DNA from: Luteibacter sp. dw_328
GTDB taxonomy: Bacteria > Pseudomonadota > Gammaproteobacteria > Xanthomonadales > Rhodanobacteraceae
Assembly (NCBI RefSeq): GCF_018449605.1
Contig: NZ_JAAVUW010000001.1
Span: 186,001-250,000, forward strand
Length of the DNA: 64,000 nt
Direction: 5' to 3'
Position 1 is the stretch's first letter. Every line of letters begins with the position of its first letter. Of this stretch, positions 1 to 64,000 are shown one piece after another. The notes beneath the pieces are model-generated. The model saw nothing but the letters and a program-made list of their open reading frames with translations, did not search any database and was not told where the DNA came from. Position numbers and translations under genes: made by a program.

Positions 1-2067
1 GTGGCGTGCCTTGTCGTCGGCGTCCTTGCGTTCGACGTGGCTCACGCCAGCGATACCCCTTCGGACCCTCCGCGCTCCGTGAACCTGGCGCCCATCCTGG
101 TCGACGGGCACTACGATAACGGCGTGGGCAAGTCCGATGCTGCGTCGCAGGGCGTGATCCTGGGCGGCCTGCTGCGGGACATTCCTGCCTTGCGGCCTGG
201 CGAGATTCTGGAGGCGATTCCGGGACTGGTGGTGACCCAACATTCCGGTGAGGGCAAGGCCAACCAGTATTTCCTGCGCGGCTATAACCTCGACCACGGT
301 ACCGATTTTGCGACGCGCGTCGATGGCGTGCCGGTGAACATGCCGACGAATGGCCATGGGCAGGGGTACAGCGATATCAACTTCCTGATCCCGGAGCTCG
401 TCGATCGTATCGATTACCGGAAAGGCCCCTATTTTGCACAGAGCGGCGACTTCTCATCGGCCGGCTCGGCCGACGTGCATTACCGCGCGGCGCTACCGGC
501 GCCCCTCCTGAGCACGACCTACGGATCCGATGGATACCGTCGGGTGCTGCTCGCTGGCTCGACGGTAGTACCGCAGGGGCCGACCTTGCTCGGCGCCATC
601 GAATCGATGCAGGAGGATGGACCCTGGAAACGCCCCGATCGTATGCGCAAGCTCAACGGCTTGCTCCGGCTCAGCGATGGCGACGAGCGTCGTGGGTGGT
701 CGGCCGAGGCGCTCGGCTACGCCGCACGCTGGAATTCAACCGATCAGGTCCCGCTCGAGCTCATCCGCTCCGGAGCACTCTGTCGCTTCTGCGCGCTGGA
801 TCCGACAGACGGTGGCCGCACCGCACGCGCGATCCTGTCCGGCGAATGGCACGCACAGGACGGTGATGGCTATACGCGGGTATCGGCATATCTCGAACAC
901 TACCGACTGCAATTGTGGTCGAACTTCACCTATTTCGAGAACGACCCGGTTCGTGGCGACCAGTTCAATCAACGCGACGCGCGCAACATCCTGGGTACCG
1001 ACATCGTCAAGGGCTGGCAGGGCTCCTGGCTCGGTCACGACAGTACGACCGAAGCCGGTTTGCAGGTGCGGCACGACCTCATCCACGTGTCGCTTTACGA
1101 TTCGCAGGCACGCCAGGCGTTCAATACGGTGAGCGACAACCAGGTGGGTGAGACGGAGGCAGGGGTTTATCTGCAGAACACCACCCTGTGGCGTGACTGG
1201 TTTCGCAGCATCGTCGGCATCCGGGCCGACGGCATCGCGCTGGACCTTACCTCGCGCACCTATCGTCCCAATAGCGGTCATGTGGACGATCACCGCGTCT
1301 CGCCGAAAATGGCGCTGATTTTCGGACCGTTGCAGACAACGGAATTCTTCATCAACGCGGGCGAGGGCTTTCACAGCAATGACGCGCGCGGTGCTGTTGA
1401 CCGCTTCGATGCACAAACGGGAGCGACGCTCCAGCGAGCGCCGGCCCTGGTCGGAAGTTTCGGCGAGGAGATCGGCGTACGTACCGAGTGGGTGCCAGGC
1501 CTGCAGAGCTCGCTGGCAGTCTGGCGGCTCAATAGCGATTCAGAGCTCGTCTACGGTGCCGATTCCGGCGGAACGGAAATCAACGGTGCCAGCCGGCGTC
1601 AGGGCGTGGAGTGGAACAACCACCTGACGTTGGGCCGTTATGTACTGATCGATGCCGACCTGGCCTGGACGCACGCGCGTTATGCCCATCCTGACGAGAA
1701 CGGCGAATCCGGCGATCGCATTCCCAACGCCGTGGGCAAGGTAGCCTCGCTCGGTGTGACCCTGCATCGCTACGGGCCGTGGTCCGCGAGCGTCAAGACG
1801 CTCTACATCGGTGGCTATCCCCTGTCACAGGACGGCGCCTTGCGTGCTCCGTCGTCGCTGGTGACGAACCTGCGGCTGAGTCGCGCGTTGACGCCTCGGT
1901 TAACCCTGGTGCTCGACGTGCTCAACGCCTTCGGTCGCCGTTACTTCGACATCGCGTACGACCAGGATTATCGCGTCACGCCGACCAGTCCACTGGTCGC
2001 TGATGGCATTACCGTCCATCCAGGCGAGCCGCGGCAATACCGCATGACCTTGAACCTCGATCTCTAG
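1..2067 (+). CDS. TonB-dependent receptor, 5' end probably outside the window
   Basis: Outer-membrane TonB-gated receptor. The first residues look like the hydrophobic core and cleavage site of a signal peptide ending in AHA, but the basic N-region is missing. The true start is therefore probably upstream of base 1, and the GTG at base 1 is only the first codon visible. The plug domain follows (about residues 45-160), with the typical GEILEAIPGLVV, an FLRGYNLDHGTDF stretch and VDGVPVNMPT; the rest is beta-barrel-like to the C-terminus (YRMTLNLDL). Substrate unknown. It converges on a HupE/UreJ-like gene with only 2 bp between stop codons. Family call is firm; substrate is open. Confidence 0.9.
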   Translation: MACLVVGVLAFDVAHASDTPSDPPRSVNLAPILVDGHYDNGVGKSDAASQGVILGGLLRDIPALRPGEILEAIPGLVVTQHSGEGKANQYFLRGYNLDHGTDFATRVDGVPVNMPTNGHGQGYSDINFLIPELVDRIDYRKGPYFAQSGDFSSAGSADVHYRAALPAPLLSTTYGSDGYRRVLLAGSTVVPQGPTLLGAIESMQEDGPWKRPDRMRKLNGLLRLSDGDERRGWSAEALGYAARWNSTDQVPLELIRSGALCRFCALDPTDGGRTARAILSGEWHAQDGDGYTRVSAYLEHYRLQLWSNFTYFENDPVRGDQFNQRDARNILGTDIVKGWQGSWLGHDSTTEAGLQVRHDLIHVSLYDSQARQAFNTVSDNQVGETEAGVYLQNTTLWRDWFRSIVGIRADGIALDLTSRTYRPNSGHVDDHRVSPKMALIFGPLQTTEFFINAGEGFHSNDARGAVDRFDAQTGATLQRAPALVGSFGEEIGVRTEWVPGLQSSLAVWRLNSDSELVYGADSGGTEINGASRRQGVEWNNHLTLGRYVLIDADLAWTHARYAHPDENGESGDRIPNAVGKVASLGVTLHRYGPWSASVKTLYIGGYPLSQDGALRAPSSLVTNLRLSRALTPRLTLVLDVLNAFGRRYFDIAYDQDYRVTPTSPLVADGITVHPGEPRQYRMTLNLDL

Positions 2068-2069
2068 GA

Positions 2070-3323
2070 TCAGTTAGGCAGAATCGAGGCGAAGCCGGGG
2101 ATCGAGACCTCGAACACGCGCTCGATGAACCAACCCGCGGCGATGGCGACGATGGTCCACGAACCCCAGCGTAGAAGACCGATCTGGTAGAACCGCGTGC
2201 GCCGTATCGCGAACGCCGCAGGAAGGAAGGCCAGCACGATCGCTTCCTGACCGATTTCGACGCCCGCGCTGAAACCACCGAGGGACGCGGCCATGGCGCC
2301 CGGCGGCAGCTGCAGCCCGGTCAGGGCACTGGCAAAGCCCAGCCCATGGATGAAACCGAAGGCAAACGCGATCAGCCATACCCGCTTGGCGACCATCGGA
2401 TAGACGTTGTTGAACGCAGCGACCAGCACCGACAACGCGATGCCCGATTCCACCAGCCGGCTAGGGACGTGCACGATACCCAGCACGGCCAGCGACAGCG
2501 TGATCGAATGGGAAATGCTGAACGCGGTGACGATCTTGATGACGTCAAGACAGGCCGGCCAGAAGCTCTCAACAGGGTGCCAGACGCGGGTCGCACCAAT
2601 CGGGTTCAGCGCCATCAGCGCGCCACTGCTTTCCGCGACGCTTGCTCTTCGTCGCCAGACATGGGGACCGCTACGCGGCTGCATCACAAGCACGGCAGGC
2701 AACAACAGCGAGAGCAGGAACAGGATGTGATCGGTACCCGTCCAGATGTGCCAGATCCCGTCATTCAGAAAGCTGGTGAACTCGTTCCATCGATCGGGCG
2801 TTCGCAGGTCGAGGCTGGCTTGCGGCCGATCCGGGCCAAGCACGGCGCCGGCGACACGATCGCCTGCATGGAGGGTAACGATGCCGCGATGGTAGGGGTC
2901 GATGTCTACCATCAAGGTGTAGACCACCGTCAGCCGGCTGGGGATGTTCTTGTCGCATACCGCGTCGAACAGGATAACGGCGTAAGCGCCGTCCGTATGG
3001 TCGTCGATGGCCTGTCCCGTTGCGGTTGTCTCACAGGTCAGGCCGTCGCCTTTCACGGTGAGTCTGGGCAACGCATAGCTCTCAATCGCCGTGCGGTGCG
3101 CCTGGACCTCACCCCACGTGATGGCGCCATCGTGGTTGGCGTCGATGCCTACCGCGTAATCCAGATCTCGCAAGGCGATGTCCCACTGCCCATGCATGCG
3201 ATGGTCGTCAGCCCGGTCGGTGCGAAGGCTGAGATACGCGTCGCTTTCCTTGTGTGCCCAGGCACTGGGTGCAAAGGCAGCCAGTGCCACACACAACATG
3301 AAGAGCCAGCGTGTGGTGTTCAT
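2070..3323 (-). CDS. HupE/UreJ-family membrane protein with periplasmic EF-hand
   Basis: 417 aa. A signal peptide (to AWA at about 23) is followed by a soluble region of about 150 residues. This carries a canonical EF-hand loop at residues 61-72 (D61, N63, D65, G66, E72). The C-terminal half has about six membrane segments and begins with the HupE/UreJ signature GIWHIWTGTDHILFLLSL. Known: HupE/UreJ proteins are linked to nickel or cobalt supply for hydrogenase or urease, but long versions with a signal peptide and periplasmic head occur far from those enzymes. No hydrogenase or urease gene is in view. The start overlaps the stop of the upstream TPR gene by 4 bp (ATGA), so the two are probably translationally coupled. 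The transported ion is not evident. Confidence 0.85.
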   Translation of the reverse strand: MNTTRWLFMLCVALAAFAPSAWAHKESDAYLSLRTDRADDHRMHGQWDIALRDLDYAVGIDANHDGAITWGEVQAHRTAIESYALPRLTVKGDGLTCETTATGQAIDDHTDGAYAVILFDAVCDKNIPSRLTVVYTLMVDIDPYHRGIVTLHAGDRVAGAVLGPDRPQASLDLRTPDRWNEFTSFLNDGIWHIWTGTDHILFLLSLLLPAVLVMQPRSGPHVWRRRASVAESSGALMALNPIGATRVWHPVESFWPACLDVIKIVTAFSISHSITLSLAVLGIVHVPSRLVESGIALSVLVAAFNNVYPMVAKRVWLIAFAFGFIHGLGFASALTGLQLPPGAMAASLGGFSAGVEIGQEAIVLAFLPAAFAIRRTRFYQIGLLRWGSWTIVAIAAGWFIERVFEVSIPGFASILPN

Positions 3324-4606
3324 CGCCGTGCGGCTCCGTTCGTCGTCGATGGCAAGGGCTTCACCTGGGCGACAGCGATGGCAGCCTGTGCCTGCGTCAC
3401 AAGGGGATTGACGGTGTCATCGGACATGCCGCTTTCCTTGATGAAATCGAGGACGTCTGCGGCGGCAGCTGGATCGTGCAAGGCGAGTGCTGCCTCCAGA
3501 TAGATCCGGGCGTCCTTCGGTGCACGCTGCACGTCCCAGTTCTGCCGCGCGAGGGTCAACGCTTCCGCCGCCTTTCCGCGCACGTGGAGCAGGTAGGTGG
3601 CCTGTTCGCGCAGGAAGATGTGGTCGCCGCGTTGCGTCATGGCGGCAAAGCGCTCGTCCATCGCGGCGATATCGTCAGCGGCGCGCGGTGATTTCAGCGC
3701 GACTTCCGCGGCAACACGGATCAGGAACGAGGTGTCCGAGGTCGTGTCGTTGCCGACGAGTGCCAGGGCGTCCGCGGGGCGAGCGTGATCGAGGAGAAAT
3801 TCACCGTAGTCGGCAAGCAGGAAATTGTCGCCCGGCGTCCACTGAAGCGCGCGTCGAAAATGCGCGTCGGCGACATCGACATTCCCCGTGCGCGCGGCCG
3901 TCTCCGCCATCAGGCTTTCGATCCATGCGCGAATGGTCGCCGGAGCTTTCGGGCCAGGGTCCTCGATCAGCGTCAGCAGGGCATAGGCCTGCTTCGCACG
4001 GCCATCGAGCGAGCGTAGTGACGAGGTACAGATCATGCCCATGAAATCGCCACCTGAATTGGCAAGGTGCACGCAGGCATCGTTGGCGCCACGGTAGTCG
4101 CCCTGGACCATGGCGACGGTCGCCACGGTCAACCAGGCTTGCGCGTTATCGGGAGCACGGCGAAGTATCTGCTCGAGTTCCTTACGCGCAGCAGCGAAGG
4201 CATGCCGGCTCTGCTGAATGGTTGCATGGGCCAGCATCGCGGAAATCGGTGGCGACGGCGCTTTCATATAGGGGTCGATCACAGCCATGGCGCGGCCGAG
4301 GTAGCGCGCGTCACCGGTGGATCGCCCGAAGTCGATATATGCCTGGGCGAGGACGACGGCTTTCTGTGCATTCCCAGGGTGTGCTTCGGCATCGGTGCGT
4401 AGCTGCTCGAACCGACGGACGCGTGGATCGGTCGCGGGAGGGACACGTTGCAGGACAACGGCCGGCGAATCGGGGACGTAGGGCGTGACGTGCTGGGCGA
4501 CGAGGGGACCGCTGCCGAGCGCGGCGACGATGCCGACGAGGCGGAATACGCCCTTCCGTAAGGAAGGGCGTATCACCTTGGGGCTCGCCGTCTTAAAGGC
4601 GTGCAT
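3320..4606 (-). CDS. TPR-repeat protein, probably exported or membrane-anchored
   Basis: 428 aa. An N-terminal hydrophobic stretch (VFRLVGIVAALGSGPLVAQ, about residues 20-38) acts as signal or anchor. The remainder is alpha-helical with repeated TPR-like units (AWLTVATVAMVQGDYRGANDA; ADAHFRRALQWTPGDNFLLADYGEFLLDHARPADA). No catalytic motif is visible. It lies between the DUF4331 gene (24 bp upstream) and the HupE-like gene (4-bp overlap), so all three are likely one transcript. TPR proteins usually scaffold partners; here an assembly role for the neighbouring HupE/DUF4331 proteins is inference only. Confidence 0.8.
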   Translation of the reverse strand: MHAFKTASPKVIRPSLRKGVFRLVGIVAALGSGPLVAQHVTPYVPDSPAVVLQRVPPATDPRVRRFEQLRTDAEAHPGNAQKAVVLAQAYIDFGRSTGDARYLGRAMAVIDPYMKAPSPPISAMLAHATIQQSRHAFAAARKELEQILRRAPDNAQAWLTVATVAMVQGDYRGANDACVHLANSGGDFMGMICTSSLRSLDGRAKQAYALLTLIEDPGPKAPATIRAWIESLMAETAARTGNVDVADAHFRRALQWTPGDNFLLADYGEFLLDHARPADALALVGNDTTSDTSFLIRVAAEVALKSPRAADDIAAMDERFAAMTQRGDHIFLREQATYLLHVRGKAAEALTLARQNWDVQRAPKDARIYLEAALALHDPAAAADVLDFIKESGMSDDTVNPLVTQAQAAIAVAQVKPLPSTTNGAARR

Positions 4607-4630
4607 ACGAGGATGTCTCAGGCGGTCGCG

Positions 4631-6127
4631 CTACTGCGCGGCGACTGCCGGCGTGACCGAGCCGGGCACGGGCGTATTGAGGTACGGGAAATGGTCCAGA
4701 TACGTGTCAGCGGCAGAAATCTTCCCGGTGACTTGCGAGGTGGCGGCGGTGGCCCCGGCAGCACGTGCGCCGTCGGTGAGCGGCGCGGCGTTGTTCGGAT
4801 CCGCCGTCTGGTCGCCGCACGTGCCGATGGTGGTGCTGCACAAGGCACCGGCTTCTGCCCGTAACGCGATATCGACCACGTCATCGTAGGGGCGGCGACC
4901 GTTCGGGAAGCCTGCGAGGTCGTTGGCAAGCACGCCCAGGTCGTTCTGCGAGGCGGCCGGGGTGGGAGCGATGGAGGTATTCAGTCTCAGCTCTTCGGCA
5001 GGCGTGACGTGCGCCGGTTGGTTCAGGCCCTGAACGCCGGTGAGGAAAACACTGACCAGATCGTTACGCGGCGTGTGGGGCACGGCGGTTCCGAACAGCG
5101 CATTGAGCAAGACCGGCACCGTCGGGCTGGTGACGTAGCTGAGGAACTGCTTGTCCTGGTTCGGCTGGCTGCCGTTGAACTTGTCCTTATCCTTCAGCCC
5201 GATCACCAGTTCGTTGACCAGGGGCGAACCAAGCCGGGATACCTGGACGAAGTCCGCGAAGCTGTACGGTTTGTCGGCGTTGTTGAGTACGCGATAGCGC
5301 GGCTCACTGGCGGTCGTCCAACCACCGATGACGGGTTGCTGCTTGGTCGCCCCCAGGCAGGTGGCGGGTACTTCCAGGGCAAGCGTCGTTACATTCTTCT
5401 GTGTCAGCGCGTTGGGTGTCGAATCGCGCGCACCGAGCGGATTGAGATTGACCAGATCGAAGATGCCACCCAGGTCGGCGACGAAGCCATCCTTGCGCTG
5501 GCCGGCAAAAACACGGCCCGGTGCCGCACAGCCCGGAATCTTCACGTTGTAAACGTAGGCGTTCGCGTAGCCCTCGTAATTGGCGATGGACTTGTTACCG
5601 ATGTTGTCGACGGGCTTGGTAAAGACGCCTGAGCCATTTGCCATGTTGAGCAGGGACTGGCCGCGCCAGGCGACCGACTCGCCTTTCATCACCTCGACCG
5701 AGTACGTCTCGGTGCGATTGAGGTTGCTCTGGTCCGTGGCGGTGATGGCGCCGATGTTGATCAGCGGCACGGCCTGCGGCTTGCCGCCGGCGGGCACGGT
5801 GAGGTTCTTGTCGCGATTATCGAAGCGGAAGCGGAACGTCAGATCGGAGCGACCATTGCCGTTGCTGTCGATGTGGAAATCGTAGACCGCGTTCTCGTCG
5901 AGCGAATGGAAATTCGGTCCGCTGTAGGCATCCTGCAGGGGATCGTAGTTGGCTATCAACGTGACATAACCGTCCCGGTTCGTCTCATAACTCATGAACA
6001 TGTAGAAGTCGCTGGCGTCTACCTGCGGCTGAGTGGCAATGAAAGGGGCTTCACGATGGCTGGAAGCCAGGACGGCAGCTGGTAAGGAGGCTAGCGCAAC
6101 GGCCAGGCAGGTAAGCTTCAGATTCAT
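4631..6127 (-). CDS. DUF4331 domain secreted protein
   Basis: 498 aa from the ATG at 6127, chosen because a signal peptide (MNLKLTCLAVALASLPAAVLA) starts there; the open frame continues about 130 codons further upstream without family-like sequence. The mature protein begins SSHREAP and continues QVDASDFYMFMSYE, the hallmark of DUF4331, and the domain runs through most of the protein. Family function is not established. It is first in a likely operon with the TPR and HupE-like genes, all converging on a TBDR. I infer a shared periplasmic uptake or metal-handling role from context only. Confidence 0.88.
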   Translation of the reverse strand: MNLKLTCLAVALASLPAAVLASSHREAPFIATQPQVDASDFYMFMSYETNRDGYVTLIANYDPLQDAYSGPNFHSLDENAVYDFHIDSNGNGRSDLTFRFRFDNRDKNLTVPAGGKPQAVPLINIGAITATDQSNLNRTETYSVEVMKGESVAWRGQSLLNMANGSGVFTKPVDNIGNKSIANYEGYANAYVYNVKIPGCAAPGRVFAGQRKDGFVADLGGIFDLVNLNPLGARDSTPNALTQKNVTTLALEVPATCLGATKQQPVIGGWTTASEPRYRVLNNADKPYSFADFVQVSRLGSPLVNELVIGLKDKDKFNGSQPNQDKQFLSYVTSPTVPVLLNALFGTAVPHTPRNDLVSVFLTGVQGLNQPAHVTPAEELRLNTSIAPTPAASQNDLGVLANDLAGFPNGRRPYDDVVDIALRAEAGALCSTTIGTCGDQTADPNNAAPLTDGARAAGATAATSQVTGKISAADTYLDHFPYLNTPVPGSVTPAVAAQ

Positions 6128-6414
6128 GATGGGTCTCGCATGTCGATCGGACAGATGTGACCGGCGCACCACTCGGGCACGGCCGGCTCCCTCACACGGA
6201 TCCCGCTCCCGAAATTCCGTCGACATTGCCTGCGGTTCCTGCCTCGCATTCAGCACATTCGACCCCCCGGTCAGACTTACCGTTCCGTCGGCAGTCCATG
6301 GGTTTACGTCGAGGGCTCGGAGAAAGATGCAGCTATCGGACAAATAGGCTATACGGCATAGGCCAAAAGGCGTAGCGGCGCGTTGCGGGTACCGATGGAC
6401 GCCGGTGTTGGACC

Positions 6415-6442
6415 AAGGACGAAGTAAGAAGGACGAAGTAAG
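6415..6442. repeat. 14-bp perfect tandem direct repeat (two copies)
   Basis: AAGGACGAAGTAAG occurs twice back to back, at 6415-6428 and 6429-6442, in the gap between two divergent genes. Tandem half-sites of this kind can bind a regulator, but no candidate protein is adjacent. Confidence 0.7.
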
Positions 6443-6491
6443 AACGTTGTCGCGCGCGAAGTAACGCTGAAATTTGACCACCTCACCTTCC

Positions 6492-6533
6492 ATGGTAAAT
6501 GGGGCGATTTCACCTACCATCGCTCAATGGTAG
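6492..6533. promoter_or_regulatory. Nested inverted repeats, possible operator
   Basis: ATGGTA at 6492-6497, CTACCAT at 6514-6520 and ATGGTAG at 6527-6533. The last two form a perfect 7-bp inverted repeat with a 6-base spacer (CGCTCA); the first pairs with the second across a longer spacer. The sites lie 49 bp or more upstream of the 6582 start codon. Regulator unknown. Confidence 0.45.
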
Positions 6534-6581
6534 TGATGGGGTCACCTTGCTCCCAGGCGTCGAGATAGACATAGGTAGCGG

Positions 6582-7547
6582 ATGCGAATGAAGAGCAATA
6601 AGCGGATAACGCACGCCTACTGCATTGAAGCGGAGGAGGTTCTTCCGATAACGGGGGCCATGCTGTTCTATTTCGCCAGACCTGAGCGCGGCGCCTTGAG
6701 CTTCCTCTGCTCAACCGACACCTGCCGGAAACGAGGCGTCAAGGTCACCGGGGTGAACTATCACGTCCCACCCCAGGAGCAGACCAAGCATCAGACCGCT
6801 CACTATCGAGCCAATCCCGTGGACGATCATGACGCGTCATGCGAGTGGGTAGGAATCGAGGGCGATGTGGGGCAGAGGCTGCCTGGCGAAACAGATCGTC
6901 AACTGGAAGAGCGTAAGGCCAAGCTGAAGCTCAACGATTTCATTGATGTCTTCGACCCCACGGAGGCCGGCCCCGAGCAAGGAAATGAACCACCCGATGA
7001 GCAGCTTGACGCCGGGGAAGGAGGCGGCGTTCGTCGGAATAGCAGGAGCGGTCGACCTTCGCCGATGAGGCATAGCACCAATAGCCTGGAACGGCTTGTG
7101 CAGTGCTATCGGGAGGCGAAAGATGAGCTATCGAAGGAAGAATTCGAAGCCCTGACGATCCAGGTCAAAGGGCTCGGTGAGGTATCGCTGCAGTCCTACT
7201 TTCGCCCGATCGAATGGGCCCGCCTGGGAGTGAGTGATCGCGTGCTGTTTGGCGGTGCACGGTACAAAAAATACGGCGCGGGTTTCAGTTTCACTTTTTT
7301 CGATAAGCATCAAGGCAAGCCCATATCGTTGTACGTTAAGTCTGCCACCATCAATGCCTATCGCTATCGTCGCTACTGGTTCGAACTCTTTGAGCAGGCG
7401 GAAAACGTGGCGTACTTCAGAGTCTATGCACTTGGAACGCTGAAGGAGCGCGAGGACGGAAAGGGATACGACCTTTCCGTCGACGACTTGAGGCACCTGG
7501 CTATCGTGCTTGGCCCGCAGAAGGCCGCCGAGCCACCACGTGAGTGA
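6582..7547 (+). CDS. Unassigned protein with Cys/His-rich N-terminal region
   Basis: 321 aa; start at ATG 6582 or the in-frame ATG 6588, with only a weak upstream AGGTAG. Not recognised. The first 90 residues look like a small metal-binding module: LCSTDTC, then YHV, KHQTAHY, DDHD and ASCEW supply paired Cys and several His. Residues about 105-165 are acidic/low complexity. The last 150 residues (from about NSLERLVQCYREAKDELSKEEFEAL) mix helix and beta strand and end with a Lys/Arg/Tyr-rich segment. No signal peptide, so cytoplasmic. It stands alone between unrelated genes, which would suit an accessory gene. The protein reading is convincing; function unknown. Confidence 0.7.
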   Translation: MRMKSNKRITHAYCIEAEEVLPITGAMLFYFARPERGALSFLCSTDTCRKRGVKVTGVNYHVPPQEQTKHQTAHYRANPVDDHDASCEWVGIEGDVGQRLPGETDRQLEERKAKLKLNDFIDVFDPTEAGPEQGNEPPDEQLDAGEGGGVRRNSRSGRPSPMRHSTNSLERLVQCYREAKDELSKEEFEALTIQVKGLGEVSLQSYFRPIEWARLGVSDRVLFGGARYKKYGAGFSFTFFDKHQGKPISLYVKSATINAYRYRRYWFELFEQAENVAYFRVYALGTLKEREDGKGYDLSVDDLRHLAIVLGPQKAAEPPRE

Positions 7548-7572
7548 CAGCACGAACGGGTAGCCAATACGA

Positions 7573-8859
7573 CTATGGCGTCCACCCCTGAACCGGAAAC
7601 AACGTGCCGATCGTCGACGGCGGCGGCGCCGCTGTCACGTCACAACCCGCAAAGGGTTTGGTGGACGCCGCAACCAGGCTGAAGTCGTACGGCGCCGTCC
7701 ACTGAACCTTGAAGTACCTCGGTAGCGTGCCCTGGTCCGCGTCTTGGTTGTAAGCAACCTGCCACAGAGACGTGGAGCCGCGGCAACGCCTGGCGCTGCC
7801 GTCGTACTCGCCGGTGATATAGCTGTGTTGCTCTGCCGCGTGCAGCTGCGCCAGGGCGGTCCTGTCGGCGGAGGGGGATAGCCAATGCGACGCTTCCGCC
7901 CAGGGTCGGGTCAGCCATTCTTCGGCGAATGCCTGTGGATCGAGCGCGACAGGCGCAACACGCTTTACGGCGTGGTTCGGCCCGATTTGATAGCGCAGGA
8001 CATGCGGTCGGACCAAGGCAGTGCCGTCGATGCTGGGGCCCATGTACTGGACCAGCAGGTCGTGGTTCGTGAGGTGTGCTCCGGCAACAAAGTCATCGCC
8101 CATGTAGAGGCTGTCCTGTCGATCAATCAGCGCAGGCGGTGTCGTCGTCTCCCTGGATGCCTGCCACAACTTCGTATAAAGGCTTTGCCAGTTCGACGAA
8201 CACCAGGGACTGTAGCCGAGCGTCGTGACGAGGGGCGGCGGCGCAGGTTCGTTCCATGCGGTGTCGTACGAGGATGTCTGGATCGAAAGAAAATGCTGGG
8301 GCTGGTACTCGTCCTTGCCATACCGGTCCTGCTCGATGCTGATCAGGAGGTGCCAATGGTGATCCAGCCTTTGTTCGTAGAGGTACGCCGACTGGTCGAA
8401 ACCGCACTGCATCCCCACCCCGGTCACCACCAGAAGGTAACGATAGTCGAGGGGGGCCATGCGGATCTTGTCGAGGTACCCTCGTTCGCTTTCCGTGTGC
8501 GAGGGATCCCCGCACCGGTATCCGGACGATTCCGGCTGGCCGCACGTCAATCCTGCGTCGTCGAGCGCCTGCGTCAGTCGCGCGCTCAGCGCCGTCAGAT
8601 CGTCGGGATCCATGTTGTAGACCGTGCCATTCCCCATGCTCGCGCCCGGTACCGGGGGCAATTGCTGCTCCACCCATTCGCGCAAGGCGTGCTTGACCGG
8701 CGTGAACTCGGGCCCGGCGTTCCGCGCCTCGTCTATGCCACGGGAGTGGCGTATCTTTTCGAGCTGCGTTGCCAGTGACGAGAGGTCGGGCGTCGTCGCC
8801 CAGACGGGAGATGCGATAAATCCGACCGCGATTCCCGCAAAAACCATGAGCAAACGCAT
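7573..8859 (-). CDS. Unassigned secreted protein
   Basis: 428 aa with a clear signal peptide (MRLLMVFAGIAVGFIASPVWA). Six or more cysteines in the mature part (LTCGQPESSGYRCGD, MQCGFD, PWCSSNW, RRCRG, FAGCD) suggest disulphides and a periplasmic or extracellular location. No family motif recognised. Convergent with the 6582 gene (25 bp between stops) and divergent from the small membrane-protein gene at 8911. Confidence 0.7.
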   Translation of the reverse strand: MRLLMVFAGIAVGFIASPVWATTPDLSSLATQLEKIRHSRGIDEARNAGPEFTPVKHALREWVEQQLPPVPGASMGNGTVYNMDPDDLTALSARLTQALDDAGLTCGQPESSGYRCGDPSHTESERGYLDKIRMAPLDYRYLLVVTGVGMQCGFDQSAYLYEQRLDHHWHLLISIEQDRYGKDEYQPQHFLSIQTSSYDTAWNEPAPPPLVTTLGYSPWCSSNWQSLYTKLWQASRETTTPPALIDRQDSLYMGDDFVAGAHLTNHDLLVQYMGPSIDGTALVRPHVLRYQIGPNHAVKRVAPVALDPQAFAEEWLTRPWAEASHWLSPSADRTALAQLHAAEQHSYITGEYDGSARRCRGSTSLWQVAYNQDADQGTLPRYFKVQWTAPYDFSLVAASTKPFAGCDVTAAPPPSTIGTLFPVQGWTP

Positions 8860-8910
8860 GGAGAGTCCCTGGGTGGTTTCTGTGCCGATTATCTACAAAG
8901 AGGGAAAGAT

Positions 8911-9339
8911 ATGTTTCTCAGGTCATTGGGTGCGGGAATCGTTGCGCTCGCCGTAGTCATGCTCGTGGCATCCCTTTATGGCCTGCACGGGGTGTCCGCT
9001 ACGGGCCGCGTTGTCGCGGCAACGTTGCCCCCGTGGCGTCATGACGTGGACATGCAGGGGTGGAAGGCCCATCTGCAGGCCTATTGGGTGACCTGGGTCG
9101 TCGCCGCCGTCACGGCTGGCATCGGCGGAGTGCTCTTATTGAAGCGCCGCGCGGCGGGCCTGACACTTTTCGTTGCCGCGTCGGCCATCGTACTTTTCTA
9201 CCCCGTTGGGGTTTGGGTGTTCTTTGGCGAGTCGTATCCGTTCGAGATGTTGAGCTATACGAACGCGGCTGTCGCCCTGTCGTTTCTGTGCCTGGCGGTT
9301 GTCGCACGCGTCGTGCTCCTTCGCAGGCCAGTTCGCTGA
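8911..9339 (+). CDS. Small integral membrane protein, unassigned
   Basis: 142 aa with about four membrane segments: residues 5-25, 60-77, 83-105 and 115-135. AAAGAGGGAAAGAT just upstream of the ATG gives a reasonable ribosome-binding site. No catalytic or binding motif stands out. Divergent from the secreted protein at 7573-8859. Confidence 0.7.
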   Translation: MFLRSLGAGIVALAVVMLVASLYGLHGVSATGRVVAATLPPWRHDVDMQGWKAHLQAYWVTWVVAAVTAGIGGVLLLKRRAAGLTLFVAASAIVLFYPVGVWVFFGESYPFEMLSYTNAAVALSFLCLAVVARVVLLRRPVR

Positions 9340-9363
9340 CAGGGTGGTCGCTCGAAACGAAGG

Positions 9364-9615
9364 CTATCCCGGCGACGCTGCCGGTGCCTCGATGCTCTGC
9401 CACTGTCCTGTCTCGTCTTCGCTGCGCACACGAACGGGTACGCGGCGGCTTCGAGCGATCGTTTCGGCCAGCGCCATGGCGAATCGCAGCGATTCGGCCT
9501 GGGTGGCGAATTCGCCAACGGGCTGGCGATCCTGAAAAACCTTGAAGGGAGCAGAGCCGCCACTCGCTTGCGGTAGGTACAGGGTGATGGTGCTTCCAAG
9601 GTCACGGGCTTCCAT
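9364..9615 (-). CDS. Small conserved-looking cytoplasmic protein, unassigned
   Basis: 83 aa. AGGAG lies 6 bases before the ATG at 9615, a good ribosome-binding site. Composition and layout (VFQDRQPVGEFATQAESLRFAMALAETIA then a basic strand) resemble small DUF2188-like proteins, but the match is loose. It follows the 9628 gene with a 12-bp gap, so the two are probably cotranscribed. Confidence 0.6.
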   Translation of the reverse strand: MEARDLGSTITLYLPQASGGSAPFKVFQDRQPVGEFATQAESLRFAMALAETIARSRRVPVRVRSEDETGQWQSIEAPAASPG

Positions 9616-9627
9616 GGCTGCTCCTGC

Positions 9628-9972
9628 CTAGGCCATCCGGGCGACGGCCCGGTGGACCTCGGCTATGGTCTCGTCGAGGGCCAGGTCGATCTCTCCAGGT
9701 GAAACGTTCTTATCCGACAGGCGCATGGCCAACACCCCTGCCATGGCGGCCGGACCGGGCAATGCCGCGGACCAGCCGAGGTTGCGGATCTCACAGGCCC
9801 ATCGGTGGGCGCGTAGGGGGTCCTGAGCGCCGACCGCGTCCTCCAGCAAGCTCGTGTACCTGAGCAGTCGGTGCGAGAGCGACCTGTGCTGGGGCGACTC
9901 GATGCCAGTCCGATCCGCGCTGCCGTCAGGGGACCGGTTCGTGAGGAGGTGAGTTGGGGTACGAGTTGTCAT
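9628..9972 (-). CDS. Small hypothetical helical protein
   Basis: 114 aa from ATG 9972; the frame opens further to a TTG at 10041, but that extension is low-complexity and Pro-rich. The C-terminal 75 residues look helical (LSHRLLRYTSLLEDAVGA; GEIDLALDETIAEVHRAVARMA). No known family recognised. Likely cotranscribed with the 9364 gene. No strong Shine-Dalgarno sequence is visible at the chosen start. Confidence 0.5.
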   Translation of the reverse strand: MTTRTPTHLLTNRSPDGSADRTGIESPQHRSLSHRLLRYTSLLEDAVGAQDPLRAHRWACEIRNLGWSAALPGPAAMAGVLAMRLSDKNVSPGEIDLALDETIAEVHRAVARMA

Positions 9973-10053
9973 GGCCCCATCGTCGGGGCCGGGGCGTGAA
10001 ACGAACGCCAACGGCGGTGGGTGCGTGACTGACCTTGGCACGCCACCGTCGCT

Positions 10054-10443
10054 TCATCCAGGTTGCCCAGTCGGATGATCGACCGAGAACATTCGTGCCG
10101 CAACGAGAACAGCACGCAGCTGCCGGCCCATCTCCGTCAGCTGATATTCGACGCGCAGGGACTTGCCGGCGTGTTCGACGCGCGCGACGAGACCATCCTC
10201 GGCAAGCTCGCGCAGGTGCTGGGTTAGTACCTTCTGCGAAATACTTCCCAGGTCACGCTTCAACTGCAAGGTACGCAGGGTCGGGTCGGCAAACAGCCTG
10301 AACAGTATCGGCAGCTTCCAGCGCCCCTGGACCATGCGTACGACTCGCGTCACGTGCGCCGCCGATCCCGCCGGACCCAGACACACATCGGGAGACTCCT
10401 GGGTGGTGGGCACCTGAAAGTGCGTAGTTGTCGGAACTGTCAT
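10054..10443 (-). CDS. HxlR-family winged-helix transcriptional regulator
   Basis: 129 aa from ATG 10443. The HxlR core is plain: VRMVQGRWKLPILFRLF, LRTLQLKRDLGSISQKVLTQHLRELAEDGLVARVEHAGKSLRVEYQLTEMGRQL. Family members act as dimers and often control a divergently transcribed oxidoreductase. Here an SDR gene starts 46 bp away on the other strand, the expected arrangement, so it probably regulates that gene and itself. The effector cannot be read from the sequence. Confidence 0.92.
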   Translation of the reverse strand: MTVPTTTHFQVPTTQESPDVCLGPAGSAAHVTRVVRMVQGRWKLPILFRLFADPTLRTLQLKRDLGSISQKVLTQHLRELAEDGLVARVEHAGKSLRVEYQLTEMGRQLRAVLVAARMFSVDHPTGQPG

Positions 10444-10489
10444 GTGGGGCCACCGTAGCGAGATATTAAAAACGACGTGGGGTTTCGGT

Positions 10490-11305
10490 ATGGATCTGCA
10501 ATTACAGGGAAAGGTTGCGCTGGTGACGGGCAGTAGCAAGGGCATCGGCGAAGCTATCGCCAGGACACTGGCCCTGGAGGGGGCGACCGTTATTGTTCAC
10601 GGGCGCGACAAGGCCCAGGCCCAGCGGGTTGCTGCTGATATCCTAGCCTCGGGCGGTCGGGGCCACGTCGTCGTCGGGGATCTCACGTTTGATGAGCAGG
10701 TGCAGCGCATCGTCGAGGAAGCCGGGGAACGTGCCGGTCCTGTCGACATCCTGGTCAACAACGCCGGTGGTTCCGGCGGCGTGAAAGAGAGCTGGGCAAC
10801 CACTGAGCCTGCTTCCTGGACGACGGCCTATGACCGAAATGTGTTGTCTGCCGTACGCATGACGACCCGACTGTTGCCGCAAATGCAGGCACGGCGATGG
10901 GGGCGGGTGGTCAACATCTCGAGCCTCGCCGCAACCATGGCGCCTGCCTCTTCTCCCGGCTACGCCGCCTGCAAGGCGGCGATGAATGCCATGACTTCGT
11001 CACTGGCCAAGGCGGTCGCTTCGAGCGGGATCACCGTGAACGCTATTTCGCCCGGTACGATCCACAGCGACGCGCTCGATGCGCGCTTTCGCGAGGTTGC
11101 CGCGGAGAAGGGATTGGCGGACCGGGACGCGCCGTGGGACGCCATCGAGCGCGCGGTCCTTCCGCTGTTTGCCGAGGTACCCGTTGGCCGAACGGGAGAG
11201 CCGGAAGAGGTCGCACGTGCTGTAGCTTTTCTGGTGAGCCCGTTGGCCGGGTACATCACCGGGACTAATCTTCGGATTGATGGGGGACTTTCGCCGGTGA
11301 TTTAG
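10490..11305 (+). CDS. Short-chain dehydrogenase/reductase (SDR)
   Basis: 271 aa from ATG 10490 (the frame opens earlier, but homology-like sequence starts at MDLQLQGK). Classical SDR: cofactor motif TGSSKGIG at residues 13-20, NNAGG at 90-94, catalytic Ser at about 144-145, Tyr158-x3-Lys162, and the C-terminal YITGTNLRIDGG. HGRDK after the second strand (Arg39) suits NADP(H) (inference). Substrate unknown. Divergent from the HxlR gene, its likely regulator. Confidence 0.92.
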   Translation: MDLQLQGKVALVTGSSKGIGEAIARTLALEGATVIVHGRDKAQAQRVAADILASGGRGHVVVGDLTFDEQVQRIVEEAGERAGPVDILVNNAGGSGGVKESWATTEPASWTTAYDRNVLSAVRMTTRLLPQMQARRWGRVVNISSLAATMAPASSPGYAACKAAMNAMTSSLAKAVASSGITVNAISPGTIHSDALDARFREVAAEKGLADRDAPWDAIERAVLPLFAEVPVGRTGEPEEVARAVAFLVSPLAGYITGTNLRIDGGLSPVI

Positions 11306-11332
11306 TTACGTTACCAATAACCAGGGAACACG

Positions 11333-11761
11333 ATGGAAGCTATGAAGCATCTGGCGCTGCCTGTTTCGATCACGTGGCTCTGCCTTTTGAGCGTTTCCTT
11401 TGTAGCGTCGGCGGGAACAGTAAAGGTCGAGACCACGACCATCTCAACGGACGTTTGCAGCGTCTTGAAGAACCCTCGGGCGTTCGTTAACCAGGTGATT
11501 CGCGTTCGAGGATTTGTCTACCTCGGCGAGGATCATATGAACATCGCTGACAGGCTATGCGCTGGCCGGGGTATTGAGTTGATGATCAAAACGGAAGCGG
11601 TTATGAAACATAAGGATATTCACCACTTCTATGTCCAGATGAACCGGCAGGGACGGCACGGCATAGCGACCATAACGGGCCTGTTTCAGCTTGATCCCGA
11701 TCCGGTGACGCCCTATGTGCTCAACATTCAACACGTGAAGGATGTGGTGCCCAGCCATTAA
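11333..11761 (+). CDS. Unassigned small secreted protein
   Basis: 142 aa from 11333, or 139 aa from the ATG at 11342. A signal peptide ends near VASAG. The mature domain of about 115 residues (VCSVLKNPRAFVNQVIRVRGFVYLGEDHM ... IATITGLFQLD) reads like a small OB-fold-type beta barrel, but I cannot name a family. It follows the SDR by 27 bp and could be on the same transcript. Confidence 0.65.
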   Translation: MEAMKHLALPVSITWLCLLSVSFVASAGTVKVETTTISTDVCSVLKNPRAFVNQVIRVRGFVYLGEDHMNIADRLCAGRGIELMIKTEAVMKHKDIHHFYVQMNRQGRHGIATITGLFQLDPDPVTPYVLNIQHVKDVVPSH

Positions 11762-12043
11762 GTGGGTGGCGCTATCGAGCCATCCATCGACGGTAACGGC
11801 TCCCAACATAGTGTCACGCGGCGGCTCGAGTTGAAGGAAGCCCTCGCCCAGGAGCAGCAACAGTTGGCGATGGTATCGCGGCGTGCATCCCATGACGAAT
11901 CCGCACAAGTGGAGACGCTCATGCTCCAGTCGGCGGTTAGCACGACCTCGAGTGGGCTGGCCACGGCGTCCGCCGAGCTCGCCCCGGCGATCCTGCAGGA
12001 GGGAGGGGACCGCGCTTTCGCGGCCGATCCAGCGATCGGATGA
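11762..12043 (+). CDS. Doubtful small ORF
   Basis: 93 aa from a GTG that directly abuts the previous stop codon. The middle part (RRLELKEALAQEQQQLAMVSRRASHDESAQVETLML) has helical, protein-like composition. No ribosome-binding site or family is evident. It may be an orphan gene or a chance frame; the 392 bases between 11761 and 12154 hold nothing else I can support. Confidence 0.25.
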   Translation: MGGAIEPSIDGNGSQHSVTRRLELKEALAQEQQQLAMVSRRASHDESAQVETLMLQSAVSTTSSGLATASAELAPAILQEGGDRAFAADPAIG

Positions 12044-12153
12044 TCACGGCAGTCACCATCATTCGGACAGGTGGGCGCCTTACAAAAGACACGTCCCCGG
12101 ACGGGACTGACGTTACGCTTCATCCGACTGACCCTGCGCATGGACTGCTCAAG

Positions 12154-12567
12154 ATGAATTCTGTGACGATCTGTCATTGGCCGGTGCGGCTGGTAGTGCC
12201 TGGATGCCTCCTGGCAGCCGCACTCTTACTGTCCGCTTGCAGCGCCGACCAGGCCATCATCTGGGAGGCCCACTCACGGTCCCCCGACGGTCACTACCAG
12301 GCCAATGCGGCAACCACCCAGCAGAGCGGGCCGGGTAATGCGGCGCTCTACACCGTGGTCAAGCTAAGCCAACGGGACGACGACGAGGGTTTCGACATTG
12401 TCACGCTTTCCCATAAAAGCACGCGCGAGCTGACAGGAGGTGCCGTGACGATGAGGTGGGTCGATGGGAAGACGCTGAACGTGGCGTACGAGCCGTCGGC
12501 GACGGTAGACTTCCAGGCGATTAAAGGCGCCGGTGTCACCATCGAGCTCGTGCCGCGCTCCCGCTGA
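12154..12567 (+). CDS. Small lipoprotein, unassigned
   Basis: 137 aa from ATG 12154. The lipobox LLLSAC follows a hydrophobic stretch (residues about 11-28), predicting lipidation at that Cys and a periplasm-facing anchored protein. The mature domain of about 100 residues has alternating strands (ALYTVVKLSQRDDDEGFDIVTLSH; TMRWVDGKTLNVAYEPSATVDF). Function unknown. Confidence 0.7.
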   Translation: MNSVTICHWPVRLVVPGCLLAAALLLSACSADQAIIWEAHSRSPDGHYQANAATTQQSGPGNAALYTVVKLSQRDDDEGFDIVTLSHKSTRELTGGAVTMRWVDGKTLNVAYEPSATVDFQAIKGAGVTIELVPRSR

Positions 12568-12624
12568 GGTGAGCTGTGAATCGAGCTTGGCTTTCGGTAG
12601 ATGGCCTCAGGGAGGAGCGTATTT

Positions 12625-13089
12625 GTGAAGCTTCAAAGACTGGGAATCCTCATGGGCTGCCTCATGTGCGTCTCATGCAAGGTGCGCGATTTCGGCTGTC
12701 TCTCCAACGGCTATTGGGTGGCCGCTCCGAGTCATGCTGAAATGGGCATTTATGACGTGACGGGAAACAGCGTCCTTGAACGTTACGTTTCGCAGGTGGG
12801 ACTCATGAAGGAGTACATCGTCGCGACCTGCCTCGTGCGTCCCGGTGACAAGACGGTGCCGCTTCCGGGTGAAAAGCCATGCCGTGGCTTCAACGTCATT
12901 GATACCAAGACAACGCAAGTGTGGCGTGGCCTGACCGAGGCGCAGGCCGAGGAGGTGCTCTTAAAAGCTGGTTTGAGGATGCCCGAACTCCACTACGCGA
13001 ATACGTGGTTCAACCAGGATTGGCCGAATGGAGATCCATCGGCTTTCTGCCGTGCGACGTTTCACGACAATCCGGTGCCACGGGAGTAG
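12625..13089 (+). CDS. Unassigned Cys-rich secreted protein or lipoprotein
   Basis: 154 aa from GTG 12625, preferred over ATG 12601 because GGAGG lies 9 bases upstream of the GTG. The N-terminus (VKLQRLGILMGCLMCVSCKV) is a short signal; the Cys of VSC could be lipidated. Further Cys (DFGC, ATC, KPC, AFC) suggest disulphides. No domain recognised. Follows the 12154 lipoprotein by 57 bp on the same strand. Confidence 0.65.
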   Translation: MKLQRLGILMGCLMCVSCKVRDFGCLSNGYWVAAPSHAEMGIYDVTGNSVLERYVSQVGLMKEYIVATCLVRPGDKTVPLPGEKPCRGFNVIDTKTTQVWRGLTEAQAEEVLLKAGLRMPELHYANTWFNQDWPNGDPSAFCRATFHDNPVPRE

Positions 13090-13197
13090 GCGCGAAGATG
13101 CCGAAGAACGCGGCGGTTCAACGATTGAGCTTCACCCGTTCATCAAAGTCGCGCGCACGAGGTCGGATGTTCGAGAGCAGCAGGGCGAGAATCCTGG

Positions 13198-13710
13198 TCA
13201 TGGCTTGGTCGACAATATTTGAACGAGGCTTTCATCGTTCTGGTTATGGTAAATAATGTCCTTTATCCGCCAGCCGGATCGCGTCTGGACCGTGATGTAT
13301 TCCAGGCGGATCGTTTCGCCGTCGCTCGGGTACTTGAACGAGACAGCCACACGATCCGAACCTGACGGCTCTATCTCCAGATCCGACGCGGAAGGGTCCT
13401 GCGAAGCGAACATCAGGTTGAAGCCAAGGTTGCACTCGTCGCCCTGGTTGCGCTGCACGCAAGCGGCATCGTTCGCCAGAAGGGACGCCAGCGTCCCGTC
13501 GAAGTATTTATTCAGAACGGCAGTCGGTTGCTCCGAGAGAGGCGCCCCGAACGTGGCGTCAGAGGGGCCCAGGGCTTCCCAGGCGAAGTCCTTGTAGAGC
13601 TTGGCAACGACCGCGGACGGGCCATTCGCATGCGTCATGTCATGGGCAAGCAACGCAAGGGGTGTCGCGAGGCCGGTCAGGAACAGGATCGTGCGTACCA
13701 GGATATTCAC
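13198..13710 (-). CDS. DUF3828-like secreted protein
   Basis: 170 aa with a signal peptide (MNILVRTILFLTGLATPLALLA). The mature part shows the pattern of DUF3828: VVAKLYKDFAWEAL, FDGTLASLLANDAACV, GFNLMFASQDPSASDLEIEP, RVAVSFKYPSDGETIRLEYITVQTRSGWRIKDIIY. Family function unknown; the fold resembles periplasmic NTF2/cystatin-like proteins (inference). Monocistronic, divergent from 13829. Confidence 0.7.
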   Translation of the reverse strand: MNILVRTILFLTGLATPLALLAHDMTHANGPSAVVAKLYKDFAWEALGPSDATFGAPLSEQPTAVLNKYFDGTLASLLANDAACVQRNQGDECNLGFNLMFASQDPSASDLEIEPSGSDRVAVSFKYPSDGETIRLEYITVQTRSGWRIKDIIYHNQNDESLVQILSTKP

Positions 13711-13828
13711 TTTTTGCTACCCTTTCGACGGGTGAGAAAGAATCAATGTGCACGTCTTCGTCCAGATGCCGCCGCTGCCGGCTCAGGGACTGTCGTCAGG
13801 ATCGAATCTTAGGGGCCCTCAGGTAGGA

Positions 13829-14140
13829 ATGTCAGCTGCACAACTTGGTTGCCTCGCCGTTGGCTATGCCTCCGTGTACACCTTCCTGGCCCGTGGCACG
13901 ATTTCAAGAATCATGGATGTCGACCCTGCATACAAGGGGCGGTGGCCAAAGCCGACCTGGTTCGGCTACAGCGGAAGTACCTGGGCAGTCATGTACATCA
14001 TGTTCAACATGAACCTCCCCAAGGCCGAATACCCCGAGCCGTTGCAATGGCGAATCTGGACAGCCAGAGTCATGCTGTGGCTGTGGCCCTTCGTGATCTT
14101 CCTTGTGCTGTACTTTTCGCCGCATTCAACAAGCACGTGA
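13829..14140 (+). CDS. Small membrane protein, unassigned
   Basis: 103 aa from ATG 13829, just after AGGTAGGA; the frame opens upstream but without protein-like sequence. Three hydrophobic segments: about residues 5-22, 50-62 and 78-96. It ends in a short polar tail. No motif recognised. Confidence 0.55.
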   Translation: MSAAQLGCLAVGYASVYTFLARGTISRIMDVDPAYKGRWPKPTWFGYSGSTWAVMYIMFNMNLPKAEYPEPLQWRIWTARVMLWLWPFVIFLVLYFSPHSTST

Positions 14141-14224
14141 GGCACGCGGCGTCAGGATAACGGCGGCTCGACAAGTCCACGTGGAAACTACGTTTCAAGG
14201 TCGTTGTGACCTGGGAGCACTCAT

Positions 14225-14977
14225 GTGAACGAGCGGAAGCGTCGTCGTGCATCGCCCCTCCTGGTGGGGTGCGCAGGTTGGTCACTCGCATCAAAGGACG
14301 CGCGGTCCTTTCCTGGGGAAGGCACGCACCTGGAACGCTATGCGAGCGTTTTTCCATGCGTTGAGATCAATTCGTCGTTCTACCGGCCGCATCAGGAAAA
14401 GACCTATCTTCGTTGGGCCGCGAGTGTGCCGGAAGCGTTTCGCTTCAGCGTAAAGATGCCGCAGACGATCACCCATGAACTGCGTCTGCGAAAGGCTGAG
14501 AAGCCTCTTCTCGGCTTTCTGACCGAGGTGTCCGGGCTGGGAGCCAGGTTGGGCTGCATCCTGATTCAACTACCGCCCAGCCTCGCACTGGATGTGAGGA
14601 CCGCGAGGGGCTTCTTCTCCCTCCTGCGAAAACACACGCAGCTGCCGGTGGCCTGCGAGCCACGGCACGCCACGTGGTTCACGCCTAAAGGGGCCGCGGT
14701 GATGAGCGAAGCGGGCGTTTCATGTGTATGGGCACATCCGTCGCCCGTGGCCGCCGTCGCACCGCCTGAAGGCGACCCGACGATGCTCTATATCCGCCTG
14801 CACGGGGCTCCACAGGTCTATTACTCAGCCTACGACGATGCTTTCATCAAAGGCGTCGCGTTACGGATGCGCCAGGCGCAAGAAGCGGGCAAGGTCGCCT
14901 GGTGCATCTTCGACAACACGGCGCGGGGCGAGGCTGTACCCAATGCGCTGACGTTGATGTCTCAACTCAACGCTTGA
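14225..14977 (+). CDS. DUF72 (YecE-like) TIM-barrel protein
   Basis: 250 aa starting at a GTG. Diagnostic DUF72 sequence: LLVGCAGWSLASKDARSFPGEGTHLERYASVFPCVEINSSFYRPH, then SFYRPHQEKTYLRWAASVPEAFRFSVKMPQTITHE and a late YIRLHGAP. The biochemical role of DUF72 is unsettled (often described as a possible nuclease- or endonuclease-like TIM barrel). Its last 11 bp overlap the end of the convergent TetR gene. Confidence 0.88.
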   Translation: MNERKRRRASPLLVGCAGWSLASKDARSFPGEGTHLERYASVFPCVEINSSFYRPHQEKTYLRWAASVPEAFRFSVKMPQTITHELRLRKAEKPLLGFLTEVSGLGARLGCILIQLPPSLALDVRTARGFFSLLRKHTQLPVACEPRHATWFTPKGAAVMSEAGVSCVWAHPSPVAAVAPPEGDPTMLYIRLHGAPQVYYSAYDDAFIKGVALRMRQAQEAGKVAWCIFDNTARGEAVPNALTLMSQLNA

Positions 14978-15689
14978 CCTTGCGCTTCTTCACGGTCGCC
15001 GCATAGCGTTCTTCGCCCTCGACGAATTTGTCGTAGTAGCGGACGACCATTTCGGCGACCTCGGTATTGATGATGTCACCATCCATCGACGGATTGTCCA
15101 CGGCCATTTCGGTGGCCGCATACATCACTTCGGTGGAGAGGCGCATCGCCACGCGCAAGGCTTCCGGGTCGGCGCTCGGGTAGCGATCGCGCAGTCCTTC
15201 GTAGCTGGTCTCCGCGACATCGTCGTGCGAGTCCAGACGGATATGCCTTAGCGTGGGGACCGCGCGAAGCGCACGCATGATCCACACCGCACCCGGAAAG
15301 GCGAGCGTCGCCGCGTTGATCGCCGCCTGCATGTCGCGCAGGCCACGAATGCTGGCTTCGCGCGAGCCGTCGTAGTTGAGCGCCTTCTCCTCTTCCAGCC
15401 AGGCGCGGTAGGCCTTGTTCTGGCATTTCATCAGGCGCTCGCCGAGCTCCTTGAGGATGGCGTACTTGTTCGGGAAGTACCGATACAGCGCCGGTGGCGA
15501 TATGCCCGCCTTCGCGCACACCAGGTTGGTGGAGAGTCGCTCCACCCCCACTTCGCCGAGCAGGCGCGATGTGACCTCGAGGATCAACTCGAAGGTTTCG
15601 ACCGAGCGCTGCTGCATCGGCTGTTGCTTGGTGTCCAGCGGGATCGCGGGACGCGCATCGGTTTTCTTCCGACGCGTGGCGCTGTTCAT
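14967..15689 (-). CDS. TetR/AcrR-family transcriptional regulator
   Basis: 240 aa. N-terminal helix-turn-helix at about residues 30-78 (VETFELILEVTSRLLGEVGVERLSTNLVCAKAGISPPALYRYFPNKYAILKELGERLM). The C-terminal ligand domain is typical in length, and the last residues are basic (VKKRKVKR). It is divergent from a TBDR - GH92 - PLC operon, and a perfect 9-bp-arm inverted repeat lies between them at 15840-15863. That placement makes it the likely local repressor of both itself and the operon. The ligand is unknown, perhaps a breakdown product of the imported substrate. Confidence 0.93.
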   Translation of the reverse strand: MNSATRRKKTDARPAIPLDTKQQPMQQRSVETFELILEVTSRLLGEVGVERLSTNLVCAKAGISPPALYRYFPNKYAILKELGERLMKCQNKAYRAWLEEEKALNYDGSREASIRGLRDMQAAINAATLAFPGAVWIMRALRAVPTLRHIRLDSHDDVAETSYEGLRDRYPSADPEALRVAMRLSTEVMYAATEMAVDNPSMDGDIINTEVAEMVVRYYDKFVEGEERYAATVKKRKVKR

Positions 15690-15839
15690 GGGTCGACCTC
15701 GGCGTGGGCCTTCGTAAGTTCTCAGCGAAGACGTATTGGTTCCAGATGATACTTATTTCGCAGTGGCATGCGTGCTGCAGCGCGATGCCTGCACGCCTCC
15801 CGTGCCATGCCACGTGACCGTCAAAGCGCTGTCATATGT

Positions 15840-15863
15840 AAACAGTAGCGTTCACTACTGTTT
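15840..15863. promoter_or_regulatory. Perfect inverted repeat, likely TetR operator
   Basis: AAACAGTAG at 15840-15848 and CTACTGTTT at 15855-15863 are exact reverse complements separated by CGTTCA. The 24-bp palindrome lies 150 bp from the TetR start codon and 104 bp from the TBDR start codon, in the divergent control region. Size and symmetry match TetR-family operators. Confidence 0.75.
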
Positions 15864-15966
15864 TCCGCCACCCCTCCCCAACATTCCGTTTCCCATCCCT
15901 TCGGGCTCGACAGAGCTGACCGTCGCGGGCAACCGCGCGGCCGATACACGCAGGAGTTTCAACGCA

Positions 15967-18147
15967 ATGCATCACGCTGTACGTTTTGGATTAGGTCTCG
16001 CTGCCCTCGCAGCCGCTATCAGCGCCGCCGCCGAAACCACGGACGCGGATATCACGAAGCGCACGACGGACCTGCAGGGTGTGTCGGTTTCTGCCGGCAT
16101 TGACGACCCCAACCTCGCACCGCCCGGCAGCGCGGCGGCACTCGCGCCGACGCAAGGCAACCTGTTCGAGATCGAGCCGCAGTCGGTGTTGAGCCGAAAT
16201 TTCATCCAGACGATCGCGACACCCAAGGCGGATTACCTGGCCTTGCTGGAACTCACGCCCTCGGCGGTAAATGCGTCGCCGAACGGCGCTGGCCTTTCCA
16301 GCAAGAGCGGCACCATCCGCGGCTTCCAGGATGGCGAATACGACGTGACCTTCGACGGTATTCCGTTCGGTGATCCGGGCGCTTTCGGTCACGCCACCAC
16401 CGCGTTCTTTCCAGGACCCTCCCTGGACAAGGTCGTGGTCGATCGCGGTCCCGGTACGGCAAGCAACCTTGGTAATGCGACGTTTGGCGGCACCGTGGCG
16501 CTGTATTCGGCGCCGACCACCGACAAGCCCTCAGGTGAGGTGTCCGCGATGTACGGCAGCGGCGCTACCTGGCAGGTCGCCGGCGACGGCAATACGGGCG
16601 TGCTCAACAAGATCGGCACCGAGGCGTCGGTGAATTACAGCCACGTCGAATCCAACGGGCTGATCGATGACGCGGGGTTCAAGCAGGACAATATCCTGTT
16701 CAAGGTAAAGCAGCCGCTGGGCGACAACACGACCCTGACCCTGGTGGCCGACTACAACAAGGTGAAGTGGAACACCTTTACCGCACAGCCGAAGAAGCGG
16801 ACCGACATCCTCGGTCTGGACTTCGGTGGCCTCAATCAGGATCCGACCTCGCAGGGCTTTGCCGATTACAACGTCGACGACCGCCATGCGGACTTCGAAT
16901 ACCTCCAGCTGCATGGCGACTACGGCAGCTGGCGTATCGACAACAAGTTCTACACGTACGGCCTGCGTGACAGCGGTCCGGGCGGTGTGGACCTGCTCGG
17001 CAACACGCCGAATATCGCCTTGCTGCCCAATGGCGGTGTCCCCGGTGCGATCAACCACAGCCGTTACCGCGCCGCCGGCGATTTCCTCACGGCCGAGAAG
17101 GATGTCGGCAGCGACTGGCTCGAGAGCACCCTGAAAGCGGGCATATGGGCCGAGCGCACGTACCAGGTGCAGGACCAGGTCACCGTCGACCTCTCGACGA
17201 TGATGCCTCGCGTCCTCAAGGGCGAACCGAACGCCAACATCATCGATACCAGCCAGCACACGAATACGACGCAGAGCTACTTCGAGATCGAGTGGCGGCC
17301 ATTGGAAAACCTGAGCATCGTGCCCGGCGTGAAGCAGATCGTGTTCGATCGTACGATCGACGGCGTGTCCAACTTCCTGCCGGTCGGCGGTGACGGGCAC
17401 TTTGCCACCACGCTCGGCTCCGTGGCGGCCAACTACCGGTTCTCGCCGAACCTCGCGGCGTACGTGCAGGTGGCCAAGGGCTTCCAGGCGCCGAAGGTCA
17501 ATATCGTGCAGGGGCCTGCCGGTCACATCGATCCGCAGACGACCACGAACTACCAGGCCGGCGTGGTCTGGAAGACCCCGACCACCGTGGCCGACATCGA
17601 TGTTTATTACATCGACTTCGGCAACCTGGTGAGCAGCGTCGAGGAACCGATCGGTCCGGGCGGTTCGTTGATCAGCGTGTTCGCCAACCAGGGCGGCGTG
17701 ATCTACAAGGGCGTGGAAGGCGAACTGACGCACATCCTGGGCGATTCGGGATTCAGCTTCACCGCGAACGGCAGTATCAACAGCGCGTATTCGAAGACGA
17801 CGCACCTGCAGATCTCCAATTCGCCCATGTCCACGGCCGATGTCGGTTTCATCTACGACCAGGGCCCGCTGTACGGCTCGTTCCTCGTTAAATACGTGGG
17901 CACGCGTTTCACTGGCACCGGCGAGACCAGTGGGGCGACGTACAACCCGAACACCAAGCTGCCGACGTACAACTACACCAACTTCAACATCGGCTACCGC
18001 TTCACGCCTGACCTGAGACTGCAATTGTCGACCAATAACCTGTTCGACCACCGCACGGCCATCCAGGGCAACGGCCTGGCCAAGGATCCGACCTTCTACT
18101 ACCTGGCAGGTCGCAACTACACCGTGCAGGCCACCTACACGTTCTGA
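15967..18147 (+). CDS. TonB-dependent receptor of the GH92/PI-PLC locus
   Basis: 726 aa from ATG 15967 (AGGAG at 15952-15956). Signal peptide to about residue 23 (AAISAAAE). A TonB-box-like segment (LQGVSVSAG) is followed by the plug (SKSGTIRGFQDGEYDVTFDGIPFGDP; VVVDRGPGTASNLGNATFGGTVALYS) and a beta barrel ending in the classic aromatic terminus (YTVQATYTF). It is first of three same-strand genes with 29- and 18-bp gaps, so it is probably the transporter for the product of the GH92 and phospholipase-like enzymes. Control by the adjacent TetR is likely. Confidence 0.93.
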   Translation: MHHAVRFGLGLAALAAAISAAAETTDADITKRTTDLQGVSVSAGIDDPNLAPPGSAAALAPTQGNLFEIEPQSVLSRNFIQTIATPKADYLALLELTPSAVNASPNGAGLSSKSGTIRGFQDGEYDVTFDGIPFGDPGAFGHATTAFFPGPSLDKVVVDRGPGTASNLGNATFGGTVALYSAPTTDKPSGEVSAMYGSGATWQVAGDGNTGVLNKIGTEASVNYSHVESNGLIDDAGFKQDNILFKVKQPLGDNTTLTLVADYNKVKWNTFTAQPKKRTDILGLDFGGLNQDPTSQGFADYNVDDRHADFEYLQLHGDYGSWRIDNKFYTYGLRDSGPGGVDLLGNTPNIALLPNGGVPGAINHSRYRAAGDFLTAEKDVGSDWLESTLKAGIWAERTYQVQDQVTVDLSTMMPRVLKGEPNANIIDTSQHTNTTQSYFEIEWRPLENLSIVPGVKQIVFDRTIDGVSNFLPVGGDGHFATTLGSVAANYRFSPNLAAYVQVAKGFQAPKVNIVQGPAGHIDPQTTTNYQAGVVWKTPTTVADIDVYYIDFGNLVSSVEEPIGPGGSLISVFANQGGVIYKGVEGELTHILGDSGFSFTANGSINSAYSKTTHLQISNSPMSTADVGFIYDQGPLYGSFLVKYVGTRFTGTGETSGATYNPNTKLPTYNYTNFNIGYRFTPDLRLQLSTNNLFDHRTAIQGNGLAKDPTFYYLAGRNYTVQATYTF

Positions 18148-18176
18148 TCGGCAGGCCGAAAAAGGAAAGTCCATCG

Positions 18177-20423
18177 ATGTACACCTTTAGCTCCATCGCA
18201 CGGCGCACCCTCGCGGGCGCAATTGCCTCCCTGGTCCTGGCGGCGCCTGCCGCCATGGCTACCGACCATGCCACCGACGTCGACCCGTTCATCGGGTCGG
18301 ACTGGTTCGGTGAGGTCTTCGTCGGCGCCACCATGCCCTTCGGTATGGTGAAGGTTGGTCCCGACGTACGTGATTACGGTTATCGCAAGGGCTTCCAGAG
18401 CACCGGTGACATCCGCGGCTTCTCCCACCTGCACCTGAGCGGTGGCTCGGGTAAATATGAAAACGCCCGCGTCATTGCCACCACGGGCGATCTCGAGCCG
18501 GGCGCCTTCCATTCGCCGCGCGCGAATGAAATGGCCAGCCCCGGCTACTACGCCGTAGACCTGACGCGCTACCAGGTGAAGGCAGAGTTGACCGCCACGC
18601 GGCGCATGGGCATGCATCGTTATACGTTCGCCAAGGACGGCGATGGGCATGTGACGCTCGACCTCGACCTGCTCTACAAGGGGACGGGAGAAGAGACCCA
18701 GCAGTTTCTCGGTGGCGACCTGCGCATAGTCTCGCCTACCGAGATCGTCGGCGTGGGTCACTATGCCGGCGGCTGGAACGAAGGCGGCCCGTACGATGTG
18801 TACGTGGACATGATCGTCGATACGCCAGCGGTAGCGACGCGAACCTGGCTCGACAAGAACGTCAGCACGGCATTGTCGGTGCACGCCACCAGCGCCATGC
18901 CGCTTGGTGCCTCGTTCGATTACCAGGTGAAGGCGGGGCAGGCGATCCAGGCAAAGGTCGGCATTTCGTTCGTGAGCGAGGCACAGGCCCATCGCAATGC
19001 GACGGAAGAGGCGCGCGGCTGGGGCTTCGACGGCGTGCACCAGGCCGCCGTTGCCGCGTGGAACAAGGCGCTCGGTCGCATCGAGATCACCGGTGCGGAC
19101 GACACGCAGCGGCGGACGTTCTATACGGCGCTTTACCACACCATGATGATGCCGTCCGACCACACGGGTGAGAACCCGAAGTGGACGTCCGCTGAGCCGT
19201 ACTACGACGATTTCCAGGCGATCTGGGATACGTTCCGCAGTCAGGGCCCGCTTCTGACCCTGATCGCGCCGGACGTGCAGCGCGACATCGTCCGCTCGCT
19301 GGTGGATACCTACCGCCACGCCGGCTACATGCCCGACGCACGTGTCGGCAATGACAACGGTCGTACCCAGGGCGGCAGCAATGCCAACGTGCTGGTGGCG
19401 GATGCGTACGTCAAGGGTCTCACCGGTATCGACTACGCGACGGCTTTCAAGGCCATGGTGAAGGACGCCACGGTGGCGCCCACCGATGCGCGCAAGGAAG
19501 GACGTGGGGGTCTGGAGACATACAACCGACTTGGCTATGTGGCGCAGCCGACGGAACGCGCCGGTTCGCGCACCGTGGAATATGCCTATGATGACTTCAG
19601 CATTGCCGAAGTCGCCTGCGGTCTGGGTCATGACGATGAAGCGAAGCTATACCGTGCCCATGCCGGCAACTGGGCGAACCTGTGGGATGCGACGAGCGAG
19701 CAGGAAGGCGTCACGGGCTTCCTTCGTCCGCGCAACGAAGACGGCAGCTGGGCACCGCAGTACCTGGTCCGTCGGGGTACGTGGCCGGACTTCTACTATG
19801 AAGCCGACCTTTGGACGTATTCGATCTATGCCCCGCAGGACGTGCGCAAGCTGATCGCGATGTCAGGGGGCAACGAAGCCTTCGTGAAGCGCCTGGATAC
19901 GGTCTTCGACAACCTGCATTTCGATATCACCAACGAGCCGGGCTTCCTGATTCCGGACCTCTACCTCTGGGCCGGACGTCCGGACCTCACCGCCGATCGT
20001 GTCACGACGTTCCTGCATCGTGCCTTCGGCGCGGATCGTGGTGGCATCCCGGGTAACGACGACTCCGGCGCGATGTCCAGCTGGTACGCGTTCCAGTCGA
20101 TGGGCTTCTATCCGAACCCCGGCCAGGATGTGTACCTGATCGGCACGCCATCGTTCCGCGAGTCGTCGATCGACCTGGGTGGTGGCAACACCTTCAGCGT
20201 CCACGCCGAGAACTTCACGCCCGATGGCACGAACCGCTATGTGCAATCGGCTACGCTCAATGGTCAGCCGCTCAACGCGGCGTGGTTCCGCCACGGCCAG
20301 ATCGCCAAGGGTGGCACGCTGGATCTCGTGATGGGTCCGACACCGTCGCGCTGGGGTACGACCTCACCGCCGCCGTCCATGTCCGACTCCGACTTTACCC
20401 TCTGCAAACGCCATAGCCGCTGA
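18177..20423 (+). CDS. GH92 family alpha-mannosidase
   Basis: 748 aa, normal for the family, with signal peptide (LVLAAPAAMA). GH92 enzymes are Ca-dependent, inverting exo-alpha-mannosidases acting on N-glycan, mannan or GPI-type mannose. Seen: DPFIGSDWFGEVFVGATMPFGMVKVGPD, the RGFSHLHLSGG motif, YEADLWTYSIYAPQD with the probable general acid Glu at about residue 542, and GNDDSGAMSSWYAFQSMGFYP (residues 626 on) carrying the general-base Asp. Known GH92 linkage classes differ near the acid residue; EADLW is not the EGN form of well-studied alpha-1,2 enzymes, so the linkage is uncertain. AAAGGAAAG provides the ribosome-binding site. Cotranscribed with the TBDR and the PLC-like gene. Confidence 0.93.
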   Translation: MYTFSSIARRTLAGAIASLVLAAPAAMATDHATDVDPFIGSDWFGEVFVGATMPFGMVKVGPDVRDYGYRKGFQSTGDIRGFSHLHLSGGSGKYENARVIATTGDLEPGAFHSPRANEMASPGYYAVDLTRYQVKAELTATRRMGMHRYTFAKDGDGHVTLDLDLLYKGTGEETQQFLGGDLRIVSPTEIVGVGHYAGGWNEGGPYDVYVDMIVDTPAVATRTWLDKNVSTALSVHATSAMPLGASFDYQVKAGQAIQAKVGISFVSEAQAHRNATEEARGWGFDGVHQAAVAAWNKALGRIEITGADDTQRRTFYTALYHTMMMPSDHTGENPKWTSAEPYYDDFQAIWDTFRSQGPLLTLIAPDVQRDIVRSLVDTYRHAGYMPDARVGNDNGRTQGGSNANVLVADAYVKGLTGIDYATAFKAMVKDATVAPTDARKEGRGGLETYNRLGYVAQPTERAGSRTVEYAYDDFSIAEVACGLGHDDEAKLYRAHAGNWANLWDATSEQEGVTGFLRPRNEDGSWAPQYLVRRGTWPDFYYEADLWTYSIYAPQDVRKLIAMSGGNEAFVKRLDTVFDNLHFDITNEPGFLIPDLYLWAGRPDLTADRVTTFLHRAFGADRGGIPGNDDSGAMSSWYAFQSMGFYPNPGQDVYLIGTPSFRESSIDLGGGNTFSVHAENFTPDGTNRYVQSATLNGQPLNAAWFRHGQIAKGGTLDLVMGPTPSRWGTTSPPPSMSDSDFTLCKRHSR

Positions 20424-20441
20424 TCTACCCCGAGGATATTC

Positions 20442-21581
20442 ATGGCTTCCCTACGTTCCTACCTGCTGCCGCTTGCCGCGGCCTCATCTCTCGTCGCGTC
20501 GGCCTCGTTGCTCGCCGCCGCTACAAGCGACATCCACATCAACCAGATCCAGGTTATCGGTACGCATAACAGCTATCACGCCGGTTTCGCGCCCAGCGCC
20601 CGGCGCGTGATGCTGAAAGAAGCGCCGAAGGAATTCGCTGCGATCGACTATAGCCATCCGTCCTTGACCCGCCAGCTTGACGACGGTGTCCGCCAGGTGG
20701 AGCTGGATGTGTTCTCGGACGCCAAGGGTGGCCTGTATCTGGATCCGGCGATGGATCACATGATCGCGCTCAATGGCCTGCCGGCGGATCCGCCGACGGC
20801 AGCGCCGGGGACCTGGGAGAAGCCGGGTTTCAAGGTGATGCACATCCAGGGCGTGGACCAGCGCAGCACCTGCCAGCCGTTCACGGCGTGCCTGGCCGAA
20901 CTGCGCGCCTGGTCGAAGGCTCACCCGGGACACACGCCGCTGTTCGTCCTGGTCGAGACCAAGCAGGACCCGCTGAAGGTGAAGATCCCGACGGTGACCC
21001 CCGAGCCGTTCACCCCTGCCGTGTTCGATGCGCTGGACGCGGAAATCGCTTCGGTCTTCCCGCGCAACGAGATGGTCGTTCCCGACGATGTGCGCGGCGG
21101 GCACGCGAGTCTGGACGAAGCCGTGCGCCAGGGTGGCTGGCCCACCGTGGACAAGGCGCGTGGCAAGGTGGTGTTCCTGCTCGACCAGCGCAAGATGGAA
21201 GGTGTCTATAGTGAGGGTCATCCGTCGCTGCGAGGCCGCCTGATCTTCACCAACGCCACGCCGGGCGCCGCGGATGCCGCGTTCACCGAATGCAACGAGT
21301 GCTCGGCAGATGAGATCGATGCGCTGGTGCGTCGGGGCTATATCGTGCGTGCTCGTACCGACGATCCTGCACAAGGGCAGGGCCTGAAGAACGACGGCTC
21401 ACGTCGTGATGTTGTTCTGGGTAGTGGTGCACAGTTGATCAGCACGGACTACCCGGCGGGCGAGCCGTCGGAGCACGGCTATTCCGTCGGCTTCCCCGGT
21501 GGTGTGACGGTCCGTTGCAACCCGATTCTCACGAAGAAGGGCCAGTGCAAGGACGCTGCGCTGGACGTTGCTGTGAAGTGA
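20442..21581 (+). CDS. Ca2+-dependent phosphoinositide-specific phospholipase C-like protein
   Basis: 379 aa with a signal peptide (to about LLAAA, residue 27). It belongs to the PI-PLC TIM-barrel superfamily: IQVIGTHNSYHAGF places the first catalytic His at 42. A second strand, LDDGVRQVELDVFSDAKGG, has E87 and D89 in metal-ligand positions, and FKVMHIQGVDQRSTC and LFVLVETKQ follow. Known relatives of the Streptomyces Ca-dependent type cleave phosphatidylinositol via a cyclic inositol phosphate. Last gene of the TBDR - GH92 operon, 18 bp after GH92. Exported, so it acts on external or periplasmic substrate. Substrate choice here is inferred. Confidence 0.88.
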   Translation: MASLRSYLLPLAAASSLVASASLLAAATSDIHINQIQVIGTHNSYHAGFAPSARRVMLKEAPKEFAAIDYSHPSLTRQLDDGVRQVELDVFSDAKGGLYLDPAMDHMIALNGLPADPPTAAPGTWEKPGFKVMHIQGVDQRSTCQPFTACLAELRAWSKAHPGHTPLFVLVETKQDPLKVKIPTVTPEPFTPAVFDALDAEIASVFPRNEMVVPDDVRGGHASLDEAVRQGGWPTVDKARGKVVFLLDQRKMEGVYSEGHPSLRGRLIFTNATPGAADAAFTECNECSADEIDALVRRGYIVRARTDDPAQGQGLKNDGSRRDVVLGSGAQLISTDYPAGEPSEHGYSVGFPGGVTVRCNPILTKKGQCKDAALDVAVK

Positions 21582-21592
21582 TTTAGCGGCCG

Positions 21593-21623
21593 GGGCCTGA
21601 CGCGACGTCGTAGCGTCAGGCCC
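21593..21623. terminator. Strong hairpin between convergent operons, possible bidirectional terminator
   Basis: An 11-bp perfect stem (GGGCCTGACGC at 21593-21603, GCGTCAGGCCC at 21613-21623) with a 9-base loop, located between the convergent PLC-like and cysA genes. The right arm touches the cysA stop codon. There is no T-run on either side, so intrinsic termination is uncertain; it may instead stabilise 3' ends. Confidence 0.55.
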
Positions 21624-22747
21624 TACGACTGCTCGGTATTCTGACGACGCATGATCCAACGTTCCCCGACCACGGGTACGCCAGCAGGGCCGTCACCAAG
21701 AGGAAAGGCCACCAGCCTGGTCGGGGCGACGCGCAAGGCCACCCCGGGGGTGAGAGCAAGACGCGCCAGATCCTCACTGGCCACATCGACTTCAAGCGTC
21801 TGATCGATGTCCGCGACGTAGATGTCCAGATGCGCAATGCTCCCCGCGAGATAGACGTGTCGCAGCTTCGCCTCCCACGCTGGCTGACCTTCAGGCACCA
21901 ACAGCGACAGATGCTCCGGCCTGACATAACCCACAGCCGATCGGAACAGCCCGCCCGCGGCACCTGCCGGAAGGGACCATCCACCGGCGCCCCACGTGTC
22001 TCCCCGCCGTTCCAGCGCAATGCGGTTCGTCCTGCCGATGAACTCGCAGACGAAGGGCGTGGCAGGATCCTGGTAGACCTCGTGGGGCCGACCCACCTGT
22101 TCGATGCGACCCTTGTTCATGACCACGATGCGGTCGGCAAGCTCGAGCGCTTCTTCCTGGTCGTGGGTGACGAACACGGTGGTCAGCTCGAGCTCCTCGT
22201 GGAGCTCACGCAGCCAGCGGCGCAACGCGGTGCGCACCTGCGCATCGAGTGCACCGAAGGGCTCGTCGAGCAGCAACACATCCGGCTCGACGGCCAGGGC
22301 ACGTGCGAGGGCGACCCGCTGGCGCTGGCCGCCGGAGAGTTGGCTGGGATAGCGGTTGCCCAGTTCCGCCAGCTGTACGCGCTTCAACAACTCGTCGACA
22401 CGCGCACGGATCTGGTCACGCGAAGGGCGCCTGCGCCGTGGCCGCACGCGGAGGCCGAAGGCGACGTTTTCGCGCACGGTCAGGTGACGGAACAACGCAT
22501 AGTGCTGGAACACGAGGCCGACGTTGCGCTCCCGCGCACTGGCGGCAAGGAAGTCCTGCCCGTTCTGGGTGACGCTTCCCTCATCGGGATAGTCGAGACC
22601 GGCAAGAATGCGCAACAAGGTGGTCTTCCCCGATCCGGAAGGACCGACGAGCGCAACGAATTCGCCCGGAGCGATGTCGAGGCTCACGTCGTCGAGCGCG
22701 GCAATGTCGGGAAAGTGGCGGCTCAGCCGTTTGAGAGCGAGTGTCAT
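21623..22747 (-). CDS. cysA: Sulfate/thiosulfate ABC transporter ATP-binding protein CysA
   Basis: 374 aa. Walker [10 protein letters not shown] at residues 35-43, Q-loop near VFQHYALF, signature LSGGQRQR at 137-144, Walker [13 protein letters not shown] from 157, H-loop in [17 protein letters not shown]. The C-terminal extension (from about 235, including [10 protein letters not shown]) is the TOBE-like regulatory domain of CysA. Last gene of the sbp-cysT-cysW-cysA operon, with its start overlapping the cysW stop by 1 bp (TGATG). It energises sulfate import at the inner membrane. Confidence 0.95.
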
Positions 22748-23592
22748 CAGTGATTCTCAGCGGCTTGATAGCGCCATTCCAGGGCGGACTTCACTGCCAG
22801 GGTCAACAGCGCCAGGAGCGCAAGCAGCGAAGCGATGGCGAAGGCGCCGACGTAGTTGTACTCGTTGTAACGCATCTCCACTTCCAGGGGCATGGTGGTC
22901 GTCAGCCCGCGAATGTGTCCGGATACCACCGACACGGCGCCGAACTCGCCCATGGCGCGCGCGTTGCAGAGCAGCACACCGTAGAGCAGCGCCCAACGGA
23001 TATTGGGGAGCGTCACCCGGAAGAACGTCTGCAGGCCACTGGCGCCAAGCACGCGTGCGACCTCTTCCTCTTCGCTGCCCTGGGACTGCATCAGGGGAAT
23101 GAGTTCGCGCGCGACGAAGGGCAGCGTGATGAAGATCGTTGCGAGAACGAGGCCAGGGACGGCGAAGATGATCTTGATCCCATGCGCTGCGAGCCACGGC
23201 CCGAACCAGCCCTGCGCACCGAACATCAGCACGTACAGCAGACCCGTGACCACCGGTGAGACGGACAGGGGCAGGTCGATAAGCGCGCCGAGCAAGGCTT
23301 TACCGCGGAACTGGAACCGGGTCATGGCCCAGGCGGCCGCGATCCCGAACACCACATTGAGCGGCACCGTGATGGCCGCCACCAGCAAGGTCAGCCGGAT
23401 GGCGGCCATTGCTTCGGGCTGGTCAATGCTTTCGACGAACGCGTGGGCTCCCTGGCGGAAGGCTTCGACAAACACGGAAGCCAGCGGCACCACGAGGAAG
23501 AGACAGAGAAAGAGGATGGAAGCCACGATGATCGACGCCCGGCCAAGACGCCGCGCGACACTGGCAGGACGTCCGGGACGGCCCGCCGTCAT
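22747..23592 (-). CDS. cysW: Sulfate ABC transporter permease CysW
   Basis: 281 aa from ATG 23592, chosen because it forms an ATGA overlap with the cysT stop; an earlier in-frame start at 23610 would add six residues. Six membrane segments. The EAA-loop region ([47 protein letters not shown]) is typical of the sulfate permease pair. Forms the heterodimeric channel with CysT. Confidence 0.95.
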
Positions 23593-24413
23593 GCGGACTG
23601 CTCCGCCCACCGCCGGGTCCAGCGCTGCAGCGCTGAAACCAGAACGAGGAGAACGAGCGAGAAGGCCAGCATGACGACGCCCAATGCAGCCGCCGTGGCG
23701 TAGTCGAATTCATCGAGCCGTTGGACGATAAGCAGCGGCGCAATTTCCGAGCGCAGGGGGATGTTACCGGCGATGAAGATCACCGAGCCGTACTCGCCCA
23801 CGGCCCGGGCCAGCGCCAGGGCAAATCCGGTCAGCAGGGTCGGAACCAGGGTGGGGAGCACGACGCGCAGAAAGGTCTGCAGGCCCGTTGCGCCCAGGCT
23901 CTCGGCGGCGTCTTCGACGTCCTGTTCGAGAGACTGCAGCACGGGCTGGAGCGTGCGCACGACAAAAGGGAAGCCGACAAACACCATCGCGAGAAGCACG
24001 CCAAGCGGGGTATAAGCCACCTGGATGCCGAGCGGCACGAGCCAACGGCCGAACCACCCGTTAGGCGCATAGATGGCTGTCAGCGCAATACCGGCCACGG
24101 CGGTGGGCAGTGCGAAGGGCAGGTCGATGAGCGCGTCGAGAATGCGCCGGCCGGGAAAGCGATAGCGGACGAGCGCCCATGTCACCATCAGGCCGACCAC
24201 GACGTTGATGCCCGCAGCCAGCAGCGCTCCACCGAAACTCAGCTTGAGCGCCGCCAGCGTGCGGGGCGATGCGAGCAGCTTCAGGATGCCGGCGAAACCG
24301 ACATCCGACGCCTTCCATGCAAGGGCCGCGAGCGGCAGCAGTACGATTAGGCCAAGGTAGGTGACGGCAAAGCCGAGGCTCAATCCGAAGCCGGGCAAAA
24401 CCCTTCGGCGCAT
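23589..24413 (-). CDS. cysT: Sulfate ABC transporter permease CysT (CysU)
   Basis: 274 aa, six membrane segments. It starts [28 protein letters not shown], with the conserved [17 protein letters not shown] and the EAA loop [29 protein letters not shown]. Two bases separate its start from the stop of the binding-protein gene, and its stop overlaps cysW, so translation is tightly coupled. Confidence 0.95.
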
Positions 24414-24415
24414 GG

Positions 24416-25414
24416 TCAGTTGCCCGGGCCGATCTGGTCGAAGATGGCGCCATCGGCAAAGAACTTCGCCTGCGCCTTGCGCCAGTCGCCGAACACCTCG
24501 GCCAGGGTGAAGGTCTTCACCTGCGGAAACTGCGCGGCGTACTTCGCGGCGACGTCGGGCGAGCGGGGCCGGTAGAAGTTGCGCGCTTCGATGTCCTGGG
24601 CCTGCGGGGAGTAGAGGAACTTAAGGTAGGCGTCTGCGACCTCACGGGTGCCGCGCTCCGCGGCATTCTTGTCGACAACAGCTACCGGTGGTTCGGCGAG
24701 GATCGTGATGGACGGAATGACGATATCGAACTGATCGCCGCCGGCTTCCTTCTTCGCCAGCAGCGCTTCGTTTTCCCAGGCAACCAGAACGTCGCCGATG
24801 CCGCGCTGGGTGAACGTCGTCGTGGCGCCTCGTGCTCCCGTGTCGAGCACGGGCACGTGCTGGAAGAGCGTCTTGACGAAGGTCCTGGCCTTATCATCGG
24901 TGCCGCCGGGCAGCTTGAGCGCGTAACCCCAGGCAGCGAGGAAGTTCCAGCGGGCGCCGCCGGATGTCTTGGGGTTGGGAGTGACGACCTGGACCCCGTC
25001 CCTGACAAGGTCACCCCAGTCGCGAATGGCCTTCGGGTTGCCCTTGCGGACCAGGAAGACGATGGTCGACGTATAGGGCGAGGCGTTGTCTGGCAGGCGG
25101 GTTTGCCAATCCTTGGCCAGCAGGCCACGGTCGGCCACGGCGTCGATGTCATAGGCCAGTGCGAGTGTCACGACATCGGCGGGCAAGCCGTCGACAACAG
25201 CGCGCGCCTGTTTTCCTGAGCCGCCATGGGACATCTGGATAGTGACGTTGTCACCATGCTTCGCCTTCCAGTCGGCTGCGAAGGCCGTATTCACCGCCTT
25301 GTAGAGCTCGCGCGTGGGGTCGTAGGACACGTTGAGCAGCGTGACGTCCTTGGCCATGGCGGGTAACACCATGACGGTGGCTACGAGAGCCAGGAGGGTG
25401 GGACGAAGCTTCAT
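24416..25414 (-). CDS. sbp: Periplasmic sulfate-binding protein
   Basis: 332 aa with a signal peptide ([21 protein letters not shown]). Mature start [21 protein letters not shown], then [46 protein letters not shown], the sulfate-binding signatures, and later [25 protein letters not shown] precedes the start. First gene of the importer operon. Sbp (sulfate) and CysP (thiosulfate) cannot be told apart with certainty by eye; Sbp is preferred. No cysB or other regulator gene is adjacent. Confidence 0.93.
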
Positions 25415-25585
25415 CGTCAGGCTCCTTGGGTGGTCGGATGGCGCGGGATAGGGATGTTTCGATGAAGCTGGTCAGCGTGTCGTCGCGGTGTGAAATCCCG
25501 GGCCGACGGGCCTACACGGTATCCCAGGCGGCGTCCGTTTGCTGCAATGCAGTAACATGATACATCCCCCTACCGAACACATCCG

Positions 25586-26401
25586 ATGATCGAACTGATT
25601 GCCATCGACATGGACGGCACCCTGCTTGACTCCGCGCACACCCTTTCGCCAAGGGTGAAGGCGGCCATTACCGCCGCGCGCGCCCGCGGCGTTCGTATTG
25701 TCCTGGCAACCGGGCGACCTTTCTCGGGTATCGAGATGTACCTGGAGGAACTCGGCCTGGCGGGCGACGATGAGTACTGCATCACCTTCAATGGCGCCGT
25801 GATCCAGAATGCTTCCGGCACGAAGTCGGTGGCGGAGACCACGCTGGGCTACGACGATTTCCGTTACTGCGAGAAAATCGCACGAGACCTCGGTGTGCAT
25901 TTCCACGTGCTTTACGAGCGGAGCATGATGACGCCGAATGCGGACATCAGTTCGCACACGGTGCGAGATGCGTACATCTCACACACGCCCTTGCTTTACC
26001 GTTCGGTCGAACAGGTCGACCCGGCATGGCGTTTCCGGAAGTTCATGATGGTCGACGACGAAGCTGTCCTCGACAAGGCGATTGCCAACCTTCCGCCGGA
26101 ACTCATGCAGCGCTATACGGTGGTAAAGAGCGCTGCCGACTTCCTCGAAATCCTTCACCCGGAAGCCGGCAAGGGCAGGGCACTCGCCACCTTGGCCGCC
26201 TATCTCGGCGTTCCCTCCGAGCGGATCATGGCCATCGGCGATCAGGAAAACGACCTCGTGATGCTGGAGTTCGCTGGCGTCGCCGTGGCCATGGGCAACG
26301 CGATCGATGCCGTCAAGGCCGTAGCGGACCATGTGACCACCAGCAACAACGAGGACGGCGTCGCGGTGGCGATCGAGCGCTACGTCCTCCAGGGCGGATG
26401 A
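25586..26401 (+). CDS. yidA: Cof-type HAD sugar-phosphatase YidA
   Basis: 271 aa. HAD motif I DMDGTLLD with nucleophile Asp8 and acid/base Asp10; motif II LATGRP; the type IIB cap in the middle; motif IV IMAIGDQENDLVMLEFAGVAVAMGNA. The sequence tracks E. coli YidA closely along its length (CITFNGAVIQ, DISSHTV, YTVVKSAADFLEIL, VTTSNNEDGVAVAIE). Known role: cytosolic hydrolysis of sugar phosphates with broad specificity. Divergent from the sulfate-binding protein gene, 171 bp apart. Confidence 0.95.
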   Translation: MIELIAIDMDGTLLDSAHTLSPRVKAAITAARARGVRIVLATGRPFSGIEMYLEELGLAGDDEYCITFNGAVIQNASGTKSVAETTLGYDDFRYCEKIARDLGVHFHVLYERSMMTPNADISSHTVRDAYISHTPLLYRSVEQVDPAWRFRKFMMVDDEAVLDKAIANLPPELMQRYTVVKSAADFLEILHPEAGKGRALATLAAYLGVPSERIMAIGDQENDLVMLEFAGVAVAMGNAIDAVKAVADHVTTSNNEDGVAVAIERYVLQGG

Positions 26402-26412
26402 CAGCCTTGATA

Positions 26413-26446
26413 TTCATAAAGAAATAAAGTACATTTTTCTTATGAA
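26413..26446. promoter_or_regulatory. Inverted repeat over the antitoxin start, likely autoregulatory operator
   Basis: TTCATAA at 26413-26419 and TTATGAA at 26440-26446 are exact reverse complements with a 20-base AT-rich spacer. The right arm contains the ATG of the antitoxin gene. AbiEi-type antitoxins are known to repress their own promoters through inverted repeats, so this is a good operator candidate. The region is markedly AT-rich compared with its surroundings. Confidence 0.6.
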
Positions 26447-27068
26447 AACCCGACCAGAATACGCGCCGGCGATTCGGAGCCGGATACGGAAATTCGCTCG
26501 TGGACGGGTGTTCAGGCCGGGGGACCTCATTCCGTTTGGCCCGCGGGCATGTGTCGATCAGGTCCTTTTGGACCTCGTACGGTCCGGAGAGGTGCGTAGG
26601 CTCGCCCGCGGCGTCTTCGCGAGGCCTCGCCTGAGTCCACTGGTAGGTGAGGTTCTGCCCGGTGCGTGGGAAGTAGCTGAGGCCATTGTTCGCTCGGAAG
26701 GTGGTCAGCTGGAAATCCATGGTGCTGAGGCAGCTCGCAAGCTGGGACTAAGCACGCAGATGCAGGTCCGCCCGGTTTTCTATACGACGGCTCGATCGCG
26801 TATTGTTCGCCTTGAAAACGGAGGCGAGGTCACGCTCCAGCACGTCGCCGCAAGGCGTCTTGCTTTTCGTGGAACGCCGGTCGGGCTTGCGCTGAACGCA
26901 CTGTGGTATCTGGGGCGCGAGCACGTCACTGCCGATGTCGTGGCGCAGATTTCTCGTAAGCTCCCCGCTGGGGCGTTTGCGGATCTGTGCAACGCCACCG
27001 CCGTCATGCCCGGCTGGATGGCAAAGGTCGTCGGAACTGCGCGGGGTCATCTCGCTCAAACGGCGTAG
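26442..27068 (+). CDS. DUF6088 / AbiEi-like antitoxin and transcriptional regulator
   Basis: 208 aa. N-terminal winged-helix type sequence (IRSRIRKFARGRVFRPGDLIPFGPRACVDQVLLDLVRSGEVRRLARGVFARP) matches DUF6088/AbiEi. The C-terminal part (LEIHGAEAARKLGLSTQMQVRPVFYTT) is the antitoxin portion. In type IV systems the antitoxin does not bind the toxin but counters its effect and represses the operon. Thirty bases separate it from the toxin gene. The ATG has no visible Shine-Dalgarno sequence and sits inside an inverted repeat, so the mRNA may be leaderless. Confidence 0.88.
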   Translation: MKTRPEYAPAIRSRIRKFARGRVFRPGDLIPFGPRACVDQVLLDLVRSGEVRRLARGVFARPRLSPLVGEVLPGAWEVAEAIVRSEGGQLEIHGAEAARKLGLSTQMQVRPVFYTTARSRIVRLENGGEVTLQHVAARRLAFRGTPVGLALNALWYLGREHVTADVVAQISRKLPAGAFADLCNATAVMPGWMAKVVGTARGHLAQTA

Positions 27069-27098
27069 TAGGAAGTACCTGAAGAAGGGATATCTTCG

Positions 27099-28127
27099 AT
27101 GAAGACAGCGGCGCGCGCGGGCAACAACAAGGGTCCCGAGTTTATTCGTCTATCGCCAGACATGCAGCGCGATGTCCTAGAGCGCGGTGCGAGCCAGTCG
27201 CATCTGAACCCGCAATTGCTCGAGAAGGACATCTGGGTCTGTTGGGCATTGGATGCGGTGTTTCGCATACCCGATGCCTATGCGATGGCCTTCAAGGGTG
27301 GCACTTCATTGTCCAAAGCGTACGGCGCCATTCGACGGTTGTCCGAGGATGTCGATATCACCATTGACTACCAGTCCCTGGATCCGACTGTCGATCCTTT
27401 TGAGCCGGGTCTCTCGCGCACCAGGCAGAAGAAATTCTCTGAGTCGCTGAAGGCGAGAGTTCAGAAATATCTGGTCGATGCCATGGTTCCGTGGCTGGAA
27501 CAATGCCTGGCCAACGACGGTCTGACGAAGCACACCGTGACGGTCGAGGCATCTGAGGGTGCGTTGCGGGTGAACTACCCTAGCTGTGCGGACCGGGGCG
27601 AGTATATCGCTGAGTCAGTGCTTCTCGAGTTCGGCGGACGCAATCGAACCGAGCCGCATCAGGTCATGCCGATTCACGCAGAAATCGCTTCTTCCTTTGC
27701 GGATATCACGTTCCCGGTCGCGGTTGTTCCCGTCCTTTCAGGCGAGCGTACGTTTTGGGAGAAGGCGACGCTCGTCCATGCGGCATGTGTCCGGGAAAGC
27801 ATCAGGGATAATCCGCAACGCCAGGCACGGCACTGGTATGACCTCGCGATGCTCGCAGACCATATGCTCGGGTGCGAAGCGGTGAAGAACCGGGCGCTGT
27901 TGCGGGACGTGGTCGCCATCAAGCAACAGTTCTACGCGTACTCAAGGTTCAACTACGACCGGTGCCTTACGAAAGGCTGGATGCTTATTCCTGACGAAGA
28001 TCAGTTGACGCTGCTCAAGGCGGATTTTGATGCAATGACTTCGGCGGGAATGTTGTCTGAGAACCCGCTCGCCTTTGCCGATGTCGTGACGCGGCTGCAA
28101 ACGCTTGAAGCAGTGCTCAACACCTGA
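27099..28127 (+). CDS. AbiEii/AbiGii-family nucleotidyltransferase toxin
   Basis: 342 aa. The nucleotidyltransferase fold signature is intact: FKGGTSLSKAY (GGTSLSK at residues 67-73), then LSEDVDITI with Asp84 and Asp86 as metal ligands. The conserved later motif ERTFWEKATLVHAA and RHWYDLAML also match. Known relatives stop growth by adding nucleotides to tRNA or related targets, and some protect against phage by abortive infection. A good ribosome-binding site (GAAGGG) precedes the ATG, and a strong terminator follows. All motifs seem intact, so it is probably active. Confidence 0.93.
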   Translation: MKTAARAGNNKGPEFIRLSPDMQRDVLERGASQSHLNPQLLEKDIWVCWALDAVFRIPDAYAMAFKGGTSLSKAYGAIRRLSEDVDITIDYQSLDPTVDPFEPGLSRTRQKKFSESLKARVQKYLVDAMVPWLEQCLANDGLTKHTVTVEASEGALRVNYPSCADRGEYIAESVLLEFGGRNRTEPHQVMPIHAEIASSFADITFPVAVVPVLSGERTFWEKATLVHAACVRESIRDNPQRQARHWYDLAMLADHMLGCEAVKNRALLRDVVAIKQQFYAYSRFNYDRCLTKGWMLIPDEDQLTLLKADFDAMTSAGMLSENPLAFADVVTRLQTLEAVLNT

Positions 28128-28136
28128 AAATCGCTG

Positions 28137-28159
28137 CCCCGGCAATGTGCCGGGGTTTT
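28137..28159 (+). terminator. Rho-independent terminator after the toxin gene
   Basis: CCCCGGCA (28137-28144), loop ATG, TGCCGGGG (28148-28155), then TTTT. It lies 9 bp after the toxin stop codon and should end the toxin-antitoxin transcript. Confidence 0.85.
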
Positions 28160-28200
28160 AAGGTCTGGATGTGGTCGGTGCTCTGAACAACGACCAGGCT

Positions 28201-28932
28201 TTAATTCAGCTCTTTGATCCGGATATTGCGAAACGCAATGCGGATGGGCGGCACGCCCTTGTCTTCGCCGCCCTGCAGGGCAATACGGCCTTTGTGGAAG
28301 CGCGCGAAATCCGCCATCTTCGCGAACTTCGTCTTTGCCACGAGGGCCGTCCACTCCGGCGTCCATAGGGTGGTGTCGACCGTCTTGTGTCCGTTCTGGA
28401 AGAACTGCACATGGCCGTGGTCGACGATGATCTCGATGGCGTTCCAGTTCCCGTGCTCGTTGACGTTCTCGATGTCCGACGAGATCAGGTCGAAGAGGTC
28501 GCCGGACCGCTCGTACAGCGTATAGCTGTCCGGCTTGGTGCACACCAGGTCGGCGATCTGCATTTCCGGGCCGGTTTCCCAGGTGTACTTGTACTTCGGT
28601 GATTCCTTGACGTTGAACATCACGCCGGCATCGGCGCAGGCGGTCATTTTCCAGTCGAGCTTGAGGTCGAAGTTCTCGTATTCCTTCTCGCTGACCAGGT
28701 CCGCGAAGTCCGCGTCCGGTGCCTTGAGGTTGCGATCGAGCTGGATCGTGCCGTCGACCACGCTCCAGTCCTTACCCGTGCCCTTCTGACCGAAGGAGTG
28801 CCAGCCCTGGAGCGTCTTGCCGTCGAACAGGGAATGCCAGCCCTGCGCCGTTTCGGCGGCGGTCGGGACGGTGTCTGCGGCGAAGGCGGGCAGAGCAGCG
28901 AGGCAGCAGGCGATGGCGAGCGCACGAAGCAT
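28201..28932 (-). CDS. DUF1080 (3-keto-disaccharide hydrolase-like) secreted protein
   Basis: 243 aa from ATG 28932, where a signal peptide begins (MLRALAIACCLAALPAFA). The lectin-like DUF1080 fold is recognised from GWHSLFDGKTLQGWHSFGQKG, DWSVVDGTIQLD, SEKEYENFDLKLDWKM, GVMFNVKES, EMQIAD and IALQGGEDKGVPPIRIAFRNIRIKEL. Family members hydrolyse 3-keto-glycosides or bind sugars; the name is broad, so activity here is tentative. Convergent with the toxin-antitoxin operon, separated by the terminator. Confidence 0.9.
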   Translation of the reverse strand: MLRALAIACCLAALPAFAADTVPTAAETAQGWHSLFDGKTLQGWHSFGQKGTGKDWSVVDGTIQLDRNLKAPDADFADLVSEKEYENFDLKLDWKMTACADAGVMFNVKESPKYKYTWETGPEMQIADLVCTKPDSYTLYERSGDLFDLISSDIENVNEHGNWNAIEIIVDHGHVQFFQNGHKTVDTTLWTPEWTALVAKTKFAKMADFARFHKGRIALQGGEDKGVPPIRIAFRNIRIKELN

Positions 28933-29047
28933 GGGGACGTTCCGGGGGAGGGAAACGCCGAGCGTAACCGCAGCAGCGTCCCGGATAACCTGCCGTAAGT
29001 CACATAGAGCCATGCGTTGGCGGGCCGGTGTAAAGAATCTGAGGGAG

Positions 29048-29662
29048 TCACTTCGCCGGGGAAACCTCCTGGATCACGTTGCCCTTGGCATCCAGAAACA
29101 CGATGCTGGCCTGGCCCTCGCCCGTCACTTGCAGACGAATGCGCTCCTTGCCGTCCGTTCCCGCCAACGAGATGCTTGCGAGTCCGGTACGGTCGCGGCC
29201 TGCCCACACCCTCTGGCCGCCGACATCGTTGATCGCAAGACCCGCGAAGTGATTCTCGCTGTCGTCGACGCCGGCAAGCTGAATGGTTTGCCCCGCGCCA
29301 TATCGATCAAAGGAAAGGCTCGCCCCGGCGTCGACGATCTGTCCTTTGTCGTTCTTTCTTCCACTGAAGATCAGGCCTCCGTTCTCGGTACCCTCATCGT
29401 TATAGAAGATCATTCCAGCTTGCGGTCTGGCCTCGCCCATCTCCGGCCGCTCTTTGCCCTTGATGATCACGGGAGGAAGGCGGTCTTTATTGGAGATCAC
29501 CATGCGCAATGTCCCGTCAGGTTCGGTCACGTTGAGTCGATGAACGCTGATCTCATCGAAACGTGTGGGCTGGGACCGCGCTCCCATGAGGAATATGGCG
29601 AGTGCAACCGTACTGATGACGGCTGAGTAAACGATCAAGCCTTTCTGAACTGCAGTGTTCAT
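29048..29662 (-). CDS. Conserved-looking exported protein, unassigned
   Basis: 204 aa from ATG 29662, preceded by AAGGAAG. One N-terminal membrane anchor (GLIVYSAVISTVALAIFLMGA). The mature part is beta-rich: DEISVHRLNVTEPDGTLRMVISNKDRLPPVIIKGKERP, MIFYNDEGTENGGLIFSGRKND, SLSFDRYGAGQTIQL. I recognise this as a recurrent hypothetical protein but know no function. It is the last of a minus-strand series running from 31700 down to 29048. Confidence 0.75.
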   Translation of the reverse strand: MNTAVQKGLIVYSAVISTVALAIFLMGARSQPTRFDEISVHRLNVTEPDGTLRMVISNKDRLPPVIIKGKERPEMGEARPQAGMIFYNDEGTENGGLIFSGRKNDKGQIVDAGASLSFDRYGAGQTIQLAGVDDSENHFAGLAINDVGGQRVWAGRDRTGLASISLAGTDGKERIRLQVTGEGQASIVFLDAKGNVIQEVSPAK

Positions 29663-29693
29663 GACGCTTCCTTGGGATGTGTGCGAACTTCCG

Positions 29694-29993
29694 TCAGCGA
29701 GGCTTCGCCAGCGCCCGCTCGCAGGTATGGCGAACCGAAGCTTGCGCGTCCGGCGGCGAGAGCGGCTTGGCCGAGTTCCGATACAACGTCTGAATGATCT
29801 CGATGTGGGACAAGCGAACGACGAAGGACGCGCCCGGGTCGGTGGCGGCCGCCTCGGTGACAGAGCGCTCGTCGAGGCCCTTGCTTCGGGCGACGGCAAC
29901 GAGTGACGCGAAGTTTCCGCGTTCGGCACAGACGTTCGGTGCCGCCGCGGCAACCATCGGCGCGGCGAGAAGGAACATGGCGAGGTACTTCAT
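29694..29993 (-). CDS. Small secreted protein, unassigned
   Basis: 99 aa with a signal peptide (MKYLAMFLLAAPMVAAAA). The short mature domain has two Cys (VCAERGNF and RHTCERAL) that probably pair, and predicted helices. Function unknown. Lies between two other exported proteins on the same strand. Confidence 0.65.
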   Translation of the reverse strand: MKYLAMFLLAAPMVAAAAPNVCAERGNFASLVAVARSKGLDERSVTEAAATDPGASFVVRLSHIEIIQTLYRNSAKPLSPPDAQASVRHTCERALAKPR

Positions 29994-30056
29994 GGACGCT
30001 GACCAGACGGAAGGGCGCGGAAGTATAGAAGTACCTCTCGTCCCGATACGAGTGGT

Positions 30057-30809
30057 TTAGTGACCTTTTCCTCTTACACCCTCAATGTACCCGAGCTCCG
30101 CCTTCGATTTGGGTTCGTCCGGAATGACCTTCATGCAGGCCTGGTAAGCGACCACGGCTTCGTCGTAGCGCTTCAGCTCGACGAGATCGTAACCTTGTCC
30201 TCGATACGCCTTGCAGAAGAACTCATTTTTCACGGTGTCGCTCCCGTTATCCATCAGTGGAATCATGTCGGGCATCGCGGTGTAGAGCGCCAGTGACTCT
30301 TCGGTGCGCTTTTGCATTTGATAGATGTACGCGAGCTCGCCGGTGTATTGCGCGTCGTTCGGCGAAAGCGCGAGCGCCTTCTTCACTTCGACTTCGGCGT
30401 CTGTATAGCGCGCCATCTCGCCATACGCATAGCCCCGGGCCCAGTAGGCCATGGCCCAGGCCGGCCCGAGTGCGATGGCATTTCTGCGCTCCCCGGGCAC
30501 GTCGTTCTTTCCCAGGTTGCCGGCCTCGGTCACCATGTACAGCAGGCCCTGTGCTGGACCACGGGCAGAATAAATTCGGTCCGGGCTATGGGCATACTTC
30601 GTCTCGTAGCGGCCGATCACGTCGTTCAACGGTCCATCGATCGCCGCCTGTATCTGGCCCGACTGGATCATCCGGACGCCATCCAGCACTTCCTTGTCGT
30701 CTGCCGATGGTGACGTGTTCACCACGAGCTTCCTCGGCGTCTCAGTGGCGCACCCGACCAACACCATCATCAGGCACGCGAAGGCGGCGTACCGGCACTC
30801 CTTGGACAT
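30057..30809 (-). CDS. TPR-repeat lipoprotein
   Basis: 250 aa from ATG 30809, preceded by GAGGAA. A TTG at 30824 would overlap the upstream stop but lacks that site. Lipobox MVLVGC near residue 19. TPR units in the second half: AMAYWARGYAYGEMARYTDAEVEVKKALALSPNDAQ, TGELAYIYQMQKRTEESLALYTAMPD, GYDLVELKRYDEAVVAYQACMKVIPDEP. Probably anchored to the outer membrane facing the periplasm. Follows the TonB-C gene by 11 bp, so cotranscribed. Partner unknown. Confidence 0.8.
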   Translation of the reverse strand: MSKECRYAAFACLMMVLVGCATETPRKLVVNTSPSADDKEVLDGVRMIQSGQIQAAIDGPLNDVIGRYETKYAHSPDRIYSARGPAQGLLYMVTEAGNLGKNDVPGERRNAIALGPAWAMAYWARGYAYGEMARYTDAEVEVKKALALSPNDAQYTGELAYIYQMQKRTEESLALYTAMPDMIPLMDNGSDTVKNEFFCKAYRGQGYDLVELKRYDEAVVAYQACMKVIPDEPKSKAELGYIEGVRGKGH

Positions 30810-30820
30810 CGTAATGTTCC

Positions 30821-31336
30821 TCAAGGGCCGTCAGCCGGCAATTTTGGGGCAGGAGGTAGCGCGAAGATGATGGGGACATGCGCATAAGCGCGGCGAGGCT
30901 GCCCATCGCGGTAGGCAGGGTAGAAGCGCCAAAGGGGTACCGTCGCCATCGCCGCGGCGTCCAGCTCGGGATAGCCACTCGAGCGCAGCACTATCTCATT
31001 CTCGACCGTCCCATCGGCGCCGACGAGAAGATCCAGCACGACAGTACCTTCGTGCCTCGCCGCGACGGCTTCGGGAGGGTAACGAGGCGGGGTCCGTAGA
31101 CGGTAAGCCACGTTTTCCGTCGGCTTGTGGCCGGGCCTCGTTCCGTCGCCTCCCGGTAGGAGGGGGAGCCTGGGCGGGGGTGGCGGCGGCGGAGGCGGAG
31201 GCGGCGGAGGCGGCGGAACGAGGGAGGCGTCTTCCCCGCGATCGTGCGGCGTCGCATCCTGCGGCGACGCGTGTGCCAGTTGTCCGGCCAGGCTCATCGC
31301 AATCAGCGCGATAAGTCGAATCGAGGGATAAGCCAT
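30821..31336 (-). CDS. TonB C-terminal domain protein with 15-proline tract
   Basis: 171 aa from ATG 31336. A cleavable-looking signal (LIALIAMSLAGQLAHA) is followed by a run of 15 consecutive prolines encoded by 31172-31216. A TonB_C domain follows: RYPPEAVAARHEGTVVLDLLVGADGTVENEIVLRSSGYPELDAAAMATVPLWRFYPA. Classical TonB has an uncleaved anchor and Pro-Lys/Glu spacer; this version looks fully exported, so it may not energise receptors in the usual way. Second in a tightly packed minus-strand operon (4-bp gap to 31341). Confidence 0.8.
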   Translation of the reverse strand: MAYPSIRLIALIAMSLAGQLAHASPQDATPHDRGEDASLVPPPPPPPPPPPPPPPRLPLLPGGDGTRPGHKPTENVAYRLRTPPRYPPEAVAARHEGTVVLDLLVGADGTVENEIVLRSSGYPELDAAAMATVPLWRFYPAYRDGQPRRAYAHVPIIFALPPAPKLPADGP

Positions 31337-31340
31337 GTCC

Positions 31341-31700
31341 TTATTCTCCTTTCCGTTGCCCAGCCATCGCAGCAATCATGCTGAGGTCGAGTTCTTCCAT
31401 ATCGAGATAAGGGCCGCTGGCTTCTTGCAGGCTGTGCACAGGCACCATCTCGGCGAGCTGCAACAACTGGCTGTCGATGTCCTGGAAGGTTTCGTTTTCC
31501 CAGCAGCGGTCCACTTGCCCTGCATCGCTGAAGGCGATGACATAGACAATCTCGCCGTTGGCGCTTTCCATGACCCAGGGCTGCCGGTCCGCGATGAGTC
31601 CGAGTCCACTGACCAGAAGATACTGCTCGTACAGCAGGCCCAGGACGGTGTCCCGCTGATGCGGATGTGGTCGATAGGCCACCATCAGAAGTCTCGCCAT
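31341..31700 (-). CDS. Small cytoplasmic protein, unassigned
   Basis: 119 aa from ATG 31700. Sequence is protein-like and leaderless (MARLLMVAYRPHPHQRDTVLGLLYEQYLLVSGLGLIADRQPWVMESANGEIVYVIAFSD). The layout resembles small ferredoxin-like/ABM-type stress proteins, but I would not assign it. First gene of the minus-strand series and divergent from 31789. Confidence 0.65.
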   Translation of the reverse strand: MARLLMVAYRPHPHQRDTVLGLLYEQYLLVSGLGLIADRQPWVMESANGEIVYVIAFSDAGQVDRCWENETFQDIDSQLLQLAEMVPVHSLQEASGPYLDMEELDLSMIAAMAGQRKGE

Positions 31701-31788
31701 GCGCCTGCTCCCCATGTCCCCCGCGGGAGAGAATGTATCTTCCTTCCACCGTTGGCAATCGGAGGCTTTCGCGCGCTACATTCCGGGC

Positions 31789-32430
31789 ATGGATCTGATC
31801 ATCGAAGGGGTTCCGCTTCCCGGTCTTCCCGAGATCATCTCGGCGATGGGAGTGAACGGGGCCGATTTCATGTGGCATCTCGCCGATGTCGAGGCGAGCG
31901 CGTGGCCTCATGAGATCAAGGACGGTTGGATCTCAGGGGCCGATCTCATCGCCCACTGGGTCCCCCACGAGACCCAGTTCGTATGGGGGGTGCTCGATGC
32001 CTTTCCACATGGGCCCAGGTTTGAGGTCATCGACCTGCCGTTCGCCGATGGCAATCCGGCGTTCTGGAAGGGGAAGCCGCTGGTGCCACAGATCGAGGGT
32101 GCCGTCTTCGAAATGGTTTTCTGGGACAGTCGCGCTGTTCTCCTCATCGGTCTCGACGAGGAGCAGGCCGCGTCCGTCGTGAGGGCACTCCCGGGCGCGA
32201 CGTCACTAGTCATTCTTCCCGTCGACTTCAATGCCACGTATGAGGACAATTCCGTGCCGCTCAACCGGCGTGGAACGGTCGACGCCCTGGCCCATCACGG
32301 AATCTCCCTCCGTGAGGGTATGGATGTCGTGATCACCGATACAGAGCTCTGGGTCAGGGCTACCGTCTGTCATCGATTCGGCGTCTGGTGCGCTGCGACT
32401 ATTGGTCCGTTTCACTACGTTGCTGACTGA
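31789..32430 (+). CDS. Unassigned cytoplasmic protein
   Basis: 213 aa from ATG 31789; an earlier in-frame ATG at 31714 is possible. No signal peptide. Aromatic-rich, well-structured sequence (GADLIAHWVPHETQFVWGVLDAFP; FEMVFWDSRAVLLIGLDEEQAASVVRALPG), no family recognised. Sixteen bases separate it from the 32447 gene, so the pair is probably one transcript. Pairs of orphan cytoplasmic proteins like this are sometimes immunity or accessory modules; that is speculation. Confidence 0.6.
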   Translation: MDLIIEGVPLPGLPEIISAMGVNGADFMWHLADVEASAWPHEIKDGWISGADLIAHWVPHETQFVWGVLDAFPHGPRFEVIDLPFADGNPAFWKGKPLVPQIEGAVFEMVFWDSRAVLLIGLDEEQAASVVRALPGATSLVILPVDFNATYEDNSVPLNRRGTVDALAHHGISLREGMDVVITDTELWVRATVCHRFGVWCAATIGPFHYVAD

Positions 32431-32446
32431 GCGAGAGGTGTCCGGT

Positions 32447-33130
32447 ATGAAGCTGCCAAGGCACGCGCTGGCAACCGTCGAGCTCTATCGGCCTGAAGTT
32501 GGCGGCAGGGCGGGGCCTCTTCTGGCAAGGCCCTGGTTGGTGGACATACGAATCGGCCATGAGACGCGGATTCGCTACCACACCCGGGTGGATATCGAGG
32601 AAGACCTTTATCCAGGCGAGGTTCGCCGCGCCTATCTCGCTTTCGGCTATCCGGATAGGGTCGGTCCACTCCTGCAACCCGGAACGCAGATCTTCTACGG
32701 TTCGGGCCGGCCTGTTGGTGAGGGAACGATCCTCGAGCTGTATTTCTCTGACGACGAGCGAAAGGGCGACGGTCTGTCAGTCGATGAACGAATCGCGGGG
32801 TGGGAAGAGAACAAAAGGATCGGTGTCGAGAACACGAAGAAGGCACTCGACGCGCTGATCGAGCGGCGAACAGGCCTCACCGAGGGCATTCGTGATGTAC
32901 TTCGCTGGGCGAACGAAGCGCGTCGTCCCGTCGGGTCCCTGCTCACGCCTTTCCAGGCCGTCGACTCGGAAACCAAGCACTTCCCGGTCGGCGACGTGCG
33001 TCAGTATTGGCACGAGCACCGCTTAGTGGCACTCGATGCCGAGCGGCGCGTGCTGGAAGATCGCCACGAGGCAGGCATCATGCAGGCAGCGCAGCGACTC
33101 AGGAAATTCCTGAGCACTAAGACGGAGTGA
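32447..33130 (+). CDS. Protein with N-terminal EF-Tu domain-3-like barrel
   Basis: 227 aa from ATG 32447, after GAGAGG. Residues about 5-105 resemble the third beta-barrel domain of EF-Tu: HALATVELYRPEVGGRAGPLLARPW, EEDLYPGEVRRAYLAF, QIFYGSGRPVGEGTILELYF. There is no GTPase domain. The rest is charged and helical (residues 110-225). The call is by pattern only. The gene end overlaps the convergent GH95 gene by 14 bp. Confidence 0.6.
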   Translation: MKLPRHALATVELYRPEVGGRAGPLLARPWLVDIRIGHETRIRYHTRVDIEEDLYPGEVRRAYLAFGYPDRVGPLLQPGTQIFYGSGRPVGEGTILELYFSDDERKGDGLSVDERIAGWEENKRIGVENTKKALDALIERRTGLTEGIRDVLRWANEARRPVGSLLTPFQAVDSETKHFPVGDVRQYWHEHRLVALDAERRVLEDRHEAGIMQAAQRLRKFLSTKTE

Positions 33131-35528
33131 TAGTGACCGACGTGCCGGGGCGAAGCGCGATGGCCTTGGTCCAGGCACCCCACTTCAAGCGCGTCTCTCC
33201 GCCGCCGACGCTTCGCACGGTGACGGATGTGAGCTTGCCTTTACGCCAGGAGAGGTCGACGTGGAATCCACCACGCGCACCGATACCCGTCACGCTGCCT
33301 GACGCCGCCCATGCCTTGGGCAAGGCTGGCAACAGCTCGATCAATCCGGGCCGCGATGACAACAGCATCTCCAGCATCGCGGTGGGCGTGCCGAAGTTGG
33401 CGTCGATCTGAAAGGCGTCGGTATCCGCATCCATGTTGTACATGTCGAAGAAATTCTGCGCTGTTCCATTGCTGTGATTCTTCGAGGGCAGCAGATTGGT
33501 GAGCAGGAGCCCATAGGCCTTGTCAGCGTCGCCGAGGCGCGCCCAGCAAATCGCACGCCACGCGCAGGCCCAACCATAGCCACCCGTGCCTCGGGCCTCG
33601 AGGAGCCTGGTAACCCCTTCGATCTGTCCGGGCGGGCTGCTGTCGGCTCGAAGGCGGTCGCCAGGAAAGAAGCCGACCAGCGGAGAAAGATGCCGATGCG
33701 TCGTCTCGCCGAGGTTATCCGGTGTCATCCATTCTTCCAGCCAGCCGGTCTTGCTGCTGACCTGTGGCAAATAGAGCCGCGCCTGCAGCTGGGCGATCGA
33801 CGTGGCATAACCAGGGTCCTTGCCCAACAGCGAGCTTGCCTGGCGGTAGTTCTCGAACAGATCCCAAACCCATTCCTGGGAATAGGTGTTGCCCTTCGCG
33901 TCGGTCGGTCCATGCTCGGGCGACCAGTCCGCGTCGTCGATCAGGACATCGCGTGCGAGGCCTGTCGCCGGGTCCTTCACGCTGACGCTGATCAGCCGCG
34001 ATTCCCAGAACTCGCAGGCGCCCTTGAGTAGCGGATAGATGCGCGCAAGGTAGGTGCGATCCGGGTTGTACTGATAGTGCTGCCACAGGTTGTTGCACAG
34101 CCAAGCGTTCCCGGCCGGGTGCCACCGCCAGCCCCCGCCACCGTAGATGTTGGTGGAAATACACACCGTCCAGCCGGCGATCTTTCCGGTGCTATTGCGA
34201 TACGCGTTGCGCGGATCGTTGAAGTATTCGTGGGTGAGGTTCGTCCAGGCCTCGACCTGGCTGAGGCAGTACCTGGTAAATGCATCGAAGCACGAAGGCA
34301 GCCCGGCGCGGTCGGGCAGCCAGTAGTTCATCTGGATATTGATGTCGTTGTGATAGTCGGCCATCCAGGGTGGCGCGTTGTCGCTCATCCAGAGACCTTG
34401 CAGCCCGGTTGGCAAGCTGTCCCGCGAGCCGGCGATCGTCAGGTAGCGTCCGAACTGCAGATAGGACGCTTCCAGTTCCGGATCGGCAGGCGAGCCCGCG
34501 GCGGCCCGAGCCTGGAGGCGTGTCCAGGTGTCCATGTCGCGCTGTGCGTCCGTCGATGCGCCGAGGTCGACCCTCATCGTATCGAACAGGGAACGATAGT
34601 CCGCTACGTGAGTATGCAGTAGCGTGGCTGGGGTCTGTGTGGCGGCGGCTTTCGTTTTCTTTATCGAAAGCGCCAATGGATCGAGCGAAGCATCCATGTA
34701 GTTCGATGCCAAATCCGGTGCGTAGTTGGTGCCGCCACAAAACAGGACCGTAAGCGCGCTGCAGTTCGCGAAGTGAAGTCCCTTTGCGTCTTCTGTTACG
34801 GTACCTGAAGCCGCGACAGCCACGACGTTCGCCGCGTACCTGAGGCCGTTCTCCAGCACGCCGTCGAAGTGGCTACCGGCCGGCGGGTTCTCGCCGTGCG
34901 TGCCATGCAACGCCACCGAACCACTAAAGAGACCGCCGCCGGCCTGAGTCAGATGGACGACGATGACGTCATCCGGGTGGCTGGCGAAGACGTCGCACGT
35001 ATAGGCGATGCCGTCTTTTCGATACGAAACGCGCAGGGTTCCCTGGCCAAGATTCAGCTCGCGCCGGTAGTCGGTGATATGCGCGGATTCGTGCCCTTCC
35101 ACGGACAGATACAGTTTGGCGAGCATCGCCAGGCTGCCGAAGTGCTCGGTGGAATAGTCGGGCTGGCCATCGTCACCCAACACCACCTCACGCTTGCCCA
35201 GCCACATCGTGGCGTCCGTGAGATAGAGGAAGGTCGAGGCGGGGTCGCCGCCGACCAGCGCACCAAGACGTCCGTTGCCGATCGGCAGTCCTTCGCGAAG
35301 CACGTTCGATTCCGGTGCCGGCGTGGTGTACCAGAGGGTGTGCCTTGCGGTTGCCGCCGGTATAGCGCCAAGGGGGCGTTCCACGGGGCTGCCTTCGGCG
35401 AACCTGGGCAGCCCGAGCCACGGCAGCACGGCCGCCACGGCGCCTGTCAGCTTCAGGAACCGACGCCGGTCCATCAGGTCGGAATGCGCTTCGCCCAAGG
35501 TCGTCTGCTGGTCTTCGCTACTCATCAT
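33117..35528 (-). CDS. GH95 alpha-L-fucosidase, Tat-exported
   Basis: 803 aa. Twin-arginine signal MDRRRFLKLTGAVAAVLPWLG begins at residue 19; two adjacent ATGs (35528/35525) are possible starts. The GH95 body has LWYTTPAPESNVLREGLPIGNGRLGALVGG, the sugar-binding NINIQMNYWLPDRAGLPSCF with the two conserved Asn, and the late MYNMDADTDAFQIDANFGTPTAMLEMLL. Known: inverting exo-alpha-1,2-fucosidases (some members alpha-L-galactosidases). Divergent from a TBDR-GH35-GH27 operon, which suggests action on fucosylated galactosides such as xyloglucan side chains or mucin-type glycans. Confidence 0.93.
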   Translation of the reverse strand: MMSSEDQQTTLGEAHSDLMDRRRFLKLTGAVAAVLPWLGLPRFAEGSPVERPLGAIPAATARHTLWYTTPAPESNVLREGLPIGNGRLGALVGGDPASTFLYLTDATMWLGKREVVLGDDGQPDYSTEHFGSLAMLAKLYLSVEGHESAHITDYRRELNLGQGTLRVSYRKDGIAYTCDVFASHPDDVIVVHLTQAGGGLFSGSVALHGTHGENPPAGSHFDGVLENGLRYAANVVAVAASGTVTEDAKGLHFANCSALTVLFCGGTNYAPDLASNYMDASLDPLALSIKKTKAAATQTPATLLHTHVADYRSLFDTMRVDLGASTDAQRDMDTWTRLQARAAAGSPADPELEASYLQFGRYLTIAGSRDSLPTGLQGLWMSDNAPPWMADYHNDINIQMNYWLPDRAGLPSCFDAFTRYCLSQVEAWTNLTHEYFNDPRNAYRNSTGKIAGWTVCISTNIYGGGGWRWHPAGNAWLCNNLWQHYQYNPDRTYLARIYPLLKGACEFWESRLISVSVKDPATGLARDVLIDDADWSPEHGPTDAKGNTYSQEWVWDLFENYRQASSLLGKDPGYATSIAQLQARLYLPQVSSKTGWLEEWMTPDNLGETTHRHLSPLVGFFPGDRLRADSSPPGQIEGVTRLLEARGTGGYGWACAWRAICWARLGDADKAYGLLLTNLLPSKNHSNGTAQNFFDMYNMDADTDAFQIDANFGTPTAMLEMLLSSRPGLIELLPALPKAWAASGSVTGIGARGGFHVDLSWRKGKLTSVTVRSVGGGETRLKWGAWTKAIALRPGTSVTITPS

Positions 35529-35637
35529 CGAGCTATCCGCTGCCCCAGGGAAAATTCATTTGTCGTACAAATTAAACCTAGACCGGCTCATCCAACTTGT
35601 CATGCTGCGCCGCAGCTTGTTGCCGGGGGAAAGCTAG

Positions 35638-35657
35638 GTAATATTATTAAATACTAC
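35638..35657. promoter_or_regulatory. AT-rich imperfect inverted repeat in divergent control region
   Basis: GTAATATT (35638-35645), ATTA, AATACTAC (35650-35657): 7 of 8 positions pair. The site sits in the 283-bp gap between the divergent GH95 and TBDR genes, in a short AT-rich island within GC-rich DNA. It may be an operator or promoter element shared by both directions; no regulator gene is adjacent. Confidence 0.45.
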
Positions 35658-35811
35658 AAATAAACGGTGGCAGTTGGCCGCTCTGTCAGGGGTTGGGGAG
35701 ACAGGGATAGCGAGGCTTCAAGGCGTCGTTGTGGGTAACGGTGCAGGCGGGCTTCGGGCGGCAAGCTGTGTGTGCACATTGGGGTAGTCCACAGAGTGGG
35801 GGAGGGTAGCC

Positions 35812-38718
35812 ATGCAGCTAACGAAATTGGCGGTCGCCGTGCGGCGATCGCTTGTGGCAACGGGTGTCGCCTGGATGGTGGGTTACGGCGCACCAGGGTA
35901 CGCGCAGACAGCGCCGGCACCGGCACCGGCGCCGGGAACGGCTCAGGCCGAAGCGCAGTCGGCGACGACGCCCGATCAGGCTACCAAGCCCGCGAAGGGC
36001 AAGACCGACGATAAGAAGGTGACCGAACTGGAAGGGGTGGCGGTCACCGGCCAGCTGGCGGCGCTCCAGCGCGCGCAGGCGATCAAGCAGGATTCCGTCA
36101 ATGTCGTCGACTCCATTTCAGCGGAAGAGGCAGGCAAGTTCCCCGACCCGAACGTGGCCGACGCGCTCCAGCGCGTACCGGGCGTGTCGGTGAACCGCAG
36201 TGGCGGTGAGTCCAGCCAGATTGCGGTGCGCGGCTTCGGTCCCGAATTCGTCGCCGTCACCATCAATGGCCGGCCGATGGCCACCGCCTCAGGCTCGCGT
36301 GCCTTCAACTTCGATGTACTTCCGTCGGAAATCATCAGCGTCGCCCAGGTCAACAAGACCTCCTCGGCCGATATCTCAGAAGTCGACATCGGCGGCGTGG
36401 TGGACATCCAGACCGCGCGGCCGCTGGATTTCAATGGCTACCATGGGGCGTGGAGCGGGGCGGGCATCAACAGCAACCTGACCGGCGACTGGAAGGGTAA
36501 GACCACGCCGAAGGCCTCGGGCCTGTTCGGCTGGACTAACAAGGATCACACCTTCGGCTGGATGGCTTCGGCGACCTACTACAAGCGGAAGGACACCCAG
36601 CTCAATACGCAGGCCAATTCCTGGTATGCCAACCAGGACATCTACACCGTTCCTGGCGCGGCCAAGCCCACCTATACGAACGTGGCGGTCCCGGAAACCC
36701 TGGCAAGCAACGTGTTGGACGAGACACGCACCCGCAAGGGCTTCAGCGGCGCCATGGACTGGAAGCCGATCGACCAGCTCACGGTCGCGTTCGACACCAT
36801 GTATTCGAGCTACAAGGTCGACCCGATCGAGCATGAGTTCGGTCAGTACGGCAACACCTCCGATATCCAGTCGCTGACGACCGACGCCAACGGCACCGCG
36901 CTGAGCTATGTGCGTAACAGCTCGGGCCCGAACGTCATGGCGAACGACTATGTCGCGTCGTATACGCCCAGCTATGAAAAGAGCTACCAGAACGGCCTGA
37001 ACCTCGGTTTCGACATCGACGATTCGACCAAGCTCAGTCTTGACGTGGCCAGTTCCAAGGCCTGGAACAAGCAGAGCGCCGACGGCTATTTCCTCGTGGT
37101 CGGCGCGAAGAACTTCGGCACCAATCCAACCTGGACCAACAACGGCGACAACCAGCCGCCGACGTCCTCGAACGTCCTCTCGTCCACCAACATGGACAAC
37201 CTCGCGGCACATTGCTGCAACGCAGGTTCGGGCAACAACGTCACCAACAAGGTCGACAACTACCAGTTCAAGCTGGACAAGGCCTTCAACGACGGCGTGC
37301 TGAATCGGCTCGAGGCTGGCGTCCAGTACACCAACGAATGGGTGAAGTCGGTCAGCTTCGGCACGCCAAACGGCATCCTTTGTAACGCCTATTGCGGTTA
37401 TTCCATTCCCGTTCCGCCGGACGCCATCGGTGCGTACGTGTTCAATGCACCGCCGAAAATCAAGGGAGTCTCGTCCCCGGGCCAGCCATCGCAGTGGATT
37501 CAGTACGATCCGCGTGCTTACCTGAGCTGGCTGGCCTCGCCGGCCGCGTATAACCAGCTCCCCGACGACAAGCGCGCCGCGCTGCTTGCCGGTCTGGCCG
37601 CCAACGGCGGCACCCTGGACGCCATTCCCAACCCCGGCAGCTACAACGACGTAGGCGAGAAGGAGAAGTCATTCTTCACCAAGGCTGTCTTCGGTGGGGA
37701 CGTCTGGAACATGCCCTGGGCGATCGACGTCGGCGTGCGCTATCTCAACATCGTTTCGACGTCCACCGCAGTCAACCAGCCGCCGATCGCGTACTACGTG
37801 GATCCGAACGACACCAGCAACGGCCAGGTGACCTACGGCCCGTTGGCACCGCAGTCGGCGAAGGGCGGCTATCACAAGTGGCTGCCGTCGATGAACCTGA
37901 AGTTGAACGTGCTGGACAATCTGATCTACCGCTTCTCGCTGTCCAAGACACTGACGCCGCCGGCACTCAGCAATCTGTACTACAACAAGAGCTTCGGCAC
38001 GCGCCCGAACTCGTTGACCATCTCGCAGGGCAATCCGGATCTCCAGCCGTACACCTCGCGTAACTACGACATGGGCCTTGAGTGGTACATCGACGATGCC
38101 AGCTATATCGCCGTGGAAGGGTTCTACAAGAAGGTCAGCAACTTCAGCACGCTGGTGAGCACGCCGGTGCCGTTCCTCACGAACGCGAACACCGGACAGC
38201 CGTTCATCTGGTCGCTCACGCAGCCGATCAACCTCAACTCGTCGAATATCTACGGCGAAGAGGTCACCTTCAACTACCAGTTCACGCATCTGTTGCCCGA
38301 ACCCTTCAACGGCCTGGGCATGGCGCTTAACTACACGCACGTGAAGAGCAGCACGGCGCTCAGCCCGGGCGTCATCGCGGCATCGGGCAAGTTCGCCGTG
38401 CCGGGTATCGGTGACTCGGCCAATGCGAGCCTGTACTACGAAAAGGGTCCCGTGCAGGTGCGCGCGGCGTACAACTGGCGCGGCAAGTATCTGGAGAGCC
38501 TCGCCTATGGCTCGGGTGCCCAGCCGGCCACGCGCAGTGCCTACGGGCAGTTGGACCTGAGCGCGAGCTATGCGTTGAACAAGCACGTGTCGGTCTTCGT
38601 CTCAGGCACCAACCTGACGCACGAGCACCTCTACGACTACTCCGTGTACAAAAATCGCTTCCTGTACGCCGAAGCGGACGGCACCATTTACACGGTAGGC
38701 CTGCGAGGCACGTTCTGA
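35812..38718 (+). CDS. TonB-dependent receptor of the fucose/galactose glycan locus
   Basis: 968 aa. Signal peptide to AQ at about residue 30, then an Ala-Pro low-complexity linker and Lys/Asp-rich stretch, and a TonB-box-like ELEGVAVTG. The plug shows AEEAGKFPDPNVADALQRVPGVSVNRSGGESSQIAVRGFGPEFVAVTINGRPMAT, the signature of the large carbohydrate-type TBDRs common in Xanthomonas relatives. C-terminus YTVGLRGTF. Its stop overlaps the GH35 start by 1 bp (TGATG), so the two are translationally coupled. It probably imports galactose- or fucose-containing oligosaccharides. Confidence 0.94.
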   Translation: MQLTKLAVAVRRSLVATGVAWMVGYGAPGYAQTAPAPAPAPGTAQAEAQSATTPDQATKPAKGKTDDKKVTELEGVAVTGQLAALQRAQAIKQDSVNVVDSISAEEAGKFPDPNVADALQRVPGVSVNRSGGESSQIAVRGFGPEFVAVTINGRPMATASGSRAFNFDVLPSEIISVAQVNKTSSADISEVDIGGVVDIQTARPLDFNGYHGAWSGAGINSNLTGDWKGKTTPKASGLFGWTNKDHTFGWMASATYYKRKDTQLNTQANSWYANQDIYTVPGAAKPTYTNVAVPETLASNVLDETRTRKGFSGAMDWKPIDQLTVAFDTMYSSYKVDPIEHEFGQYGNTSDIQSLTTDANGTALSYVRNSSGPNVMANDYVASYTPSYEKSYQNGLNLGFDIDDSTKLSLDVASSKAWNKQSADGYFLVVGAKNFGTNPTWTNNGDNQPPTSSNVLSSTNMDNLAAHCCNAGSGNNVTNKVDNYQFKLDKAFNDGVLNRLEAGVQYTNEWVKSVSFGTPNGILCNAYCGYSIPVPPDAIGAYVFNAPPKIKGVSSPGQPSQWIQYDPRAYLSWLASPAAYNQLPDDKRAALLAGLAANGGTLDAIPNPGSYNDVGEKEKSFFTKAVFGGDVWNMPWAIDVGVRYLNIVSTSTAVNQPPIAYYVDPNDTSNGQVTYGPLAPQSAKGGYHKWLPSMNLKLNVLDNLIYRFSLSKTLTPPALSNLYYNKSFGTRPNSLTISQGNPDLQPYTSRNYDMGLEWYIDDASYIAVEGFYKKVSNFSTLVSTPVPFLTNANTGQPFIWSLTQPINLNSSNIYGEEVTFNYQFTHLLPEPFNGLGMALNYTHVKSSTALSPGVIAASGKFAVPGIGDSANASLYYEKGPVQVRAAYNWRGKYLESLAYGSGAQPATRSAYGQLDLSASYALNKHVSVFVSGTNLTHEHLYDYSVYKNRFLYAEADGTIYTVGLRGTF

Positions 38719-40559
38719 TGCTGCCATTGAAGGTTGTGGCATCCGTCGTCCTGGGTGTCCTGTCTTGCGCCATGGCCGCCGCGGCACCCGCCGCGGCGGG
38801 CCAGCCGATGACCATCGACAAGGGCCATTTCGTCCTCGACGGCAAGCCGTTCCGCATCGTTTCCGGTGAGATGCACTACGCCCGTGTCCCGCGCGAATAC
38901 TGGCGGGATCGCCTGAAGATGGCCAAGGCGATGGGCCTGAACACCATCACGACGTACGTGTTCTGGAACGCCCACGAAGCGACCCCCGGCCACTACGACT
39001 TCAGTGGGCAGAACGACGTCGCCGAGTTCGTCCGTGAGGCGAAGGAGGAGGGCCTGTACGTGATCCTGCGTCCAGGTCCCTATGTCTGTTCCGAATGGGA
39101 GTTCGGTGGGTTGCCCTCCTGGTTGCTGAAGGAGCCCGACGTCAAGGTACGCAGCACCGACCCGAAGTTCATGCAGCCGGCCCAGCGCTGGTTGCATCGG
39201 TTGGGGCAGGAGCTGGCACCGCTGCAGTTGAGTCGCGGTGGCAACATCATCGCGGTACAGGTCGAGAATGAGTACGGCAGCTTCGGTACGGATACCGCCT
39301 ACATGGAGCAGATCCGTCACGGGATCGTCGACGGCGGGTTCAATGCGTCGCTGCTGACCACCTCCGATAGTGCGGAGCAGCCCGGCTCATTGCCTGGTGT
39401 CGTGCAGGTCATCAACTTCGGCGTGGGCCACGCCCCGCAGAAGTTTGAAAAGTTGCACACCTGGCAGCCCGGTGGCCCGTACATGGTCGGCGAGTACTGG
39501 ATCGGTTGGTTCGACCACTGGGGTGCGCCGCACCACGTTGCCCCGGCAAAGAAGGTGGCCGACGAACTGTCATGGATGCTCAAGCAGGGCTACTCGGTCA
39601 ACTTCTACATGTTCCACGGCGGTACCTCGTTCGGCTGGATGAACGGCGCCAACTGGGACGACAACAGCTACCAGCCAGACGTCACCAGCTACGACTACGA
39701 CAGTCCCCTCGATGAGAGCGGGCGTCCCACCCCGAAGTACCTGGCTGCGCGCGAGGTAATCGCCAGGGAAACCGGCGTGGCCTTGCCACCCGTGCCTGCC
39801 ACACCGGGGACGCAGGCGATCGGCGGCATTCGACTGGGTGAATCGGCATCGTTGTGGGACAACCTGCCAGCACCGGTGTCCTCGGCCGAGCCTAGAACCA
39901 TGGAGTCGCTGGATCAGGCCTATGGCGACATCCTCTATCGCAAACGCATCGACGCCGACGTATCCGGTGAGCTGCGCATCGACACCCTGCACGACTATGC
40001 GCAGATCTACATCAACGGCAAGCGGATCGGCACGCTCGATCGCCGGCTGAAGCAGGACCGCCTGAAGGTTGCCTTGCACAAGGGCGACACGCTGGACCTG
40101 CTCGTTCAGAACGACGGGCGCATCAACTTCGGCGAGAAAATGCTGAACGAGCGCAAGGGCATCCTGGGTGGCGTCAGCCTCAACGGCAAGCCGCTGCGTG
40201 ACTGGCAGAACTACTCGCTGCCGTTCGCCAACAGCGCCTCGCTGTCTTACACCTCGGCGGCGTGCAAGCATGCGCCGTGCTTCTATCGCGCGACGTTCGA
40301 CGCGCCTGCCTCCGGCAATGCCGCCGCGGACACGTTCCTGGACACGGCCGGGCTGGGTAAGGGCTTCGTCTGGCTCAACGGCCACGCCCTGGGGCGTACC
40401 TGGAGCATCGGTCCGCAACGCACCCTCTACGTACCCGGTGTGTGGCTCAAGCCGCATGGCAACCAGCTCGTCGTGCTCGACCTTCTCGTGGAAGGTGCAC
40501 CCGTGCTCAGCACGCTCAAGCGACCCATCCTTGGTACGTCCACGGTAGGCATGCCATGA
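38718..40559 (+). CDS. GH35 beta-galactosidase
   Basis: 613 aa, signal peptide to about residue 22 (AAAAPAAAG). GH35 retaining exo-beta-galactosidase: FRIVSGEMHYARVPREYWRDRL; GPYVCSEWEFGGLPSWLL with acid/base Glu126; YMVGEYWIGWFDHWGAPHH with nucleophile Glu259; FYMFHGGTSFGWMNGA. The C-terminal beta-sandwich region (to about residue 600) is typical. Overlaps the TBDR by 1 bp and the possible early start of the next gene. Periplasmic trimming of terminal beta-galactose from imported glycan is the probable role. Confidence 0.94.
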   Translation: MLPLKVVASVVLGVLSCAMAAAAPAAAGQPMTIDKGHFVLDGKPFRIVSGEMHYARVPREYWRDRLKMAKAMGLNTITTYVFWNAHEATPGHYDFSGQNDVAEFVREAKEEGLYVILRPGPYVCSEWEFGGLPSWLLKEPDVKVRSTDPKFMQPAQRWLHRLGQELAPLQLSRGGNIIAVQVENEYGSFGTDTAYMEQIRHGIVDGGFNASLLTTSDSAEQPGSLPGVVQVINFGVGHAPQKFEKLHTWQPGGPYMVGEYWIGWFDHWGAPHHVAPAKKVADELSWMLKQGYSVNFYMFHGGTSFGWMNGANWDDNSYQPDVTSYDYDSPLDESGRPTPKYLAAREVIARETGVALPPVPATPGTQAIGGIRLGESASLWDNLPAPVSSAEPRTMESLDQAYGDILYRKRIDADVSGELRIDTLHDYAQIYINGKRIGTLDRRLKQDRLKVALHKGDTLDLLVQNDGRINFGEKMLNERKGILGGVSLNGKPLRDWQNYSLPFANSASLSYTSAACKHAPCFYRATFDAPASGNAAADTFLDTAGLGKGFVWLNGHALGRTWSIGPQRTLYVPGVWLKPHGNQLVVLDLLVEGAPVLSTLKRPILGTSTVGMP

Positions 40560-40591
40560 CCCATTCCCTTCTCCCGACACGAGGCGTATCG

Positions 40592-41794
40592 ATGAGCGAT
40601 TCCATGACGAACATTCTGCGAGGCGCGGTTCTCAGTGCACTGGTCTGCGCCGCTGGCGTCGCCGCCGCGCCGGTGAAGGCCGACGAGACGGCGTCCGTCC
40701 TGCCGCAGATGGGCTTCAACAACTGGAACTCCACGCATTGCCGCGCCGAGTTCGACGAAGGAATGATCCGCGGCGTCGCCGACAAGTTCATCAGCCTCGG
40801 GCTGCGTGATGCCGGCTACACGTATGTAAACGTGGACGATTGCTGGGCCAACTGGCAGCGCGACAAGGACGGCCATCTGCAGCCCAACCCGAAGCGTTTC
40901 CCGAGTGGCATTGCGGCACTCGCCGACTATATCCATGAGCGTGGCCTCAAGTTCGGCCTGTATTCCAGCGCGGGCGTCTCTACCTGCGAGCCCCTGGAGG
41001 AGAACCGCGGTTTCCCGGGTGGCCTTGGCCACGAGAAGGACGACGCGAAGACCTTCGCCTCTTGGCATGTGGATTACCTCAAGTACGACAACTGCAACAA
41101 CCAGAAGGTGGACGCGCACAAGCGTTACACCGACATGGCCGAGGCCCTGCGCGGCAGCGGCCGGCAGATCTTCTTCAGCATGTGCGAATGGGGCGAGAAC
41201 AAACCCTGGCTCTGGGCGGGCAAGGACCCCGTGGACGCGGGCTCCTGGCGTACCACCGGCGACATCAGCGACAACTACCCCTCGATGCTGAAGATCTTCA
41301 AGCAGAACGTGGTACTCGATCGCTACGCCCACCTGGGCCACTGGAACGATCCGGACATGCTCGAAGTGGGTAACGGCGGGATGACAGATGTCGAATACCG
41401 CAGCCATTTCAGCCTGTGGTCGATCATGGCCTCGCCACTGCTGATCGGCACCGACCTGCGCACCGTGAAGCCCGAGGCGTTACAGATCCTGCTCAACAAG
41501 GACGTTATTGCCATCGACCAGGATCCGCTCGGCGTGCAGGGCAAGCAGGTGCGTGATGCCGGCGGCATCCATGTCATCGTCAAACCGCTGAAGGATGGCG
41601 GCCGCGCAGTGGCGGTGTTCAACGAAGCCGATACCGCGAAGGACGTCGCCATCGCCGCGACCGAGATTGGCCTGAAGGCCGGCGGCAGCCACACCGTGCG
41701 CGACCTATGGGCACACACGGACACGAAGGGCGATGGCTCGATCAAGACCAGGCTGGAGCCGCATGCGACCGTGATGTATCGCATCAGCCAGTAA
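40592..41794 (+). CDS. GH27 alpha-galactosidase
   Basis: 400 aa from ATG 40592, chosen because GAGG lies 7 bases upstream; an ATG at 40556 overlaps the GH35 stop. Signal peptide about residues 1-28. GH27/GH-D signatures: MGFNNWNSTHC, VNVDDCWA, the nucleophile in YLKYDNC (Asp166), and WRTTGDI with acid/base Asp224; LGHWNDPDMLEVG follows. Typical length with the C-terminal beta domain. Releases terminal alpha-galactose in the periplasm. GH27 also includes alpha-N-acetylgalactosaminidases and beta-L-arabinopyranosidases, so substrate is not fixed. Confidence 0.93.
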   Translation: MSDSMTNILRGAVLSALVCAAGVAAAPVKADETASVLPQMGFNNWNSTHCRAEFDEGMIRGVADKFISLGLRDAGYTYVNVDDCWANWQRDKDGHLQPNPKRFPSGIAALADYIHERGLKFGLYSSAGVSTCEPLEENRGFPGGLGHEKDDAKTFASWHVDYLKYDNCNNQKVDAHKRYTDMAEALRGSGRQIFFSMCEWGENKPWLWAGKDPVDAGSWRTTGDISDNYPSMLKIFKQNVVLDRYAHLGHWNDPDMLEVGNGGMTDVEYRSHFSLWSIMASPLLIGTDLRTVKPEALQILLNKDVIAIDQDPLGVQGKQVRDAGGIHVIVKPLKDGGRAVAVFNEADTAKDVAIAATEIGLKAGGSHTVRDLWAHTDTKGDGSIKTRLEPHATVMYRISQ

Positions 41795-41802
41795 CCGGGT
41801 GG

Positions 41803-41832
41803 CATCGATCGGGCGACAACGCCCGGTCGATG
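41803..41832 (+). terminator. Hairpin after the galactosidase operon
   Basis: A 13-bp stem with one G-T wobble, arms 41803-41815 and 41820-41832, loop ACAA. It lies 9 bp after the GH27 stop. No T-run follows, so it may act as a weak terminator or 3'-end stabiliser. Confidence 0.5.
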
Positions 41833-41915
41833 TCCCTGATGTCTTCCGGCGTGGCTCGGGTTGACCTTTCGGATTTGATGGTTGAACCTGCCGCCACCCA
41901 GCAGGGAGAGACCTC

Positions 41916-43269
41916 ATGAGCCCCAGCATGAATCGCCGCTCATTCCTGGCGCATGCGGCAGCCGGCATCGCCGTGGGTGCCATCGGCACGAACGGGCGTG
42001 TCGAAAGCCTTCCCGCCACGCGCGCTAGCTTGGGTACGGCCGGTACGCTGATCGACGCCGAGCGTGCCGCCATCCTCGAAGCCATGCGCACTGAAGGCAT
42101 CGAGGGGACTTCTGTCTGCCTCATCGAGAGTGGGAGGGTGGCCTGGGTCGAAGGTTTCGGGACGACCGGCGGTCATGCGGCGGTCGCCAAAGACGGGGAT
42201 ACCGTATGCCGAGTGGCTTCGCCGGAAGCTGTTCGAGCCGTTGGGCATGCACGACAGCACGGCCGATGCCGCCGTGAATACCACGCGGCGCAATCGCGCC
42301 GTCGGCCACGAGAAGGGATACGACAGCGTGCCGGCGGTCACACCCCTGGTAGCTTCAGGCGGTGTTTACACAAGTGCACGTGACATGGTGCGATACGCGG
42401 CGTTTCACCTCGACGGTGGACGTATCGACGGCAAGCCCGTGTTGGCACCTGCGCTGTGGGAAGCGATGCACGGCTTTGGCCTCGGCGGCGACTACGGTCT
42501 TGGCGTCATTCGCAACGAACTGCGTTATGGCGACACCCCGGTCCGCGTGCTCAGCCACAAAGGCGGCGGTTTTGGCTTCGGGTGTGTTTTCATCTATTGT
42601 CCGGAGGCGAAGCTTGCCTGGGCCGCCATGTTCAATCGGTCGGTATCCGCTCCCTATCGCTTCGGTCGCAAGCTGATCGATGGTCTTCTTGCCGCCCGCT
42701 TCGGTGCGAAGTCTCCGAGGCTCAGTGCAACGGACATTGCACCGATCCGGCCGACGGCTGCCCTCAAGCAAACGGTCGCAGGCACCTATGTAGGGCGGAA
42801 CCTTACCGCCACCATTCATGACACCGACGACGGCCTTCGATTCGAGTCGGACGCCTTCGAGATGCATGGCCCGTTCCTCGCCGTGACGCCGACCGCCTTC
42901 TTCACGGCGGATGCCGACCATGACCTTGTCGCGTGGACGTACACGGAAGCCGTGGGCGACTTGCCGGCCCACCTCGAATGCAGCGAAGGGGAGGCCGGCG
43001 TCGATTACAACGAGGGACCTCATGATCCGAAGGGGCCCGATCGTGCGGAGTGGACGAAATACGCGGGGAAGTATCAGATCTATCAATGGGGCAAGCCGTC
43101 GCTGGACGTGCTCGTCGAGCGGCGCAACGGCTACCTGTTTATCAACGGCGTGAAACTGCTGGTCGAGCGCGAGCCAGGACTGTTCTTCACCAGTGACGGT
43201 GAGGCAGTCGACTTGCGGACCGCGGTTCCCACGTGGCGCAGTCTCGTTCTGCGTCGCGTCAACACTTGA
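41916..43269 (+). pseudogene. Beta-lactamase-family serine hydrolase, disabled by internal deletion and frameshift
   Basis: A good start (AGGGAGAG, ATG 41916) leads to a Tat-like signal (MNRRSFLAHAAAGIAVGAIG) and the usual N-terminal strand GTSVCLIESGRVAWVEGFGTTG. Near 42197-42207 the sequence jumps, in another frame, to PYAEWLRRKLFEPLGMHDST, a segment that normally lies after the Ser-x-x-Lys and Tyr-x-Asn motifs. Both motifs are absent, while the third, SHKGGGFGF, survives downstream. Roughly 100-150 residues are missing by comparison with the family. The remaining reading frame is otherwise clean to 43269. Non-functional as a hydrolase. Confidence 0.88.
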
Positions 43270-43303
43270 ACGCAGGCGATGTTCAGGAATGAAAGAGCGG
43301 GCG

Positions 43304-43960
43304 TTACCTCGCGGGATCCCACGGTAGCTGCCAAAGCCGCGCCGTCGTCATCTCCTTGATGCACGGCACGTCCGTTACGCAGCGTGCGGCGCGCTCGCGG
43401 ATAAAATTATCCTGTTCTTTCTCCATCGCCCGCGCATCTTTTGGCATGGCGAAAAAGTGGCGGTGACGATAAGCAACGTCCATTCCGCCTTCGAGCCCGG
43501 TGAGCTCCGGGTCGTTGCAGATGGCTTTCTCGGTCGGCATCGATGCCTTGACGCAGCTGAATTCCGGTCCCGGCACTGCCACCGGCGCACCGGAGTGGAA
43601 AGAGTGACTGAAGGTCACTGGGGCCACAACGGTATCCTCCATGTTTCGCCCATCCACCACCCTGGGTCGAAATCGCCAGCTGTATGCCCCCTTGACCGCA
43701 GCGGCATCCAGTTCGCTGTAGCCGCTGCTTTCCTCAACCGACACGTCTACCGGCTCGCCGTTCGCGTTGAGCTTTACCCGAACCTTTACAGTCCCTTCGT
43801 GACCCTGACGAATGGCGCTGGGCGGGAAGGGCGGGGCGGGAGTACCGATGATCCGCTTTTCGGAGGCCTCGACGGGCTTCGGGACCGGAGCGGCCTCAGT
43901 CGCATGCGACTGCTGCGCGAGCACGAGGATCAGCCCCAACCATGCAAACCGATATTTCAT
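43304..43960 (-). CDS. TonB C-terminal domain fused to an LprI/DUF1311-like domain
   Basis: 218 aa from ATG 43960, signal peptide MKYRFAWLGLILVLAQQSHA. Residues about 35-125 are a TonB_C domain: PAPPFPPSAIRQGHEGTVKVRVKLNANGEPVDVSVEESSGYSELDAAAVKGAYSWRFRPRVVDG. Residues about 130-218 look like the lysozyme-inhibitor LprI/DUF1311 type: FSCVKASMPTEKAICNDPELTGLEGGMDVAYRH then CVTDVPCIKEM, with four Cys. No membrane anchor, so a secreted periplasmic protein rather than a classic receptor energiser. Role unknown. Confidence 0.8.
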   Translation of the reverse strand: MKYRFAWLGLILVLAQQSHATEAAPVPKPVEASEKRIIGTPAPPFPPSAIRQGHEGTVKVRVKLNANGEPVDVSVEESSGYSELDAAAVKGAYSWRFRPRVVDGRNMEDTVVAPVTFSHSFHSGAPVAVPGPEFSCVKASMPTEKAICNDPELTGLEGGMDVAYRHRHFFAMPKDARAMEKEQDNFIRERAARCVTDVPCIKEMTTARLWQLPWDPAR

Positions 43961-44039
43961 GGAACTCCCTGCTATCCAGTCCGGTGCGCGTGCCCGCGCG
44001 CGTAGCGAAGTGTATCGGCAGGTTTCCAACTGTCTTTAG

Positions 44040-44168
44040 CGGATGGGGACGCCCGCCGTGGGGATTGAATACGGCATAGTAGATCCGCGCGCCGTCACTG
44101 TTCACGAAGCCGCTCTGCTCAGGCTCGGGAAGCGGCGGCACGTCCGGCACGGTTGCCCATCGACTCAT
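44040..44168 (-). pseudogene. N-terminal remnant of an alpha/beta hydrolase
   Basis: From ATG 44168 the frame reads about 42 residues typical of the start of alpha/beta hydrolases (VPPLPEPEQSGFVNSDG, ARIYYAVFNPHGGRP). It then loses similarity exactly where the LLHGG oxyanion motif should follow, and runs into unrelated sequence upstream of the TonB-C/LprI gene. No catalytic triad remains. Likely a decayed gene rather than a real small protein. Confidence 0.65.
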
Positions 44169-44230
44169 ATACCCTCCGCAGTTGGCCGGCGATAATATTC
44201 GCCAGCAATCCAAAACGATGGACGCCCACT

Positions 44231-44776
44231 ATGATTCCGCTGGGATATCTGTACAAGCGTGTCTCCGACCGGCCTGAATGGCTGGACGCAGTGAACGTGA
44301 CTGACATCTATTCGCTCAGCGCCTGCATTTCGAAGCCGTTTGCCGACTACATGACCTACTGGCAGCACAACGGCCACTGGCTATTCGATTCGCCTCAGAA
44401 AATCGTTGATTTGGCGAACACCGCCTCGATCTCGCTTGATGGACTGAAACTCTTCTACTACGAGGCTTACGAGCTTCAGTTCGATGAGAACGAGAAGGCC
44501 TGGGAAGCGTTTGAGCCCGAGCCATCGTTTTCCACCGAGGTGGTCCTCCCGGCCAGCAAGCGGCTGGAGGGATTCGATATCGCGTCGTTCACGATGGGCA
44601 ACATGGCCGAATGCTCCCCATTGTCATGCAACGGGCTGGCATCGACTCTGCCGGTCAATGATCACTGCTTACTTGTCACGCTTGATGAGGCGGTGGCCGC
44701 CGTCGAACAAGGCAAACTCCACGAGTGCGAGCCCGGGCCTTATCGCCTCATTGCCGTCTACACCGTTGACGACTGA
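44231..44776 (+). CDS. Unassigned cytoplasmic protein
   Basis: 181 aa from ATG 44231 (the frame opens earlier, over the hydrolase remnant). No signal peptide. It begins MIPLGYLYKRVSDRPEWLDAVNVTDIYSLSACISKPFADYMTYWQHNGHWLFDSP and is acidic throughout, like many immunity-type or orphan proteins. No family recognised. Confidence 0.65.
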   Translation: MIPLGYLYKRVSDRPEWLDAVNVTDIYSLSACISKPFADYMTYWQHNGHWLFDSPQKIVDLANTASISLDGLKLFYYEAYELQFDENEKAWEAFEPEPSFSTEVVLPASKRLEGFDIASFTMGNMAECSPLSCNGLASTLPVNDHCLLVTLDEAVAAVEQGKLHECEPGPYRLIAVYTVDD

Positions 44777-44841
44777 CTTCCGTCACGACTGCATCTCATA
44801 TCCCCAAGGCGCCGCCGACGCGAAACCGCCGGGGGATAGTC

Positions 44842-45819
44842 CTACTGGTGATGACAAGCCATGCAGGAGAAGTCGCTGCCGATCATCATCGGGTTGGCTG
44901 ACTTCTTTCCCGGTTGAGCTTCCGCGTTGAATACCGCCACGTTCGATTCCGCATCGCGGATACGCTCTTCCAGTACGTCACGATAGGGCCACTGAGCGTA
45001 GCCAGTGGATAGCCTGGCGGTAGCGTAGACCTTGCGTGCTGTCTGCCAGTCGCCAGACTTGGTGAGCATGTCTCCCATGTTGAGGAAGAAGCCCTCTTCG
45101 TTATGCGGTGCTTTTGCTGAGTTGAGGCAAGCGCGTGCATCGCGGCTTTGCCCCACGGCCTTTTCCATGTTTTTGGCAAGGACGTCTAGATTGTTGCCGT
45201 GGCGGTCAACCTTCATATGCCCGCATACCTCGAGGTTCTGCCATTGCTGTTCCAGCGCCTGCTTGAAGCCGTCGCTGGATGCCGGCAGTCCGCTTGCCAC
45301 GAATCCCGCGGTAAACAGGTTGAACGCGGGCCAATCGGATACAGCCTGACCCATGATCTCCGAACCCTGTTGGCGAAGCGCAGCGTCGCGGTCGATCTGG
45401 GCTTCGGCCAATATCGCGCTGGCGAGGAAGCCGCGGTAGCGCGCATCGTCGGGGGCGAGTGCCACGGCTTTCTGAAAGTACTTTCTCGCCAGCACGATGT
45501 CGTCAGTGATGCTCGCGGGTGCCTGTTGCATCCTGTGTCTTTCCGCGACGCGCCACATGTGCAGCCAACCTACATGGGCGGCACTTACGGCATCGTTGGG
45601 GTCACGCAGGTAAGCGGCCGTGGAGGCCTCGATACTGTCCTGGATGTGCGCGTAGTCGGCACTATGAAAGGTCTGCCAGAACAGCTGATCGGCTTCCAGG
45701 GCAGCAGGCTGGCGGCCCGGCGCTCCACCTCCCGATTGCGCGGTGGCCAGGCCTGCAGCAAGACAGCATAGGACGGCAGTAAGCGCAGTAACGACGGGAA
45801 AGCGGGACACTGGTTTCAC
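44842..45819 (-). CDS. Secreted TPR protein ending in a c-type haem motif
   Basis: 325 aa from GTG 45819, chosen because a signal peptide (VKPVSRFPVVTALTAVLCCLAAGLATA) begins there; the open frame extends to 45903. TPR-like helices fill the middle (ARKYFQKAVALAPDDARYRGFLASAILAEAQ; FFLNMGDMLTKSGDWQTARKVYATARLS). The last residues are DFSCMACHHQ: Cys319-x-x-Cys322-His323, a single c-type haem-binding motif just before the stop. A lone CxxCH could instead bind metal. Not a recognised cytochrome family. Confidence 0.75.
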   Translation of the reverse strand: MKPVSRFPVVTALTAVLCCLAAGLATAQSGGGAPGRQPAALEADQLFWQTFHSADYAHIQDSIEASTAAYLRDPNDAVSAAHVGWLHMWRVAERHRMQQAPASITDDIVLARKYFQKAVALAPDDARYRGFLASAILAEAQIDRDAALRQQGSEIMGQAVSDWPAFNLFTAGFVASGLPASSDGFKQALEQQWQNLEVCGHMKVDRHGNNLDVLAKNMEKAVGQSRDARACLNSAKAPHNEEGFFLNMGDMLTKSGDWQTARKVYATARLSTGYAQWPYRDVLEERIRDAESNVAVFNAEAQPGKKSANPMMIGSDFSCMACHHQ

Positions 45820-46271
45820 TAGGCGGGTTCCGTTGCAGGTGGTTGGGTGGCGTGAAATCCAGCTTGCCGCTTGCGCGAGTCGATCGGGAGGGCGGAGTGT
45901 CAACGACCGTCTTTGACAGTTGTCACTCGCTTCGCCCTTGGTGCGCCATGACAGGCGGCACGGTGAAACGATGAGTGGTGCGGCGAAGGAAACACTGTCC
46001 TTCCCTCAAGTCGACACACAAGCTGGCAACGAAACGCTAACTTCCATCGCAAGTTTCCACCACATGCCAAAGGGGGCGTGGAAGGAACGGGCAGGGTGTT
46101 TTTGGGAAGGGCGGCCAGCGGGGCTGCCTGAGCGCATCGACTTTTAAATAGCCATACAGGTGCTTGAGGCTGTCCGTGTATTTGCGGACGGCACGGGCTA
46201 CGTCTGCCTGGTGCGCGGCAGGGAAATCCTGTGGATGGCGATTACTGCTCTATTGGGGCAATGGGGAGTTC
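45820..46271. other. Intergenic region, no supported gene
   Basis: About 450 bases upstream of a large TBDR. It holds a 12-bp inverted repeat TGACA-GT-TGTCA at 45914-45925. No open frame here reads like protein, and no convincing promoter or RNA was found. Confidence 0.5.
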
Positions 46272-49200
46272 ATGAATTATCTTCACCGTACCAGGCGGAC
46301 GCCGTTGCGTCCGACGACTCTGGCCTGGGCGCTCGCTGTCGTGCTCGGCACGTCAATGAGTGTCCATGCGCAGTCGACCACCGGCGACATTGCCGGCCAG
46401 GTCGACCCGACGTCAGGAAAGACCGTGTCCGTGGTGGGCTCGACAGGCGTCACGCGTGAAGCCGCGGTCGATGCCCAGGGACGCTACCGCATCGGTAACC
46501 TGCCGCTTGGTGCATACACGGTCAATGTCTTGCAGGACGGCCACGTGGTCGATTCGCGTGCCAACGTGCAGATCAAGGTCGGTGGCAGCACGGATGTTTC
46601 GTTCAACCAGCCGGCATCGGCGGCCAACGCCCAGGCGCTCGATTCGGTCACGGTCGTGGCTAACAGCTTGCCGCCGATCGACGCGACGGCCGTCGATTCG
46701 CGCACGGTGGTCACCGCTGCGACGCTGGCCCGACTCCCACTGGGGCGCAACGCCGAAGCGATTGCCCTCCTGGCACCAGGCGCGGTAGCGGGCTCGGGTA
46801 ACCTTGGCAACGGTCGTTACCGGACCGTTTCGTTCGGTGGCAGCGGTGCATCCGAGAACGCCTACTACGTCAACGGCTATTCGACCTCCGACCCGTACCG
46901 CAACCTCGGCGGCGTTGGCCTGCCGTACGGCGCCATCGACCAGCAGGAAGTGTATACGGGCGGCTACTCGTCCAAATACGGTCGTTCCGACGGCGGCGTG
47001 ATTTCCCAGGTCGGTAAACGCGGTACGAATGAATGGCACTTTGGTGCGCAGGTCCTCTGGGAACCGAAGTTCGCGGCGGCAAGTCCCGGCAACATCTATT
47101 ACAAGAGTCGTACTCTGCCCGAGGGCTACGGCTTCGAAGATCCGAATGCGCCCGGTACGCTGTACCGCAACCGCGAAGACAACAAGAAATGGACGACGAC
47201 GTACAGCGCATATGTCGGGGGTCCTTTGATCAAGGACAAGCTGTTCTTCTTCGTTGCAGCGGAAGCCGAGAAGTCGGAGGGTGCGTCGACCAATTCGGTG
47301 GAAGCCAACCCGGTAGCCACGAACCACTACACGTACAACCTGCCGAAGTACTACGCGAAACTTGATTGGAACATCAACGATTCCAACATCCTGGAATTGA
47401 CCGGCATCCACTCGACCGATGAGCAGCGCGGTACGTACGTCGGCTATGACTACGACGCACGCCAAAGCACCGGTCCGACCGGCGCCAATGCGGATACGTC
47501 GAAACTCGACTCCAAGTACGCCATCGCCAAGTACACCTCGTACCTCACCGACGACCTCACATTGTCGGTGACTTACGGCAAGAGCTGGACGGACGACTAC
47601 CTGCAGAACCCGACGCCCGGCCTGGGCGAGCAGCCTTACATCGACCGCCCGTACAACGAGAACCCGGAGCTCAACGGTGGCAACCAGCTGACCAACCTGA
47701 ACTCCTCCGCGACCTCGCAGGATCCGGGCGCAAACAGCAAGACGCGTGGTCTTCGTATCGACCTCGACTGGCACATCGGCGATCACCAGGTCGCCGGCGG
47801 CATCGACAACATGCACTACGACGGCCACAACGTGGGTACGGCGACCAGCGGTCCGGGCTATTACTGGCGCTACGGCGTCGCGGCCGACCCGACCCTTCCC
47901 ATCAGTCCCTCAGGCGGCGTAGGTGCGCCCGGTGGTGACGGCTACTACGTCAGCAGGCGCATCTTCTCGTCGGTCACCAGCATGTCGCTGGACCAGCGCG
48001 CGCAGTACCTCGAGGATCGCTGGCAGGTCAGCGACAAGGTGCTGCTGAGCATTGGTGTCCGCAACGACCGCTTCAAGAACTTCAACGACCAGGGCAGAAG
48101 CTACGTCAATAATGCTGCGCAGTGGGCGCCTCGCCTCGGCGCCGCCTGGGATGTCTTTGGCGACTCGAGCCTGAAAATCTACGGCAACTTCGGCCGCTAT
48201 TTCCTCGCACTGCCCAACAATGTCGCCGTACGCGGTGCTTCGCCGTCGACGCTCACGTATGAGTACTTCGATTACACGGGTATCGATAGTCTGGGCCGAC
48301 CGACGGGTCTGACCCCGATCGGCAAGGGTCCGATCTCGCCGGACGGTGAATACGGCCAACCGATCGATCCGGTTTCCGTCTCCGCGCGTGATCTTCGCTC
48401 GCAGTACCAGGATGAAGGCATCATCGGCTTCGACAAGACGCTCGGGGCCAGTTGGGTCACGGGCGCCAAGATCACCGTACGTAGGCTCCGCACGGCGATC
48501 GACGATGTCTGCGACACCGGCAAGATTGGCGACAAACTCACCTCCGAAGGCGTCGACCCCGACTCGGTCACCATTCCGGGCTGCGTCATTTTCAACCCCG
48601 GGTTCACCAATACCTTCAGCCTTGCCAATGCCAACGGCATCGGCCGTACCGATGTGCAGATGAGCTCGGCCGATTGGGGTTTCGATGAAAAGGCAAAGCG
48701 CCGCTACTACGCGCTGGACCTGTATCTCGACCACCCGTTTGACGGAAAGTGGCAGGGCCGCATCGACTACACGTTCTCGCGCTCGTACGGGAACACCGAA
48801 GGCCAGACCAAGTCGGACATTGGCCAGACCGATATCTCCAAGACACAGGACTGGGACTCGGCCTTACTGATGGACAACGCCAACGGTCTGCTCGCCAACG
48901 ATCGTACGCATCAGTTCAAGGCCTATGGTGCCTATCAGATCGCGCCGGAATGGATGGTCTCGGGAAACCTTCGGCTCGCTTCCGGTTCGCCGAAGTCATG
49001 CCTGGGCTACCTCGATGGCGCGGAAGATCCGGATCCGATCGGCTACATGTCGTCATATCACAACTGCAACGGCGTTCCCTCGCATCCGGGTGATACACGC
49101 AATCCGTGGATCAAGCAGCTCGATCTTGCGCTGACGTATCGCCCAGCCGCATTCGACGGGAAGCTGGCGTTTGGCCTGAGCGTCTTCAACGTGACCAACG

Positions 49201-49328
49201 AGCTCAAGCCGCTCAACAGCTTCTCGACCTATGAGGCGTCGCCGCAGACGGTCTTCAACAATTACGACCTTGGCCAGTACTACCAGACGCCGCGCTATGC
49301 ACGTCTGACGGCAACGTACGACTTCTAA
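46272..49328 (+). CDS. Oar-like TonB-dependent receptor with N-terminal carboxypeptidase-regulatory-like domain
   Basis: 1018 aa from ATG 46272 (GGGGAG upstream). Signal peptide to about VHAQ (residue 36). An Ig-like CarboxypepD_reg domain follows (GDIAGQVDPTSGKTVSVVGSTGVTREAAVDAQGRYRIGNLPLGAYTVNVL), then a TonB-box/plug (LDSVTVVANSLPPIDATAVDSRTVVTAATLARLPLGRN; RYRTVSFGGSGASENAYYVNGYSTSDP). The long barrel ends ARLTATYDF. This is the Oar-type architecture, in Myxococcus linked to protein transport. Substrate unknown. A strong terminator follows at 49386. Confidence 0.92.
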   Translation: MNYLHRTRRTPLRPTTLAWALAVVLGTSMSVHAQSTTGDIAGQVDPTSGKTVSVVGSTGVTREAAVDAQGRYRIGNLPLGAYTVNVLQDGHVVDSRANVQIKVGGSTDVSFNQPASAANAQALDSVTVVANSLPPIDATAVDSRTVVTAATLARLPLGRNAEAIALLAPGAVAGSGNLGNGRYRTVSFGGSGASENAYYVNGYSTSDPYRNLGGVGLPYGAIDQQEVYTGGYSSKYGRSDGGVISQVGKRGTNEWHFGAQVLWEPKFAAASPGNIYYKSRTLPEGYGFEDPNAPGTLYRNREDNKKWTTTYSAYVGGPLIKDKLFFFVAAEAEKSEGASTNSVEANPVATNHYTYNLPKYYAKLDWNINDSNILELTGIHSTDEQRGTYVGYDYDARQSTGPTGANADTSKLDSKYAIAKYTSYLTDDLTLSVTYGKSWTDDYLQNPTPGLGEQPYIDRPYNENPELNGGNQLTNLNSSATSQDPGANSKTRGLRIDLDWHIGDHQVAGGIDNMHYDGHNVGTATSGPGYYWRYGVAADPTLPISPSGGVGAPGGDGYYVSRRIFSSVTSMSLDQRAQYLEDRWQVSDKVLLSIGVRNDRFKNFNDQGRSYVNNAAQWAPRLGAAWDVFGDSSLKIYGNFGRYFLALPNNVAVRGASPSTLTYEYFDYTGIDSLGRPTGLTPIGKGPISPDGEYGQPIDPVSVSARDLRSQYQDEGIIGFDKTLGASWVTGAKITVRRLRTAIDDVCDTGKIGDKLTSEGVDPDSVTIPGCVIFNPGFTNTFSLANANGIGRTDVQMSSADWGFDEKAKRRYYALDLYLDHPFDGKWQGRIDYTFSRSYGNTEGQTKSDIGQTDISKTQDWDSALLMDNANGLLANDRTHQFKAYGAYQIAPEWMVSGNLRLASGSPKSCLGYLDGAEDPDPIGYMSSYHNCNGVPSHPGDTRNPWIKQLDLALTYRPAAFDGKLAFGLSVFNVTNELKPLNSFSTYEASPQTVFNNYDLGQYYQTPRYARLTATYDF

Positions 49329-49385
49329 GCACCGCACCGACTTACAAGAAGATTGCCCTGCGAGGGCAACATGCGTCTCCCCAGT

Positions 49386-49415
49386 GCCGCCTGGCTAACC
49401 AGGCGGCTTTTTTTT
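49386..49415 (+). terminator. Rho-independent terminator of the Oar-like receptor gene
   Basis: GCCGCCTGG (49386-49394), loop CTAA, CCAGGCGGC (49399-49407), then eight T (49408-49415). Read on the other strand, the same bases encode the last codons (KKKPPG and stop) of the convergent gene 49395-49697. Confidence 0.92.
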
Positions 49416-49697
49416 GAGCCTTCCGATGATGGCAAACGCGGCCGTTCCGTAAATTACGAATCCAAACGGGACGCTCGCGAACCACACGACAAACGGCAAG
49501 GGCAGTCCGTCGGCGAACGGATTCCCTGCCGCCTCGCCATGGGGCGCGGGCACCAGGGACTGTAGAAGGGAGTTTTGCCAGAACAATGCGTTCGATAAGG
49601 CCTCGTGGCCTGCGTCGTCGGCCGCGAATGAAAGAGCGATGAGCACAACCGTCACGGTCACGCCGATGAGCGCCGCCACCAGGATCCGTTTGACCAT
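49395..49697 (-). CDS. Small membrane protein, unassigned
   Basis: 100 aa from ATG 49697 (MVKRILVAALIGVTVTVVLIALSFAA). Two hydrophobic segments, about residues 4-24 and 65-90, with a short periplasmic loop and a basic tail (GRLKKKPPG). Looks like a DUF-type two-pass protein. The stop codon and tail are encoded by the terminator hairpin of the convergent gene. Confidence 0.6.
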   Translation of the reverse strand: MVKRILVAALIGVTVTVVLIALSFAADDAGHEALSNALFWQNSLLQSLVPAPHGEAAGNPFADGLPLPFVVWFASVPFGFVIYGTAAFAIIGRLKKKPPG

Positions 49698-49794
49698 AGA
49701 GCGCCTCAACGCCGCATCCCGGTCCGGACAATCCGTTCCGTCGCGGCCAAAGTACCCGATTCATCTGGTCGTCTGCCGGGGCACGCAGGCCGGA

Positions 49795-50349
49795 TCAGGT
49801 GGATTCACGCTGATAGGCATCGTAAGTCGGGCGCTTGAAGGTCAGCCGCAACGCGGACAGGAGGAAGTACAGCCCGCCAAATGCCGCGTACGGCGCAAGC
49901 TTGGCGATCGTCGGGGCCTCTCCGAACGCCTGGACGGTCATGAAGACGCCGGCCAGTGCCGACTGCACGCCGCTGATCATCATGAAGATCTGGCCGCCCA
50001 GCTTCCTGCGGCGAATGCCGACGAAAAGCTGCAGCAGTCCCGACAACAGGGCCCAGATGCCAAAGACGAACAACCCGCCGGCGTTCCCGCGGACAGTCAG
50101 CGCAACGACGAGGACAGCCGCCGTGGCGATGCTGACCACCGCGTTGAGTCGCTGGCCTGGGTTGGTGCGCAGACCGCCAGATCGGCGTGCATCAAGCATG
50201 TTCGCGAGGGCATCCCAGGCGGGATAGAGGACCAGGAGGGCACCAGAAACGAAGGGTGGCACGTCAAGGTTCGATAGCAGTACCACCAGCGCGACCCAGG
50301 CGAAGGCAACGCCTGAGCGGAGAAAGTAAAAGCTTCGTAGTGTGTTCAT
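49795..50349 (-). CDS. DUF308-like membrane protein, likely TetR-controlled
   Basis: 184 aa, six membrane segments in paired hairpins (SGVAFAWVALVVLLSNLDVPPFVSGALLVLYPAWDALANML; GGLFVFGIWALLSGLLQLFVGIRRRKLGGQ), the pattern of DUF308/HdeD-type proteins. The conserved RRRKLGGQ loop supports this. GAGG precedes the ATG. Divergent from a TetR gene, with two matching operator sites between them, so probably derepressed by that regulator's ligand. Function unknown. Confidence 0.75.
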   Translation of the reverse strand: MNTLRSFYFLRSGVAFAWVALVVLLSNLDVPPFVSGALLVLYPAWDALANMLDARRSGGLRTNPGQRLNAVVSIATAAVLVVALTVRGNAGGLFVFGIWALLSGLLQLFVGIRRRKLGGQIFMMISGVQSALAGVFMTVQAFGEAPTIAKLAPYAAFGGLYFLLSALRLTFKRPTYDAYQREST

Positions 50350-50376
50350 TGGGGTGTCCTCAAGTGGGATAGTAAC

Positions 50377-50392
50377 CCTACTAGTAGGTAGG
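50377..50392. promoter_or_regulatory. TetR operator site 1 (CCTAC-N6-GTAGG)
   Basis: CCTAC at 50377-50381 and GTAGG at 50388-50392 with spacer TAGTAG; it lies 27 bp upstream of the DUF308-like start. It also contains a perfect 12-bp palindrome (CCTACTAGTAGG). Same sequence and spacing as site 2. Confidence 0.75.
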
Positions 50393-50451
50393 CCAATGAG
50401 TCAACATTCCAATATTTGACGTATCAGAAGCTGTTTCTGTTGAATATGTAA

Positions 50452-50467
50452 CCTACTAAATGGTAGG
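50452..50467. promoter_or_regulatory. TetR operator site 2 (CCTAC-N6-GTAGG), overlapping the ribosome-binding site
   Basis: CCTAC at 50452-50456 and GTAGG at 50463-50467 with spacer TAAATG, 75 bp from site 1. The right arm lies 8 bases before the TetR ATG, where the Shine-Dalgarno sequence should be, so the half-site may double as the ribosome-binding site. Confidence 0.75.
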
Positions 50468-50475
50468 CTACGCCA

Positions 50476-51069
50476 ATGACTACCCAGCAGAAACTCATCG
50501 ACTCAGCGCGGTATCTGATCCAGACCCGTGGCTATAACGGCTTCAGCTACGCCGACGTCGCCGAGCAGGTCCAGGTCCGGAAGGCGAGCATCCATCACCA
50601 TTTTCCGGCCAAGGCGGATCTGGCGCGGGCGGTCGTTGAAGAATCGCGGGCTGGCATCGTCGAGCAGATCGCGTTGCTCGATGGCGACGACTTCGATCCC
50701 GTGAAGAAGCTGGGGTTCTACACCGGCTACTGGGAGCAGTGCATCGCTGACGCGTCGGCTCCGTTCTGCGTCGCCGGCATGCTGGCGGCAGAACTGCCCT
50801 CGTTGCCGCCCGAGCTGGCGGAATGCGTCCGCGCGCATTTCCGCGACTTGTCGCGTTGGCTCGAGACCATCCTGACCAAGGGCGCGCAGCAGGGCGTATT
50901 CCGTCTCCAGGGCGCGGCAAGTACCGAAGCCGAGGCATTCATCTCACTTATCTACGGCGCCATGCTCACCGCTCGTGCTTTCGGCGATCCGTCCAAGTTT
51001 GCCGACGTGGCCCGCGGGGGCTTGCGTCGGCTTGTCAGCACGACCGCCGTCCCGGCGGCGCGAGGTTAA
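50476..51069 (+). CDS. TetR/AcrR-family regulator (AcuR-like)
   Basis: 197 aa. HTH at residues about 3-52 (QQKLIDSARYLIQTRGYNGFSYADVAEQVQVRKASIHHHFPAKADLARAVVEESR). The C-terminal part (FYTGYWEQCIADASAPFCVAGMLAAELPSLPPELAECVRAHF) matches the AcuR/YjdC-type ligand domain, often with a conserved Cys. Divergent from the DUF308-like gene with two matching CCTAC-N6-GTAGG sites in the 126-bp gap, so autorepression and control of that gene are likely. Confidence 0.93.
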   Translation: MTTQQKLIDSARYLIQTRGYNGFSYADVAEQVQVRKASIHHHFPAKADLARAVVEESRAGIVEQIALLDGDDFDPVKKLGFYTGYWEQCIADASAPFCVAGMLAAELPSLPPELAECVRAHFRDLSRWLETILTKGAQQGVFRLQGAASTEAEAFISLIYGAMLTARAFGDPSKFADVARGGLRRLVSTTAVPAARG

Positions 51070-51137
51070 GCCTCGCCAGCCCCCGACGACCCAGACATGC
51101 GAAAATACCCGGCCAAACCGCCTGAACACCTGCACGC

Positions 51138-52772
51138 ATGATCCGACTCACCGACATCAAGCTTCCTCTCGATCACGCCGAAGGCGCCATCGAGGCGGCC
51201 ATTCGCGCCAAGCTGGGGCTGGGGAAGGGCGGCATGCTGGGCTTCACGGTGTTCCGCCGCGGTCATGACGCTCGCAAGCGCGGCAACATCCAGTTGATCT
51301 ATACGCTGGACGTGGAAGTGACGGACGAGGCTGGCCTGCTCGCGCGGCACGCCGACGACAAGCACGTGCAGCCGTCGCCGGACACCAGTTATAAGTTCGT
51401 GGGCCACGCGCCGGCCGATCTGAAGCAGCGCCCCATCGTGATCGGCCTTGGGCCGTGCGGTTTGTTCGCGGGCCTGCTGCTCGCGCAAATGGGCTACAGG
51501 CCGATCATCCTCGACCGCGGCAAGGCGGTGCGCGAGCGCACGGTCGACACCTGGGACCTGTGGCGCAAGGGCAAGCTGGATCCGGAGTCGAACGCGCAAT
51601 TCGGTGAAGGTGGCGCAGGCACGTTCTCCGATGGCAAGCTTTATAGCCAGATTTCCGATCCGCTCCACCACGGTCGCAAGGTGCTCAGCGAGTTCGTGAA
51701 GGCGGGCGCGCCCGAAGAAATTCTCTATGTGAGCAAGCCGCACATCGGCACCTTTCGATTGGTCACGATGGCGGAGACCATGCGTGAAACCATCGAATCG
51801 CTGGGCGGCGAGATTCGCTTCACGCAACGCGTCGATGACGTGCTGGTCGACACCGCTACCGACGGGTCACGCCAGCTGCGTGGCGTCGTGCTGGCCAGTG
51901 GCGAACAGTTGCTGAGCGATCATGTCGTGCTCGCCGTGGGGCACAGTGCGCGCGACACCTTCTTCATGCTGCACGACCGCGGTGTGTACATGGAGGCTAA
52001 GCCGTTCTCCATCGGCTTTCGCGTGGAGCATCCGCAGTCGATCATCGACCAGGCACGCTTCGGGCCGCAGGCGGGTCATGCGCTTCTCGGCGCGGCCGAC
52101 TACAAGCTGGTGCACCACTGCAAGAATGGTCGTTCGGTCTACAGTTTCTGCATGTGTCCGGGCGGTACCGTGGTCGCTGCGACCTCCGAGCCGGAGCGCG
52201 TGGTGACCAACGGCATGAGCCAGTATTCGCGTAACGAACGTAACGCGAACGCGGCGATCGTGGTGGGTATCGATCCGGAGGACTTCGCCGCGTTCGACGA
52301 CAGCGGCAGTCCGCTGGCCGGCATCGCCTTGCAGCGCGCACTCGAATCGCGTGCGTATGAGCTCGGTGGCCGGGATTACAGCGCGCCCGCGCAGTTGGTC
52401 GGCGATTTCATCAAGGGCAAGCCGTCCGAAGGGTTCGGCAGCGTACAGCCCTCTTACAAGCCTGGCGTGCGTCTGACCGATCTCGCGCCGGCCCTTCCTG
52501 AGTACGCTATCGAGGCCATTCGCGAAGCGCTTCCAGCGTTCGATCGCCAGATCAAGGGTTATGCCATGCACGACGCGCTGCTCACCGGCGTGGAAACGCG
52601 CACCTCGTCGCCGGTGCGCATCCGTCGGGACGACGCCTACCAGAGCCTCAACACGCGCGGCTTGTTTCCCGCCGGCGAAGGTGCCGGTTACGCCGGTGGC
52701 ATCCTCTCCGCTGCGGTCGATGGCATTCGCGTGGCGGAAGCGGTGGCGCGGAGTATCAACGGCGCCGGTTGA
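51138..52772 (+). CDS. FAD-dependent oxidoreductase (COG2509-like)
   Basis: 544 aa. An N-terminal region of about 90 residues (IRLTDIKLPLDHAEGAIEAAIRAKLGLGKGGMLGFTVFRRGHDARKRGNIQLIYTLDVEV) precedes a dinucleotide-binding motif IVIGLGPCGLFAGLLLAQMGYRPIILDRG. Further family hallmarks: EGGAGTFSDGKL, MCPGGTVVAATSE and the C-terminal FPAGEGAGYAGGILSAAVDGIRVAEAVAR. These are uncharacterised FAD-dependent dehydrogenases; substrate unknown. Cytoplasmic. A bidirectional terminator follows. Confidence 0.9.
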   Translation: MIRLTDIKLPLDHAEGAIEAAIRAKLGLGKGGMLGFTVFRRGHDARKRGNIQLIYTLDVEVTDEAGLLARHADDKHVQPSPDTSYKFVGHAPADLKQRPIVIGLGPCGLFAGLLLAQMGYRPIILDRGKAVRERTVDTWDLWRKGKLDPESNAQFGEGGAGTFSDGKLYSQISDPLHHGRKVLSEFVKAGAPEEILYVSKPHIGTFRLVTMAETMRETIESLGGEIRFTQRVDDVLVDTATDGSRQLRGVVLASGEQLLSDHVVLAVGHSARDTFFMLHDRGVYMEAKPFSIGFRVEHPQSIIDQARFGPQAGHALLGAADYKLVHHCKNGRSVYSFCMCPGGTVVAATSEPERVVTNGMSQYSRNERNANAAIVVGIDPEDFAAFDDSGSPLAGIALQRALESRAYELGGRDYSAPAQLVGDFIKGKPSEGFGSVQPSYKPGVRLTDLAPALPEYAIEAIREALPAFDRQIKGYAMHDALLTGVETRTSSPVRIRRDDAYQSLNTRGLFPAGEGAGYAGGILSAAVDGIRVAEAVARSINGAG

Positions 52773-52786
52773 TATCAGGCAAAGAG

Positions 52787-52816
52787 AAGGGCGAACGGTT
52801 TCCCGTCCGCCCTTTT
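52787..52816. terminator. Bidirectional rho-independent terminator
   Basis: Stem AAGGGCGAACGG (52787-52798) with CCGTCCGCCCTT (52803-52814), one A-C mismatch, short loop, then TTTT (52813-52816) on the plus strand and an A-rich run on the left that serves the minus strand. It lies between the convergent oxidoreductase and S53 protease genes. Confidence 0.85.
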
Positions 52817-52835
52817 CGTTAGTACGTCGTCCTGG

Positions 52836-55800
52836 TCAGTGCGTACCAGCCACTGCCACCTGCGCAGCGGCGCTCGACGAAGCGGCAGCATTCACGACAC
52901 CCTGCACGCGATTCATCTGCACCTTGTAGCCAGCGGGCACGACATACGCCGTGCCTTCGCCATCGGCCACCTGCTGCGAGACGAAGCCGTCGCCGATGCC
53001 CTGCCACAGGATGGCCTTACCCTTGGCATTGGTCCAGACCAGGTCGGCCAGGCCGTCGCCGTCGAAGTCTTCGATCGTTGCAACGGTATAGCCGTCCGGA
53101 GCCGCCATGGTTCCCTGGCTGGCGACCGTCGTGCCGTCCATCTCCCACCAGCGCAGTTTGCCGGTGCTGGCGTTGAACCAGATCAGGTCCGTTTTGCCAC
53201 TGCCGGCGACTTCGCCGACGCCAACAAGCGCGAAGCCCGCGGGGGCATTACTGCCATCGCTCTTGGTGAAGCCGCCCTGGCCGTTGTTGATCCAGTACTT
53301 CACCGCGTTCTTCGGTCCGGTCCAGACGATGTCGAGGATGCCGTCGCCATTGAGATCGGCCAGGCTAGGCGTGAAGCCCGCTGGTGCGGCGAGCGACGTG
53401 GATGCGCCCTGTTCGCAGTCCATGGTGTCGAAGCGGCCGAACTTGAGGGTGCCGTTGCAATCGAAGGTCCAGAAGGACACCTTGCCGGTGCCGGCGTTGA
53501 ACCAGACTTCCTTGGACTTGGCCGACGCGTCGACCAGTCCGGCGCCGACCAGACTCCAGCCGGCCGGGTATGGGAAGCGGAAGTTCTCCCAGCCGTAGCT
53601 GTAAACCGCCAGGTTCAGGGTGTTGGTCGTCGGGTTGTCGCTTTCCATCACGGTCTGGTTGGTCAGCTGGCCGCCGAAGAGATCGAACGGAATGGCCTTG
53701 ACCTGGTCGCCCGGCTGGAAGCCGTCGGCCACCTGGGTCCCCTGTGTCACCGGGACCCACGTGTCGGTGCTGAGCACGGTGCTTCCGTTCATGCGGACGA
53801 GGGTGGCGTTACCGGTCTTCGGACCCACCAGCAGCAGCGTGCTCTTACCGTCCAGCACGGAGTTCAGGCCTACGCCGGGGTTGGCGCTGTCGTTGGCGCC
53901 GGCCAGATCCCAGGTGCGGGGAATGATCTGCCCGCGGGTCTGCCTGGCGGCGATGGCGTTGGTCAGGTTGGTCACGTTGACCGAGCCCAGGCCGGTGGCG
54001 TAGTCGTAGCCCTTGCCGGTCTTCCACGCGGTGACGAGCGAAGCACGGCCACCGTCGCTGACCACGCCGTATTGCTGGCCTTTCTTGACGAAGCAATCGC
54101 CCGTACCTGCAAAGCAGGGAACGTCGATATCACCCACTGTGACATCGTGGAACACGCAGGTGGTGTCGTTGGCTTTGCAGCCCGCCGCCGGTGTCGCGAC
54201 CGTACCGTACTGCGTGCGGGCCAGACCGTAGAGCGTCGGGCCGACATTGCCCAGGCGGTTGGCGCTTGCCTGGTCGACGAGAGCCTGCACGCCTGCCATG
54301 GCCGGCGCGGCGAACGAGGTGCCACCGGCGCTGTTGAACAGCGAGTCGGTCGGGTCAAGGTAGTTACACGGCACGCCGCCCTGGTCCGCATCGGACATGC
54401 AGAAGATCAGCGCGTGACCGTAGAGACCGTTCGCGGCGAACAGCGACACGTCCGGCAACGCCCGTGTGACGTTCTGGTCCATGCCGGCGATACCCTGCTG
54501 CCAGGTTGGCTGCGACCAGACGTAGCTCGGGCCGCCGCTACCACCGGCAGTGTTGAGGAAGTTTTCGCCGGCCGCCGAGTTGCAGGCGTTGTTCGGATTG
54601 GCGATGCCCAGGACCTTGTCGAGCTGGGCGCTGGCGCAGGAATCGTTCCAGGTCTGCTCGGGGATATAGCTGATCGCACTGGCACCGAGCTCACCGTTAC
54701 CAGCCAGCCAGTACTTTTGCGTCTTCTTGAAATCATCGAAGTCAGTACCGCCGACGGCGATGTTGTAGGGCGTGCTGCCCAGTCCATTCACCGCGATACC
54801 GAAGCTGGAGGCGACCTGGTTCTGGTCGCAGCCGGCCGATCCAGCATCTCCGGTGGAGACGAAGACGGTCACGCCTTCGGCGGCAGCGGTGGACCATAGG
54901 GCGGCGGCTTCGTCGAGGTCGCCGACGGCGGCGCTGACGGATTCACACTCGCCATAGCTCAGGCTCATGATGGGCGGTGGAGCGTCCTGCTCCAACAGGT
55001 TCTGGGCGGCGAGGAAGGCGCCGAAGTCCGCACCGCTGTCCGCGCACGAGGCAAGGGTCACGTTGGCGTCGGGCGCTGCGGCGCCGGCCCACTCGGCATC
55101 GAGCGCAGCCTCGCCTTCATCGGCGTTCGTACCCGGGTCGCCGCAGCTGGTATCGCCCGCGAATCCCGCCGGGTGCAGCTGGGTGAAGACGCCCTTGGCG
55201 TCGGCCGGCAGGAAGGTGTGCCGGAAGGTGGCGACATCGGCATCGAGCACGTTGGTGCGCTCGAGCACGGCCACAGTCTGGCCTGCACCGCGTACCGGGT
55301 TCGTCTGGTTCCACAGGGGATTGACGTTGTAGATGGTGCCGAAGTCGGCTGGCACCACGTCGTACTGAACGTCGCCCTGGTAGACGAAGTTGAAGTCGGA
55401 CGAGGGTGCACCGGCGGTGACCCATTCACCCTTCTTGTTGCGTTTGACCGGCTGGGCATCCTTCTTCTGGGGCTTCGGGAAGAAGTCGGTCAGCGAGGCG
55501 ACGCCACGGACGACGGGTACGAGGGCAGTGGGCAACTTCTGTTCGGCGCTATTGGCGAAGTGGCGCTTGCCGTTGGCGTCGGTGAAGTGGTGCAGCGAAG
55601 TGCCAAAGGCCTGTTGCACGGCGCCGACAGAGCCGGTGAAGCGGATGAGCATGCCGTCGGCGGAGACGTTCGTCACGCCGAGGCCCTGGCTGCCGAGCCA
55701 TGCCTTCACGGCGGCGATGTCTTTCTGGTTCGGACCGAACTGCGCGCCCACCTGGCTGGCGGTCAGCCACTTGTGGAAATTGGGCGAGGAAGGATTGTCC

Positions 55801-56105
55801 AGCGAGGCGAGGTAGGTATCGAAGCGCTTCTGCTGATCGTCGCTGCGCTTGAGCACCAGCGTCATCGAGGGAATCACCTCGGTGGTTCCCATGGGGCCGG
55901 CATCGGCGCTGCTGCGGACCCTGGCAGGCACGCTGCCTGGCAGCGTCGTCATCTGGCTTTTATCGACTGACCTGGTGATCAACGGTGTGGTGGTGGTGCT
56001 GCCCACCGTAGCGGTAGCGGCAGCGGCGTGCGCATCGCATGCGGCGCCCGCGGCAACGAGCAGCGCGCTGCCCACAAGCCAAGGCCTGAACATGATGTCT
56101 GACAT
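52836..56105 (-). CDS. S53 (sedolisin/xanthomonalisin-like) serine protease with FG-GAP-like C-terminal repeats
   Basis: 1089 aa from ATG 56105 (signal peptide about residues 7-28). Residues about 70-210 are the activation pro-domain (FDTYLASLDNPSSPNFHKWLTASQVGAQFGP). The peptidase follows, with catalytic Glu332 and Asp336 in EGEAALDAEWA, oxyanion Asp420 in STGDAGS and nucleophile Ser597 in GGTSFAAP. Known S53 enzymes are acid-active and pepstatin-insensitive. From about residue 870 there are repeats with Ca-type loops (DLNGDGILD, DFDGDGLAD) of the FG-GAP/VCBS type, unusual for the family. Secreted; likely a nutrient or virulence protease. Confidence 0.93.
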   Translation of the reverse strand: MSDIMFRPWLVGSALLVAAGAACDAHAAAATATVGSTTTTPLITRSVDKSQMTTLPGSVPARVRSSADAGPMGTTEVIPSMTLVLKRSDDQQKRFDTYLASLDNPSSPNFHKWLTASQVGAQFGPNQKDIAAVKAWLGSQGLGVTNVSADGMLIRFTGSVGAVQQAFGTSLHHFTDANGKRHFANSAEQKLPTALVPVVRGVASLTDFFPKPQKKDAQPVKRNKKGEWVTAGAPSSDFNFVYQGDVQYDVVPADFGTIYNVNPLWNQTNPVRGAGQTVAVLERTNVLDADVATFRHTFLPADAKGVFTQLHPAGFAGDTSCGDPGTNADEGEAALDAEWAGAAAPDANVTLASCADSGADFGAFLAAQNLLEQDAPPPIMSLSYGECESVSAAVGDLDEAAALWSTAAAEGVTVFVSTGDAGSAGCDQNQVASSFGIAVNGLGSTPYNIAVGGTDFDDFKKTQKYWLAGNGELGASAISYIPEQTWNDSCASAQLDKVLGIANPNNACNSAAGENFLNTAGGSGGPSYVWSQPTWQQGIAGMDQNVTRALPDVSLFAANGLYGHALIFCMSDADQGGVPCNYLDPTDSLFNSAGGTSFAAPAMAGVQALVDQASANRLGNVGPTLYGLARTQYGTVATPAAGCKANDTTCVFHDVTVGDIDVPCFAGTGDCFVKKGQQYGVVSDGGRASLVTAWKTGKGYDYATGLGSVNVTNLTNAIAARQTRGQIIPRTWDLAGANDSANPGVGLNSVLDGKSTLLLVGPKTGNATLVRMNGSTVLSTDTWVPVTQGTQVADGFQPGDQVKAIPFDLFGGQLTNQTVMESDNPTTNTLNLAVYSYGWENFRFPYPAGWSLVGAGLVDASAKSKEVWFNAGTGKVSFWTFDCNGTLKFGRFDTMDCEQGASTSLAAPAGFTPSLADLNGDGILDIVWTGPKNAVKYWINNGQGGFTKSDGSNAPAGFALVGVGEVAGSGKTDLIWFNASTGKLRWWEMDGTTVASQGTMAAPDGYTVATIEDFDGDGLADLVWTNAKGKAILWQGIGDGFVSQQVADGEGTAYVVPAGYKVQMNRVQGVVNAAASSSAAAQVAVAGTH

Positions 56106-56309
56106 AGTACCCCCGAAGGAAAAGAGCCCGTTTACCTCGTAAGTTCTTGTGCCCAACCCGTAAAAGGCTGCCCCTTCGGCACACGTCCGCGTGACGCATG
56201 TTCATGCGGACGCTCGACGATAGCTTTACATCCGTCGCAAAGTCACACACGCTCGACTGGCCGGCTTCTCACCGAGTTCTCACCGCCGGACATCGAGGGG
56301 AAACGCAGG

Positions 56310-57746
56310 ATGTTGTCCCGCATTCGCCATTGGCTTGCCAACACGCCGATCGACGATCCGGTCGACCGGCGCAACGCGAGTTTCATGCAGTTGCTTCTGG
56401 TCTTCGAGGGCTTGCGCATTCCTGCGACCAAGCTCTACTTGTTCGGCCTTTACGGCGCGTATCTACAGGAACATTTCTACGGCAAGGCGCGTATCGGCGC
56501 TTCGGCGGCGATGGCCATCGACATCGGCACCGACCTGGCGATGACCGTGTCGGCGTGGTTGGGCTTCTACCTGATTCGTCGTGGGCGATTCCCGCCCGCC
56601 GTCTCGCAATTCGTCGCCACCATGCTCGCGTGCGGTGCGGTGGCCTATGCGGCGTTCGGCTACCACGCGACCGACGGTAATCTCACGTTGATGATGATTC
56701 TCGCGCTGAGCGGCCTGATGCTCGGGCGCAAGGCGTTGTGGATGACTTACGCAGCGGAGGTCGCGATCCTGGTGATGAGCGTGGATCCTCTGAAGGCTTC
56801 CGGAAGCGGTGATGCACCCGGTCTTCTGCTGGCCATCTACAACCTCTTGCCGATGCGGGCGCTGACCAGCTACCTGCTGATTGCCCTGATCGTCGACCGC
56901 AGCATCTATGCGTTGCGCGAGAGCTTGCTCGAGTCGGATCGGCGCCGGCAGCAACTGGCCCTGGAGATTGCCGAGCGCGAGCGAACGCAGGAGCGACTGC
57001 TTCACTCGCAGAAGATGGACGCGGTCGGCAAGCTGGCGAGCGGTGTCGCCCACGACGTCAATAATGTTTTCGACATCATCCTTGGCTTTTCCACCGAGCG
57101 CGATCGCCTGCCTGCGGAAGATGAGCCGATGGACGGCAATACACGGGCCGTTGCCGATGCGTTGGAAGGTATCGAGTTGGCCGCTCGCCGTGGCACGGCG
57201 GTGTGCCGCAAGCTGCTCAATTTCAGCCGGAACGATGTCACGGTTACCGAGGAATTCGATGCGGTGGCGGCGTTGCGGGAGTTGCGTCCCCTTGCCCGGC
57301 AGTCCTTGCCCTCGCACTGCCAGTTGTGCATCGATGCGCCGCCGGATCCGCGGTTTATCCGTTTCGACCGCAGCCAGTTTGAAATGGCCGTCATCAACCT
57401 GGTGACTAACGCGCGCGACGCCATGCCGGGTGGTGGCAGTTGCACGATCACCCTGGAAGACAGCGACGGTTATATCGCGCTATCGGTACAAGACACGGGC
57501 ATCGGGATGTCTGAATCGACCCGCGCGCAGATGTTCGAGCCTTTCTTCACCACCAAGCCCGCCGATCGTGGCACCGGCCTGGGCCTGAGTGTCGTCCACG
57601 ACCTCGTGGTGCAGGCCGGTGGCCAGACGATCGTGGAGAGCGTGCTGGGGCAGGGGACGACGATCCGACTGCTGCTGCCGCTGATCGTGCGGGTGGCCGA
57701 CACGTCAGGTTTCCAAAACGTAGCCCGTGCCGTGGGCGGCGTTTAG
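56310..57746 (+). CDS. Membrane sensor histidine kinase
   Basis: 478 aa. Five or six membrane segments in residues about 28-195, no periplasmic sensing domain of note, then a coiled coil (LESDRRRQQLALEIAERERTQERLLHSQ). HisKA H-box LASGVAHDVNNVFDIILGF with His248; N-box NLVTNARDAMPGGG; G1 DTGIGMS; G2 GTGLGLSVVHDLV. The NtrB-like H-box and short signal domain suggest redox or membrane sensing (inference). Its last 42 bp overlap the end of the convergent response regulator, its probable partner. Confidence 0.92.
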   Translation: MLSRIRHWLANTPIDDPVDRRNASFMQLLLVFEGLRIPATKLYLFGLYGAYLQEHFYGKARIGASAAMAIDIGTDLAMTVSAWLGFYLIRRGRFPPAVSQFVATMLACGAVAYAAFGYHATDGNLTLMMILALSGLMLGRKALWMTYAAEVAILVMSVDPLKASGSGDAPGLLLAIYNLLPMRALTSYLLIALIVDRSIYALRESLLESDRRRQQLALEIAERERTQERLLHSQKMDAVGKLASGVAHDVNNVFDIILGFSTERDRLPAEDEPMDGNTRAVADALEGIELAARRGTAVCRKLLNFSRNDVTVTEEFDAVAALRELRPLARQSLPSHCQLCIDAPPDPRFIRFDRSQFEMAVINLVTNARDAMPGGGSCTITLEDSDGYIALSVQDTGIGMSESTRAQMFEPFFTTKPADRGTGLGLSVVHDLVVQAGGQTIVESVLGQGTTIRLLLPLIVRVADTSGFQNVARAVGGV

Positions 57747-58415
57747 GGGCAGGGGCTCGCCGAGGGCGGCCAGGACCTTGCGGCGGAGGCGATGCACCAT
57801 GGAATCCAGGCGGTGCGGATCGAAGGCGTCGACGTCGTCGGTGAGCACGGCGATCAGGGCCTCGCGCGACACGACTTGGTTAGCGTGCTGGATCATCGCT
57901 TCGAGCAGGAGGCGCTCGCTCTTGCTCAGCATCACCCGCCCGCCGGAGGGGGACAGCAGGAACCACTCATCCGGGCTGAGCGCCCAATGCCCCGCCGGCG
58001 CCATCGCTGGCTCCAGCCGCCGCGCCACGCTATACAGCGTGGCCACGAGGACGTCGATCTCCACCGGCTTGGTCAGGTAGGCATCGGCACCCTCGAACAA
58101 GCCCCGCACACGGTCGACGTTGTCGCTGCGGCCCGTGAGGATGATGATGCCGGCCCGAGGCACGGCGGCGCGGAGTGATCTCGCTACCTCGAAGCCGTCG
58201 CCATCAGGCAGGCCCAGATCGAGTAGAAAGATGTCCGGCGGCCCGATGCTGACCACCTCGCGCAGCTCGGCCGCGCTGCCGGTCGCGGTGACCTCGAAAC
58301 CAAACTGCCTAAGCTTGGGCGCAAGGACGCGGTCGCGCAGCAAGTCGTCGTCATCCAGGAGCGCCAAGCGGAGGGGACGCGCCAGGCCGCCAGGCCTCAG
58401 GTGCAAATTCGCCAC
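57705..58415 (-). CDS. OmpR-type response regulator
   Basis: 236 aa. Receiver domain with acidic cluster LDDDD (20-24), phosphoacceptor Asp66 in DIFLLDLGLPDGDG and the TKP lysine. Winged-helix C-terminal domain (about 140-236; MLSKSERLLLEAMIQHANQVVSREALIAVL, RRKVLAALGEP, GTGYVLE). It is encoded tail-to-tail with the kinase, an uncommon arrangement for a cognate pair. Regulon not evident. Confidence 0.92.
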   Translation of the reverse strand: MANLHLRPGGLARPLRLALLDDDDLLRDRVLAPKLRQFGFEVTATGSAAELREVVSIGPPDIFLLDLGLPDGDGFEVARSLRAAVPRAGIIILTGRSDNVDRVRGLFEGADAYLTKPVEIDVLVATLYSVARRLEPAMAPAGHWALSPDEWFLLSPSGGRVMLSKSERLLLEAMIQHANQVVSREALIAVLTDDVDAFDPHRLDSMVHRLRRKVLAALGEPLPLNAAHGTGYVLET

Positions 58416-58562
58416 GCCGATTCCCCGATTCCCCGGTTTGCCAGGCCACGGATGCAGCCACTGGTGCGAGCTTGCCTTGCTGGTGGTGCGAAATCCAGCG
58501 GCTTCGGTAGTCGCAAGAAAAATCGCATAAGCTACGCACCGGGGAAAAAGGGAGCTTTAAGG

Positions 58563-59777
58563 GTGATCGGAAATGTGACGGCCCGCTGGCGCGGGGCGGG
58601 TTTGCTATTGCTTGTGCTGCTGTTGGCACTTTTTGTTCGACTGGCATGCTGGCAATCGCAGGCCATTGTCGATGAAGGCGTGCACGTGCCCCAGATCGAA
58701 AGCCTTATGCGGGGCAGCTTCGATACACAGCCGGTTCTGGCCATGATTCCCGGGTATCACGTTGTGATGGCCGGTCTGATGACCCTGAGCGGACTCGCCT
58801 CCCTGGGCGCCATGCGAGGGTTGAGTGCCCTATTCGGCGTAGCGGCCGCACTGATCTTTTATTTCATCAGGCGCAAACTGGCCGACGAGGACGCGCTGAT
58901 GAGCGCGGCTCTCTTTTACGTGTTCCCGCTTTTCTATCCGTACTACTTCCTCGTCTATACGGATATCTTCTCGTTGACGGTGGTACTCCTCGCCGTCCTG
59001 TCTGCCATGAACGGCAGGCATGTTCTGGCGGCCTGCATCATGACGTTGTCCCTGGCAGTACGTCAGAACAACGTGATATGGGCTGCGCTCCTTGCTGCAT
59101 ACGCCGCTTGGCCTGCGCTGGTGGAGCGAGAAGGGAATGCCGCGGTGAAGCTCAAAGAGGCGATCACCAGGGCGCTGCCGTACGCGCTCCCTGCCATCGC
59201 CTTTCTCGCGTACTGGCGCTGGAACGGAACCATTGTATTTTCAGCAAAGATTTCCTCGGCCCATCCCGACCTTTCCCTGCATGCGGGGAATGTGTGGCTG
59301 ACGTTGTTTCTCTTCCTGATGCTGTTCCCACACAGTGCCTGGAAGGGCTTGCAGGACTTTGCAGCGGCGGTGCGCACCAGGCCGTGGCTCATCGGTTTTC
59401 CGGTTGCCCTGTGCGTCTGGGTGAGGCTTCACGGCAGCGGCGACAACCAAGCATTCCAGGATTATTTCATTCGCAACGCGTTCATCGCGTTCGTGGCGCA
59501 TGGATGGGCGAGGGTCGGCTTCTCTCTTGTGGTTGCGCTTGCCGCATGCTCCATCGTGTTCACGCGCTTTCGAGATCCGCGTGGCGTGCTTGTCTATCCC
59601 TTCAGTGTCGTCTGCCTGGCATCGTCGGTGCTTATCGAAAATCGATACTCGATCATACCTTTTGCGTTGTGGATGGCGTTTCGACGGGACGATAGTCCCC
59701 GTTGGATGATGGCGGTATGGCTCGTTCTATCGTTGCTGATCACGTATGGGGTACTGACGAAGACCTTCATGCTGTAA
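58563..59777 (+). CDS. ALG10/DIE2-like polyprenyl-linked glycosyltransferase
   Basis: 404 aa from GTG 58563, after GGAG; the frame opens 54 codons earlier without membrane sequence. About ten membrane segments. Features resembling the ALG10 alpha-1,2-glucosyltransferase family: the early luminal VDEGVHVPQIESLMRGSFDTQPVLAMIPGYHVVMAGL (compare the DEIFH and TTPPGLY region) and the loop RQNNVIW (compare RQTNIVW). In eukaryotes these add the last glucose to dolichol-linked oligosaccharide. In bacteria the acceptor would be an undecaprenyl-linked glycan. Call moderately supported. Confidence 0.72.
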   Translation: MIGNVTARWRGAGLLLLVLLLALFVRLACWQSQAIVDEGVHVPQIESLMRGSFDTQPVLAMIPGYHVVMAGLMTLSGLASLGAMRGLSALFGVAAALIFYFIRRKLADEDALMSAALFYVFPLFYPYYFLVYTDIFSLTVVLLAVLSAMNGRHVLAACIMTLSLAVRQNNVIWAALLAAYAAWPALVEREGNAAVKLKEAITRALPYALPAIAFLAYWRWNGTIVFSAKISSAHPDLSLHAGNVWLTLFLFLMLFPHSAWKGLQDFAAAVRTRPWLIGFPVALCVWVRLHGSGDNQAFQDYFIRNAFIAFVAHGWARVGFSLVVALAACSIVFTRFRDPRGVLVYPFSVVCLASSVLIENRYSIIPFALWMAFRRDDSPRWMMAVWLVLSLLITYGVLTKTFML

Positions 59778-59812
59778 CAGGCATGTGACAGCGGCGGGCA
59801 GGGCAGGCGCTT

Positions 59813-59828
59813 CCGGCCCTTGGGCCGG
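59813..59828. repeat. Short GC hairpin
   Basis: CCGGCCC, TT, GGGCCGG: a 7-bp inverted repeat with a tight loop, between the glycosyltransferase stop and the ECF-like promoter. Possible weak terminator; no T-run. Confidence 0.4.
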
Positions 59829-59831
59829 CCG

Positions 59832-59858
59832 GGAATAAAGTTCGGCCCAGGACGATCT
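59832..59858 (+). promoter_or_regulatory. ECF-sigma-type promoter of the cytochrome b561 operon
   Basis: GGAAT (59832-59836), 16 bases, then CGATCT (59853-59858), resembling ECF promoters (-35 GGAA core, -10 CGTC-like). It lies about 50 bp upstream of the operon that encodes its probable sigma factor, suggesting autoregulation. Confidence 0.55.
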
Positions 59859-59906
59859 TACCTGTCGTGGGCACGCCTCCCGTGCCGTCACCCAGAGGTA
59901 TTCGTC

Positions 59907-60479
59907 ATGTCCGTGCCCGTAAACGCCTCATACGCCGTATCGACCTTGCCGCCGATGACTTACACGAAAGTGGCCGTCACCATGCATTGGCTTATCGCGC
60001 TCCTGATCTTCCTCAATGTCGGCCTCGGCTTCTTCATGGAAACCTTTCCCAAGAGCGCGCCAGGGCACGACGCCGTGTTGTTCTACCATGCCTCGGTCGG
60101 CAGCCTGATCTTCATGCTTGCCGTGTTTCGTCTGTTCTGGCGAGCCACGCACAAGCCGCCGGCGCTGCCAGCCCATCTTCCCTCGTGGCAGCAAACGATC
60201 GCACATACCCTGCATTGGGTGCTGTATTCGTTGATGCTCGCCGTTCCTCTTTCCGGCTACCTGCACCGCATGGCGGGAGGGCACCCGGTCAGTTTCTTCG
60301 GGATAGGCTTCCTGCCCGTGCTGGTCGGCAAGGACGAGCCCCTGCGTCTGCTCACCGATACCCTTCATGTGTGCCTCGTGTGGGTCCTGTGTATCCTTGT
60401 CGTCGGTCACATCGGTGCGGCACTCAAGCACCGACTCATCGACCGCGATGGCGTTATCCAGCGTATGTTGCGTGTATGA
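59907..60479 (+). CDS. Cytochrome b561 family protein
   Basis: 190 aa from ATG 59907 (AGAGG upstream). Four membrane segments with b-haem His: MHWLIALLIFLNVGLGFFME, FYHASVGSLIFMLAVFRLFWR, IAHTLHWVLYSLMLAVPLSGYLHRM, TLHVCLVWVLCILVVGHIGAALKHRLIDRDGVIQRM. The prokaryotic b561 type transfers electrons in the inner membrane and is often linked to superoxide defence. First gene of an operon with the ECF sigma factor (21-bp gap) and anti-sigma factor. Confidence 0.93.
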   Translation: MSVPVNASYAVSTLPPMTYTKVAVTMHWLIALLIFLNVGLGFFMETFPKSAPGHDAVLFYHASVGSLIFMLAVFRLFWRATHKPPALPAHLPSWQQTIAHTLHWVLYSLMLAVPLSGYLHRMAGGHPVSFFGIGFLPVLVGKDEPLRLLTDTLHVCLVWVLCILVVGHIGAALKHRLIDRDGVIQRMLRV

Positions 60480-60500
60480 CGGGTAGGGAACGCAGTCACC

Positions 60501-61055
60501 ATGACATCGACGAGTAGTCGTGCCTTTGTCGACGATCTGGCATTGAGCCATCTTGACGCTGCCTACAATCTTGGCCGTTGGCTGCTTGGCAGCGAGCAGG
60601 ATGCCGCGGATGCCGTGCACGACGCCTACCTGCGCGCCGCCCGCGCGTCCGAGACCTATGCCGGTGGTAACGCACGCGCGTGGTGGCTCGCGATCGTACG
60701 TAACTGTTGTCTCGCCCGGCTTGCCGTACGCAATAAGGAGAAGCGGAACGTTGCGATCGACGGCAATCCCGCCGCCGCGGAACACTGGATGCCGCGTGCG
60801 GAGGCGGACGAGGTAGAAGAACGACTCGATAGCGCCCGACGCAGGCAGCTGATCACCGAACACCTGCGAAACTTGCCGGATCTTTTTCGTGAGGTGCTCA
60901 TCCTGCGCGAAATCGAAGAGCTGTCGTATCGAGAGATCGCCGACGTACTGCAAACGCCCATCGGTACCGTGATGTCCCGTCTGGCCCGGGGACGCGCACT
61001 GCTACAGAAGGCACTGACCGATAACGGCAACAGGGAGGCTCCCCATGGACTGTAA
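60501..61055 (+). CDS. ECF-type RNA polymerase sigma factor
   Basis: 184 aa. Region 2 (LDAAYNLGRWLLGSEQDAADAVHDAYLRAAR; NARAWWLAIVRNCCLARL) and region 4 (LPDLFREVLILREIEELSYREIADVLQTPIGTVMSRLARGRALLQKAL) with the short linker of group IV factors. Overlaps the downstream anti-sigma gene by 11 bp, so the two are made together. Context with cytochrome b561 suggests an oxidative or redox stress role (inference). Confidence 0.94.
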   Translation: MTSTSSRAFVDDLALSHLDAAYNLGRWLLGSEQDAADAVHDAYLRAARASETYAGGNARAWWLAIVRNCCLARLAVRNKEKRNVAIDGNPAAAEHWMPRAEADEVEERLDSARRRQLITEHLRNLPDLFREVLILREIEELSYREIADVLQTPIGTVMSRLARGRALLQKALTDNGNREAPHGL

Positions 61056-61821
61056 GACGGCTAATGAGATGCTGCCGCTGTACTTCGACGGTGAGCTGGA
61101 CCGTGCCACCAGTCGCGAGTTCGAAGCACACCTCGATGAATGTGCCGACTGCCGCGATGCCTTGATCGGGCTCGATGCCTTGCGCAGTTCGTTGCGTAAG
61201 GACGCGCCCCGGTATCGGGCGCCGGAGGCGTTGCGTGCCCGTATTCAACAGGAAATGGCGACCCCGGTCGCCCGTGTGCGGTCTCGCATGCCGCTGCCCC
61301 GGCTGGCGTTGGCGGCCTCATGGATACTGGCGTTTGTGGCAGGCGGGCTCACCCTGGCTGCGTGGAATCACGCGTCCAATCCCGGCCACGAGCAGGCCCA
61401 ACTTACGCGCGACCTGTTTGCCAGCCACTGGCGGGCGTTGGCCGCGTTGTCGCCCATCGACGTGGTGTCTACCGACCAACATACCGTGAAGCCGTGGTTC
61501 GCCGGGAAAATCGCGACGGCGCCCGTCGTGCGGGATTTTGCCGCCCAGGGCTATGCGCTCATCGGCGGTCGCATCGACTATGCCGGTACGGAACGCGTTC
61601 CCGTCCTCGTCTATCGCCATGGCAAGCACGTGATCGATGTCTTCGTGCTGCCGCCAACGGCTGCCGCTGCCGGCAACGAACTCGTTCAATCGCAGGGCTA
61701 TGTGCTGGAACGCGTTACGGTGGGCGGACAACCGGCAGCGATTGTTTCAGACATGGATGAGGCGGAGCTGACGCGATTCAGGGAGTTGCTGGCGGATGGT
61801 GTCCGTCCCGGCGGGGAGTGA
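61045..61821 (+). CDS. Zinc-finger anti-sigma factor
   Basis: 258 aa. ZAS-type motif His29-x3-Cys33-x2-Cys36 (AHLDECADC) in an N-terminal cytoplasmic helix bundle. One membrane helix (about 84-106, LALAASWILAFVAGGLTLAAW), then a periplasmic domain of about 150 residues. Known: ZAS anti-sigma factors hold their ECF partner at the membrane until redox or other stress releases it. Overlap with the sigma gene confirms the pair. Confidence 0.93.
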   Translation: MDCKTANEMLPLYFDGELDRATSREFEAHLDECADCRDALIGLDALRSSLRKDAPRYRAPEALRARIQQEMATPVARVRSRMPLPRLALAASWILAFVAGGLTLAAWNHASNPGHEQAQLTRDLFASHWRALAALSPIDVVSTDQHTVKPWFAGKIATAPVVRDFAAQGYALIGGRIDYAGTERVPVLVYRHGKHVIDVFVLPPTAAAAGNELVQSQGYVLERVTVGGQPAAIVSDMDEAELTRFRELLADGVRPGGE

Positions 61822-61836
61822 CTCGCTTCCGCGGCG

Positions 61837-62706
61837 TCAGCTATGCGGGAGCGCTTTGATCCATGCAACTGCCGCGGTCACCGGCTCGCTGGCGTCGGGT
61901 GAAGTCAGGTTGTGCCCCAGGGTAGGGAACATCTGGTAATCGTAGGGCTTGCCTCGAGCCTTCAGTGCGTCGAGGTGCTCGATCGACAAGCCCACCGGGG
62001 CCTGGATGTCCTTGCCTCCGAACAGCCAAAGGCCCGGCGTGGAAAGCGTGGCGAGGGTGTCGCGCGGGTCGGTGTCGGCAAACTGATATTTATCGGGATC
62101 ACTGCGAACATGTTCGCGCGCATCGGCTTCGGTGTGCGTCTCCCAGAAGGACCGATTTCCCTGCGTGTAGAACTGAAACCTCAGCTGCTCGCGAGCCGTC
62201 ACGACCGGGCCGCTGAACAGCACCATGAACTTCACGGTGGGATTTTTCTTCGCGGCCAGGGGAATGATCCACCCCGCCTGACTGAATCCTACGAGGCCGA
62301 GCGGGATGCTATTGCGTGGAAGGCGCGTCGACAGCTCGGCGACGGCGGCGCTGGCGTCGGTGGCCAGTAGATCGAAGTTGGCCGCGTCAATATTGTTGGT
62401 GCCGACTTCCGGGCCTGCGTAGACGCCGCCCGACTCTCCGACTCCCCGCTTATCGTACGTCAACACCGCGATGCCTTGGCTCGCCAGCCGAGAGGCGAAC
62501 GTCGTCATGCGCTTTTCCTGACCCGATCCATGCACGAGGACGACGGCCGCATACGGGTGCTCGGGTCGGATGAGCGTGCCGACCAGCGTTACGCCTTCGC
62601 TTCTGAACCTGACGTCTTCAGACGTGACGCCTGGCGAATCGGCCGCTTGCGGGCGGGTTGATACCAACAGCAAAAGGCACATCCAAAGTCCACGGCCGTA
62701 GCGCAT
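61837..62706 (-). CDS. Secreted alpha/beta hydrolase
   Basis: 289 aa with a signal peptide (LWMCLLLLVSTRPQAA). Oxyanion HGSG (59-62), nucleophile Ser142 in GFSQAG, VLTYDKRGVGESGG, and later Asp in LWLFGGKD and His in FPTLGHNL complete the triad. A typical serine-hydrolase/dienelactone-like esterase or peptidase; substrate unknown. Tail-to-tail with the anti-sigma gene (15 bp). Confidence 0.9.
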   Translation of the reverse strand: MRYGRGLWMCLLLLVSTRPQAADSPGVTSEDVRFRSEGVTLVGTLIRPEHPYAAVVLVHGSGQEKRMTTFASRLASQGIAVLTYDKRGVGESGGVYAGPEVGTNNIDAANFDLLATDASAAVAELSTRLPRNSIPLGLVGFSQAGWIIPLAAKKNPTVKFMVLFSGPVVTAREQLRFQFYTQGNRSFWETHTEADAREHVRSDPDKYQFADTDPRDTLATLSTPGLWLFGGKDIQAPVGLSIEHLDALKARGKPYDYQMFPTLGHNLTSPDASEPVTAAVAWIKALPHS

Positions 62707-62760
62707 CGCTATGTATCCCCTGAGGTGGAAAGCACCTCGTCGATGTGGGGCAGCTTGGCA

Positions 62761-63081
62761 TCATCCGTTACTAAGTTGGCAAATTATCCGACCAAATGCG
62801 CCATCGTTGCGCTGAAACTCCGGTTGGGCTCCATGAAACCTTCCTCCCGCCAGGGCGACCGAGGCAACGCGATCCATGCGAAACGACTTCCAGCCCCGGG
62901 AGGCACCCGAGGTACTTTCCCCGCTTACCTGAAAGGCGCTCAGCAGCCGATCGCCGGCGTGGTCGTCACCATACACATGGGGCTGCACGACGCGTTGCGT
63001 GTCGCCATAGTCAATGAGAAGCAGGAGTCGCTCATGAATTGCCTGGCAGATGATGGCGTCGAAGTCGGGCTTCACCGCCAC
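62761..63081 (-). CDS. Small stand-alone WYL-like domain protein
   Basis: 106 aa from GTG 63081, or 104 aa from the second GTG at 63075, which overlaps the upstream stop as GTGA. Sequence resembles stand-alone WYL domains: ICQAIHERLLLLIDYGDTQRVVQPHVYG, LLSAFQVSGESTSGASRGWKSFRMDRVASV. WYL domains bind nucleic acids or nucleotides and often sit in regulators; this short form has no HTH. Coupled to the luciferase-like gene, so probably cotranscribed with it. Confidence 0.72.
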   Translation of the reverse strand: MAVKPDFDAIICQAIHERLLLLIDYGDTQRVVQPHVYGDDHAGDRLLSAFQVSGESTSGASRGWKSFRMDRVASVALAGGRFHGAQPEFQRNDGAFGRIICQLSNG

Positions 63082-64000
63082 CCCAACGCCGGGGCCACCT
63101 GTGTGAGAATCGATTCAATCAGGTGCACGTTGTAGTCCACACCAAGCTGGTTGGGCACGGCAAGAAGCAAGGTGTCGGCTTCGGCAATGGCCTCGTCGGC
63201 CGCGAGTTCCTCGACGAGGACCTCCGGAACAGCCGCGTAGGTTCTGCCGAACACGGCCTCCATGTTGTCGATAAAGCCGACCTGGTCCGTGGACTTGCTT
63301 CGACCGAAGTACGCGTGGTCCATGTCGTTGACCAGGGGAAAGATGGACCGCAGAACCGACACACGCGGTTCGCGCCCGTGGTCGGCCTTGGCCCACGCCT
63401 CGCGATAGAGCCGCATCTGCCTGGCCTGCTGCACATGCAGTGGCTCGTTGGTCTCGTTCGCTTTCAGCGTCGAGCTTTGCAGGTTCATGCCCATGGTGGC
63501 CGCCCATACAGCGGTGGCGTTGGAGGCCGAACCCCACCAGATACGTTCGCGCAGGCCGGGTGCGTGGGGCTCGAGCCGGAGGAGGCCGGGCGGGTTAGGA
63601 AACATGGGACGTGGATTCGGCTGGGCGAAGCCTTTTCCCTCGAGCAACTGCAGGAAGGTTTCGGCATGCCGGCGGCCCATGTCGGCATCGGTTTCTCCTT
63701 CCGCGGGCGCGTAGCCAAAGTGGCGCCAGCCTTCGATGACCTGCTCGGGGGAGCCGCGGCTTATGCCCAGCTGCAGGCGCCCGCCACTGATGAGATCGGC
63801 AGCCCCTGCGGTTTCCAGCATGTAGTGGGGGTTTTCATAGCGCATGTCGATCACGCCGGTGCCGATCTCGATGCGGCTGGTTCGCGCGCCGATGGCCGCA
63901 AGGAGCGGGAAGGGCGATGCCAGCTGATTGGCAAAATGGTGGACGCGGAAGTAAGCCCCGTCGGCACCGATCTGCTCCGCCGCGACGGCGAGATCGATCG
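63072..64000 (-). CDS. LLM-class (luciferase-like) flavin-dependent monooxygenase, truncated by the window end
   Basis: About 310 codons are visible on the minus strand; the N-terminal end lies beyond base 64000. The frame reads AAEQIGADGAYFRVHHFANQLASPFPLLAAIGARTSRIEIGTGVIDMRYENPHYMLETAGAADLISGGRLQLGISRG, the standard first half of LLM-type FMN monooxygenases. The ending VAPALGWR precedes the stop. Substrate not deducible. Confidence 0.92.
   Translation of the reverse strand, partial: IDLAVAAEQIGADGAYFRVHHFANQLASPFPLLAAIGARTSRIEIGTGVIDMRYENPHYMLETAGAADLISGGRLQLGISRGSPEQVIEGWRHFGYAPAEGETDADMGRRHAETFLQLLEGKGFAQPNPRPMFPNPPGLLRLEPHAPGLRERIWWGSASNATAVWAATMGMNLQSSTLKANETNEPLHVQQARQMRLYREAWAKADHGREPRVSVLRSIFPLVNDMDHAYFGRSKSTDQVGFIDNMEAVFGRTYAAVPEVLVEELAADEAIAEADTLLLAVPNQLGVDYNVHLIESILTQVAPALGWR

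Follow-up and report, generated by a model that had tools for sequence, protein, structure and literature searches.

A TonB-dependent receptor, a GH92 glycoside hydrolase and a PI-PLC form an operon in Luteibacter that probably serves the utilisation of mannosylated inositol phospholipids

Within a 64,000-nucleotide stretch of the genome of Luteibacter sp. dw_328 (the window), positions 15967-21581 carry three co-directional genes encoding, in order, a TonB-dependent receptor (TBDR), a GH92 glycoside hydrolase and a Ca2+-type phosphoinositide-specific phospholipase C (PI-PLC; PF16670). Judged from sequence and gene distribution, this operon is probably a dedicated utilisation locus for mannosylated inositol phospholipids, for which GPI, fungal glycosyl-inositol-phosphoceramides or phosphatidylinositol mannosides (PIMs) are the candidate substrates on our best reading. 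The trio recurs in distant bacteria and its two enzymes are fused in some of them, which suggests that the system probably breaks down sugar-bearing inositol lipids from fungi or other eukaryotes. Literature searches for the combination, covering open-access papers, returned no description of such an operon, in agreement with an earlier note on this DNA that knew of none; they likewise returned no bacterial locus devoted to fungal inositol sphingolipids or GPI anchors.

The gene set proposed in the earlier note is confirmed by profile matches, shared direction and short intergenic gaps (29 bp between receptor and GH92, 18 bp between GH92 and PI-PLC). The receptor gene starts with ATG, preceded by AGGAG 11-15 bases upstream, and the GH92 and PI-PLC proteins have signal-peptide-like N-termini, as judged by eye. 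A TetR gene lies divergently on the upstream side of the trio, with a 24-bp palindrome in between. In Bacteroides and xanthomonads, polysaccharide utilisation loci and TBDR-based carbohydrate loci group exported enzymes with a regulator and a TonB-dependent importer; the window operon is organized likewise, its receptor, putatively exported enzymes and regulator forming a single unit, and the receptor is the likely importer of the released product. Unlike those loci, it contains a TetR-type regulator and a phospholipase, its inferred substrate is a glycolipid, and a profile search of the three operon proteins identified no SusD-like protein.

Table 1 Features of the operon and its upstream region (window positions)
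Feature	Position	Strand	Evidence
Divergent TetR-family regulator, 240 aa	14967..15689	-	PF00440, E 1.6e-13
Candidate TetR operator, perfect palindrome AAACAGTAG-CGTTCA-CTACTGTTT	15840..15863	.	Conserved position, near-unique in genome
TonB-dependent outer-membrane receptor, 726 aa	15967..18147	+	PF00593 and PF07715 profile matches
GH92 glycoside hydrolase, 748 aa, here named type A	18177..20423	+	PF07971/PF17678
Ca2+-dependent PI-PLC-C1, 379 aa	20442..21581	+	PF16670

The divergent TetR protein is probably a local repressor. Its gene adjoins the trio in the window and at six other loci of the window's family, where the proteins are 77-96% identical; no similar TetR-like gene was found in the 21-kb Paraburkholderia humisilvae locus described below. 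The candidate operator occupies the equivalent place in seven family loci, where 0, 0, 1, 2, 3, 4 and 5 of its 18 arm bases are changed, so that it fades with distance and is weak in the remoter trio loci. Its 22-bp core has one exact site in the 5.05-Mb genome, the next match having three mismatches, and 0.03 matches at up to three mismatches are expected in the window. Since a control pattern (the core reversed) matches 37 places at up to three mismatches compared to two for the core, matches at three mismatches are meaningless and the single exact site alone counts.

The third protein of the operon belongs to the Ca2+-dependent PI-PLC-C1 family, matching PF16670 over positions 1-329 of 329 with 411.2 bits (cut-off 29.9). 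His42, Asn43, Glu87, Asp89 and His134 are invariant in 32 of 32 PI-PLC sequences; by analogy with eukaryotic PLC, we take these to be the two active-site histidines and the Asn/Glu/Asp metal ligands. A further candidate ligand position, Glu172, is Asn in 7 of the 32. Five of 321 gammaproteobacterial genomes, one of them the window's own, have the domain, which is thus uncommon in the class outside the window's family. Compared with the Ca2+-dependent bacterial enzymes from Streptomyces antibioticus (PLC1, 3h4w) and Pseudomonas sp. (5fyo/5fyp/5fyr), to which it is 16-20% identical in Foldseek alignments and 23-27% in VIA, the window PI-PLC differs in its coupling with a receptor and GH92, and in the fusion to GH92 seen in some relatives.

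The window GH92 scores 507 bits against PF07971, 183 bits against PF17678 and 442 against TIGR01180 (cut-off 250), and its catalytic acid Glu542 and base Asp629 are invariant in 16 sequences. It shares this catalytic pair and the two-domain fold with BT3130, BT3965, BT3990 and AnGH92A, but differs from all four in having a PI-PLC partner and in falling into a clade (type A) separate from every GH92 compared, including five others from the window genome. This clade has a long stem (2.02 changes per column), an NDD motif, no 580-loop, and a MPD[AG]RxGNxxGRTQGGSNA segment in place of the usual -1 residues. Of the -1 contacts of BT3130, Gly92 and Asp353 are retained (G92 and D351), while Trp390 and Met400 are replaced by A388 and Q398, so the conserved set is broken; the Cys399 position likewise differs (T397). 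Across 23 type A sequences, Ala occupies the Trp position in all but one, which has Gly there, Gln occupies the Met position in all 23, and all 23 lack the 580-loop and with it the His-Glu pair that, in the available text of PMC12858847, marks GH92 alpha-1,2-mannosidases. The -1 contacts are described as common to all linkage specificities, yet some of them are replaced here, and mannose as the glycone is therefore not assured. The structure model has a mean pLDDT of 75 that drops below 50 at residues 388-401, 529-551 and 626-630; because these low values fall at the active site, the pocket readings are drawn from sequence and none from the model. The earlier note called the enzyme an alpha-mannosidase; its -1 pocket departs from the textbook arrangement of such enzymes. 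The type A enzyme most likely removes alpha-linked mannose.

A scan of 233 genomes of the window's family provides an unbiased test of the linkage between GH92 and PI-PLC. Ten carry a type A GH92 ortholog: the PI-PLC gene is adjacent in seven, lies ~11 and ~21 kb away in two, and was not seen in the last (G165, 85% complete). Separation of the genes in relatives, which the earlier note had regarded as counting against a functional link, occurs in a minority of the window's PI-PLC clade, where two of nine members stand alone (L009 and L090). Outside the family, the trio is present in the betaproteobacterium P. humisilvae, the only genome with a type A GH92 at E 1e-150 in a scan of 299 Burkholderiaceae.

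The trio also recurs in Acidobacteriota, where three genomes encode GH92 and PI-PLC as one open frame of 1152, 1148 and 1140 codons (stop to stop). The three fusion frames are 75-78% identical to one another, keep the domain order of the window, and match all three Pfam domains far above cut-off. In two of the genomes the fusion directly adjoins a GH38 alpha-mannosidase frame, and in the third a TonB-type barrel lies beside it. The first 81 codons of the L171 fusion frame include no ATG, so translation presumably starts at the GTG at codon 17. The acidobacterial set comprises 60 of 87 PF16670 rows, mostly those with the highest scores, and covers 45 of 61 genomes; fragments, some contig-edge matches and some others were left out. 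Besides the three fusions, it contains 57 loci with separate genes, which have an inositol oxygenase within 9.5 kb in 14 cases and a GH92 in 13; with an average of 269/45 GH92 genes per genome, chance would place a GH92 nearby at ~1.3 of the 60 loci. Because the search for acidobacterial type A GH92s started from the surroundings of PI-PLC genes, it is uninformative on how often such GH92s occur without one. The p values computed for gene associations in this analysis count related genomes as independent and use rough copy numbers (1.5 assumed for inositol oxygenase), and so convey orders of magnitude only. The family scan, clade linkage, acidobacterial loci and fusions together lead us to reject a chance neighbourhood of GH92 and PI-PLC. 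The functional link, which the earlier note had drawn from synteny, is supported by a trio that is kept across genera with changing flanks, in one betaproteobacterium and in Acidobacteriota, and by the fusion frames and inositol-related genes at PI-PLC loci; on this sequence evidence we regard it as real.

A real link could still join two parallel activities on one food source, with GH92 attacking mannan or mannoproteins of the fungal wall, PI-PLC cleaving plain phosphatidylinositol, and co-regulation reflecting the common origin of the two substrates in fungal cells. The GH92 enzymes of known activity act on mannan and N-glycans, as far as the available text of PMC5930347 describes them. Moreover, among 47 PI-PLC genes of all kinds, gathered non-randomly by PI-PLC similarity and family, 36 have no GH92 within five genes, yet 41 have a TBDR within two. 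(Duplicates L008, L020 and L025 were removed from this set, and L021 and L029, in which no PI-PLC gene was called, were left out; the PI-PLC tree holds 46 sequences, a 250-aa call from L010 having been dropped.) Against these points stand the fusions, the separate clade and distinctive pocket motif that set the window GH92 apart from the five others in its genome, and P. humisilvae, whose sole GH92 is the trio member. We consider parallel activities unlikely; an ordinary mannan locus is likewise disfavoured by the separate clade and the missing alpha-1,2 loop.

A second possibility leaves the PI-PLC reading unchanged and has the type A GH92 remove a sugar other than mannose (e.g., glucosamine, galactose or a uronic acid) from the inositol lipid. 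The changed -1 pocket and the long clade stem are consistent with this, as are aldose-epimerase- and galactokinase-like genes, named by eye from their translations, that adjoin the acidobacterial GH92 of L022. The catalytic pair and the Asp353 and Gly92 positions are retained, however, GH38 alpha-mannosidase frames adjoin two fusions, and AnGH92A, an active alpha-1,3-mannosidase in the available text of PMC12858847, shares the Gln at the Met400 position, the NDD motif and the missing 580-loop. A different sugar is therefore rather improbable.

Other PI-PLC loci point to inositol as a nutrient. In G188 and G205, PI-PLC clusters with IolD, IolE, IolB, IolA, IolG, two further GH92 genes, a receptor, a CehA/McbA metallohydrolase and a PfkB kinase. 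IolD/E/B/G and MMSDH of G188 exceed NCBIfam cut-offs; identification of the kinase as IolC is unproven, as it reaches the cut-off of neither the fructokinase nor the IolC model. iolD and iolB also lie near PI-PLC in G208 and G209, the former with a weakly GH38-like gene beside it (22.7 bits, cut-off 25). In the window genome, IolA/B/D/E and the start of IolG are on a separate contig (contig 19, L086), and no phosphatase or iol gene was found within five genes of the window PI-PLC by comparison with reference proteins. By hand count, 35 genomes have a strong PI-PLC, and iolB exceeds its cut-off in 20 of these versus 23 of the 198 others. This association follows kinship and is not relied on; the physical linkage within 15 kb (distances by hand) in four of those 20 genomes is. 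No iolB match was found in two trio genomes, G123 and G052, so inositol use via the Iol pathway is not obligatory for the trio. At 26 of the 47 PI-PLC loci, a phosphatase matching one of two reference types is found no more than two genes away; neighbours were identified through BLAST against reference proteins, and some matches, including some phosphatases at acidobacterial loci, are just 23-33% identical. The acid phosphatase of Dyella-type loci best matches AppA and glucose-1-phosphatase, both below cut-off. Biotin-synthase-like and aminotransferase genes downstream in L099, and the Zymomonas plasmid context, are uninformative. The inositol catabolism, inositol oxygenase, phosphatase and receptor genes at related loci indicate nutrition, and hence make it very unlikely that the enzymes, which both look exported by eye, serve mainly to modify a partner by shedding or stripping GPI-anchored proteins from the surface of fungi or plants, with import secondary, even though Luteibacter is reported inside Ascomycota hyphae in the available parts of PMC9040847, PMC11165876 and PMC5361626.

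If the operon is indeed a glycolipid utilisation locus, TetR would control its expression, and fungal membranes and GPI proteins would be the likely source of substrate. GH92 would take a sugar, most likely alpha-linked mannose, off the inositol headgroup or its glycan, and PI-PLC would then release that headgroup from the lipid as inositol phosphate or as a small glycan phosphate. This product, or the untrimmed glycan, would enter the periplasm through the receptor. An enzyme encoded outside the operon may remove the phosphate to yield inositol for the Iol pathway, whose genes lie elsewhere in the genome. PI-PLCs attack via the inositol 2-hydroxyl, and a sugar at O2 of inositol occurs in PIM and some fungal inositol-phosphoceramides. 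Such a sugar would block PI-PLC until removed, which would explain the coupling of the two activities. We tentatively extend this to the whole type A clade, which might, though we would not count on it, be a glycolipid-specific GH92 subfamily that cuts sugars on or near the inositol ring and evolved as a PI-PLC partner because an O2 sugar blocks the phospholipase. The fusions would then be single-chain enzymes that split GPI anchors, fungal MIPC/GIPC or PIMs into sugar, inositol phosphate and lipid, and the locus class would span phyla.

Soil contains large pools of carbon and phosphorus in the form of fungal inositol sphingolipids and GPI anchors. If the proposal is true, it can be tested directly with the genes, the regulator and its nearly genome-unique candidate operator, and the naturally fused enzymes, and the GH92 subfamily may be of use for trimming GPI or inositol glycolipids. 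The operon would give fungus-associated bacteria a route to feed on, or act upon, hyphal membranes.

A Pfam scan bore out the positions (15967-21581) at which the earlier note had placed a TonB-dependent receptor (TBDR), a GH92 glycoside hydrolase and a PI-PLC-like enzyme, read there as a possible operon for scavenging GPI or mannosylated inositol lipids. Gaps of 29 bp (TBDR/GH92) and 18 bp (GH92/PI-PLC) separate the three genes. Among named records, the PI-PLC of Luteibacter sp. OK325 is nearest to that of the window (97%).

Features of the window at and around the three-gene operon
Feature	Position	Strand or orientation	Remark
TetR gene	14967-15689	divergent, 5' of the trio	
TBDR	15967-18147	+	over Pfam cut-off
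GH92	18177-20423	+	over Pfam cut-off
PI-PLC-C1 (PF16670, Ca2+-type)	20442-21581	+	over Pfam cut-off
ABC transporter set	21623-25414	convergent, 3' of the trio	one ABC ATPase and one binding protein verified by Pfam scan; presumably resembles a sulfate uptake system
AbiEi/AbiEii pair	26442-28127		PADLOC E 8e-53 and 8e-91; candidate type IV toxin-antitoxin or abortive-infection unit
3-keto-disaccharide hydrolase family protein	28201-29013		PF06439 E 2.9e-40

PF16670 matches 40 of the 233 genomes in the Rhodanobacteraceae set, strongly (E below 1e-100, by our own count) in 35 of these. GH92s of the window's clade, here termed type A, occur in 10 of the 233 (70-100% identity). Linkage, for which the earlier note had proposed a neighbourhood search, holds in seven of these ten, the window genome included, where the GH92 adjoins a PI-PLC on the same strand. 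The window's clade in the PI-PLC tree (support 100/100) comprises seven trios and two solitary genes (L009 and L090). All seven family loci with the adjacent pair have the same kind of receptor before the GH92 and a divergent TetR gene; the flanking genes are similar between the window and OK325 and dissimilar in the remaining loci. The type A GH92s of genomes G188 and G205 lie ~11 and ~21 kb from PI-PLC, next to a larger cluster, and the tenth genome, G165 (85% complete), shows no PI-PLC. Outside the family, Paraburkholderia humisilvae has all three genes (51-63% identical to the window's) spaced farther apart, by 74 and 147 bp, and its 21-kb locus holds no TetR similar to the window's. The trio's GH92 is the only one in that genome, which is also the only one of 299 in its family set with a type A enzyme.

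The sequence AAACAGTAG-CGTTCA-CTACTGTTT lies at 15840-15863, between the TetR and TBDR genes, and a version of it occupies the same place in all seven family loci. Across these loci 0, 0, 1, 2, 3, 4 and 5 of the 18 arm bases are changed, and the palindrome's symmetry weakens in the most distant ones, two of them showing it in 5 of 9 arm pairs. The 22-bp core has one exact site in the whole genome, the only other place having three mismatches; such a pattern is consistent with a regulator acting locally on a single target, for which the palindrome is a candidate site.

Both the N- and C-terminal GH92 domains are found in the window enzyme by Pfam, and a fold search returned GH92 structures at ranks 1-39, led by BT3130. 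In all 16 aligned GH92 sequences the catalytic pair, acid E542 and base D629, is unchanged. The window GH92 has no 580-loop, where alpha-1,2-mannosidases bear their His-Glu pair, and its base motif is NDD, features that go with enzymes lacking alpha-1,2 activity in the extracts of PMC12858847 used here. Contacts at the -1 subsite are described in extracts of PMC5930347 as kept across linkage specificities, yet in the alignment the window enzyme has A388, Q398 and T397 where BT3130 has Trp390, Met400 and Cys399 (offset derived by hand via the catalytic acid and Asp353). AnGH92A, an active alpha-1,3-mannosidase according to the same portion of PMC12858847, shares Gln at the Met400 position, so the window GH92 may act on mannose despite its changed pocket. 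The 23 type A sequences form a single clade with 100/100 support on a stem of 2.02 changes per column, separate from the five other GH92s of the window genome and from other GH92s near PI-PLC genes.

Among 300 acidobacterial genomes, 61 likewise have PF16670 (E up to 1e-40), and 60 of the 87 places listed were inspected. PI-PLC is a separate ORF in 57, which within 9.5 kb have a TBDR-like ORF (48), a phosphatase-like ORF (19), inositol oxygenase (14) or GH92 (13). Type A makes up eight of the 13. PI-PLC, receptor and GH92 are co-directional in seven of the eight, among them L203 and L207, where a weakly CehA-like ORF separates receptor and PI-PLC; in the eighth, L183, PI-PLC runs opposite to the other two. 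In the other three loci GH92 and PI-PLC are fused, in stop-to-stop frames of 1152, 1148 and 1140 codons (75-78% pairwise identity) with GH92N, GH92 and PI-PLC-C1 domains in the order of the window genes. With the two activities on a single polypeptide that is presumably exported, fusion speaks for a shared substrate and a shared compartment. An outer-membrane barrel lies directly upstream of one fusion. GH38 alpha-mannosidase frames abut the other two (L188, 12472-16104; L189, 3273-6920), each preceded by a receptor-like ORF on the same strand. With fusions counted, GH92 is near PI-PLC in 16 of 60 loci, against ~1.3 by chance at a mean of ~6 GH92s per genome (269 in 45).

Of 47 PI-PLC loci, 41 have a TBDR and 26 a phosphatase of either of two kinds no more than two genes from PI-PLC. 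One example of each kind was scanned with NCBIfam: the histidine acid phosphatase had AppA phytase and glucose-1-phosphatase/inositol phosphatase as best models, below cut-offs, and the CehA/McbA metallohydrolase exceeded its cut-off. The G188 and G205 clusters read IolD, IolE, IolB, IolA, GH92, TBDR, PI-PLC, metallohydrolase, PfkB kinase, GH92, RpiR, IolG; IolD, IolE, IolB, IolG and MMSDH of G188 and IolG of G205 are above NCBIfam cut-offs, and IolD, IolE, IolB and IolA are 82-90% identical between the two. At L070/L071 and L072/L073, inositol catabolism clusters hold PI-PLC, TBDR, two unlike GH92 types, a fructokinase-like PfkB kinase and a CehA/McbA metallohydrolase, a set that would suit the use of inositol as well as mannose. 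In G208 and G209, PI-PLC lies ~12-16 kb from iolD and iolB. The 476-kb Granulicella tundricola plasmid pACIX901 (L111, apparently the same place as acidobacterial locus L200) groups inositol oxygenase, GH92, a LacI regulator, an outer-membrane-type protein and PI-PLC; its GH92 is not type A and shares 58% identity with the G188 cluster's second GH92. A Catenovulum locus has PI-PLC, metallophosphoesterase, TBDR and inositol oxygenase. A Hymenobacter volaticus plasmid (L112, Bacteroidota) follows the same logic with SusC/SusD, PI-PLC and CehA/McbA metallohydrolase, no GH92 being annotated within the 19 kb inspected. Together, the phosphatase, iol and inositol oxygenase links make inositol phosphate the likely common product of these loci. 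The window genome encodes IolA, IolB, IolD, IolE, the start of IolG (the stretch examined ends inside this gene) and an ABC permease on another contig; iolB had no match in two trio genomes, G123 and G052.

PI-PLC has other neighbors too. It adjoins a divergent TBDR on a 32-kb Zymomonas mobilis plasmid (L117), Zymomonas accounting for 14 of the 23 plasmid records that match PI-PLC, and two phospholipase C-type genes (PF04185 with PF05506) in Sphingobium (L030, 5525-10921), with a TBDR farther along.

Open-access literature yielded no description of PI-PLC joined with GH92, TBDRs or inositol catabolism; one Aeromonas comparative-genomics paper was returned and, judged from its listing, is unrelated. 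Papers listed for inositol-phosphoceramide and PI-PLC include, by title, none about a locus of this kind. An earlier description is possible in subscription journals, mostly outside this scope.

We propose that TetR would control the operon, GH92 would take a sugar off, PI-PLC would free the headgroup and the TBDR would import the product, which an enzyme encoded outside the operon would dephosphorylate before the inositol is used. A sugar linked at O2 would block PI-PLC; GH92 would lift this block so that PI-PLC can act. Luteibacter lives with fungi and inside them, according to portions of three papers (PMC9040847, PMC11165876, PMC5361626), and from this habitat we infer the source of the lipid.
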